Shown here piece after piece: positions 1 through 45,324 of a stretch of 45,324 nt of DNA. The notes below the pieces were generated by a model. It searched no databases and was not told the DNA's origin. It saw nothing but the letters and a program-made list of their open reading frames with translations. The stretch lies in NCBI GenBank assembly GCA_021648525.1, contig JAKISP010000034.1, forward strand, positions 1 through 45,324, written 5' to 3'. The position numbers and the translations under genes were made by a program. Positions within the stretch are counted from its first letter, which is position 1; the number at the start of each line of letters is the position of its first letter. This DNA is from Gammaproteobacteria bacterium (GTDB lineage Bacteria > Pseudomonadota > Gammaproteobacteria > SZUA-140).

Positions 1-643
1 TCAAAATAGACCTTGATCTCACTGCCCGAACGACTGATGACAATGCGGTGATACAAGTTGTCTGTTAACCAGTCACTGCTGGCCTCCTTCGGTAACGCCG
101 TGCGATTGCCGTCAATGACCTTGAACAACTGCGTAGCGCTTTGTTGATTGTTGAACATGGCAAAATAGTAGTTGTTCGCATTCTGGAAACCGAACACCAC
201 CGCATAGTCCGCCAGAGCGTTGCTGTCAACGTCATCCCCTAGGCGTGCTCTTGCAGTAAAGGTAAAGTCGCCATATGCTCCTGAAAGCAGCGAGTATTCG
301 CCCAGCTGACGCTCCAAGCCCTGGGAAAAAGCAGTGGTGTTGAGCCAGTAAACGTAATTGCCTTCATCAAGGACAACTTCCCAGCGGCTTTCAGTGAGTG
401 GTGTCCAGCCATCGGCGCTGCCATCTTCAAAATTATCCACACTGCGGTAGGTGAAGTTGATGCTGCTCTGGGCGGCGATCGTGTTGGGGGTTTGCGCCAG
501 ATCCTGCACGCTGCTGACCGAGACGGTGTAGTTGGTATCCGGGGTCAGTTCGCTGAGCGTGAGGCTGATGGTGCGGCCATCGTCACTCAGGCTGGCATTC
601 GTCACGGTAATGCCAAGACTCAGTTGGTAGTTGCTAATGGTTT
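1..643. repeat. Near-identical intragenic repeat, copy A (pairs with 2772-3414)
   Basis: The bases align without gaps to 2772-3414 at an offset of 2771. I count about 12 mismatches by eye in 643 bases, and the first 248 bases are identical. Identity falls abruptly beyond about 643. The repeat encodes the concanavalin-like domain and part of the preceding Big/Fn3-like domain in both proteins. Copy A touches the window edge, so the repeat may be longer. Confidence 0.95.
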
Positions 644-2240
644 CCGCGCTGGCAGAGCTGACCGCTTCGCTAAAACGGATATCCACGCGAGTACTACTGG
701 CCGCCGTCGAGAGCAGAGTCGGTGCGGTGGTGTCGGATAAAACGGTTAATTCAGCACTCATGCTGATGTCGCTTCCAAGGCTGTTGCTGACTTTAACGTA
801 ATAGGTGCTGCCACTGTCTGATGCGCTGACACCCGTGACGGTGACACGGCTACTGTCGGTATCGGCAATTTCAATAGTGCCGTTGCTGTCGGTGCGAGAC
901 CATTGGTAGACCAAGGGGCCGCTACCCGCAGCAACAACGTTAAAGGCCGCTTCTTCACCCTCTACTACCGTAACATCATCCGGGTGCGTCAGAATACTGG
1001 GAACAGTGGGAACCCCCGGCGAATGTCGGTACAGATGCACTCGACAATCATTGTCACGTCTAACCGAGGCGATGAAGATAACACCATGCTCATAGAGCGG
1101 TACTGCAACCGAGTCCATCGCACAATAGAGGCTGGAAAGCCGTTGCTCCCCCGTCTGCCCCCAAGTGTTGGTGTCGAGATTAAACTCCCAAATCGGGAGT
1201 TTTTCATTGGTTTGAGAGCACTCTCTATCATTGGGTTTTCCCTGGAATACCACCAAATTACCCGTATTGGGATCTATGGTTTGTATGGGGCCGGCACCCG
1301 TTTGCCCAAGAAAAGTCGGCGGATCCGCTAATCGGGTCACAACCTTGTTGCTATCCAGCATGTAGAACCGTCGCAACTCATCAACTTCTGGGGTTGGATC
1401 CGGTATCTCGCCGCCAGCGGAATAATTGAAGCCGCCACCGAAAAACATCACTCCACGATCCTGATTGTATTCACTGAAATGAGAAATCCCACCAAATGGT
1501 GCATCACTAAGGGTGACAGGGCTTTCCCAAGACTCTATTTCTGGGTTATAAAGAGCATACCTAGTCTCTCTTGGTCGCAATTTATCAACAAGTCCATCAA
1601 AAAACACCATTCGGTCAAGTTCAGGAAAAAACTCAAGTGCACTAAACTGCCCGGAGTTTATAGGTGCATTATCTAGCTGCTGCCATACACCCGTAGACAA
1701 GTCCATTCGCCATACTAAACGAGACTGGCCTATCCGTGACCAGTAATAGTGTCCGCGTGAAACATCAATAGCAGCATTATCATAACCGTGAGCACCCACA
1801 CCAAAAGGTGGCAGCTCCAAAATCGTCCAAGTATTGTGCTCCTCTGAGTACTTGACAAACCCTTGATCCCATCTGGCATAAGGCCTTCTCGTGCCCAGGA
1901 TATAAATCTCTCGACCTGCTGGGTACCACAGAGCTTCATCTGAAAACTCAAGAATATTGCCATAGTAGTCCAGCCTCCCTGGCGCATAAGGGGTCCAGAC
2001 ATCGGTATAGTTATGGTCATGCTCATGATCATGATCCAGAACCCGAAGCAGAGTCGGCGTCAGTGTCGGCAAAGGTTGCACCATCGCATCACAGGTGCTC
2101 ACTGATCCACTTATTGGGAGTTCTACAAATTCGCCTGGCAAAAGATTCTTAGCAAGCTCACTCAGAACACTGGCAGGTGAGGATATTGGCGTTAACATTA
2201 GCAGAAAACCCAACCCATAAGCCTTTAATTGTATCATCAT
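1..2240 (-). CDS. Exported Kelch/beta-propeller protein with Ig-like and concanavalin-like domains (3' end cut by window edge)
   Basis: The frame stays open for 746 codons from the ATG at 2240 to the left edge, so the C-terminus is missing. A signal peptide covers about residues 1-24. A His/Asp-rich patch follows (DHDHEHDHN, 69-77). Residues of about 80-330 hold Kelch-like repeats with blades of the form WxFNLxTNTW, MDLSTGVW and YNPEIESW. An Ig-like domain, a Big/Fn3-like domain and a concanavalin-like (LamG/DUF1080-type) domain come next. The start overlaps the stop of the preceding lyase-like gene as ATGA. It has a strong GGAGG Shine-Dalgarno nine bases upstream, so the two are translationally coupled. 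No catalytic residues of galactose oxidase were recognised, so a carbohydrate-binding or carbohydrate-oxidising role is only inferred from its neighbours. The C-terminal cassette is nearly identical in DNA to that of the gene upstream. Confidence 0.85.
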
Positions 2241-4993
2241 CTGTTTACACCTCCACTGCGACGAAACCGAAAAACCAATAACATGAAAAGAAGACTGCCA
2301 CTCAGCAGCCCAAAAACACCTCCACCACCACTATTATCAGAAGCAACACTACTAGAGCCACTGTTGTCAGCAGCGCTATTATCGCTTGCCGCCGCAGTGA
2401 CATTCACCGTACGCACCACTTGCGTCGCTGCATTCCCCGCTGCGTCCATCACGTTGTATGTCACGCTGTAATTGCCAATGGTAGCGGTATCCACCGCTGT
2501 AGCATCAATCACTATGCTGCTGATATCAACATCCATATTATCCATCGCAGTGGCACCCAGTTCGGCATAGTTCCCACCCATGGTGATGATTTGAGGGTCA
2601 GCGCCAAGCAGCGTAATCACCGGCGCAGTGGTATCTGGATCCGGGGTGTCGGGCAGATCAACGGCACCCGTCACGCTCACATCATCAAAATAGGCGGAGT
2701 CATTGTAACTACCAACACCCACCCGACCTGCCCCCAGACTGCTGTCGGTCGCGCTCAAAATCAGGGTGCCGTCAAAATAGACCTTGATCTCACTGCCCGA
2801 ACGACTGATGACAATGCGGTGATACAAGTTGTCTGTTAACCAGTCACTGCTGGCCTCCTTCGGTAACGCCGTGCGATTGCCGTCAATGACCTTGAACAAC
2901 TGCGTAGCGCTTTGTTGATTGTTGAACATGGCAAAATAGTAGTTGTTCGCATTCTGGAAACCGAACACCACCGCATAGTCCGCCAGAGCGTTGCTGTCAA
3001 CGTCATCCCCTAGGCGTGCCCTTGCAGTAAAGGTAAAGTCGCCATATGCTCCTGAAAGCAGCGAGTATTCGCCCAGCTGACGCTCCAAGCCCTGGGGAAA
3101 TTCAGTGGTGTTGAGCCAGTAAACGTAATTGCCTTCATCAAGGACAACTTCCCAGCGGCTTTCAGTGAGTGGTGTCCAGCCATCGGCATTGCCATCCTCA
3201 AAACCGTCGGCACTGCGGTAGGTGAAGTTGATGCTGCTCTGGGCGGCGATCGTGTTGGGGGTTTGCGCCAGATCCTGCACGCTGCTGACCGAGACGGTGT
3301 AGTTGGTATCCGGGGTCAGTTCGCTGAGCGTGAGGCTGATGGTGCGGCCATCGTCACTCAGGCTGGCATTCGTCACGGTAATGCCAAGACTCAGTTGGTA
3401 GTTGCTAATGGTTTCTGCACTGCCAGGACTGACCGCTTCGCTGAAGCGAATGCCCACGCGGGTCTCACTGACTGCAACGGCTGACACCAGGGTGGGCGCT
3501 TGAGTATCTGCGAGCACGGTTAATACCGCACCGCTGCTGCTGATGCTGCCGAGGTCGTTAGTGACATCAACGTTATAGGTGGCATTATCGGCCGGGGTCG
3601 TTGCCATTATCGTATAACTGGCATTGGTGGCATCTGCAATACTGGCGCCATTACGAAACCATTGATAGGCGAGTGTGGCGCTGCCTGAAGCCACAACACC
3701 AAAGGTGGCGTCCTCGCCTTCCGTTACCGTCACAGTACTGGGTTGTGTCACGATACTGGGCGGCACAGGGGTGAAACTCAGTTCAAACCGGTTGGCATGG
3801 GTGAGGGTGACAGCGCCCAGTGCCCATATATTCATGCCCATAGGGCGGCCCCAGCGCTCGACCACCTCCAAGTAGGCAGAATCTTCCCACACGGAGTAGG
3901 CCAGTTCGTAGGCACCTATTCCGTCAGTTGCAACAATGTCTCGTCCCTGCCCCCATGGCCACAAGTCGGGGTCTATCAAGTAAGGGGCATGAGTATCCAG
4001 TGCTAATTTCAGCCCCGCCCCAGTACTTGGGACGGTGTAGTTGTACAGATCCACGCCTTGCTGACGCGCAATTTCAGCTGTCATCGTCATGGCGTGAATT
4101 GCAAACATCGAGTACCCGAGCCCACCCCATTTACTATGGCTGGTGCTACGATCATGGGTACTACTGCTACGTTCATATTCCTGGGTCATAAGACCCGCAT
4201 TCACGCTATATTCATTCACAATCTGACCCGGAATCGCATTTCGAAAATTCTGAAAAGCGGCATCCATAAGCACTTGGTCATTCGTAAACGCGCCAGCGAC
4301 ACTGAGAAAGGCGTTTCTCCAATTTTCAAAGTTATTATTCGACGGACTGAGAGAAATAGCACTTTCGCCAAAGGCCTGCACCCAGGCCTTGAACGCTGTT
4401 TTTTCCGCTAAATCCCATCCAGGGTAGTTCCAGGCCAAGTCTACGCCATAAATGACACCGCTCATTGTCGGGAAGAGTTCAATGCGATCCTGGTTAGCGT
4501 AAATTCTGGGAATCATCCCCGTTATCGGGTCGGTGGCCCAAATACGCACTAGTTCAACAAGTCTCTCAGCATATTTTGCATCACCACTAAAAGCATAAGC
4601 CATACCTAGATCACGTATTGCTATTCCCACCGGGCGCGCAGCTTCAACAGCATCATATTGATTTGGGGTACCAGTAGGAGAAGGCATTGTACAAAACGCC
4701 CTGACCGGAACCGAGCACCGGTTCACGCCGCCAAAAATCACACTAAAATCACGATCATCCTGTAACACGGAGTCTGCCTGAATGAGTAACTGATCATAAG
4801 CGCTTTTCCAGGGCTCCAGGTTTTTTGCTATCTTAGCCTTGATCGCGGCCAGTTCATCTGGATTTATCAGGGTACTGGGATGCGCTTGCTCATGTGCAAT
4901 CGCCGTCGTAATGCTGCCCGCTAAAAAAATATTGATCAACAGGAATGCTAACTTTCCTTTTTTTGAGGAGAGCATGCTTTTATTGGTTTTCAT
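2237..4993 (-). CDS. Exported alginate-lyase-fold protein with Ig, Big/Fn3, concanavalin-like and DUF5011 domains and a GlyGly-CTERM-like tail
   Basis: 918 residues. A signal peptide ends near residue 33. Residues of about 38-400 match the alpha-helical alginate lyase family (Pfam Alginate_lyase, PL5-like): an NNFENWR motif at 220-226, a later Y-S-M-F-A-I-H-A helix and a conserved WGRPM segment. Accessory domains follow: Ig-like (about 410-495), Big/Fn3-like (498-594), concanavalin-like (597-776) and a DUF5011-type Ig fold (788-866). The tail has a Ser/Asn/Gly linker, GGGG (889-892), a hydrophobic segment and FRFRR, which is typical of GlyGly-CTERM proteins that rhombosortase processes after type II secretion. 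The gene overlaps the stop of the upstream lyase-like gene by 14 bases. The ATG at 4993 has a GGGGG-type ribosome site; the ATG at 4975 has none. Substrate is inferred as a uronate polysaccharide and is untested. Confidence 0.85.
2772..3414. repeat. Near-identical intragenic repeat, copy B (pairs with 1-643)
   Basis: This is the second copy of the repeat described at 1-643, inside the 918-residue lyase-like gene. The mismatches cluster in two short patches (about 3090-3105 and 3185-3215), the pattern expected of partial gene conversion. A third, clearly older copy of the same protein cassette lies at about 5745-6480 in the next gene. It is similar mainly at protein level. Confidence 0.95.
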
Positions 4994-7900
4994 GACGCCC
5001 CCAAATTTCAGGTTTTATATCGAACAGATTCACTGGCGTGACAGATGCCCTCCCTGGTTTTTTGCTGTAACGACGAAACCGAAAAACCAATAACATGAAA
5101 AGAAGACTGCCGCTCAGCAGTCCAAAAACACCACCGCCACTATTATCAGCAGCGGCGCGACTAGAACCACTATTGTCAGCAGCACTGTTAGCCACCGCCG
5201 CAACAACCGTCACTGTGCGAATCATTTCCGCCGCTGCATTTCCCGCTGCGTCCATGACGTTGTATGTCACAACGTATGAGCCTGCAGTAGAGGTATCAAC
5301 GGCCGAGTAGTCCGCCTGGATTCTCGCGGTGATACCATCATCTATATCGATATTGTCGCTGGCCGTTGCACCTAAGTCGCTGTAAGACGTGCCCACCGGA
5401 ATCGTTTGTGAACCAGGGCCTATCAGCGTGATGACCGGTGGCGTGGTGTCAACCACGGTGACGGCAACAACATTCACCGTACGCACCACTTCTGTGGCGG
5501 TATTCCCCTCTGCGTCCATGACGTTGTATGTCACAACGTATATGCCAACGGTGGCAGTATCAACCGCAGAGTAGTCATGCAGGATATTCCCGCTGATATC
5601 GTCACCCTGATTGTTATTCGCACTGGCGCCTAAGTCGCGGTAAGGGTCTCCCACTGTGAGCTCCTGTGAAGCAGGGCCTATCAGCGTGATGACCGGTGGC
5701 GGGGTGGCGGGTGTTATTGAGGCGACGCCTCCTACGCTCACATCATCAAAATAGGCAGCGTCGTTGTAACTGCCCACACCCACCTGGCCGACACCCCGGC
5801 GGTTGTCGTTGGCACTTAGCATCAGGCTGCCATCAAAGTACACGCTGATTGCGCTTCCCGCCCGGCTAACTTCAATGCGGTGATAGGCGTCGTCGCTGGG
5901 GCCGTTAATGTTGGCCGTCGCCAAGGTGGTTCTGCTGCCGCTTTCAACTTTAAACAGTTGTGTCGCGTTTTTCTGGTTGTTGAACATCATGTAGTAATAG
6001 TTCTTCTCATCCTCGAACCCGAACACCACCGCGTAATCGGCAAGGGCATTATCGCTCACGTCGTCACCCAGCTTCGCTTGTGCGGTAAAAGTGAAATCAC
6101 CATAACTTCCTGGCAGTAAAGAATATTCACCCAAACGGCCGGTGGGGAGGCTGTCAAAGCCAGAGGTATTGAGCCAGTAAACGTAATTGCCTCCATCAAG
6201 GACAACTTCCCAGCGGCTTTCAGTGAGCGGGACCCAGCCATCCGCATTGCCATCGTCAAAACCGTCGGCACTGCGGTAGGTGAAGTTGACGCTGCTCTGG
6301 GCATCAATGGTGTTGGGGGTTGCCGCCCGGTCCGGCACGTTACTGACCGACACGTTATAGCTGGTGTCCGTGGCCAGCTGACTGACAGTGAGGCTAACCG
6401 TGCGGCCATCGCCGCTCAGGCTGGCGCCGGTCACGGCTATCCCAAGGTCAATTTGATAGTTGCCACTGCTTTCGGCACTGCTGGCGCTGACGGGCTCGCT
6501 AAAACGGATATCCACGCGGGTGTCGCTGGCCGCAACAGCTGAGAGCAGGGTCGGGGCGGTGGTGTCTGGCGATACGGCCAATACGGCACCATCGCTACTG
6601 ATACTGCCCTGGTCGTTAGTGATATAGCAGTGATAGGTGCCGCTGTCTGACGAACTCGCCGCTATCACCGTGTAGCTGGCGCTGGTGGCACCGGGAATTT
6701 CGGTATTATCGCGGAACCATTGGTAGACCAGAGTGGCGCTTCCGGTGGCAACCACACTAAAAGTGGCATCTGCGCCTTCCGTTACCGTAATGGCATCAGG
6801 TTGCGTCACAAGGCTGGGTGGTGTAGGGGTAAAATTCAGAGAAAACATATTCCCGTGGGTGAGGGTATTGATGCCCATTACCCGAATTTCGTCCATGGGG
6901 CGTCCCCAGCGGTTAATGGCCTCAAGATAAATGGGATCTTGATAGTAAGAATAAGCCAATTCAAACAATGCCATATTATCATCCTGACTAATCAGGACAG
7001 ATTGCTCATAGTTATATGGTGGCTCTACCCAACTTTCAGGGTCAATGGCAAAAGGGGCCATAAAACTCAGCGCCAATTTCAGACTCCTTTCGCCAGCAGC
7101 TTCATAGTCATAAAGATTGACCCCATGGTGGCGCATGATCTCCGCACCTTGAATCATGGCATTGATCGCATATAGCGAATAATCCAGGCCCTGGGATCTC
7201 TCTACCTCCTGAATCATGAGCCCGGGACGGTCACTGCTAGCGCGCGTCATCTGAACAGAAACCAGATATTTCCACGCTGATTCCACATAATCCAACAAAC
7301 CTTGATCATCCAACAAACTACCGGCTGACGCGATTAGCACATTTCGCCAGTTGGCAAAATTGTTCACATTCGTTGAGGTGCCGTTGGAGGATATGATGGC
7401 GCTGATTTGCTGGGTTCTGGTCAAATCGGCTATCTTTTTCACCCAAGCTCGAAAACTTTCTTTTTCACTACCGACCCAGCCGCCCTCGCCATCATAGTTC
7501 CAGATCAAATCTGCACCATAAAAATAACCGGGCAGGGTGATAAAGAGTTCAATACGCATAGCGGTATCATCTGCCGCCATTCGAGTTTCTGGATCCACCG
7601 ACCAAACTCGAATTAATTCAATGGCTTTATTGGCATATTTTGCCTCACCAGTAAAGACATAACCCAAGCCCAAATCCCGCACCGCATTGCCGAGTGCAAT
7701 GGCCGACAGATAATCCCCCCGATCTTGTGCGCTATTGAGTGCACCAACGCGACAGTCAGGGAGGTTTCCATCAACTTCAACCCATCCACAACGAGGGTTT
7801 TCAGTATAATACTGCCTACTGGTTCTTCCTTCATAAGTCACACTCAACGGTGATTGAGTTAGCGCTGCATTGGCCGCGTCCATCACCTTGCTATGGGCAC

Positions 7901-8081
7901 TGGCCCAAGGTTCTTCTTCAGTCACAACCTTCTCTTTTATCGCATCAATCTCGGCTTGATTTAGATACATATTGGGGTGCGGGCCTGCCACGGCCACACC
8001 AACAGATAGCACAAAGGCGATTAATACCAACCCAGCCCAGAACATTATCCCAGAAAATTGCGCAATACTTTTTGCTTTCAT
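4980..8081 (-). CDS. Exported alginate-lyase-fold protein with Ig, Big/Fn3, concanavalin-like and two DUF5011 domains and a GlyGly-CTERM-like tail
   Basis: 1033 residues from the ATG at 8081, which follows GGAG at seven bases and begins a clear signal peptide (to about residue 32). The frame is open to 8213, but that would put 44 residues in front of the signal peptide. The lyase-fold region (about 35-412) shares the architecture of its downstream paralogue: NNFANWR at 240-246, YSLYAINA and WGRPM. Then come Ig-like (420-504), Big/Fn3-like (508-602), concanavalin-like (605-785) and two DUF5011-type domains (794-871 and 880-960). The tail has GGG (982-984), a hydrophobic segment and FRFRR (1000-1004). 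About 29 extra residues then run into the start of the next gene, which is odd for this sorting signal. It lies 68 bases downstream of the haem protein. Confidence 0.85.
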
Positions 8082-8149
8082 CGGATATCTCCGTGGTCGT
8101 AAATTCAATGAATAACATCTCGCCAAAAGAAACCAGCGATTGAACGGGT

Positions 8150-11100
8150 TCATACTTTTCTCTCTGTGCCGGTTAACACAGGGTGAGGATAATGGACGAA
8201 AGCTGAACCGCATTTCAATAACAGCAGAACTAATAGCGACAACATTCCAAAACCACCGCCACCACTTCCGCCGCCACTTCCACTATCAGTAGAATCGGCC
8301 GAGGCCAGGACTGTGACACTGGCAGTGCCGATGACAGAGAGTCCGCCCGAATCCGTGGCACGGAACTGAAAACTATCACTGCCGGAAAACCCGCCGTTGG
8401 GGGTATACACCAGCTGATTACCAATCACCTGTGCATTACCGTTCGAAGGTGACGAAAAAATGCTGATGACATGATTGTCGCCATCATCCGAATCAGTCAC
8501 CTGCGCAGACACACCCGCACTCTGCGTACCCTCATTGGTAGTGATGCTGGCACTGGCAGCGGTGGGGGCGCTATTACCAGGAGGCGGTCCCGCTAACACC
8601 GTAACATTGGCAGTACCCGTAACGGACAGCCCTCCCAGATCACTGGCGCTGAACTGAAAACTGTCATCGCCTACAAATCCGGCACTGGGGGTATACACCA
8701 GCTTATTACCAATCACCTCCGCGCTGCCGTTCGAAGGTAGTGAAACGATGCTGACGATATGAGCATCGCCAACATCCGGGTCGGTCACCAGTGCAAACAC
8801 CCCTGCGCTCTGAATATCTTCGTAGGTTGTAATAGTAGCGCTGGCAAAGGTCGGCGCGCGATTGGTGACGCTACTCCCGATCATGCGCAACAAGGCACGT
8901 CCCGTAACGGTTCTGCGGGTACGGTTGGCGGCTGTTTCACCAGGCCGCGTCCTGCTCCAACTACGGTCGGGCTTATCCCAGATTTCCAGGGTGATTTCGA
9001 TGCTGTCGGCATTGCCCTCGGTCACCGTAGTGGGCAAGAAAACGGTGATCGTATCCGGTGAGCCGGTTACCTCAGGTGTAATATCAACGCCATTGGCGGT
9101 TACGCTGAAACGGGTAAAATCAAGTGGTGAATCATCCCATAGTCCGACTAAAATACTGTTCACGCTAGAGCCACCCACGGGCGTGAGGGTCATCACCGGG
9201 CGCATCATGTCATTATGCACATTAACTTTAGGCGCGCCGATGTCCAGCCAGCGGGCAATCAGACGTTTCTCCGCCACCGGCATGTCGGAAACGTAGGCTA
9301 GATGCTCGCTCACCTTGGGCCAGATTTCCGGGTATTCCTTACCTCTTTCGTCCACCACGACACCACTGCCCGCTGGCGGTAGGCCTGTGATCGGGTCACG
9401 CCCGTCCAGACGCTCGCCATACAGAGCCCACACCAGCATGCTGGAACGCGCACTGTTGACGGAAATCCAGCGTGAAGGTGTACAACACTGATAGCGCAGG
9501 GTAATACGGTCCGTCCCTGCTTCGTCAATATCCGTCAGACCATCGCCCGGTTTAGACCTGAAGCTGATGGCCGTGCCATCCTCGCGAGTGTATTTATTCT
9601 TGGTGAGCAATTCATAGGCTCGCTTATTGCCGTCCAGGCGCAGGCCGGTGAGTTGCTGGGCGGGTTGTCCTTCTGCATGACAAGAAGCACAGCGGTTTTG
9701 CACAATCGCCGCAATATTGTTGTCCCAATCCACTGCGAAGGAGCGCCTAGCCATAACGCCAGCTTCTCCAGCATAGGTTTCCCGCGCACTGGCGACGGTG
9801 GGATAACCGTTGGCATCTTCTCCCTCAAACAACGGTGCACTGATGCCGGTGAAGTCGCCAAATTCACTGACATTGGTTTTGGCTCGCGAAGTAAAGGGAT
9901 CCATGCCCTCTCGAGTATGTACATGACAACCCGCGCAAAACTGCTGTTCGCCACGCGCAACGGAGCGCGAGGCAGTTTCGATATCCAGCGCCATGCCACG
10001 TTTGTCAATCGTTTGCATCAGGAACGGCGTATCGGCGGGAACCCGTACAATAAAGCTGGTATCCGGATTGCCTTGTTCGTCGACAGGTTCCACACCGTTG
10101 CCATCGGGTTTACGCACCGGATACTCACCCAGAATCCGCAGATGATGCCGTTGATAACCAGCCCATTTCTCTGCCCTGATGTAAGGCTCAAGATCTTCGG
10201 AGATCTGTGGCACGGGTATCAGGACGCGTATCCCAAAGATTTCATCATTATCAAAAATGGCTAGCTCAGCGCCGCTCACCGCAAGATTCATGTAGGTACG
10301 ACCCGACATTGCGCCGCCTCCATCCTTCATATTCCAGGGTGTGCCGTTAAGCGAAAGAGTTTCCCTGTCGTACATTGAAGCTGCACCGGTGAGACCGTAG
10401 GGCGCACCAGCAGGCAGACGTTGATCTTTGGTGCCATCGTTGCTAGTAGGCGGACGGGTATTATTGGGGTCCGGACGCGCAATGCCATAAATATCCTGAT
10501 AACTCACCACCGCACGCGCCATGATTTCATGGTACTCGGGGAAATCCACGACTACTTCGCCATCATCGGCGATATGCCCTATCTGGCGACTGCTATTGGG
10601 TTCCAGCGGCAACAACCAGATTCCGGCGTCCTTGCCGATGACTTTCATAACCGCCTCAAGTGTCGTATCACGAAACACTGAGGAATCTATTGTAGAAGAA
10701 CCGCCAATACTGTAGGTTGCCAGCAAATCATTATCCGGCGCCGCCGCAGGATGGGAGAATCGGCCGTTCATGGTCACGGTACGACCACCCACCGGATGCA
10801 CAAAATACTCCGAGGGATCGTATGGGGGCATCTGCGTATCACCCGAACCCGCCCTGGGTGTCAGGCGAAACTGCTTGGGGCGGGCAAACGGCACTAGGGA
10901 AGTGCCTGATCTCCAGGTATCCGGTAGCGAGGTGAGCACATCCCCGACCGTATTACCTTGATTAGTGCGATGCACAAAATCCGGCCCCGGAGGATCCACC
11001 GGAAAACGCTCCAGCGCCCCCAGCCCAATCTGCTGATGGGTGTAATACAGTGTAACGACAATGTCACCGTCCGACAGCTGGGTGAAATAGTGATACGACC

Positions 11101-12082
11101 AAAACGTGGCGTCGTTTTTGCCGGCAAAAATAAACGGTGCGGAGCCGTCGGGGTTGATTTCAAACAGAGAAAAATTGTTATTGGAAGTGCGTTGCAGCAT
11201 CCGGTCGAAGTTGGTGTAAACAATGCGGCCATCCATCAAGGTAGCAGGGTGCAGCTGGTTTTTCATCGCACGATGGCTCAACACTTCCATATTTCGCCCG
11301 TCACGGTCCATCGCAAACAGCTGGAACATGCCAAAACCCTCTTGACGATTGCTAGTGAAACCAATACGACCGTCAGGCATAAAAAACGGGCCGGTGTCCA
11401 TCACCGGGATATTGGATGTCCATTCCGAACCTTTTCCGGGGTGGGCACGGCCAGCAAACATCTTGCTGTCGGGAGACACCTGAGTCTCAATACCCATCTG
11501 CAAATCGTAGATAAAAACCAACGCTGGGTTGGCATAGGGTTTAAGGTCTCCATAAAGCCAACTCGCAAATCGGTTGCCACCAATAGCACCATTTGGATCA
11601 AGCCTCATAAAGGCCTGAAAGGCCACTGGAGTAACCCCCTTGCTGTCAAAACTGGAGAGAAACGTACGGGTATCCGTAAACTTGGTGTACACCACATAAC
11701 GACCGTCAAAAGAAACGTTGGGGTCGGCCACCGAACACACAGGATTTGAGGTATCGTCCTCGTCGCAATCCACCAGCACTTTCTCTGCTGCGCGGTCACC
11801 GGGGAGCATACTGGAGTCATGCAAAACCAAATCGCAACCCGGCTGATGATAGACGTTGTTGGTGGCCGACAACCACAGGTCATTAACCCCGTTCCAGTTC
11901 AATAAATCCTCGGTGCCATTACGCGAAACCGGCTCTTTACCTCGCGGGCAGCGCACGTACACCACGTCGTAGTCAATACTGGCAAATTTGGCCTGATGTT
12001 GTGCCGCAGACGCTATTCCAGGCAGGTTGAATCCTGCTAAAATACCGAAAACAGCCCATACAGGCATGAAATATTTGATCAT
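8150..12082 (-). CDS. Exported hydrazine-synthase-alpha-like di-haem cytochrome with cadherin-like repeats and a GlyGly-CTERM-like tail
   Basis: 1310 residues with a signal peptide (cleavage near residue 26). The N-terminal ~350 residues look like a TolB/WD40-type beta-propeller. Residues of about 400-700 resemble the HzsA middle-domain family (Pfam HZS_alpha) found in many non-anammox bacteria. Two c-type haem attachment motifs are present: CAGCH at 716-720 and CASCH at 798-802. A CCTPSRW segment follows. Two cadherin-like repeats start at about 1074 and 1170, each ending in a D-S-F-Q-F motif. The C-terminus has a Gly/Ser linker, GGGG and a Leu-rich hydrophobic stretch, then about 18 unusual residues instead of an Arg cluster. 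No HzsB or HzsC partner is visible, so hydrazine synthesis is not implied. First gene of the four-gene operon; ribosome site weak. The family call is from recognition, not a search. Confidence 0.8.
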   Translation of the reverse strand: MIKYFMPVWAVFGILAGFNLPGIASAAQHQAKFASIDYDVVYVRCPRGKEPVSRNGTEDLLNWNGVNDLWLSATNNVYHQPGCDLVLHDSSMLPGDRAAEKVLVDCDEDDTSNPVCSVADPNVSFDGRYVVYTKFTDTRTFLSSFDSKGVTPVAFQAFMRLDPNGAIGGNRFASWLYGDLKPYANPALVFIYDLQMGIETQVSPDSKMFAGRAHPGKGSEWTSNIPVMDTGPFFMPDGRIGFTSNRQEGFGMFQLFAMDRDGRNMEVLSHRAMKNQLHPATLMDGRIVYTNFDRMLQRTSNNNFSLFEINPDGSAPFIFAGKNDATFWSYHYFTQLSDGDIVVTLYYTHQQIGLGALERFPVDPPGPDFVHRTNQGNTVGDVLTSLPDTWRSGTSLVPFARPKQFRLTPRAGSGDTQMPPYDPSEYFVHPVGGRTVTMNGRFSHPAAAPDNDLLATYSIGGSSTIDSSVFRDTTLEAVMKVIGKDAGIWLLPLEPNSSRQIGHIADDGEVVVDFPEYHEIMARAVVSYQDIYGIARPDPNNTRPPTSNDGTKDQRLPAGAPYGLTGAASMYDRETLSLNGTPWNMKDGGGAMSGRTYMNLAVSGAELAIFDNDEIFGIRVLIPVPQISEDLEPYIRAEKWAGYQRHHLRILGEYPVRKPDGNGVEPVDEQGNPDTSFIVRVPADTPFLMQTIDKRGMALDIETASRSVARGEQQFCAGCHVHTREGMDPFTSRAKTNVSEFGDFTGISAPLFEGEDANGYPTVASARETYAGEAGVMARRSFAVDWDNNIAAIVQNRCASCHAEGQPAQQLTGLRLDGNKRAYELLTKNKYTREDGTAISFRSKPGDGLTDIDEAGTDRITLRYQCCTPSRWISVNSARSSMLVWALYGERLDGRDPITGLPPAGSGVVVDERGKEYPEIWPKVSEHLAYVSDMPVAEKRLIARWLDIGAPKVNVHNDMMRPVMTLTPVGGSSVNSILVGLWDDSPLDFTRFSVTANGVDITPEVTGSPDTITVFLPTTVTEGNADSIEITLEIWDKPDRSWSRTRPGETAANRTRRTVTGRALLRMIGSSVTNRAPTFASATITTYEDIQSAGVFALVTDPDVGDAHIVSIVSLPSNGSAEVIGNKLVYTPSAGFVGDDSFQFSASDLGGLSVTGTANVTVLAGPPPGNSAPTAASASITTNEGTQSAGVSAQVTDSDDGDNHVISIFSSPSNGNAQVIGNQLVYTPNGGFSGSDSFQFRATDSGGLSVIGTASVTVLASADSTDSGSGGGSGGGGFGMLSLLVLLLLKCGSAFVHYPHPVLTGTERKV

Positions 12083-12128
12083 ACTTTATGACACTCACGT
12101 TTGATGAGGCGACGCTCCCTCGTCGCGG

Positions 12129-12137
12129 CCCCCCCCC
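12129..12137. repeat. Homopolymer run of nine C (G on the coding strand)
   Basis: Nine consecutive C on the plus strand, 47-55 bases upstream of the ATG of the 1310-residue protein. On the transcribed strand this is a G9 tract. Runs of this length can slip during replication and change promoter or leader spacing. Confidence 0.7.
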
Positions 12138-12287
12138 TTGCTTTCAATGTTAAAGGGGATTGACTTGCAACACACTCGTCTCTTCAAGCTCAATGAACTA
12201 TAACGGCACCACAGGCAAAAACAATCGGACATCAGTCACAACACTCACATCATCTGCGCAAGTTTTTGATAAAACAGCGCTCAACAA

Positions 12288-12307
12288 CTATGGACTAAAG
12301 TCCATAG
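12288..12307. promoter_or_regulatory. Perfect inverted repeat, possible operator
   Basis: CTATGGACT and AGTCCATAG flank a two-base AA spacer. The perfect 9-bp dyad lies about 206 bases upstream of the haem-protein start. It is in a gene-free region, so it may be a regulator site or a transcript hairpin. No U-run follows on either strand, so it is not a classical terminator. Confidence 0.4.
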
Positions 12308-12412
12308 GCTGCTCTTGGGCTGAAAGTCCCACCCTAATTATTCAAGAATTATATTCCCTGAGACCTTTGCACGACGACACTATTCGGCAGTCAATTTTTG
12401 GTTTTGCATTTA

Positions 12413-12823
12413 TCAAGGGCGGTTAATTTTCTGAAACAATCCTGAGATCTCCTCGGGCACAAATGGACGCCCACGCTTATTGAGCGCAGTCCCGGTGATT
12501 TTCGCCTTCATCACCAGGCGCTCGTCCGAACTGCGATAGATATCCTGCAGAAAATCAAAACGAACCTTGGAGTTTTGCTGAGTATTCAGTCCAATCCAAA
12601 ATTCATCGCCGCTGGTTAGCGGAGTCTTATAGTCCAGCTCGGCCCGCACTACCACCAAGTTAATATTGTTTTTGGCTAATTCCGCAAAATCAACCCCTGA
12701 GGCGAGCAGATACTCGTGGCGCGCATGCTCCAGGTAGTTCTGATAGACGCCATTATTGACGATCCCCTGAATATCACATTCATAGTCCCGCACCTTAAAA
12801 CCAAGCCGAAATGCATATTCCAT
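12413..12823 (-). CDS. Hotdog-fold acyl-CoA thioesterase (4HBT, YbgC/FadM-like)
   Basis: 136 residues, the usual length for a single hotdog domain. The N-terminal stretch with Y-E-C-D-I-Q-G-I-V-N-N followed by Y-Q-N-Y-L-E-H-A-R matches the catalytic Asp loop and long helix of the 4HBT thioesterase family. The Asp at residue 17 is the expected catalytic residue. The ATG at 12823 has AGGGA about six bases upstream. Family members hydrolyse acyl-CoA thioesters in the cytoplasm; the chain-length preference cannot be read. It stands alone, upstream of the surface-protein operon and divergent from the EF-G gene. Confidence 0.85.
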   Translation of the reverse strand: MEYAFRLGFKVRDYECDIQGIVNNGVYQNYLEHARHEYLLASGVDFAELAKNNINLVVVRAELDYKTPLTSGDEFWIGLNTQQNSKVRFDFLQDIYRSSDERLVMKAKITGTALNKRGRPFVPEEISGLFQKINRP

Positions 12824-13004
12824 CGTAATTCCCTGCAGATTAGATAAAAAACAATATTAACTATAAAAACAACAGGTTACAGATAAAAAAATTAACAGTC
12901 AAAAACATGTAGGGAGCAAACCCATATAATATCCACTAATATTGATGAAAACCCTCTATTTTTACAAAATTTTCAGGTAAAATGCGCCCTTTTCGAATGC
13001 TGGC

Positions 13005-13041
13005 TGCTCAGGCCAATTTTACGACTAGCGGCCACTGAGCA
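13005..13041 (+). promoter_or_regulatory. Leader hairpin 1 upstream of EF-G paralogue
   Basis: TGCTCA-GGCC pairs with GGCC-AC-TGAGCA, a 10-bp stem with a two-base bulge and a 15-base loop. No U-run follows. The role is unknown. Confidence 0.35.
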
Positions 13042-13141
13042 TCTGAGACAACATCATCCGCGAAGCATCGGCTGATAATTGTTTTGCCCCTTGAGCATAC
13101 ACTTAGAAACATATGCTTGGGGTGGTAATATATTTTAGCTC

Positions 13142-13175
13142 GATGGCGACCGCCGCACGCAGATTGTCGGCCATC
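13142..13175 (+). promoter_or_regulatory. Leader hairpin 2 upstream of EF-G paralogue
   Basis: GATGGC-GAC pairs with GTC-G-GCCATC, a 9-bp stem with one bulged base. A short T-rich stretch starts about eight bases after it. It could act as an attenuator or simply be a structured 5' leader. Confidence 0.35.
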
Positions 13176-13227
13176 TGGAACGTTTTTATTATTAACCAAA
13201 CCTTATATTAAACATTAGAGTACTCAC

Positions 13228-15312
13228 ATGACAGACCTATCGCTTTACAGAAACATCGGTATCTTCGCTCACGTCGATGCCGGTAAAACCACCACCACCG
13301 AGCGCATCCTGAAACTTACTGGTAAGATTCATAAGCTGGGAGAAGTACATGACGGTGCCGCGACCACCGATTTCATGGAACAGGAGCAAGAGCGCGGTAT
13401 TACGATTCAGTCCGCAGCAACCACCTGCTTCTGGAACGATCACCGTTTCAACATTATCGATACCCCTGGCCATGTCGATTTCACCATCGAAGTTTACCGT
13501 TCACTGAAAGTACTGGATGGCGGTGTGGGTGTGTTCTGTGGTTCTGGTGGCGTAGAGCCTCAATCTGAAACCAACTGGCGTTATGCCAATGAATCAGAAG
13601 TGGCGCGCATCATCTACGTCAACAAAATGGATCGCATGGGTGCAGACTTTTACCGTGTGACTGACCAGATCAAAAAAGTACTCGGCGCCCATCCGCTGAT
13701 CATGACACTGCCGATCGGCATCGAAGAAGACTTCATTGGCATCATCGACCTGATGGAGATGAAGGCGTGGGTCTGGGATGAATCGGGTGATCCATTGAAC
13801 TACGAAATCACCGACATTCCTGCTGAATACAAAGAAAAAGCGGAAGAGTATCGTGAAATGATGGTCGAAACCGCACTGGATCAGGACGATGATCTGATGG
13901 AAAAATATCTCGACGGCGAACTGCCATCGATTGATGACCTTAAGCGCTGCATCCGCAAGGGCACCATCAACCTTGATTTCTTCCCTACATTCTGTGGCTC
14001 TGCTTTCAAAAACAAAGGTGTTCAACCGATGCTGAATGGCGTGGTTGATTACCTCCCTAGCCCAACTGAAGTTAAGCCACAACCTGAAGTTGATATGGAA
14101 GGTACCGCCACCGGTGAATTCGCGATTGTTGATGTTGACAAGCCTTTCCGCGCACTGGCATTCAAAATCATGGATGACCGTTTCGGCGCACTGACCTTTA
14201 TCCGAATTTACTCAGGCACATTGAACAAAGGCGACACCATTCTGAATACCTTTACCGGCAAAACCGAGCGTATCGGTCGCCTGGTAGAGATGCATGCGGA
14301 TGACCGTATCGAGCTAAGCAGCGCGCAAGCCGGTGACATTATTGCCATCGTCGGCATGAAAAATGTTCAAACAGGCCACACCCTGTGTGACCCTAAAAAC
14401 CCAGCCACTCTTGAGCCGATGGTATTTCCAGAACCAGTGATCTCAATCGCAGTTGCACCTAAAGACAAAGGCGGTTCTGAGAAGATGGGCATCGCGATCG
14501 GCAAAATGGTTCAGGAAGATCCATCATTCCGCGTTGAAACAGACGAAGATTCAGGCGAAACCATTCTTAAAGGGATGGGTGAGCTACATCTAGATATTAA
14601 AGTCGACATCCTTAAGCGTACCCACGGCATTGAGCTGGAAGTCGGTAAGCCACAGGTTGCCTATCGTGAAACCATCACGAAGATCACTGAAGATTCATAC
14701 ACGCATAAGAAACAGTCAGGTGGTTCTGGTCAGTTCGCTAAAATCGATTACATCATCGAACCAGGCGAACCAGGCAGTGACTACGAATTTGCTTCAAAAG
14801 TGACCGGCGGCAACGTACCTCGTGAATTCTGGCCCGCGGTTGAAAAGGGTTTCAAACTCAGCATGGAGAAGGGTGTACTGGCCGGTTACCCACTACTCGA
14901 CATCAAGATCACACTGCTGGACGGTGGCTTCCACGCGGTCGATTCATCTGCCGTGGCGTTTGAGATTGCAGCAAAAGCGGCTTATCGTCAGACCATCCCT
15001 AAGGCTGGCCCTCAGATAATTGAGCCAATCATGAAAGTTGACGTATTCACCCCAGATGACCATGTGGGTGATGTGATCGGCGATCTTAACCGTCGTCGTG
15101 GCATGATCAAGTCTCAGGAAGCAGGTATCACTGGCGTGCGTATTAAAGCCGATTGCCCACTGAGTGAAATGTTTGGCTACATCGGTGATCTGCGTACCAT
15201 GACCTCGGGTCGTGGCCAGTTCTCAATGGAGTTCTCGCACTACCTGCCTTGCCCTAAAAATGTTGCAGATGAGGTTATCAAAGAAGCTCAGGAACGCAAC
15301 GCGAAGAAATAA
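13228..15312 (+). CDS. fusA2: Elongation factor G, second (fusA2-type) paralogue
   Basis: 694 residues, full length for EF-G, the GTPase that drives ribosome translocation and, with RRF, ribosome recycling. The GTP-binding motifs are intact: AHVDAGKTT (P-loop, about 14-22), a switch I region with [14 protein letters not shown] and NKMD. Domains II to V follow at normal length with no gap. The N-terminal sequence and the [16 protein letters not shown] segment match the separately encoded EF-G of Vibrio and relatives rather than the EF-G of the str operon. There is no rpsL, rpsG or tuf nearby, which supports a paralogue. It is monocistronic, with its own leader and a strong terminator. Whether it acts in translocation, recycling or stress cannot be told from sequence. 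Confidence 0.92.
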
Positions 15313-15325
15313 TTCACTAGCGATC

Positions 15326-15396
15326 ATGCCTGTGACTTCATTTGAGGTCACCGGCATAAAAAAGGGAGAGACCATTAATGGTCTCGCCCTTTTTTG
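15326..15396 (+). terminator. Rho-independent terminator after EF-G paralogue (double hairpin)
   Basis: A first hairpin (15326-15356, ATGCC/GGCAT and GTGAC/GTCAC) is followed by a strong one at 15364-15389. The second has stem GGGAGAGACCAT/ATGGTCTCGCCC, with A residues before it and a T6 run after it. The A-run/T-run arrangement should work in both directions, which suits the convergent Wzz-like gene ending at 15420. Confidence 0.9.
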
Positions 15397-15419
15397 TTTC
15401 TAATAGCAAGGAGAAAATA

Positions 15420-16877
15420 TCAGCCATTCGCCTGAGAAGAGGTGGCTGACACTAGTTTAACCTTACGCTCCCCCTCATCCGCGATGACAGCAAGCGCTGC
15501 CACCTCAGCCTTCCGCTTACTGACAGCTCTTAGAAATTCCATAAAAAAAGCAACCAGCACACCAAAAATAAGGCCAATAAAAGCGGCAAAAACTATCATC
15601 ACAAGCGGGAGACCCTGTCCTGGATCACCTTTCATTGGCAACACAAAAAACCGAGTAGGGCTAATCGCATCGAGACCAAACACCAGTTGCTCAACCTGTA
15701 ATAGCTTACGTTCAATTGCAGCCGAATTATTGAACTCAAATAATTCCACCTCTCGCCTCAACTGCTCGACGGGCATCTGAGTCGTCACCAATGAGCGATC
15801 ATGCTCAATTTTGATCAGATCAAACTCTTTTTTCATTAAGTCGATTTTTTTCTTTGCCTGCAGACGCCCCTCTCGGCTTGCTAACAAATCGTTCTCCATC
15901 ACAAGCTCTCGCTGTGGGAATGCAATCACCAGTCGCTGTTCAAGCTCTGCGAGACGTGAGCGATTGCCCTGAATCACATTATCAATCAAGAGCAACGCAA
16001 CCCCATCGACACCGTCAGAGGCCTCGGCAACCACCGACACACTACGCTGTAACGCCTGCTTAATCTGCCCATCAAGATCAAGAATCTCTTTTTCCAATAA
16101 CCGCCGTTCTGTCTCAAACTGAGAGCGTCGCTTTGTCAATAACACCTCGCCTCTGTGCAGCGTGGCAAGCGACTGTTCTGCCGCTTCAATCGCCTGTTTT
16201 GCACGCTCTTTTTTTACCTCAATGGTAAGTGGCATCTCCAGCCGTTCTAATGTCATTTCTGATTTTATAAGCCGGTCTAAGAGCACCTGTCTGTTGTGAA
16301 CAAGGAGCATTGGCTCCTGCATTATCGCTAGTTCGCGCCGCTGAACTTTCAGCTGATTCTCTAGCCCCCTGCGCTGCGGCGCTATTAATCGATCATGGTC
16401 TTTTGATAACATCCCCAGAATCTCTTCATGCATGACACGCTGCACTGCTCCTGGAACAGAGCCAATACTCGTCAACACAACCAGCTGATTATTTCCTGTC
16501 TTCTGTTCACTCAATCGGGCAGCCTCAATCTTTATATCAAGACCCTTATTTTTATCACGGTGAACACTCAGCACCAAAGGAATATAAACCTGATTAAGTT
16601 TGCTCAAAGATACTACAGAGGATTCCAGCGGCACTAATACTCCGCCAAGAGTCTCAGCAGCACCTGGAATATTGGTCGATGCCAACTCAATAGTCGAAAC
16701 ATAACTATACTGCTCTTTTTCGAATAGCATTACGGCCACCACCAGCGCCATAGAGACAATCATCGCACTGACAATCAACCACTTGTATCTAGCCAGAATC
16801 AACCATAAATCGATAATGCTGATCTCGTCCTCGTATGCCTGAGAACGACTAAAACCACCAGGAGAACCATTGCTCAT
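15420..16877 (-). CDS. Wzz-family chain-length determinant-like inner-membrane protein
   Basis: 485 residues from the ATG at 16877; the upstream in-frame TTG at 16895 is less likely. The layout is that of polysaccharide co-polymerases. There is a short cytoplasmic N-terminus (EDEISIIDLW at about 16-25), a first membrane helix at about 34-54, a long periplasmic segment rich in Glu, Lys and Leu that should form coiled coil (about 160-400), a Pro-rich stretch, and a second membrane helix at about 432-455 (LVMIVFAAFIGLIFGV). No C-terminal kinase domain is present. Family members set the chain length of O-antigen or capsule with a Wzy polymerase. No glycosyltransferase, wzx or wzy gene is near, so its polymer is unknown. 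Confidence 0.8.
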   Translation of the reverse strand: MSNGSPGGFSRSQAYEDEISIIDLWLILARYKWLIVSAMIVSMALVVAVMLFEKEQYSYVSTIELASTNIPGAAETLGGVLVPLESSVVSLSKLNQVYIPLVLSVHRDKNKGLDIKIEAARLSEQKTGNNQLVVLTSIGSVPGAVQRVMHEEILGMLSKDHDRLIAPQRRGLENQLKVQRRELAIMQEPMLLVHNRQVLLDRLIKSEMTLERLEMPLTIEVKKERAKQAIEAAEQSLATLHRGEVLLTKRRSQFETERRLLEKEILDLDGQIKQALQRSVSVVAEASDGVDGVALLLIDNVIQGNRSRLAELEQRLVIAFPQRELVMENDLLASREGRLQAKKKIDLMKKEFDLIKIEHDRSLVTTQMPVEQLRREVELFEFNNSAAIERKLLQVEQLVFGLDAISPTRFFVLPMKGDPGQGLPLVMIVFAAFIGLIFGVLVAFFMEFLRAVSKRKAEVAALAVIADEGERKVKLVSATSSQANG

Positions 16878-16974
16878 ATATACCAGTCCATTCAAATATA
16901 TTTACACAGATAACCTCTACAGCCTAGACAATACATAAAAACAGTACGGTTAAGCAATCACACTCTATCTCTCA

Positions 16975-17355
16975 TTATTTCACCACCGTCAAATGCGAAC
17001 GATCAGGCTTCTTCTCTGGCGGCGGCGTAGGAAGGTCGTCTTCTTCCTCTTCCAGCACCATGCCCTGCCCATTTTCACGCGCGTAGATCGCAAGTACAGC
17101 GCCGACTGGCACACTTACCGTCATTGACTGACCATCAAAGCGAGCATCAAACTGAATCCATTCGTTACCCAACTCAAGGCTGCGCACCGCACTGCCATTG
17201 ATATTAAGTATAATCCGGCCATTCTCGATATATTTTTCAGGCACCACGATGTCAGGCACCATCGCGTTTACCAAAATATGCGGCGTTAAATCATTGTCGA
17301 CAATCCATTCATGAATGGCGCGAATCAAATAAGGTTTGCTTGGGGTCATTTCCAT
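16975..17355 (-). CDS. sspB: ClpXP adaptor SspB
   Basis: 126 residues. SspB tethers ssrA-tagged substrates to ClpX for degradation. The N-terminal substrate-binding domain is recognisable: PYLIRAIHEWIVDN, then VPEKYIENGRIILNI and AVLAIYAREN. A flexible acidic and Pro-rich linker follows. The C-terminus RSHLTVVK is the ClpX-binding (XB) tail. The linker is shorter than in E. coli. It lies 100 bases downstream of sspA on the same strand, the usual sspA-sspB pairing. ATG codons at 17355 and 17349 are both possible starts. Confidence 0.95.
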   Translation of the reverse strand: MEMTPSKPYLIRAIHEWIVDNDLTPHILVNAMVPDIVVPEKYIENGRIILNINGSAVRSLELGNEWIQFDARFDGQSMTVSVPVGAVLAIYARENGQGMVLEEEEDDLPTPPPEKKPDRSHLTVVK

Positions 17356-17455
17356 GGATAAAAACTTCAGCGATATTTAATACAAAACAAAATTTGCAAT
17401 ACCCCAGCCCACCGCACGCCAACTTCAGCAGGGCGCGGCGAACAGGTCATCTAGA

Positions 17456-18079
17456 TTATCTAAGCTCTTTCTCAGCCTCTGTCAGACTTGTCTGAAAGGC
17501 TTCGCGAGCAAACAGGCGGTCAGCATATTCCTGCACTGGTCTGGCCTGTGCTGGCAGCTTAATGCCATAGTGCGACAGGCGCCATAATAGCGGAGCCAGA
17601 CTACAGTCAATCAGAGAAAAATCATCACTCATGAAGTAAGACTTTTTAACGAAGATAGGCGCAATCAAGGTCAGACCATCCTGAATCGTCTTACGTGCTG
17701 CCGCAGCCTTTGCATTGCTATTGCCAGTCAAATCATCCAGCAGGCTATACCAGTCCAGCTCAATGCGATGCAACATCATGCGGCTACGCGCACGCGATAC
17801 TGGATCAACCGGCATCAACGGAGGATGCGGGTAACGCTCATCTAAATATTCAACAATAATCTGCGAGTTATAAAGTACCAGATCACGATCCACCAGCGTC
17901 GGTACCGAGCTGTATGGGTTAAGGTCGATTAGATCTTCGGGCAGGTTATTTTTATCAACACTGATGACATCAGCGGTAATACTCTTTTCTTCAAGAACAA
18001 TGCGAACGCGGTGACTTAAAGGGCAATCGGCCTCTGAATACAAGGTCATTACAGGTCTTCTGGTGGCAACTGTGGCCAT
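17456..18079 (-). CDS. sspA: Stringent starvation protein A
   Basis: 207 residues with the glutathione-S-transferase fold: a thioredoxin-like N-terminal domain (about 12-85) and an all-helical C-terminal domain. The sequence CPLSHRVRIVLEEK fits SspA, which binds RNA polymerase rather than acting as a GST. The YPHPPLMPVDPVSRARSR stretch includes the conserved PHPPL motif. In E. coli SspA acts in stationary-phase and acid stress gene control. Forms a pair with sspB. An AGGAG lies upstream of the ATG, at a rather long spacing of about 12 bases. Confidence 0.95.
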   Translation of the reverse strand: MATVATRRPVMTLYSEADCPLSHRVRIVLEEKSITADVISVDKNNLPEDLIDLNPYSSVPTLVDRDLVLYNSQIIVEYLDERYPHPPLMPVDPVSRARSRMMLHRIELDWYSLLDDLTGNSNAKAAAARKTIQDGLTLIAPIFVKKSYFMSDDFSLIDCSLAPLLWRLSHYGIKLPAQARPVQEYADRLFAREAFQTSLTEAEKELR

Positions 18080-18195
18080 TTAGTGAACTCTCCTAAGTCA
18101 ATAGCAAGCGGAAAAATCGAGCAAGACCGCAGATAATAGCATACTCAAAACATCCTCGTCACAAATGACTTTTTTTCTTCTTTACTAACAAAGTG

Positions 18196-18951
18196 TTACT
18201 GATCTCTTTCCTTTTTAATCACTTCGAATGCGGTGCGTATTTCATGCGTCTTATCTGCTGCAATCTTCATCATCTCTTCCGGCAATCCCTTTGCTACCAG
18301 CTTATCAGGGTGATGCTGACTGGTTAGCTTGCGATAGGCCTTTTTAACCTCTGCATCAGTCGCATTCTTCGACACATCCAGTATCTTATAGGCATCGTCA
18401 AGCAACATGCTGCCGCCGCGCCCACCGCTACCACCACTGCGCAACATCGCCTCCATCTGATCAAATTCGGCGCGTGAAAAACCAAGACGATCACAGATAT
18501 GTAACAGGATTTTTTTCTCAGCCTGATCAAGACTGCCATCGGCGTAGCTTGCCTGCAACTGAATTTCGAGGAAGACCCGCATCAGGTCATGGCGACTGAG
18601 ACACTCTCGTTTGAGCTGATCGAGCACTTCATCAAGCGGAAATTCATCCGCCTTGCCCTCATTAAAGAGTCTGATCGCCATCTTTTTCAACGTCGGATTA
18701 AGCTTCATCTGCTCCATCAACGTACGCGCCATCTGAATCTCATTTTCAGAAACGCGCCCGTCGGCCTTGGCCAGATGCCCCATTACCGAGAAGGTGGCGG
18801 TAAAGAACGCCGTCTGCACTCGCTGACGACCACGAAAACGGCTCACCTTGCTATCCAGGCCATGCCCTAACGCAACGCCCAGCAGCGCGCCCAGCGGGCC
18901 ACCCAGCACAAAACCAAAACCACCACCAAATAGTTTTCCAAACCAGCTCAT
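18196..18951 (-). CDS. djlA: Membrane-anchored DnaJ-like co-chaperone DjlA
   Basis: 251 residues. A Gly-rich N-terminal membrane segment (about 7-30, GGGFGFVLGGPLGALLGV) is followed by a TerB-like central domain (about 45-160). A short Gly/Ser linker and a C-terminal J domain (about 184-251) complete it, with the HPD motif at 214-216 that stimulates DnaK. This domain order is diagnostic of DjlA, a type III membrane co-chaperone. It is probably transcribed from its own promoter, since a palindrome separates it from the copper genes upstream. Confidence 0.93.
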   Translation of the reverse strand: MSWFGKLFGGGFGFVLGGPLGALLGVALGHGLDSKVSRFRGRQRVQTAFFTATFSVMGHLAKADGRVSENEIQMARTLMEQMKLNPTLKKMAIRLFNEGKADEFPLDEVLDQLKRECLSRHDLMRVFLEIQLQASYADGSLDQAEKKILLHICDRLGFSRAEFDQMEAMLRSGGSGGRGGSMLLDDAYKILDVSKNATDAEVKKAYRKLTSQHHPDKLVAKGLPEEMMKIAADKTHEIRTAFEVIKKERDQ

Positions 18952-19005
18952 TGAATGTTCTCTTTATAAATCTGTTTTATTTTATACCACAGGAACAACT
19001 TCCAT

Positions 19006-19033
19006 CGTCATCCCGGCCCAGGCCGGGATGACG
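19006..19033. repeat. REP-like palindrome, perfect 13-bp arms
   Basis: CGTCATCCCGGCC and GGCCGGGATGACG flank a two-base centre. GC-rich palindromes with CGTCAT/ATGACG ends are common dispersed intergenic repeats in Gammaproteobacteria. This one lies between the cupredoxin stop and the djlA start. It could stabilise or end the copper transcript, but no U-run follows. It is the only copy I noticed here. Confidence 0.75.
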
Positions 19034-19061
19034 GAAAATAAGTGGATCAGTTCTTCTCTGT

Positions 19062-19424
19062 TTATTTAACCACAAGACTGCCACGATACATCTGCATCTG
19101 GCAACTAAAGCGATACTCGCCCGGTGCGAGCGGCCCCACCACCAGAGCTATCTTTTTCCCCAGAGGCAGATCAAGCGCGACACCTAACTCGTCAAACAAC
19201 ACTTTCTCCGCACAGGGACTCGGATCACGCCGTTCAAAACTAAGCCTCACCGGCACCCCCTGTGGCACTTCAATCTGTGCAGGAGAATAGATGCCATTTT
19301 CGACGATCACCTCAATCACATCACTCACACTCGCCGGCAGTACATTCGAGCGAGAGAGCCAGAACCACCACACAATAAAGCCCATCAACGCCACTGCAAC
19401 CAGATTAACGATAAAGGTGCTCAT
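19062..19424 (-). CDS. Membrane-anchored cupredoxin-like protein
   Basis: 120 residues. One N-terminal membrane helix (about 5-24) anchors a periplasmic cupredoxin fold (about 35-120). Candidate copper ligands are in the C-terminal loop with [12 protein letters not shown] (Cys and Met), and in SPCAEKVLF further upstream. The sequence resembles the Cupredoxin_1 family of small proteins found next to copper ATPases. It starts inside the copA stop codon (ATGA overlap), so it is translationally coupled to copA. It probably receives or buffers periplasmic copper; this role is inferred from context. Confidence 0.8.
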
Positions 19425-21664
19425 TGCGGCGCGCCCTCCGGTTTAAACAGACGCAAGCGATTGGCGTTGGTTACAACGGTCAGGGATGACATTGCCATCG
19501 CACCACCCGCCACTATCGGATTGAGCAGAATACCGAACAGCGGAAAAAGGAGACCCGCCGCAATCGGTATCCCGAGCGAGTTATAGATAAACGCACCAAA
19601 CAGGTTCTGTTTGATATTGCGCACTGTCGCCTTTGAGATCGCAATCGCATCAATCACCCCATGCAACGAACCGCGCATTAACGTCACATCAGCACTTTCG
19701 ATCGCGACATCGGTGCCGGTACCGATCGCGAAACCGACATCAGCGCGCGCCAGTGCAGGCGCATCGTTAATACCATCCCCCACCATCCCTACCACTTCAC
19801 CCTCTGCCTGTAATGCCGCGACCTTAGCGGATTTATCCGCAGGCAACACTTCAGCAATCACTTCATCGATCCCAACCTGCTTCGCCACTGCCGCGGCAGT
19901 GGCAGCGTTATCACCCGTCAACATCACCACCTTAATGCCAATCCTATGCAATCGCTCAATCGCAGCCTTTGAGTCGGGTTTGATCGGATCCGCTACCGCC
20001 ACGATGCCCGCAGCCGTGCCATCAACCGCAAGAAACATCGGCGTCTCACCCTTTGCCGCCAATCCCGCAGCCGCATCAGGCAGGTCGTTCAGTTCAATTG
20101 AATGATCATCCATCAACTTGCGATTACCAAACAGCACCAGCGCACCATCGACCTGCGCCCGCACCCCATGCCCAGCAATCGCCTCAAAGCCTTCTGTTGG
20201 CGATAAAGAGAAACCACGCTCATTGGCTGCTGCAACAATCGCCTCTGCCAGTGGGTGCTCTGATCCAGTCTCGATCGATGCGGCCACACTCAACAACGTC
20301 ACCTCATCCCAACCGGCTGCTGGAATCACGCTCGTCACTGCTGGCCGCCCTTCGGTCACGGTACCGGTTTTATCCAGCACCACCGTGGTGAGCTGCCCGG
20401 CACGTTGCAGCGCTTCACCGTTACGAATCAATACTCCATATTCGGCTGCCTTACCGACACCGACCATAATCGAGATCGGTGTCGCCAGCCCCAATGCACA
20501 GGGGCAGGCGATGATCAGCACCGTCATCGTCGTCAGCAACACATAAGTCATCGTTGGTTCCGGACCAAAATTAAACCAGCCCATAAAAGTAATGACGACG
20601 ATCAATAATACAATCGGCACAAAAATTCCAGCAACCTTATCCACCATCCGTCCAATCGCTGGTTTGGAGTTTTGCGCCTGACGCACCATTTCAATAATCC
20701 GTGCCAGCGCAGTATCTGCACCAATGCGGGTGGCACTGAATAGAAAGCTACCTGACTTGTTCAACGTACCGCCCACCACTTCATCACCAACATTTTTCTC
20801 AACCGGCAACGGTTCACCACTAATCATCGACTCATCAATATTAGAGCGCCCTTCAATGATAGTGCCATCAACCGCAATCTTTTCACCCGGACGCACCCGC
20901 AGGGTCTCATTCAACCCGACCTGCTCAATTGGCACGTCGATTTCTTTGCCTTCGCGCACCACCCGCGCTGTCTTTGCCTGTAGTCCAATCAGACGCTTGA
21001 TCGCTGTGGAGGTATTGCCGCGCGCGCGCATCTCCAGCGCAGCGCCAAGGTTAATCAGCGCAATAATCATCACCGCCGCTTCAAAATAGAGGTGACGCGC
21101 CTCCGGCGGCACCAGCGTCGGCCAGATCACAATTAAAAATGAAAAGAGCCATGCTGTGCCAGTCCCGAGCGCAATCAGGGTATCCATATTGGCGTTATGC
21201 ACCTTAAATGCCTTCCACGCACCAGTGAAAAAACGACCACCCGAATAGACCATCACAAACAGACTGACCATCGCGACTACCGCCCAGAAGATACGCCCAC
21301 CACCTTCCAGCATCGGCATCGTACCGAACAGCATCATCGCCATCAACGGTGCTGCGACCACCCCAGCGACCAATGCCTTTTTTAATAATGAGCGATAGTA
21401 GGCAAACTCCGCCGCCTCCTTCTCTTCCGCCTCATCAGTGGAGCCTTTCAGCTCAGCCGCTTCATAACCACCCACGACCACCGCATCAATTAATGCCTGC
21501 GCGCTAACACTGCCCGACACCGCCGCGGTATGTTCCGCAAAATTAACCGCTGCACTATCGACACCCTGCACTGCCTGTAAAATACGCTCAACCGATGCCA
21601 CGCAGCCTGCGCAGCTCATACCACCGATTGAAAGTTGGATCTGTTTTTCTATCATTTCACCCAT
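19421..21664 (-). CDS. copA: Copper-exporting P1B-type ATPase CopA
   Basis: 747 residues. It exports Cu(I) across the inner membrane. One N-terminal HMA domain carries GMSCAGC (Cys18 and Cys21). Eight membrane helices are expected, with the CPC metal-site motif at 387-389. The phosphorylation motif DKTGT begins at Asp431, and SEHPLAEA and [10 protein letters not shown] mark the nucleotide-binding and hinge regions. YNSLG and the final [16 protein letters not shown] stretch are signatures of the Cu(I) subgroup. It starts six bases after the stop of the 111-residue protein and overlaps the cupredoxin gene. ATG codons at 21664 and 21655 are both possible starts. Confidence 0.95.
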
Positions 21665-21670
21665 TTCTGT

Positions 21671-22006
21671 TTAGTGCCCCATTCCCGCAGCCACTATTAA
21701 CTGCTCATATGCCGCGCGAAGACAGTCAAAGGCATCCCGATAGCGTGGTGCCCGCTGGTCGGTACAGCAAGTCACATTCAATCTACCCAGTATCCCACCC
21801 CACTCAGAAAGTTGCTCGACATCAGCTTCGAGATTTCTTCCACCCACCGTCAGCGCCCGGTTATCGAGATAGACACGCATATCCATCGCCAACGCCTTAA
21901 TAGTACTGCGCCGGCCATCAACACAACAACCTTTTGCAAGCACCTCTAACAGTTCAACGCAATCATGAACACGGGCATAGGCCTGTGTCATTTTCTGATC
22001 ATTCAT
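21671..22006 (-). CDS. Small Cys-containing protein of unknown function in the copper cluster
   Basis: 111 residues from the ATG at 22006, which has GGTGG about eight bases upstream; the frame also extends two codons to a TTG. It is mainly helical in appearance, with no signal peptide or membrane helix. Six cysteines occur, including two CC pairs (GCCVDG and VTCCTD), and the protein ends GMGH. I do not recognise the family. Its start overlaps the stop of a 54-codon ORF and its stop is six bases before copA, so it is co-translated with the copper genes. A cytoplasmic metal-binding or chaperone role is a guess from the Cys content and the neighbours. Confidence 0.7.
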   Translation of the reverse strand: MNDQKMTQAYARVHDCVELLEVLAKGCCVDGRRSTIKALAMDMRVYLDNRALTVGGRNLEADVEQLSEWGGILGRLNVTCCTDQRAPRYRDAFDCLRAAYEQLIVAAGMGH

Positions 22007-22167
22007 TGCCAACCACCATGGCTAACATAGCCTTCGCGGCTTAACTGATTATAGCTCGTGATTCCAGGAAGGTTGCTAACAAACCATAATTTACGCTGCC
22101 TGAGGAATACTTCGTAAACCTCTTCTTTTTCGGGCTTTGTACTATGTGCCATCACCATACAGACCAT
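22003..22167 (-). CDS. Small ORF, 54 residues, unknown function, coupled to the copper operon
   Basis: An ATG at 22167 preceded by AGGAG at about eight bases opens a 54-codon frame. It ends in TGA inside the next gene's start (ATGA overlap at 22003-22006). The product begins MVCMVMAHS and ends SHGGWQ, with a basic, aromatic middle (RQRKLWFVSN). I recognise no family. The ribosome site and stop/start overlap are the main evidence that it is real. It could be a small protein or a leader peptide for the operon. Confidence 0.6.
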   Translation of the reverse strand: MVCMVMAHSTKPEKEEVYEVFLRQRKLWFVSNLPGITSYNQLSREGYVSHGGWQ

Positions 22168-22257
22168 TGCCTTGCTCCTGTTACTTTATTCAAAGCTAAA
22201 GCATACACCGCAAGCAATCTGACACTGTTATATGATTCAGGGGAAAAGTTTAATCAT

Positions 22258-22824
22258 TCACACTTTATCGAGCGACTGGCGAAGCGCCATATCCCGCATG
22301 CGCTTAAACTCACTCGGCGACATACCGGTGATCTTTTTAAACTGGGCACTCAGGTGCGCCACACTGCTATAGCCAAGTCGACCAGCAATCTCAGTAAGGC
22401 TTAATTCATCATAGATCAACAGCTCTTTTACCTTCTCAATTTTCTGCCGAATCAGGTATTGCTCAATAGTGACCCCCTCGACGGATGAAAAAAGATTGCT
22501 GAGATGGCCGTAGTCATAATGGAGTGCATCAGCAAGATAGTCTGAGAGCTTAACTTTATCCACCTGCTCCGGCCGATTGATCAGCGCGATAATTGCCTTT
22601 TTGATACGCTCAATCAGACGACTCTTTTTATCGTCGATCAACTCAAAACCAAGCGCCTCAATTGCACTGCGTACAGCCTCAACCTCATCTTTCGCCAGCT
22701 CCACCGTGCCGAAATCAACCTCCCCCAACTCAATAGTGACAGGCGACAATTGCAAGCGCCCCATCACATTGGAGACCACCAACCGACAACGGTCACACAC
22801 CATGTTTTTAATATAGAGCTTCAC
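22258..22824 (-). CDS. HMA-like/AraC-type fusion regulator, probable copper or heavy-metal sensor
   Basis: 188 residues from a GTG start (22824). The first ~65 residues look like a heavy-metal-associated domain with a CDRC metal-binding pair (MVCDRC, Cys10 and Cys13). Residues of about 90-180 form an AraC-type DNA-binding domain with two helix-turn-helix units (SLTEIAGRLGYSSVAHLSAQFKKITGMSPSEFKRMR). Proteins of this type starting MKLYIKNMVC occur beside copper ATPases in other bacteria. It lies 90 bases upstream of the 54-codon ORF on the same strand, so it may control its own operon. Which metal it senses is not shown by sequence. Confidence 0.85.
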   Translation of the reverse strand: MKLYIKNMVCDRCRLVVSNVMGRLQLSPVTIELGEVDFGTVELAKDEVEAVRSAIEALGFELIDDKKSRLIERIKKAIIALINRPEQVDKVKLSDYLADALHYDYGHLSNLFSSVEGVTIEQYLIRQKIEKVKELLIYDELSLTEIAGRLGYSSVAHLSAQFKKITGMSPSEFKRMRDMALRQSLDKV

Positions 22825-23144
22825 TCTATCGAGATCCCATTAAATGTTCAGCGACTAAAACAGCAATCAGCTGAGACCGCGCTTGCAATCCTATCTTATA
22901 TGTCATGCTCATGACGCATAATCGACCACCCACGACCCACCGATATTTAACTGCCACTCAAATAAGCAACTCCCTTCTTCCGAAAAGGAAGCGGGTTAAG
23001 CAGCAGAATTTATAAAATACAGACACAGGCTCAACGTCCAGAGAATATCAGATAGGGGAAATGAGCTAGCAACAATGGCGCATCAACGACAAGGTATCGT
23101 GGAGCACTTCACTGTCTAAACACGGCATTCATCAAACACCGAAA
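22825..23144. other. Intergenic region between argJ and the copper cluster
   Basis: 320 bases without a credible ORF on either strand. It contains a dyad at 22902-22915 (GTCATG-CT-CATGAC), about 80 bases upstream of the regulator start, and a small CTTCC/GGAAG hairpin near 22977-22991. The former could be an operator and the latter a weak terminator for argJ. Nothing else stands out. Confidence 0.4.
22902..22915. promoter_or_regulatory. Dyad upstream of the HMA/AraC regulator, possible operator
   Basis: GTCATG and CATGAC arms separated by CT, in AT-rich DNA 78-91 bases upstream of the GTG start. The position suits a regulatory site for the copper operon. No matching second site was found. 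Confidence 0.3.
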
Positions 23145-24368
23145 CTAGCTACGGTACTCCGCATTAATACGCACATAGTCATATGAGAAGTCACAGCTCC
23201 AGAGCTGTGCACTATGTGGCGCATCCCCCAGCACAATCCGCACCGTAATCTCATCTTTTTTCATCACAGCATCGCCCGCAGCTTCCGTGTATTCAGCCGC
23301 GCGCGCGCCATCACGCACAATACAGACATCATCCAGATAGATCGCAACCTGCCCAACATCTAACAGATCAATCCCAGCGCGCCCAACAGCGGCCAGGATT
23401 CGCCCCCAGTTAGGGTCACTGGCAAAGAAAGCGGTCTTCACCAATGGTGAATGAGCCACAGTATAGGCGACCTGGCGACAGTCAGCCTCACTTTCGCCAC
23501 CGTCAACATCGATCGTGATAAATTTTGTCGCCCCTTCACCATCGCGAATAATCGCCTGCGCCAACACCACACAAACCTCTGTAACGGCGTCCCGGAGCTG
23601 CTGGTAGGCGCTACTCTGCTCATCATTAATCGGGGCCACCATCGCCCGACCAGTCGCCATCAACACACACGCATCGTTAGTTGATGTATCCCCATCCACC
23701 GAGATGCAATTAAAGGAGCGCTCAGCCGCATAACGCAAACACTGCTGTAGTAATGCTGGTGCTATATTCGCATCGGTTGCCACATAAGCCAGCATCGTCG
23801 CCATATCGGGGCAGATCATCCCTGAGCCTTTGGCGATGCCGGTAATGGTAATCCATTCATCGCCAATCATTACCTGCCGAGACACGCCTTTGGGCAGTGT
23901 ATCGGTTGTCATGATGCCATGCGCAGCATCACGCCAGTGATTTTCATCAAACCGCGCCGGCAGCAATGGAATCGCTGCTGAAAATTTATCCATCGGCAAT
24001 GACTCACCAATCACACCGGTCGAAAATGGCAACACCTCATTGGCCTCACAACCCGCCGCATTCGCCAGCAATACACAACTGGTTAGCGCATCCTGGTAAC
24101 CTTGCTCACCCGTCCCAGCATTTGCACTACCAGAGTTAATCAATAATAGCCGAGGTGTCGTGATAGACAGATGTTCGCGCGCAACCGTGACGGGTGCAGC
24201 ACAAAAGGTATTCTGGGTAAAAATGGCGGCGCATTGCGTACCCTCAGCCAACTCAAAGGCGACGAGATCGGTACGATCCGGGTATTTAATCCCGGCGGCA
24301 GCCGTCGCAATTCGCACGCCCACAACGGGAATCATTTCTGGTAATTCTAAAGGTAGGTTAACGGCCAT
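23145..24368 (-). CDS. argJ: Bifunctional ornithine acetyltransferase/N-acetylglutamate synthase ArgJ
   Basis: 407 residues. ArgJ transfers the acetyl group from N-acetylornithine to glutamate in the cyclic arginine pathway. The precursor cleaves itself; the motif KGSGMICPDMATML is present, with the nucleophile Thr at 191. The oxyanion-hole stretch STGVIG (116-121) is intact. Bifunctional members can also use acetyl-CoA, which cannot be decided here. It follows secA by 80 bases on the same strand, a gene order also seen in Pseudomonas. Confidence 0.95.
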   Translation of the reverse strand: MAVNLPLELPEMIPVVGVRIATAAAGIKYPDRTDLVAFELAEGTQCAAIFTQNTFCAAPVTVAREHLSITTPRLLLINSGSANAGTGEQGYQDALTSCVLLANAAGCEANEVLPFSTGVIGESLPMDKFSAAIPLLPARFDENHWRDAAHGIMTTDTLPKGVSRQVMIGDEWITITGIAKGSGMICPDMATMLAYVATDANIAPALLQQCLRYAAERSFNCISVDGDTSTNDACVLMATGRAMVAPINDEQSSAYQQLRDAVTEVCVVLAQAIIRDGEGATKFITIDVDGGESEADCRQVAYTVAHSPLVKTAFFASDPNWGRILAAVGRAGIDLLDVGQVAIYLDDVCIVRDGARAAEYTEAAGDAVMKKDEITVRIVLGDAPHSAQLWSCDFSYDYVRINAEYRS

Positions 24369-24448
24369 CGCGGAAGTATAGTCGAGAGTCCCTCACCTTA
24401 TCCAGTGAGGAGCCCTGTCTAAATTTAAGATAAAGAAAAGAAGAACGA

Positions 24449-27187
24449 TCAGCTCACCTTACCGTGGCACTGTTTGTATTTTTTACCAGAGCCACATGGG
24501 CAAGGCTCATTGCGCCCCACTTTGCGGCCATCACGTACAAACGGCTCTTCAGACTCAGCGCCTTCAGCCTGAGCTAGACGCTGATCTTCTGCACCGCTTA
24601 CCATCGCTTCTGCATCAGCATGCTGAAACTGCATCGCAGGCGCTTGATTACGACGCGCCGCTTCAATCGCTTCAACATCTTCTTCGGCACGAATCTGCAC
24701 ACGCGATAAAATCTTAATCACCTCAAGCTTAATCTTGTCCAGCAGCTGGGTAAACATCTCAAAGGATTCACGCTTAAATTCCTGTTTAGGATTTTTCTGC
24801 GCATAACCACGTAGACCAATACTCTGACGTAGATAGTCCATCGCCGCCAGATGCTCTTTCCATAAACCATCCAGCACCTGAAGCATCGCCGCCTTTTCAA
24901 AATGGCGAATCACTTCGGCACCCACCTGCAGCTCTTTATCCGCATAGGCCTGTATAATCTCATCCAGCACACGCTGACGTAACGTCTCTTCGTGCAACTC
25001 GTCATCTTGCTTCAACCATTCAGCAACTGGCATCGGCTGTGAAAATTCATTTTGCAACGCTTCTTCAAGCCCCGCAACATCCCACTGCTCTTCAAGACTT
25101 TGCGGCGGGATATAACTGTCAATCACCTCATTCACAACATCATTTCTGATCTCATTAATCGTTTCAGAAATATCATCCGCCTCCATCAGTTCATTACGCT
25201 GATCATAAATCACTTTACGCTGGTCATTGGCAACATCATCGAATTCCAGCACCTGCTTACGGATATCAAAGTTATGCCCTTCAACCTTGCGCTGTGCATT
25301 TTCAATCGCTTTACTCACCCACGGATGCTCAATCGCCTCACCATCTTCCATGCCCAGCTTTTGCATCATGCTAGAAACTCGGTCCGAAGCAAAGATCCGC
25401 ATCAGGCTATCTTCAAGTGACAGATAAAAACGACTTGAACCGACATCACCCTGACGCCCCGAACGGCCTCGCAGCTGATTATCAATACGACGGGACTCAT
25501 GGCGCTCAGCACTAATGATATACAGACCTCCACTCGCTAACACCTGATCATGCCGCTTCTGCCATTCACTTTTAACACGGTTAATCGCCACTTCGTCACT
25601 AGACTTCAATGTAGCCAGTTCCGCCTCAAAGCTGCCACCTAGCACAATATCCGTACCACGGCCCGCCATATTGGTCGCAATTGTCAACGCGCCCGGACTA
25701 CCTGCATTCGCTACAATCTCAGCCTCACGTTCATGTTGCTTAGCATTTAGCACTTCGTGCGTAATACCCGCCTTAGTAAGCGCCTGAGAGAGCAGTTCAG
25801 AAGATTCAATCGAGGCCGTTCCCACCAACACGGGCTGATTACGCTGGTTACAATCCTTAAGATCTTCGATGATCGCGTTGTATTTTTCATTGATGGTCAA
25901 ATAAACCAGATCACCATGATCAATACGCTGCATTGGGCGATGAGTTGGAATCACCAGTACCTCAAGCCCATAAATTTGTTGAAACTCAAACGCCTCGGTA
26001 TCGGCTGTACCAGTCATACCAGCAAGTTTTTCATAAACACGGAAATAGTTCTGAAAGGTGATAGAAGCCAGTGTCTGACTTTCCGTCTGAACGGCCACCC
26101 CTTCTTTTGCTTCAACCGCCTGGTGCAGGCCATCAGACCAGCGACGTCCCGGCATGGTACGGCCGGTAAATTCATCAACAATCACAACTTCACTGTTTTT
26201 TACGATGTAATCAACATCTTTCTGAAACAACGCATGCGCCTTAAGCGCTGCATTCAGATGGTGCATTAAACTAATATTTGAAGAGTCATAGAGGCTTTCA
26301 CCCTCGTGCAGCAGTCCCGCAACTTCAAGCATCTCTTCAATTTTTTGATGCCCATCTTCAGTGAAGAAAACCTGCTTCGCTTTTTCATCAACAGAGAAAT
26401 CACCCGGACCTTCCGGCTCACCGTTCTCACCCGACTGCTCCTGCTTAGTCAGTTGAGGAATCAGCTTGTTAATCTCCTTGTAGCGCTCCGAGCTATCTTC
26501 AGCCGGACCAGATATGATCAGCGGAGTTCTCGCTTCATCGATAAGAATGGAATCTACCTCATCGACAATCGCATAATTCAGGCCACGCTGTACCTTATCG
26601 GCAGTGCTAAAGGCCATATTGTCACGCAGGTAGTCGAAACCATATTCATTATTGGTTCCGTAGGTGATGTCGGCACCATAAGCCGCCTGTTTCTCAGCAT
26701 GATCCAACCCTGAGACTGTCACGCCGGTCGTCATGCCAAGGAAACCATAGAGTTTACCCATCCACTCTGAGTCACGTTTAGCAAGATAATCATTAACGGT
26801 AATGACGTGAACACCCTTACCACTCAGGGCGTTAAGATAAGCAGGCAGGGTAGCCACAAGCGTTTTACCTTCACCCGTGCGCATTTCAGCAATTTTCCCA
26901 TGATGCAGCACCATTCCACCAATCAGCTGAACATCAAAGTGGCGCATGCCAAGGGCGCGCTTACCCGCCTCACGAACGACCGCAAAGGCCTCTGGTAACA
27001 GATCATCAAGCGTACTACCAGCCGTAAAGCGCTCACGGAATTCATCCGTTTTCTGCCGTAACGCTTCATCCGAAAGCGCCTCAAAAGCAGGCTCGAATCC
27101 ATTTATTTTATCCACAAGACCATTCAGCTTTTTCAGCTGACGATCATTGCGGCTTCCAAACACTTTATTGAAAACCTTATTAAGCAT
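24449..27187 (-). CDS. secA: Preprotein translocase ATPase SecA
   Basis: 912 residues, close to the 901 of E. coli. SecA drives unfolded preproteins through SecYEG. Walker A lies at 102-109 (MRTGEGKT), with Walker [16 protein letters not shown] following. The preprotein-binding region, [10 protein letters not shown] and GRSGRQGD helicase motifs and helical scaffold are intact. The C-terminus carries the zinc-binding SEC-C motif ([13 protein letters not shown]) that binds SecB and lipid. The gene lies 81 bases after the M23 peptidase gene. E. coli-type secM is not present upstream. Confidence 0.98.
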
Positions 27188-27268
27188 GAATACCCAAGGG
27201 CGACTGATTACGTCGCGTCGACTAGTTTTATAATTTAATTTTCACAACAGCCAGATCCCATATTAAAT

Positions 27269-28192
27269 CTAGCGGGCTGCATTTACATATTTAATCGGAT
27301 CGACTAAACGTCCATTTTTTATTACTTCATAGTGTACGTGCGGCCCGGTTGAACGTCCACTGGATCCCATCAGCGCGATACGCTGTCCTTTTGCCACCTC
27401 AACCCCAGTCTGTACCAGAACCTTACTATTATGACCATAACGTGTCACATAACCATTCCCATGATTGATCTCGACCAGATTACCATAACCATAGCGTGAT
27501 CCAGCCCAGGTGACCACCCCAGCCGCAGATGCAATCACACCCGAGCCATCTTTTCCTGCGAAATCGAGGCCTTTATGCTTTGCCTGTAAGCCGGTAAATG
27601 GGTCTACTCGCATTCCGTAGTAAGATGAAATCCACCCCTTTTCAATTGGGCGACCCGCTGGAAAAACTTCCCCTTCTAGCTCCCGCCCCATATAAAAAGC
27701 CTCCATCACACGCAGCTGCTGTTCACGGTCATCTAGTTGAGCAGCAAGTTCATCTAATGAGGTTAAAAAGTCTGGCACCTCGATCTCAGCAAGCGTCTGA
27801 AATTCACCTTCAGGCCCCCCCTGGGCTGGCGGGCTGGTAAAGTTGAATTCACCCTTTCCAAGATTTGCCTTCTCCGTCAAACGTCGTCCAAGAGCGTTCA
27901 ATCTGATGGTATGCGCCTGCAAATTCCCCAAACGAACAGCCAGCGCATTCATGCTTTCACGTGCCGTACGAGTAGCCTCTGCCAGCTCATCACGATGACG
28001 CAACATCTCAATCTCCCATTCACCAGGAAGCGCCAGATTACTCGCCTCAGACCGGCCCATTTCGTAACCTGCGTACATCACCCCGCCAGGTAATAGCACC
28101 ACAAAAAAGAGTAAAATAAGCAACAGCTTATTTTTTCCTAAATTAATACTTGAGGATCTTCTCGCTTTCTTTGAAAACAGAATGATGTTCAT
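27269..28192 (-). CDS. Membrane-anchored M23 (LytM) peptidoglycan endopeptidase
   Basis: 307 residues. An N-terminal membrane helix (about 22-43) is followed by a coiled-coil-like region (about 60-160) and a C-terminal M23 domain (about 185-300). Zinc ligands are visible: H and D in HKGLDFAG and the HVH motif in STGPHVHYEV. The enzyme should be active, unlike the degenerate LytM factors EnvC and NlpD. Family members cut peptide cross-links in the periplasm. The ATG at 28192 has AAGGA upstream. The gene is divergent from dciA, and its position before secA matches other Gammaproteobacteria. Confidence 0.9.
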   Translation of the reverse strand: MNIILFSKKARRSSSINLGKNKLLLILLFFVVLLPGGVMYAGYEMGRSEASNLALPGEWEIEMLRHRDELAEATRTARESMNALAVRLGNLQAHTIRLNALGRRLTEKANLGKGEFNFTSPPAQGGPEGEFQTLAEIEVPDFLTSLDELAAQLDDREQQLRVMEAFYMGRELEGEVFPAGRPIEKGWISSYYGMRVDPFTGLQAKHKGLDFAGKDGSGVIASAAGVVTWAGSRYGYGNLVEINHGNGYVTRYGHNSKVLVQTGVEVAKGQRIALMGSSGRSTGPHVHYEVIKNGRLVDPIKYVNAAR

Positions 28193-28239
28193 CTATCCTT
28201 ACTCACTATCAATTCTTTCCAGGTTATTGAAACCACAAA

Positions 28240-28689
28240 ATGCGTCATACTAATTCTGTCAAAAAACTACTAAACGGTGGGAAATCCACACAACTTCACC
28301 GCTTAAGGCAGTTCACAAGCCAACTCACAGAGCTTAGTGCACTCATTCAAAGCTGCCTGCCTACGCCCCTACAAGGGCACTGCCAGGCAATCAATATTCG
28401 AGGGAAAACTCTTATATTACAAACAGAAAGCCCTGCCTGGGCATCGCAACTTCGTTTTTACACGCCAACCATGCTATCGACTCTGACGCATCACCGCTGC
28501 CACTATATCAAAGAGATTCACATGCGGATAAAACCTGTATCGGCGCAATCCCCAGTCAACAAAAGACACAAAATGATTATTTCTTCTCGATCTGCGACCT
28601 TGATCGCCAGTCTCGCAGAGACCACCCCTTACAGCAAACTAAGAGAGTCCTTACTACAGCTGGCCAGCCGAGAGTCACAAAAAACCTGA
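28240..28689 (+). CDS. dciA: DciA/DUF721-family helicase-loading protein
   Basis: 149 residues. The central part (about 30-100) shows the DUF721 pattern of a short helix, then strand L-I-L-Q-T-E-S-P-A-W-A-S-Q-L-R, which is the conserved core. DciA interacts with the replicative helicase DnaB in bacteria lacking the phage-derived DnaC. It is the only plus-strand gene in this core block, divergent from the M23 gene and convergent with lpxC. This position between lpxC and secA is also seen in Pseudomonas. Confidence 0.85.
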   Translation: MRHTNSVKKLLNGGKSTQLHRLRQFTSQLTELSALIQSCLPTPLQGHCQAINIRGKTLILQTESPAWASQLRFYTPTMLSTLTHHRCHYIKEIHMRIKPVSAQSPVNKRHKMIISSRSATLIASLAETTPYSKLRESLLQLASRESQKT

Positions 28690-28712
28690 CTGTGATCGGC
28701 TACCTGGAGGGC

Positions 28713-29627
28713 TTAACTCGCCGGTATTGGCTGAGCAAATGAGATCGGAGCAGACTGCCCCTCCTTTTCAAAGGTCACGAGTTCCCACGCATCTTCATCA
28801 GCCATTAATGTCCGCAGTAGATGGTTATTAAGATCGTGGCCAGATTTATGTCCACTAAAGGCACCAATCAGGCTATGCCCTAATAAATAGAGATCACCAA
28901 TCGCATCCAGCACCTTATGCTTCACAAATTCATCATCATAACGAAGGCCATCTTCATTCAAAATACGCTCTTCATCAACGACAATAGCATTTTTCATGCT
29001 ACCCCCAAGCGCCAGGTTCTTTTCTCTGAGCCACTCAATATCACGCATAAAACCAAAAGTACGCGCACGACTCACCTCTTTTACAAACGAGGTCGTTGAA
29101 AAATCAACCGTCGCTTCGCGAGCCTTGCCGTCAAATGCAGGATGCTGGAAATCAATTGCAAAAGAGACTTTGAATCCTTCAAATGGATCAAAACGAGCCC
29201 ATTTGTCGTTATCTTCTACAATAATCGGCTTTTTTATGCGAATAAATCGCTTGGGTGCAGATTGTTTTTCTATCCCAGCAGACTGAATCAAGAAAACAAA
29301 AGGCCCGGCACTACCATCCATAATCGGCACCTCTGAGGCACTCAATTCAACATAAGCATTATCGATACCAAGTCCAGCAAATGCCGACAGTAAATGTTCA
29401 ACCGTCGAAATACGTACACCATCTTTAATCAGCGTCGTTGAAAGCCTCGTATCACCTACATTTTCTTCTTTTGCTGCAATTTCAACGGGGTTATCAAGGT
29501 CAACACGACGAAAAATGATCCCCATATCCACTGGTGCCGGGCGCAGGGTCAGATAAATTTTCTCCCCTGTATGCAGCCCAATACCGGTAGCTCGAATAAC
29601 ATTTTTCAGAGTACATTGCTTGATCAT
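28713..29627 (-). CDS. lpxC: UDP-3-O-acyl-N-acetylglucosamine deacetylase LpxC
   Basis: 304 residues. LpxC catalyses the committed step of lipid A synthesis with a zinc ion. Ligands His78 (TVEHLLSA), His237 and Asp241 ([11 protein letters not shown]) are present, as is the catalytic His264 ([10 protein letters not shown]). The domain order and length match the E. coli enzyme (305 residues). It follows ftsZ by 194 bases, the standard place at the end of the dcw cluster. The ribosome site is weak. Confidence 0.97.
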
Positions 29628-29769
29628 TTACTTATTTCCCACCCGCTCCACACACTGACAGATCACGAGCCAAATTAATTCCACACGGCCATCTACCGAT
29701 CCCGGCGGATATTAGCATAGCCACACCACTCTGCATAGAAACAGGGTGTTCTCTGGCGACCTTATCAGT

Positions 29770-29792
29770 GTCGTTTTTGCAGGAAAAACGAC
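29770..29792 (-). promoter_or_regulatory. Hairpin between ftsZ and lpxC
   Basis: GTCGTTTTT and AAAAACGAC form a perfect 9-bp stem around a five-base loop, 30 bases after the ftsZ stop. The rest of the 194-base gap shows no ORF. The stem is A/T-rich with no following U-run, so it may be a weak terminator or an RNA-processing site and not a full stop for transcription. Confidence 0.4.
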
Positions 29793-29821
29793 CCTGTCAC
29801 ATCCTGCATAGCTGCTTTCGC

Positions 29822-30973
29822 TTAATCCGCCTGACGGCGCAAAAAAGCGGGCACATCCAGATAATCCAGATTGGTGTTATCCGCTGGAATACCACTCTGA
29901 TCAGCTGCGGAGGCCTGATTACGAATCACCGTTGGACGATCCAGCTTATTGTAATCCACTTCACCCGCATTGGTCTTAGAAATCAATTTCACTGGCTTCG
30001 CCTCTAATTTAACGGTCTCCTGCCCCAATCCTGTCGCTACCACAGTCACACGTAGCTCATCTTCCATCGCAGCATCGATTACCGTACCCACCACAACCGT
30101 CGCATCGTCAGAAGCAAACTCTTTCACGGTGTTACCCACTTCTTCAAATTCACCAATCGTCATGCTCAAACCGGCCGTCACATTCACCAGAATACCGTGT
30201 GCGCCCGCAAGATTAACATCCTCCAGCAGTGGGCTCGCAATTGCCGCTTCAGCCGCTTCGCGTGCGCGATGCTCACCAGCAGAACTACCAGAACCCATCA
30301 TCGCCATGCCCATTTCAGACATCACGGTACGCACATCCGCAAAATCGACATTGATCAAACCCGGTCGCGTAATCAATTCAGCAATCCCCTGCACCGCACC
30401 CAACAACACATCATTAGCCGATTTAAACGCATCCAGTAATGATGCATCTTTACCCAGTACCGATAGCAACTTTTCATTTGGAATGGTGATCAATGAATCA
30501 ACATGTTCAGCCAGCGCTTCGATCCCTTCATCAGCGATACGTGCGCGCTTTTTACCTTCAAATGGAAACGGCTTGGTGACAACCGCTACCGTCAAAATTC
30601 CCAGTTGTTTTGCAGTCTCTGCCACAATCGGCGCCGCGCCTGTTCCGGTACCACCACCCATGCCAGCGGTAATGAAAACCATATCTGCACCTTCAATAAT
30701 TTCAGCAATGCGCTCACGATCTTCCATCGCTGCCTGACGACCTATCTCAGGATTTGCTCCTGCACCCAGCCCTTTAGTCACAGTGTTACCCAGTTGCAGG
30801 GTTGTTCTTGCCGATGAGTTTTTCAGAGCCTGTGCATCGGTATTGGCGCAAATAAAATCGACACCGTCGATGTCTGCAGAGACCATATGCTCTACCGCAT
30901 TACCACCACCACCGCCAACACCAATTACTTTGATTACTGCATTCTGGCTATATGCATCCATTAATTCAAACAT
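29822..30973 (-). CDS. ftsZ: Cell division tubulin homologue FtsZ
   Basis: 383 residues. FtsZ is a GTPase that polymerises into the Z ring. The tubulin signature GGGTGTG is at 106-112. A second nucleotide-contact region ([12 protein letters not shown]) follows. The C-terminal peptide [14 protein letters not shown] (370-383) binds FtsA and ZipA. The ATG at 30973 has GGAG about eight bases upstream. It lies 53 bases downstream of ftsA. Confidence 0.98.
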
Positions 30974-31026
30974 ATTATTTCTCCTTTGATTCTATTCATT
31001 ACAAATATTTTTTGATCACTAAAAAT

Positions 31027-32259
31027 TTAAAAATTACCCTGGAACCAGCTCTTCATCCTCGCCCAGATACCGCCCCCACTCGAATCCCCGAGATTCGGAT
31101 TTCTCATATGTCGCTGTGTATGCCCATACAATAACAGCCCTACGCCCGTCGCATGGATAGGGTTACGCACCACATCAACCAACCCCTCCACATACTGCGG
31201 TACACCTAACCGAACAGGGGTATGAAAAATTTCCTCTGCCAGCTCGATCACCCCTTCCATCTTCGATGTTCCACCTGTTAACACCACACCCGCTGCGATC
31301 AGATCATCAAAACCACTTCTACGTAGTTCCGCCTGAATCAACGTAAACAACTCTTCATATCTGGGTTCAACCACCTCTGCCAATGTCTGCCGCGCCAGAC
31401 GTCTTGCTGGACGATCACCGACACTCGGCACTTCAATGGTCTCCTCCGGGTTTGCCAACTGCGTTAATGCACAGCCATATTTGATTTTGATCTCTTCTGC
31501 GTATTGCGTCGGCGTGCGCAATGCAACCGCAATATCATTGGTTACCTGATCACCAGCAATCGGGATCACAGCAGTGTGTCGAATTGAGCCATCGGTAAAG
31601 ACCGCAATATCAGTAGTGCCGCCACCGATATCGACCAGACAGACACCTAATTCTTTTTCATCGTCCATCAACACCGAGTAACTAGATGCAAGCTGCTCAA
31701 GAATTACATCATCCACTTCAAGACCGCATCGACGCACACACTTAATAATATTTTGCGCCGCACTCACAGCACCCGTCACCATATGTACTTTCGCTTCAAG
31801 ACGGACACCCGACATACCAATCGGCTCTTTAATCCCCTCCTGGTTATCGATGATGAATTCCTGCGGCAAGATGTGCAGGATTTTTTGATCCGCCGGAATC
31901 GCCACCGCACGTGCCGCATCAATCACCCGATCTACATCACCTGCGGCAATCTCACTATCACGAATCGCCACGATCCCATGTGAATTAAGACTACGAATAT
32001 GACTGCCTGCAATGCCTGCATAAACGGCATGAATCTCACAACCCGCCATCAACTCCGCCTCTTCGACTGCACGCTGAATAGACTGCACCGTCGATTCGAT
32101 ATTAACCACCACCCCTTTTTTCAGCCCCTTTGATGGATGCGAGCCGATGCCGATAATCTCAATTTTATCGCTCTCGTTGATCTCGCCAACAATCGCTACC
32201 ACCTTTGAGGTTCCGATATCGAGGCCGACAATCAGATCTTTTTCATCTTTTTTAGACAT
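31027..32259 (-). CDS. ftsA: Cell division actin homologue FtsA
   Basis: 410 residues from the ATG at 32259, which has AGAGG about eight bases upstream. The frame continues eight codons to a TTG at 32283, which is rejected. The nucleotide-binding actin motifs are present: LDIGTSKVVAIVGE near the N-terminus, VDIGGGTTDIAVF in the middle and VLTGGTSKMEGV later. A C-terminal amphipathic end (ARMKSWFQGNF) should anchor the protein to the membrane. FtsA ties FtsZ filaments to the inner membrane and recruits later division proteins. Confidence 0.97.
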   Translation of the reverse strand: MSKKDEKDLIVGLDIGTSKVVAIVGEINESDKIEIIGIGSHPSKGLKKGVVVNIESTVQSIQRAVEEAELMAGCEIHAVYAGIAGSHIRSLNSHGIVAIRDSEIAAGDVDRVIDAARAVAIPADQKILHILPQEFIIDNQEGIKEPIGMSGVRLEAKVHMVTGAVSAAQNIIKCVRRCGLEVDDVILEQLASSYSVLMDDEKELGVCLVDIGGGTTDIAVFTDGSIRHTAVIPIAGDQVTNDIAVALRTPTQYAEEIKIKYGCALTQLANPEETIEVPSVGDRPARRLARQTLAEVVEPRYEELFTLIQAELRRSGFDDLIAAGVVLTGGTSKMEGVIELAEEIFHTPVRLGVPQYVEGLVDVVRNPIHATGVGLLLYGHTQRHMRNPNLGDSSGGGIWARMKSWFQGNF

Positions 32260-32303
32260 GATTTTGCCTCTCTCCACGCTCAACTCTGCTATTAAGCCAA
32301 TGA

Positions 32304-33083
32304 TTAACTCTTAGCAATTTCATTCTCATTTCCAGTCACTGCATGCCAGCGAACCGCAAAGCCATTGGGGTAACGCAAGTCAACTTCATCAATTGCCTGT
32401 TCCCACGCCTTCAGCACCTTTGGATAGATATCAATAAAACGCGTCAAGCGCTTCTCACTCTCTTTCCGTCCTAACAATAACTTCACGCCATTATTCAATG
32501 TCACCACCCATGCACGTCGCTCATCCTGTTCAAGTCGCACAATAGACAGGTCATGCACTGTCAGCATCCCATCAAGCTGTCTATACTGCCCCAACACCAA
32601 AGCGCCGTCGCTTGAGGGTCCCATTAATTCCGGCAAATGAGTAAACATCACACTATCTTCAGGAAAAAATAGTTCACCACTCGGGTTCACCAACCCAAGG
32701 TCACCCCAGCGTGCAGTGACTACCTGTTCTTCTAATGAGATATACAGCGTATCTGGCCACACACGCCTCACCGAAGCGTGCTTTATCCACGGTAACGTCT
32801 CAACCGCTAACTTGACCTGCTCAACATTCACACCTAAAAAACCTTGCTCACTAAAACTTGCAGCAACCCGCTTCACATCCTGTGGATCGATTTGTTCAAA
32901 CATCCCTTCTACCTGCACCGACTTAATCTGCATCATTTGCGGATCAACCAACTCCACAGCCATGCGTTCACCAATCAATACAATAACCAGTAACACCACC
33001 ACACAGCCGCCCACTCGCGGAAGCCAGCGTTTAAAGGCACTCAGCAAAGGCCGCTGCTGTTTTTCACTCTCCTTATTCGCCAT
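32304..33083 (-). CDS. ftsQ: Cell division protein FtsQ
   Basis: 259 residues from the ATG at 33083; GGAGGG lies about eight bases upstream, while the GTG at 33092 would sit directly on it. A short basic cytoplasmic tail precedes one membrane helix (about 25-42). A POTRA domain follows (about 52-122, IKSVQVEGMF to LYISLEEQ), then the FtsQ/DivIB beta domain. FtsQ links early and late divisome proteins through FtsB and FtsL. It overlaps the ddl stop by 11 bases. Confidence 0.95.
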   Translation of the reverse strand: MANKESEKQQRPLLSAFKRWLPRVGGCVVVLLVIVLIGERMAVELVDPQMMQIKSVQVEGMFEQIDPQDVKRVAASFSEQGFLGVNVEQVKLAVETLPWIKHASVRRVWPDTLYISLEEQVVTARWGDLGLVNPSGELFFPEDSVMFTHLPELMGPSSDGALVLGQYRQLDGMLTVHDLSIVRLEQDERRAWVVTLNNGVKLLLGRKESEKRLTRFIDIYPKVLKAWEQAIDEVDLRYPNGFAVRWHAVTGNENEIAKS

Positions 33084-34026
33084 TGCTATCACCCTCCGTC
33101 ACCACGCTGGTTTCGAGAATGCGCCATACAAGTTGATCAAACTCAATTCCTGCCGCCTTTGCTGCCATCGGCACCAGGCTATGATCAGTCATACCCGGTA
33201 CAGTATTGACCTCAATCAACCAGGCTTTGCCCTGCTGATCACACATCAAATCAACACGCCCCCAACCATGACAACCCACCACATCAAATGCCTTAAGCGC
33301 AAGTTGTTGCAAGGCATTCTCTTGCTGTGCACTCAATCCACAAGGGCAGATATAGCCTGTATCATCAGATTGGTACTTGGCTTCAAAGTCATAAAAATCG
33401 CGCGCCGTTTCCACTCGAATCAATGGCAGCGCTTCACCCTGTAAAATTGCCACGGTATATTCCGCGCCATCGACCCAGTGCTCCGCTAATACATTTGCTC
33501 CACTTTTGGCAGCCTTTTGCCATGCTGGAAAAAGACCCTCAACCTTCGTCACTTTACTCATACCAATGCTTGAACCTTCTGTTGCAGGCTTAACAATCAT
33601 TGGCAGGCCAATCTCATCTGCAACATTTGCAAAGTTACAATCGCCACTCAATACTTTATAAGCAGGGGTCGGTAAACTAGCCCCACACCATAGTTGTTTA
33701 CTGCGCAGCTTATCCATCCCCAGCGCAGAACCCATCACACCTGTTCCGGTATAGGGCAGACCAATCACCTCTAGTGCCCCCTGAATCACGCCATCTTCAC
33801 CGCCACGGCCGTGCAGGATAATAAAAGTACGATCAAACCCTGATTGACGTATCTGCAACAGATCTTCTTTCACTGGGTCTATCGCATACGCATCCACACC
33901 ACTACGTAGTAATGATTGCAATACAGCATCACCGCTCTGCAGTGAAATTTCACGTTCAGAGGAGTGGCCGCCCATCAATACAGCAACCTTTCCAAAGTGC
34001 GAAGCTTGTTCAACACACTGCATCAT
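33073..34026 (-). CDS. ddl: D-alanine--D-alanine ligase
   Basis: 317 residues. It joins two D-Ala with ATP to make the dipeptide that MurF adds. ATP-grasp features are present: LMGGHSSEREISLQSG near the N-terminus, LHGRGGEDG, MDKLRSKQLW, a Gly/Ser-rich loop (PATEGSSIGM) and the metal-site end IEVNTVPGMTDHS. Length and position match DdlB of the E. coli dcw cluster. Two adjacent ATG codons (34026 and 34023) sit on the murB stop (TAATG overlap). Confidence 0.97.
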   Translation of the reverse strand: MMQCVEQASHFGKVAVLMGGHSSEREISLQSGDAVLQSLLRSGVDAYAIDPVKEDLLQIRQSGFDRTFIILHGRGGEDGVIQGALEVIGLPYTGTGVMGSALGMDKLRSKQLWCGASLPTPAYKVLSGDCNFANVADEIGLPMIVKPATEGSSIGMSKVTKVEGLFPAWQKAAKSGANVLAEHWVDGAEYTVAILQGEALPLIRVETARDFYDFEAKYQSDDTGYICPCGLSAQQENALQQLALKAFDVVGCHGWGRVDLMCDQQGKAWLIEVNTVPGMTDHSLVPMAAKAAGIEFDQLVWRILETSVVTEGDSNGE

Positions 34027-34910
34027 TAGCCCTGAAGGTCTCCTGTCTGCGCATCACCAACGATATGAACTTCTGGCACCAGTTTAACCCCGTGCTCGGC
34101 CTCCACACGCACCATCACATATTGAATTAACGACTCAATATCTGCGGCGCTAGCATCGCCACTATTAATAATAAAATTAGCGTGTTTTTCTGATACCACC
34201 GCGCCACCAATCGCATATCCCTTTAAACCACAGACTTCGATCAAGCGCCCCGCATAGTCACCCTCAGGGTTACGAAACACAGAACCGCAGCTAGCCTGCC
34301 CTACTGGTTGCGTTGCGTTACGTTTTTCGAGCAATGCCCTGGTTCTTGCCAACCCATCTTCACGCGCAATCCTGAGACGAAAATGACCCGCAACAAACCA
34401 CTCATTCATAGGCCCCTCAACGCTACGATAGGCGATTTTATATTCTTCAGGCGTACGCAGGTAACGTTGTCCATGCCGGTCCATCGTCTCTACTGCCTCA
34501 ACAACGGGCCAGGTTTCACCACCAAAAGCGCCTGCATTCATCGCTAATGCACCACCCACTGTGCCCGGTATACCAATCAAAAATTGTGCGCCTGCCAGGC
34601 CAAAGCGCACACTAAAGCGGGCCAGTTTTGCACAGGGAACACCTGCCTCAGCACGAATCAAGTCACTTTCTAATAGCGCCAATTTTCCCAGCACACCACT
34701 AGTACAGATCACAACGCCATCAATACCACCATCTCTTACCAGCAGATTACTACCCAGCCCCACCCAGACAATCTCTTCATCAATGGGCGTTTGCGCTAGA
34801 AAGATTGCCAATTCCTCAATAGAATCAGGTTTGAAAAAACGCTTTGCCTCACCACCAGTACGCCAGGAAGTGTGACGTGACATCGGCTCACTGGTTCGTA
34901 ATTCACCCAT
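34026..34910 (-). CDS. murB: UDP-N-acetylenolpyruvoylglucosamine reductase MurB
   Basis: 294 residues. This flavoprotein reduces the enolpyruvyl group to lactate, giving UDP-MurNAc. The start is set at 34910 because GGAGGTGAGG lies five bases upstream and the product then begins with the usual EPMSRHTSWRTGG stretch. The frame is open to a GTG at 34958 beside the murC stop, so a longer form cannot be fully excluded. FAD-binding residues (GLGSNLLVRDGG and GIPGTVGGALAMNAGAFG) and the ASCGSVFRNP active-site segment are present. The C-terminal EKHANFIINSGDA is conserved. Confidence 0.95.
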   Translation of the reverse strand: MGELRTSEPMSRHTSWRTGGEAKRFFKPDSIEELAIFLAQTPIDEEIVWVGLGSNLLVRDGGIDGVVICTSGVLGKLALLESDLIRAEAGVPCAKLARFSVRFGLAGAQFLIGIPGTVGGALAMNAGAFGGETWPVVEAVETMDRHGQRYLRTPEEYKIAYRSVEGPMNEWFVAGHFRLRIAREDGLARTRALLEKRNATQPVGQASCGSVFRNPEGDYAGRLIEVCGLKGYAIGGAVVSEKHANFIINSGDASAADIESLIQYVMVRVEAEHGVKLVPEVHIVGDAQTGDLQG

Positions 34911-34960
34911 AAAGACCTCACCTCCAGCAGACATTGTTGTTTCCAGAATGACAGTCACAG

Positions 34961-36406
34961 CTAAGCTTTCCCCTTCTCATTTCGCAATGTTTTTTCTAAC
35001 CGTGCGGCAATCGTCCCGACGTCGCCCGCACCTAATGTCAGCAACACATCACCTTGCTGCAATAGACCAGACAGCACTAGCTCCAGCTCATCGTTATCTT
35101 CGATAAAGACTGGGTCTACCTGATTACGTGTTCGAATGGCACGACATAAAGCACGCGAATCAGCCCCTGCGATAGGTGCCTCACCAGCTGCATACACGTC
35201 AAGCATCAACAATACATCTGCCTCTGATAGCTCTTTGGCAAAATCATCAAACAATTCCTGCATGCGGGTATAACGATGTGGCTGAAATACCACCACCAGA
35301 CGACGCCCCTGCCAACCATCTCGAATCGCAGCAATCGCGGCCGCAATTTCACGTGGATGATGGGCGTAATCATCGACCATTAACACCTCACCTACTGCTG
35401 TTTCCAGCTCGCCGTAAACATGGAATCGACGTCCAATCCCCTGAAAATTCTCAAGGCCTTTTAAGATTGAGGCATCATCCACACCTAGTTCATGCGCCAC
35501 GGCAATTGCAGCGGTGGCATTCAAGACATTATGTTTTCCCGCCATATTAAGCGTGACATCTAACCACTGCGGCTCACCTGCCCGCGAGACTTTAAAACGA
35601 GTAATTGCCTGCTGCTGCTGAATATCAGAGATCTGAATATCAGCCTTTTCAGACATACCGTAAGTTTTTAGTGGGCGTGATATTTCGGGCATCACCGCTT
35701 TAATCACCGGGTCATCAAGGCAGACCACTGCCAGACCATAAAATGGCAGGTGATGCAGAAATTCAACAAAGGTTTGCCTTAACACTGCGAAATCACCACC
35801 ATAAGTGCCCATGTGATCCGCATCGATATTGGTCAGCACCGCCAATACTGGTTGCAGATGTAAAAATGAGGCGTCACTTTCATCCGCTTCAGCCACCAGA
35901 TACTGCCCCGCACCCAGGCGCGCATTACCTCCCGTACTATTCAGTCGACCACCAATCACATAGGTCGGATCAAGCCCACCTTCAGCCAATACACTAGCAA
36001 TCAAACTAGTGGTGGTGGTTTTACCGTGCGTACCCGCAACGGCAATGCCATATCGAAAACGCATCAACTCTGCCAACATCTCCGCACGTGGAATCACCGG
36101 AATATGTAACCGATGTGCAGCGATGATCTCAGGGTTATCATCCTTAACCGCAGTGGACTTAACCACCACATCACAACCATTGATCACCGATTCATCATGC
36201 CCAATCGAGAGCTGCATGCCACGCGCAACGAGGCGTGTCGTGGTCGCATTGACCTGCATATCAGAACCACTCACCTGATAACCTAGATTGAGCAACACTT
36301 CAGCAATACCACTCATACCAGCACCACCAGCACCAATAAAATGGATACGTTTAACACGCGCCATCCATTTATTGCTATCTGACTGAATGATCATGGAATC
36401 AGGCAT
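34961..36406 (-). CDS. murC: UDP-N-acetylmuramate--L-alanine ligase MurC
   Basis: 481 residues. MurC adds L-Ala to UDP-MurNAc using ATP. The N-terminal Rossmann motif [11 protein letters not shown] and the P-loop GTHGKTTTT (125-133) are intact. Downstream Mur-ligase motifs ([10 protein letters not shown] and [10 protein letters not shown]) follow. The ATG at 36406 has GGAGGT about five bases upstream and overlaps the murG stop by eight bases. Confidence 0.97.
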
Positions 36407-37499
36407 GCGCTACCTCCATGCAGACATCGGCAACCTGCTTCGCTGCATCGCACTTCGCAAGTTCGCGCCCTTTTGTTGCCATACCCAGCAAGTGCATTCG
36501 CACACCCGCAGCATCACCATATTGCTGATAAAACCCCCGCCACAACAACGCTAATTTTTCTGCACCCAGTTCATCTTGGCGAACTAGCAACGCAGCGCCT
36601 GCATCTACCAAATATGCTGCATTGTGTGCTTGATGATCATCTACCGCATAAGGGTAAGGCACCAATAACGCCGCGACACCAGCCGCACTCAATTCAGAAA
36701 TCGTTAATGCGCCCGCGCGACACAACACCAGATCCGCCCACCCATAGGCCGCCGCCATATCATCAATAAAGGGTTCAACACGTGCGTCTATAGCTGCGTT
36801 TTGATAACAGTCACGGGCCTCATCAATCAAACGCTCACCCGCCTGATGCCAGATCTCAGGAAGCTCAGCTTCAGGAATAATATTCATCGCAGCCGGGATA
36901 ATCTGGTTCAAAGACTGCGCACCAAGGCTGCCACCTAACACCAATAGACGTAAAGCACCTGTGCGCTTTTCAAAACGCACTTCGGGGGGAGGTAACGCGG
37001 CAATCGCTTCACGTACGGGATTACCCACGAGCTGAGGATCTGTTTTTTGCTGCAATGCCTCTGGAAAGGCCTGCATTGTCTTTGTTGCAATGCGCGCTAA
37101 TAATCGATTGGTCAAACCCGCAATCGCATTCTGCTCATGGATCACCAGTGGTTTGTGCAATATCCATGTCATCAAGCCACCAGGCCCTGCCACAAAGCCA
37201 CCCATACCCAGTACCGCCATTGGACGGCAACGCATGATGATCACAAAGGATTGAAAAAGGGTCGATACCAGTTTGAAAGGTGCCAACAACCAGCTCATCA
37301 CCCCTTTACCACGCAGACCACTAACACTAATCCACTCCATTGAAATACCGGCATCCGGCACCACTTTTGCTTCAATACCACGACGTGTTCCCATCCAGAT
37401 CACTTCAACACCACGCGACTGCAGCTCCTGCGCAACAGCCAGTGCTGGAAAGACATGTCCGCCAGTACCGCCTGCCATGATCATGATCCGCGTCACCAT
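36399..37499 (-). CDS. murG: Undecaprenyldiphospho-muramoylpentapeptide GlcNAc transferase MurG
   Basis: 366 residues. MurG transfers GlcNAc onto lipid I to give lipid II at the cytoplasmic face. The glycine-rich loop [10 protein letters not shown] (10-19), the [14 protein letters not shown] segment, [10 protein letters not shown] and the RAGALTISE donor-site motif mark GT-B family 28. It overlaps ftsW by seven bases and murC by eight. Confidence 0.97.
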
Positions 37500-38746
37500 G
37501 CCCCGGCTCCTTCTGGATCAACATCTTTTTTATTACCGACAGCCTTTTTATGATTGTCATATTCAACCAGGCGTCGTTCGTAATCCACTCGCAATAACAA
37601 TGCAATCGCAATACACATCACCACCACACTACTACCGCCATAACTCATAAATGGCAGCGTCAATCCTTTTGTTGGCAATACCCCCATGTTGACGCCGATA
37701 TTGATAAATGCCTGGATACCAATCCAGATTCCGATACCGTAGGCAAGGTAAGAAGCAAAATGCATCCCGACCTTTTCTGCCATGCGCCCCACCATAAATG
37801 CACGTATCACAACAAAACAGAACAGCACAATAATCGTTATCCCGCCGACAAAGCCCAGTTCTTCTGATAACACTGCAAATAGAAAATCGGTGTGCGCCTC
37901 AGGCAGATAAAACAGTTTCTGCACACTACTGCCCAGGCCAACACCAAACCATTCACCACGGCCAAAGGCGATCAATGCCTGTGTTAACTGAAAGCCACTA
38001 TTAAAAGGGTCTGCCCATGGATCCATAAATCCGGTAATGCGCTCCATCCGATAAGGGGAAGAGACTGCGAGTGCCGCCATCGCCAGTCCCATCAACAGCA
38101 TCAATACCAGAAACTGTAAAAAGCGCACACCACCCAGAAACATCATCGCCATCGCCGTAGCAAGAATCACCGCAGCCGCACCAAAATCCGGCTCTGCCAA
38201 CAACAACACACAGACCAGTGCCAGCACCGCCATCGGGCGCACAAAACCACCTAATGTCGTCTGCATCGAATCACCATGTCGCACCAGGTAACCCGCCATA
38301 TAAACAATCACAAACAGCTTGGCAAATTCTGATGGTTGAACATTGACAATACCCAGCGATAGCCAGCGCATACTGCCATTGACCTCACGGCCAACCCCAG
38401 GAACCAGCACAAGGATTAGCGATAGCACACCCGCCATCAAAAAATAACCACCCATTTTTTCCCAGAATTCAAGCGGTAGGCGCAGTATTGCAGCGGCGAC
38501 TAGCACACCGATTGTGACGTAGATCATCTGGCGAATCAGATAGTAGAGGGGCTGATCCAGTTTTCGGTCCGCAATTTCAAACGACGATGAACCCACCATC
38601 ACAATGCCAGTTCCCAGCAACATAAAGATCGTAAATAGCAACCAGTAATCACTCAGCAGCTTCACATCAGTAATACGAGGCCGCTTCGACTTGATCGTCA
38701 CCACCTCATCGACACTCGGCTTGCGAAAGGCCATTGCACGACTCAT
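37493..38746 (-). CDS. ftsW: SEDS-family peptidoglycan glycosyltransferase FtsW
   Basis: 417 residues with about ten membrane helices. FtsW polymerises septal lipid II together with FtsI. SEDS motifs are visible: NGSMRWLSLGIVNVQPSEFAKL, SVQKLFYLPEAHTDFLFAVLSEELGF and the late PTKGLTLPFMSYGGSS. The ATG at 38746 overlaps the murD stop (ATGA) and follows AAGGAGGTG. Confidence 0.97.
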   Translation of the reverse strand: MSRAMAFRKPSVDEVVTIKSKRPRITDVKLLSDYWLLFTIFMLLGTGIVMVGSSSFEIADRKLDQPLYYLIRQMIYVTIGVLVAAAILRLPLEFWEKMGGYFLMAGVLSLILVLVPGVGREVNGSMRWLSLGIVNVQPSEFAKLFVIVYMAGYLVRHGDSMQTTLGGFVRPMAVLALVCVLLLAEPDFGAAAVILATAMAMMFLGGVRFLQFLVLMLLMGLAMAALAVSSPYRMERITGFMDPWADPFNSGFQLTQALIAFGRGEWFGVGLGSSVQKLFYLPEAHTDFLFAVLSEELGFVGGITIIVLFCFVVIRAFMVGRMAEKVGMHFASYLAYGIGIWIGIQAFINIGVNMGVLPTKGLTLPFMSYGGSSVVVMCIAIALLLRVDYERRLVEYDNHKKAVGNKKDVDPEGAGAW

Positions 38747-40203
38747 GCAAGCACCTCCTTAACCGCTGCAATAAAGGCATTACCACGCGCCTCGAAGCCG
38801 CTAAACATATCAAAGCTGGCGCAGGCAGGAGAGAGCAGCACCACATCGCCGGCTTGCGCCAGTTGTGCTGCGCGAGCAACAGCCGCCGCCATCGAGGTTT
38901 CATGCACCACCAACACAACGCCATCGATAGCGGCCTCAATCAATTCGGCATCCTGCCCAATCAAAATAACAATTCGTGTCTTTTCTGCCAGCACTGGTTT
39001 GAGCGGTGAGAAATCAGCCTTTTTACCAATGCCACCTGCAATCAACACCACAGGGCTATCAATCCCTTGCAGAGCGGCAACAGTTGCGCCAACATTGGTA
39101 CCCTTTGAATCATTAAACCAGCTAATACTATTCTTCTCTGCCACCCATTGCATCCGATGAGGTAGACCAGCAAAGCGCTTCAAACCAGCCACAATCGCAT
39201 CATCATCGATACCAACACTATTAGCCAATGCCACTGCCGCCAGTGCATTGACAATGTTATGCGCACCTTTCAACGCTAGCGCATCAACAGGAACTAACAA
39301 TTCCTCGCCCCTTGCCAGATATTTCATGCCATCCTGTACTTTCACACCGAAATTATTTGCACTCGGCTCATCCATGCCAAAAGAGCAATTCGCTCTACCA
39401 TCCAGGATGGTTTTATTAAGCAATTCGTCATCACGATTCCAGATCACCACACCATCACCGTGAGAGACACGCTGTTTGGCTGCGAGGTAATGTGCTAAAC
39501 CGTCATATCGATCTAAATGATCAGGGCTAAGATTCAACACCACCGAGGCTGTCGCATTCAATTCATGAGTGGTTTCCAACTGAAAGCTTGATAGCTCCAG
39601 CAGATAAAAATCAGCCTCTTCCATGGTATTTAATGCGGGTACCAACTCCAACACAGGGATACCAATATTACCGCCCATCGCTACTCGCTTACCGGCACAA
39701 CGTAACACTTCATGCAACAACTCAGTCACTGTGCTTTTACCATTAGAACCGGTAATCGCCAGCACAGGCGCATTGATGTTGCGCGCGAAGAGATCGATAT
39801 CCCCAATCACGGGCACACCCGCAGCAACAGCTGCAGCTATTTCAGGTGTATGAAGTGAAACACCCGGGCTCAATATAATCTCACCACAGTTTAAAAACAG
39901 GCGGCCATCAAACGGGCCAAGCTGCACTTCCACTTCAGGTAATTCCGCACGCAGCGCTGCCAGTTCAGGCGGTGCTTCACGACTATCAACCACCAACAAC
40001 GGCACATTGCGTGCGCTCAAAAAGCGCGCACAGGAGAGGCCCGTCTTACCAAGACCGACAATCAAGCTCCGTTGCTGTTGTGCATCATTCATTGCGCTAT
40101 TTTTTACCCAGTCCATTTCACCTGAATCAGCCAGTGATTCAGTTTTTGTTACTCGCGGCTGCTCGCCAGCATTTTTTTCAATCGGTTTAGTCACCGGTCT
40201 CAT
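38743..40203 (-). CDS. murD: UDP-N-acetylmuramoylalanine--D-glutamate ligase MurD
   Basis: 486 residues from the ATG at 40203, which overlaps the mraY stop (ATGA) and has AAGG about four bases upstream. MurD adds D-Glu to UDP-MurNAc-L-Ala. The N-terminal GLGKTGLS loop, the P-loop GSNGKST and NDSKGTN are present. The core ([10 protein letters not shown]) starts only at about residue 44, so there is a poorly conserved N-terminal extension unless translation begins at ATG 40116 or 40092. Those lack good ribosome sites. The frame is open further upstream inside mraY, which is not likely to be used. Confidence 0.93.
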
Positions 40204-41282
40204 CTCACCTTCAGTGAAGCCAGACCAATCAACACCAGAATCACGGTGATAATCCAGAAACGAACGATCACACGTGGCTCCGGCCAACCCTTTAATTCAA
40301 AATGGTGGTGTAGTGGAGCCATGCGAAAGACTCGTTTACCGGTCAATTTATATGACGCGACCTGAATCATCACCGAAGCGGTTTCCGCAACAAAAATGCC
40401 ACCCATAATCAGTAATACAATTTCCTGCCGAACCACTACTGCCGTTACGCCCAGTGCAGCACCCAATGCCAGCGCGCCAACATCACCCATAAAAACCTGA
40501 GCAGGATGTGTGTTAAACCATAAAAAACCGAGGCCAGCACCCGCCAGTGCACCACAAAAAATCGCCACTTCACCAACACCCGCAACATATGGAATACCAA
40601 GATATGCGGCAAACTTCACATGCCCAGTCACATAGGCAAAGATTCCCAATGCACTCGCGACCATCACCGTTGGCATAATCGCAAGCCCATCAAGCCCATC
40701 CGTCAGGTTCACTGCGTTACTGAAACCCACAATCATCAAGTAGGTCAGCAGGATGTACATAATGCCGAGATCGATCGCGACATCTTTTATAAAGGGGAGA
40801 ATCAGCTGCGTTTCAATCGGCATCTTTGCCGTCGCATATAAAAATATAGCGGCTGAAAGACCTGCAACAGACTGCCACATAAATTTCTTTCGTGCGCTGA
40901 GGCCGTCTGAGTTCTCACCCACAATCTTGCGATAGTCATCGACCCAACCGATTGCACCAAACATCAATGTAACGATCAGCACCACCCACACATAACGATT
41001 ACCAAGATCACCCCACAGCAATGTACTGATGGCGATGGCTACCAGTATCAACGCGCCACCCATGGTCGGTGTACCTGATTTAACCAGATGGCTTTGCGGG
41101 CCATCATCACGAATATTTTGACCAATCTGGTAGTGGTTCAGCTTGCGGATCATAACAGGGCCAACTACAAACGAAATGATCAGCGCAGTTAACACACCTA
41201 AAATTGCACGCAGTGTCAGATACTGAAAGACAGCAAAACCGCTGTAACTTTCGGCTAAATACTCTGTCAGTAGCAGTAGCAT
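40200..41282 (-). CDS. mraY: Phospho-MurNAc-pentapeptide translocase MraY
   Basis: 360 residues from the ATG at 41282, the standard length, with GGGAG about six bases upstream; the frame is open to 41372 but those residues overlap murF. MraY makes lipid I by moving phospho-MurNAc-pentapeptide to undecaprenyl phosphate. Ten membrane helices are expected. The motifs GTPTMGG, a cytoplasmic [25 protein letters not shown] and [13 protein letters not shown] are intact. Its start overlaps the murF stop region by two bases less than a codon. Confidence 0.97.
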
Positions 41283-41283
41283 C

Positions 41284-42714
41284 TTAACTCCCTGCCCCAA
41301 CAGCACGCGTATAAACAACATCTTTGTCTGCGCCGCCCAGCGAACCCTCATCAAGCAGTGCCGAGACAACATGCTCCATCTTCATGCTACGCGACCCTTT
41401 CACCATAACCGTAACGGGTTGTGTTGAAGAGGCTAATACCTTTCTTAACTCACTAATCAACGCATCCTGCGCTGTAAAGTGGCTTGCCGTCGCACCAAAA
41501 GCCTGTGCCGCATGTCGCGCCATATTTCCAATAGTAAAAAATTGCTTAACACCGGTACGATGCGCTTGCTCACCCATCTGCCGGTGCAAGCTAACCGCTA
41601 GATCTCCTAGCTCACCCATATCTGCCAACACCAGGATTTTTTCACCCTCATGTTCATTCAATACATCTAATCCCGCCTGCAATGAAGCCGGGTTTGCATT
41701 ATAGGTATCATCAATCACGGTCACACCAGCTGGGCTCTGTCTAATTTGCAGGCGACCACCAACATCAACCAATGACTGCAGGCCATCACGCACTGAATTC
41801 AAAGTTGCACCTGCCGCCATTGCCGCAGTACTAGCCGCAAGAGCATTCATTACATTATGGCGACCAGGTAGTGGCAACGATATTTCAATACTCTGCTCAC
41901 CCGCATGTAATTTAAAACAATAACCAGCACCTGCTACGCGCACTAAATCAGTTGCGGAAATATCTGTCTCTTTATCAATACCAAAATGTTTGCACTCAAT
42001 TTCTGCGCAGATTAGCTCCCACACATCGCTATATTTATCATCTGCATTGATAACCGCAACACCCCCTTTTTGCAGCCCTTCAAAAATTTCACCTTTAGCC
42101 TTCGCAACACCCGCGATATCACCAAAGCCTTCAAGGTGAGAAGGGCCTGCATTATTGACCAGCGCAATCGTTGGCTTTGCTAGATTGGTGAGATAACGGA
42201 TTTCACCGTGATGATTCGCTCCTATCTCAATCACTGCATAACGATGCCCACTATTGATTCGCATCAGTGTCAGTGGCACCCCAATGTCATTGTTCAAATT
42301 ACCCTTAGTTGCCAACACATCACCTTGCTGACCAAGAATCGATGCCAACATCTCTTTCACGCTTGTTTTACCATTACTACCGGTCACCGCAATCACAGGA
42401 ATCGAGTACTTCATTCGCCACGCCGATGCCAACTCACCCAAAGCGCGATGACTATCATTCACAATCACTTGTGGTAGCTCACTATCCACTGCATGCTCCA
42501 CCAATAGCGCAACCGCACCCGCCTGCTGTGCTGCCGAAACAAAGGCATGGCCATCAAAGTTTGGGCCACGCAGTGCGACAAATAGATCGTCGTTATTAAT
42601 AGTACGGCTATCAATACTCAACGCCGAAAATGAGGCCTCATCCCCACGCAGTTCACCGCCACAGAGCTGCGCCAACTGTAATAATGAAAAGGTATCACGA
42701 GAGGTTAATGACAT
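41284..42714 (-). CDS. murF: UDP-MurNAc-tripeptide D-alanyl-D-alanine ligase MurF
   Basis: 476 residues from the ATG at 42714, preceded by GGGAGGTG about five bases upstream. It overlaps the murE stop as TAATG; the upstream in-frame codons lie inside murE. MurF adds D-Ala-D-Ala to complete the pentapeptide. The P-loop TGSNGKT, the GVPLTLMRI stretch and [14 protein letters not shown] are characteristic. Confidence 0.97.
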
Positions 42715-44243
42715 TACGCCACCTCCCGTAAAATAGTCTGTACACATTCACGATCATTAAATGGTAGCTTCTGCTCACCAACCTGCTGGTATAACTCATG
42801 ACCTTTTCCAGCCACCACCACAACATCACCAGCCGTGCTGTTTTTTAACGCGGCTCTAATGGCTACAGCGCGTTCATGAATCACGGTAACTTTTTTAGCT
42901 GTCTCAATACCCGCCATGATGTCACTCACAATCAGTACCGCATCTTCAGAGCGTGGGTTATCGTCGGTAATCACGATTTCATCCGCATACTTTGCCGCAA
43001 TAGCCCCCATTAACGGGCGTTTACCACGGTCTCGATCACCACCACAACCAAAGAGACATACCAGGCGCCCTCGGCAGTGATCTCGCAATGCGAGCAAAAC
43101 ATTCTGCAGCGCATCCGGGGTATGGGCATAATCAATAACGATCAACGGTTGCTCACCCTCGCCACCCAGACGCTCCATACGGCCGCTCGCATTACGCACC
43201 TGTGCCAACAATGCCAACGCTTTTTCAAGCGACAGGTCCATCAGCAAGAGCACCGACAACGTGGCCAGTAAATTGCTCGCGTTAAAGGCGCCCAATAAGT
43301 GCTCACTACGCAACACGCCTTCACCCCAGGAGGTGGTCACACGCATTTCAATGCCAGTCTCATCAAGGCGGGTCACTTTGCCGTATACACCTCGCCCACC
43401 ATCAGCCAATAGCGCTTCCGCATCCTGCGATGTTTGCAGTAAACCATACGCAATCGCGCACACATTTGCTGGCAAAGCCGCTAACAATTGAACACCAAAA
43501 TCATCATCTCGATTAATTACCGCATGACTCAGACCGGGCATCTCAAACAACTTCTGCTTGGCTGCGCCATAGGCCTCAAAATCACCGTGATAATCAAGAT
43601 GATCACGGGTTAAATTTGTAAAAATAGCCACATCAAATGCAACCGCAGCGACACGTGCCTGCTCAAGTGCATGCGATGACACCTCCATCACTACGCTACT
43701 CGCGCCATCATCAACCATCTTTTTTAAGTGCGACTGCAATACCACTGGGGGCGGCGTAGTGTGCGATGCCATCTGTAATGTATCGGGAAGACCATATCCT
43801 AGCGTCCCCATCACACCGCACTTGTCACCATTCAATTGCAATGCCTGTGATAAAAAATGACAACATGAGGTTTTACCATTAGTGCCAGTAACACCGACCA
43901 CCCATAACTGCTGTGAAGGTTGCGCAAAAAAGCGCGAGGCGATCAGCCCGACTTTCCACTGCAATTCGCTTACGTGGATCATCGGTACCTGATTAGTCAC
44001 AACTGCTTCAATATCACCATCAAACACAACGGCAACCGCACCCGACGCAATCGCATCTTGAATATATTGTGTGCCGTCAGTCCGTTCACCATGGTAAGCA
44101 ATGAATAGATCGCCAGCTAAGATTTCACGACTATCAATGGCAAGACCACGCACATCACAATCATTTGCAGCCGTCACATTTGCTATTCCGTCCAGCAAAT
44201 GGCGGAGTGACTGCCTGCTTCTCGTCACTGCGCCGCCACTCAT
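42714..44243 (-). CDS. murE: UDP-MurNAc-dipeptide--meso-diaminopimelate ligase MurE
   Basis: 509 residues. The P-loop GTNGKTS is at 120-126. DNPR at 428-431 is the signature of the meso-diaminopimelate-adding enzyme, so this cell wall is of the Gram-negative type. The SHTTPPP and MEVSSHAL motifs and the final GKGHE are present. The ATG at 44243 overlaps the ftsI stop (ATGA). Confidence 0.98.
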   Translation of the reverse strand: MSGGAVTRSRQSLRHLLDGIANVTAANDCDVRGLAIDSREILAGDLFIAYHGERTDGTQYIQDAIASGAVAVVFDGDIEAVVTNQVPMIHVSELQWKVGLIASRFFAQPSQQLWVVGVTGTNGKTSCCHFLSQALQLNGDKCGVMGTLGYGLPDTLQMASHTTPPPVVLQSHLKKMVDDGASSVVMEVSSHALEQARVAAVAFDVAIFTNLTRDHLDYHGDFEAYGAAKQKLFEMPGLSHAVINRDDDFGVQLLAALPANVCAIAYGLLQTSQDAEALLADGGRGVYGKVTRLDETGIEMRVTTSWGEGVLRSEHLLGAFNASNLLATLSVLLLMDLSLEKALALLAQVRNASGRMERLGGEGEQPLIVIDYAHTPDALQNVLLALRDHCRGRLVCLFGCGGDRDRGKRPLMGAIAAKYADEIVITDDNPRSEDAVLIVSDIMAGIETAKKVTVIHERAVAIRAALKNSTAGDVVVVAGKGHELYQQVGEQKLPFNDRECVQTILREVA

Positions 44244-45324
44244 AAGCGACTCCCGACTGCCACATGCATACTTGATTCATCCTGCGGAGGCCGCGCATGC
44301 TCCGCAATCTTTTGATGCAGGCGCTTCATATTGATTCGTGGCACATCATCAGGCACAACCCCTAACTGACGTAATGCGCCACCCATCACCCTGGAAAAAG
44401 CAGGTGCTGCCGCCTGACCGCCATGATAGGCCTCAGTGCGCGGTTCATTGATCATCACCACTGCCACCAGGCGCGGATCACTAACGGGCGCCATACCAGC
44501 AAAAATAGACAGGTAGCGCTCCTCCGAATAACCACCCACATCAGATTTATGTACGGTACCGGTCTTACCTGCTACGCGATAACCAACCACGCTCGCTTTC
44601 ACACCTGTCCCTTTTTCAGAGACCACCGCCTCCATCATCTTTAATACCCGCTTCGCCACCGCAGACTCCATCACCTGCTCGGGCTGTAACACCTCGCCGT
44701 CCAGCGCAAGAAATGAGGCCGGGTTAATCCGGCCCTCATTTGCCAGCACCGTGTAGGCCTGCGCCAGCTGCAATGAAGTAACAGACATGCCATAGCCAAA
44801 TGAAAATGTCGCTTGGTCAATATCACTCCATTTCCAGTGGTCTGTCATCAATCCTGATACTTCACCAGGAAAACCACTATGCGTTAATGAACCAAAGCCT
44901 GCGCGTGAATAAACATCCCATAATTTTTCCGGTTCTAACGCGAGAGCCAGCTTACTTGCACCAACATTACTCGACTTCACCAGGATATCCGTCAAATTAA
45001 GATTGCCGTAATCCTTTGTATCACGCACCGTGTCACGTCCAACGCGGAAATAACCCGGCGAAGTTTTGATCACATTGCCGGGCAAATATTTTTTAGACTC
45101 CAGCGCTGCCGCCACCGTGAAAGGCTTCATGGTTGAGCCCGGTTCAAACACATCGGTCACTGCACGATTACGTACGTGACTATTTTTCAGCGTACTGCGA
45201 TTGTTGGGATTATAAGAAGGCTGGTTCACCATCGCCAGCACCTCACTGGTTTTAGCATCAAGGATCACAATCGAACCTGATTTTGCGCGATGATCTCGCA
45301 TTGCCGTCTTCAACTCACGATAAG
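44240..45324 (-). CDS. ftsI: Septal peptidoglycan transpeptidase FtsI (PBP3), 5' end cut by window edge
   Basis: The frame runs off the right edge, so about 361 C-terminal codons are seen. The first codons read AYRELKTAM, so the TTG at 45313 is an internal Leu and not a start. The penicillin-binding transpeptidase motifs are complete: GSTMKPF with the active Ser, SSN and AGKTGTVHK. The NQPSYNPNNR segment is typical of FtsI. FtsI cross-links septal peptidoglycan with FtsW. Upstream genes (ftsL, rsmH, mraZ in other species) should lie beyond the window. Confidence 0.96.
   Translation of the reverse strand, partial: YRELKTAMRDHRAKSGSIVILDAKTSEVLAMVNQPSYNPNNRSTLKNSHVRNRAVTDVFEPGSTMKPFTVAAALESKKYLPGNVIKTSPGYFRVGRDTVRDTKDYGNLNLTDILVKSSNVGASKLALALEPEKLWDVYSRAGFGSLTHSGFPGEVSGLMTDHWKWSDIDQATFSFGYGMSVTSLQLAQAYTVLANEGRINPASFLALDGEVLQPEQVMESAVAKRVLKMMEAVVSEKGTGVKASVVGYRVAGKTGTVHKSDVGGYSEERYLSIFAGMAPVSDPRLVAVVMINEPRTEAYHGGQAAAPAFSRVMGGALRQLGVVPDDVPRINMKRLHQKIAEHARPPQDESSMHVAVGSRL

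Follow-up and report, generated by a model that had tools for sequence, protein, structure and literature searches.

An HzsA-Like Dihaem Protein Encoded with Lyase-Fold and Kelch-Propeller Proteins in a Recurrent Gammaproteobacterial Gene Set

Introduction

What might a relative of hydrazine synthase do at the head of a run of genes for alginate-lyase-fold and Kelch-type surface proteins? Outside the anammox bacteria there are many homologues of the hydrazine synthase alpha subunit (HzsA), none with a function that has been tested (PMC12758564). The locus that raises the question lies in a stretch of 45,324 nucleotides (the window), which is the entire contig C63 of a 3.36 Mb gammaproteobacterial draft genome (76 contigs, 99.9% complete); we present the host as a carbon-fixing, marine-type bacterium. 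The parts of the locus belong to known families, and their combination was not found in the open papers that we searched, in which HzsA or HZS_alpha was nowhere described together with polysaccharide. A repeated context of lyases, hydrolase, Kelch and exopolysaccharide genes is a testable lead on the substrate of this HzsA branch.

Results

Layout of the Locus

Four long open reading frames lie on the minus strand, to which all features below also belong. By the ORF list and Pfam, and in order of transcription, they encode an HzsA-like exported dihaem protein (8150..12082), two proteins with the PF05426 lyase fold, here lyase A (4980..8213, likely start about 8081) and lyase B (2237..4993), and a Kelch-propeller protein (3..2240) whose 3′ end is lost at the start of the contig. 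Lyase B and the Kelch gene overlap by 4 bases (2240/2237) and lyases A and B by 14 bases (4993/4980). The mechanical ATG of lyase A at 8213 is not its favoured start, and the 68-base gap between the HzsA-like gene and lyase A exists only if translation begins at the Met preceding the signal peptide (about 8081). With that start, the spacing described in the initial annotation was reproduced in full. As the window is a whole contig, we attribute the truncation of the Kelch gene to assembly; the contig ends within the cassette part of this gene, in a repeat (1..300) whose DNA is identical to 2772-3071. Promoter and terminator scans performed at chance level and have no bearing either way on co-transcription. 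The four-gene operon is real and recurrent, its co-transcription presumed.

Elsewhere the window holds mostly housekeeping genes (metal-ATPase, argJ, secA, a division/murein cluster and what we take to be an elongation-factor-G gene). A Wzz-like gene near the operon scored 22.5 bits, below its cut-off of 25.5. No transporter was recognised by eye in the four contigs of this genome that carry the module, nor SusC/SusD in the loci read.

The HzsA-Like Protein

The first gene product has a TolB-like propeller, an HZS_alpha middle domain, two CxxCH motifs, cadherin/Big_9 repeats and a Gly-rich hydrophobic tail. It matched HZS_alpha (PF18582) at 1.7e-8, and a profile of 47 HzsA-like proteins matched hydrazine synthase alpha (5c2v_A) at 5.5e-22; this family profile was needed, as phmmer with the single protein against the PDB returned no hydrazine synthase. 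The predicted structure (pLDDT 80, pTM 0.86) superposed on 5c2v_D with a Z-score of 30.5 over 603 residues at 3.7 Å, and the three-part architecture of HzsA (propeller, middle haem domain and C-terminal haem domain) is present. The first haem motif, CAGCH (9923..9937), is followed by an invariant His (CxxCHxH), and the second is CASCH (9677..9691), both motifs being invariant in 47/47 relatives. Judged by sequence and model, the window protein is a true HzsA homologue, and its initial assignment as HzsA-like with two CxxCH motifs was borne out. In hydrazine synthase, Tyr591 ligates the iron of haem alpha-I, and this residue is missing in the HzsA homologues of clades I-III outside anammox (PMC12758564). 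At the aligned position all 47 relatives have Q, R, K or H, and because this haem ligand is absent the protein is not a hydrazine synthase. Any redox or catalytic role is putative. On reading through the window and the contigs of the module, we recognised no gene for a beta or gamma subunit. A quick tree with SH-aLRT support only placed the window protein in a clade of 10 (support 100), within a wider gammaproteobacterial clade of 13 (support 100) that includes Thiohalobacter thiocyanaticus.

The Lyase-Fold Proteins

Lyases A and B matched PF05426 (Alginate_lyase) at 1.1e-35 and 8.9e-34, respectively, passing the 22.2-bit cut-off, and the lyase profile matched the structures 3nfv (5.6e-31) and BoPL38 (8bdq, 6.3e-25). 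In both, the lyase domain (6834-8003 in lyase A, 3770-4903 in lyase B) is accompanied by Ig, Big_5/fn3 and LamG-like domains, with two Bact_surface_Ig domains in lyase A and Bact_surface_Ig in lyase B. Two residues act as base in BoPL38: Tyr298 in syn-elimination on mannuronate, and His243 in anti-elimination on guluronate (PMC13169297). Our alignment of ten sequences (A4) and a profile alignment to 8bdq place an NNF motif of lyase A (7356..7364) opposite the NNH of BoPL38 that contains His243, and a conserved Tyr (7179..7181) opposite Tyr298. The catalytic-His position is Phe in all ten rows and in the other copies read; the Tyr is invariant in the alignment, and the site's Arg and Asn are retained as well. 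Thus the two alginate-lyase folds first proposed are present, while their catalytic residues are conserved at Tyr and not at His. The uniform change of NNH to NNF makes lyase activity uncertain, and retention of the Tyr with Phe at the His243 site leads us to predict syn-elimination only, if the proteins are active. These lyases appear from their sequences to be a divergent PL5/PL38 branch, perhaps restricted to syn-elimination or perhaps inactive, and the branch is marked by having Phe throughout where its closest relative of known activity has a catalytic His.

The Kelch Protein, Shared Cassette and Surface Sorting

Pfam Kelch matches in the last gene were weak. The Kelch-propeller assignment nevertheless stood up to modelling (pLDDT 74): the best among the structural matches listed was the Kelch region of muskelin (Z 25.0, 294 residues, 3.3 Å), and Foldseek matched a designed Kelch protein at E 1.7e-11. 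An identity as galactose oxidase was considered and rejected, the Pfam Kelch models so named matching weakly; galactose oxidase is absent among the best 50 structural matches listed for the model, which is not evidence of absence.

Lyase B carries its Ig, Big_5 and LamG-like domains at 2639..3769, as a cassette that recurs in lyase A, the Kelch protein and their paralogues elsewhere in the genome, so that Pfam and cassette comparison agree with the initial view of an Ig, Big_5/fn3 and LamG-like cassette common to the last three genes. The LamG-like part also matches structures of levanase C-terminal domains (about 5e-5). GlyGly-CTERM-like tails had been proposed as well. The window's own three C-terminal tails gave no match to the GlyGly-CTERM model (TIGR03501) even at E up to 10; three paralogue tails exceeded its 15.5-bit cut-off (beta-helix protein of contig C14, 21.5; C14 lyase, 19.8; C36 lyase, 18.1), and a rhombosortase gene is present in the genome (TIGR03902, 173 bits; cut-off 84). 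For the window's own tails, the proposal is therefore less secure than first put.

The Rest of the Gene Set in the Same Genome

The same genome has a second, paralogous set: in all it contains two HzsA-like genes (80% identical), two Kelch genes and seven PF05426 genes. Contig C14 carries, in order, genes for a lyase, a beta-helix protein, a Calx-beta/esterase-like hydrolase, an HzsA-like protein and two further lyases, and C15 a lyase and a Kelch protein. The end of C30 has an open-ended cassette tail followed by a hydrolase, a beta-helix protein and an RCC1 protein. Its cassettes are 78-90% identical to that of lyase B (49-72% for those of C14, C15 and C36) and the window starts in the 300-base repeat of 2772-3071, so that C30 probably continues the window operon across a repeat-induced break; exact overlaps between the contig ends tested, window and C30 included, gave no join. 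The beta-helix partner (C14, C30) is weakly PL6-like, with matches to 7o78 (3.5e-4), 6kfn (0.002) and chondroitinase B (1dbg, 0.034). The nucleophile motif of the hydrolase, GQSMGG, is kept in 10/10 copies read outside one fused relative, L103.

Recurrence in Relatives

Scanning a single genome for each species yielded 72 loci. Where HzsA-like identity was at least 74%, a lyase, hydrolase, beta-helix or Kelch homologue lay within the fetched flank in 12 of 14 loci, as compared with 1/49 (the fused L103) where identity was below 40%, counts that are a description and not a rate because flank lengths vary. Among the 20 genomes of the order that the search covered, lyase relatives were found in four, all of which have a close HzsA-like gene; a fifth carrier of such a gene is incomplete and has no lyase relative (Fisher's exact p about 0.001, calculated by hand and ignoring relatedness). 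The genes that had been grouped on the basis of the window are thereby found together in related genomes too, and their recurrence in many genomes argues that the combination is not due to chance. Several of the named relatives bear SZUA or HyVt isolate names, as used for hydrothermal-vent MAG series.

Kelch genes also accompany the HzsA-like gene in L054 and L055, directly beside it, and in L059, within the flank. HzsA identity in these loci is 57-60%, and the HzsA-Kelch pairing may therefore be the older core of the set. In L103 a hydrolase-like domain that has lost its catalytic Ser is fused to the HzsA-like domain with no signal peptide between them. L044 was also considered as a clean hydrolase-HzsA fusion and rejected, since its two parts are separated by a Gly-rich tail and a new signal peptide and a stop codon has probably been lost.

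Exopolysaccharide Genes and Metabolism

Nine loci of relatives (L048, L049, L050, L054, L059, L094, L098, L099 and L103) have exopolysaccharide genes adjoining the HzsA-like gene. In L048, L094, L054 and L059 these include glycosyltransferase, sulfotransferase, amidotransferase, deacetylase or Wzx genes; for instance, L048 and L094 have a glycosyltransferase and a sulfotransferase, and L094 also an amidotransferase and a deacetylase. L049 and L050 have a FemAB-like gene and a weakly deacetylase-like gene, and the deep branch of L098, L099 (Haliea salexigens) and L103 has Wzx- and Wzy-type genes, with an XrtA/PEP-CTERM amidotransferase above cut-off in L098. A lyase is also present in L048, L049 and L050. 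Exopolysaccharide genes were not seen in the flanks of several lyase-bearing loci, and the frequency of these markers is not unbiased because the BLAST-map markers came partly from the same loci. In L055 the HzsA-like gene is paired with a glycoside-hydrolase-like gene.

The window's genome encodes RuBisCO. The 99.9% complete draft contains no KDPG aldolase (the enzyme of the last step of uronan catabolism; PF01081, a profile that matched 8/14 controls) and no member of the heparinase II/III family (PF07940, PL15/PL17/PL21-type exo-lyases; controls matched), single missing families in a draft genome not being proof of absence. Genes for a UDP-glucose dehydrogenase and a sugar-phosphate transferase are neighbours, from which it is plausible that a uronate-containing exopolysaccharide can be made.

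Discussion

The role that we favour for the module is at the cell surface, trimming or modifying the cell's own acidic exopolysaccharide, and we put its probability at a little under one half (about 0.45). It takes as its basis what was observed: the gene set and its recurrence, the folds, the haem motifs and the neighbouring genes. We infer that the genes are co-transcribed and would supply lyase-fold proteins and a PL6-like beta-helix protein that bind and cut uronate-containing chains, with ester groups probably removed by the Calx-beta/esterase-like hydrolase. The Ig, Big_5 and LamG-like cassette would anchor the proteins to the polysaccharide, and rhombosortase-type processing would place them at the surface or outer envelope. 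The redox part would be played by the HzsA-like dihaem protein, which would either alter the polymer or exchange electrons with it in either direction, and the Kelch propeller would be its frequent partner. This proposal is supported by the recurrent set, the paralogous set, the exopolysaccharide neighbours in nine loci and the L103 fusion, and, in the host's own genome, by RuBisCO, UDP-glucose dehydrogenase, the rhombosortase and the lack of KDPG aldolase and heparinase II/III. It is weakened by the window locus having only the sub-threshold Wzz-like gene, by the several lyase-bearing loci whose flanks show no exopolysaccharide genes and by the change of His to Phe in the lyases.

The same proteins might instead serve in feeding, with surface lyases cutting acidic polysaccharide of foreign origin (from algae, biofilm or animal mucus), which the haem protein would oxidise to yield carbon or electrons. 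The joint presence of PL38-like and weakly PL6-like proteins, as in alginate loci, would fit such foraging, as would the polysaccharide-binding cassette, the surface sorting and the glycoside-hydrolase-like neighbour in L055. We nevertheless consider it unlikely, given a RuBisCO-encoding genome that is 99.9% complete and lacks KDPG aldolase and heparinase II/III-type lyases, module contigs in which no transporter was seen, and relatives in which exopolysaccharide genes adjoin the HzsA-like gene; the link to foreign polysaccharide is thus disfavoured. Could the polymer be bound and not cut? The lyase-fold, Kelch and cassette regions would then hold exopolysaccharide in a conductive or adhesive surface layer through which the dihaem protein carries electrons, an arrangement consistent with all lyase copies read having Phe at the catalytic-His position, the loss of Ser from the fused hydrolase-like domain of L103, and the plentiful Ig-like and cadherin-like repeats. 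The lyase site nevertheless retains its Tyr, Arg and Asn throughout, and 10/10 separate hydrolases keep GQSMGG, as if both were under catalytic constraint, and we regard a purely structural role as quite improbable. True homology to hydrazine synthase alpha raises the prospect of a nitrogen enzyme, whose product or substrate would be hydrazine, hydroxylamine or NO. With Gln, Arg, Lys or His at the Tyr591 position in 47/47 relatives and polysaccharide-type operon partners in many genomes, we judge this very improbable.

A broader and rather doubtful suggestion is that gammaproteobacterial HzsA-like dihaem proteins form a new class of redox enzymes with exopolysaccharide as substrate, working alongside Kelch proteins, lyases and hydrolases at the surface. 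The hydrazine-synthase scaffold would in that case have kin in sugar-polymer redox chemistry, and the gene context bears on the origin of this scaffold.

Each part of the module has a characterised or described counterpart. The window lyases share the PF05426 fold of BoPL38 (8bdq) and 3nfv and keep the catalytic Tyr, Arg and Asn-Asn, but have Phe at His243 and add the Ig, Big_5 and LamG-like cassette and a surface tail. PL38-like and PL6-like lyases occur together in Bacteroides alginate utilisation loci (PMC11381880), much as PL38-like and weakly PL6-like proteins do here, whereas the present genome has no PL17-type lyase domain or KDPG aldolase and adds haem and Kelch proteins. The HzsA-like genes of relatives beside amidotransferase, deacetylase, Wzx and Wzy-type genes recall XrtA/PEP-CTERM exopolysaccharide loci (PMC1569441); sorting here looks instead to be of the GlyGly-CTERM/rhombosortase type, and the window locus lies outside such a cluster. 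With HzsA of anammox bacteria (5c2v) the window protein shares the propeller, HZS_alpha middle domain, C-terminal haem domain and two CxxCH motifs (Z 30.5 over 603 residues), yet it is 19% identical, lacks the Tyr591 ligand, has extra cadherin-like repeats and is encoded with polysaccharide-type partners, no beta or gamma subunit gene having been recognised beside it. It resembles the non-anammox HZS_alpha proteins of clades I-IV, HzsA homologues without the Tyr591 ligand whose function is not established and which were defined by co-located homologues of the beta-gamma subunit (PMC12758564). From these the window protein is set apart by context, the partners recognised being lyases, a hydrolase and a Kelch protein.

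Cassette Similarity Within the Operon

The cassette of Ig, Big_5/fn3 and LamG-like domains in the Kelch gene (positions 1-626) is 97-100% identical at the DNA level, over ~600 bases, to that in the gene for lyase B (2772-3397), while the domains adjoining the two copies show no relation between these genes. Because such near-identical DNA lies amid unrelated domains, and because the likeness of cassettes is higher within one locus than between loci, the sequences suggest that the cassettes have undergone gene conversion.

Neighboring and Related Genes

In a genome of the same genus (locus L042, 1-2944), the HzsA-like gene is a short remnant with in-frame stops, located at the same site by the elongation-factor-G gene as in the window, with the lyase gene still present. 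The closest HzsA-like relative (88% identical; L043, 9830-13570) is spread across two ORFs, a split due to a frameshift or a sequencing error. On the far side of the elongation-factor-G gene is a Wzz-like chain-length-determinant gene (15420-16895), its match scoring 22.5 bits, under the cut-off of 25.5; the order of these two genes is kept in two genomes of the genus (loci L037 and L042).

Elsewhere in the window's genome, contig C36 carries another lyase gene and a series of ORFs that resemble multi-haem cytochromes, in which the CxxCH motif recurs (L035, 3750-7159). At the end of contig C30, a beta-helix gene is followed by one whose exported product has RCC1 repeats and a tail rich in Gly (L036, 6794-9448). 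The mechanical ORF of a hydrolase at the same locus (12488-15106) begins within the tail of the preceding gene (14922-15611); the hydrolase's actual start probably lies farther downstream.
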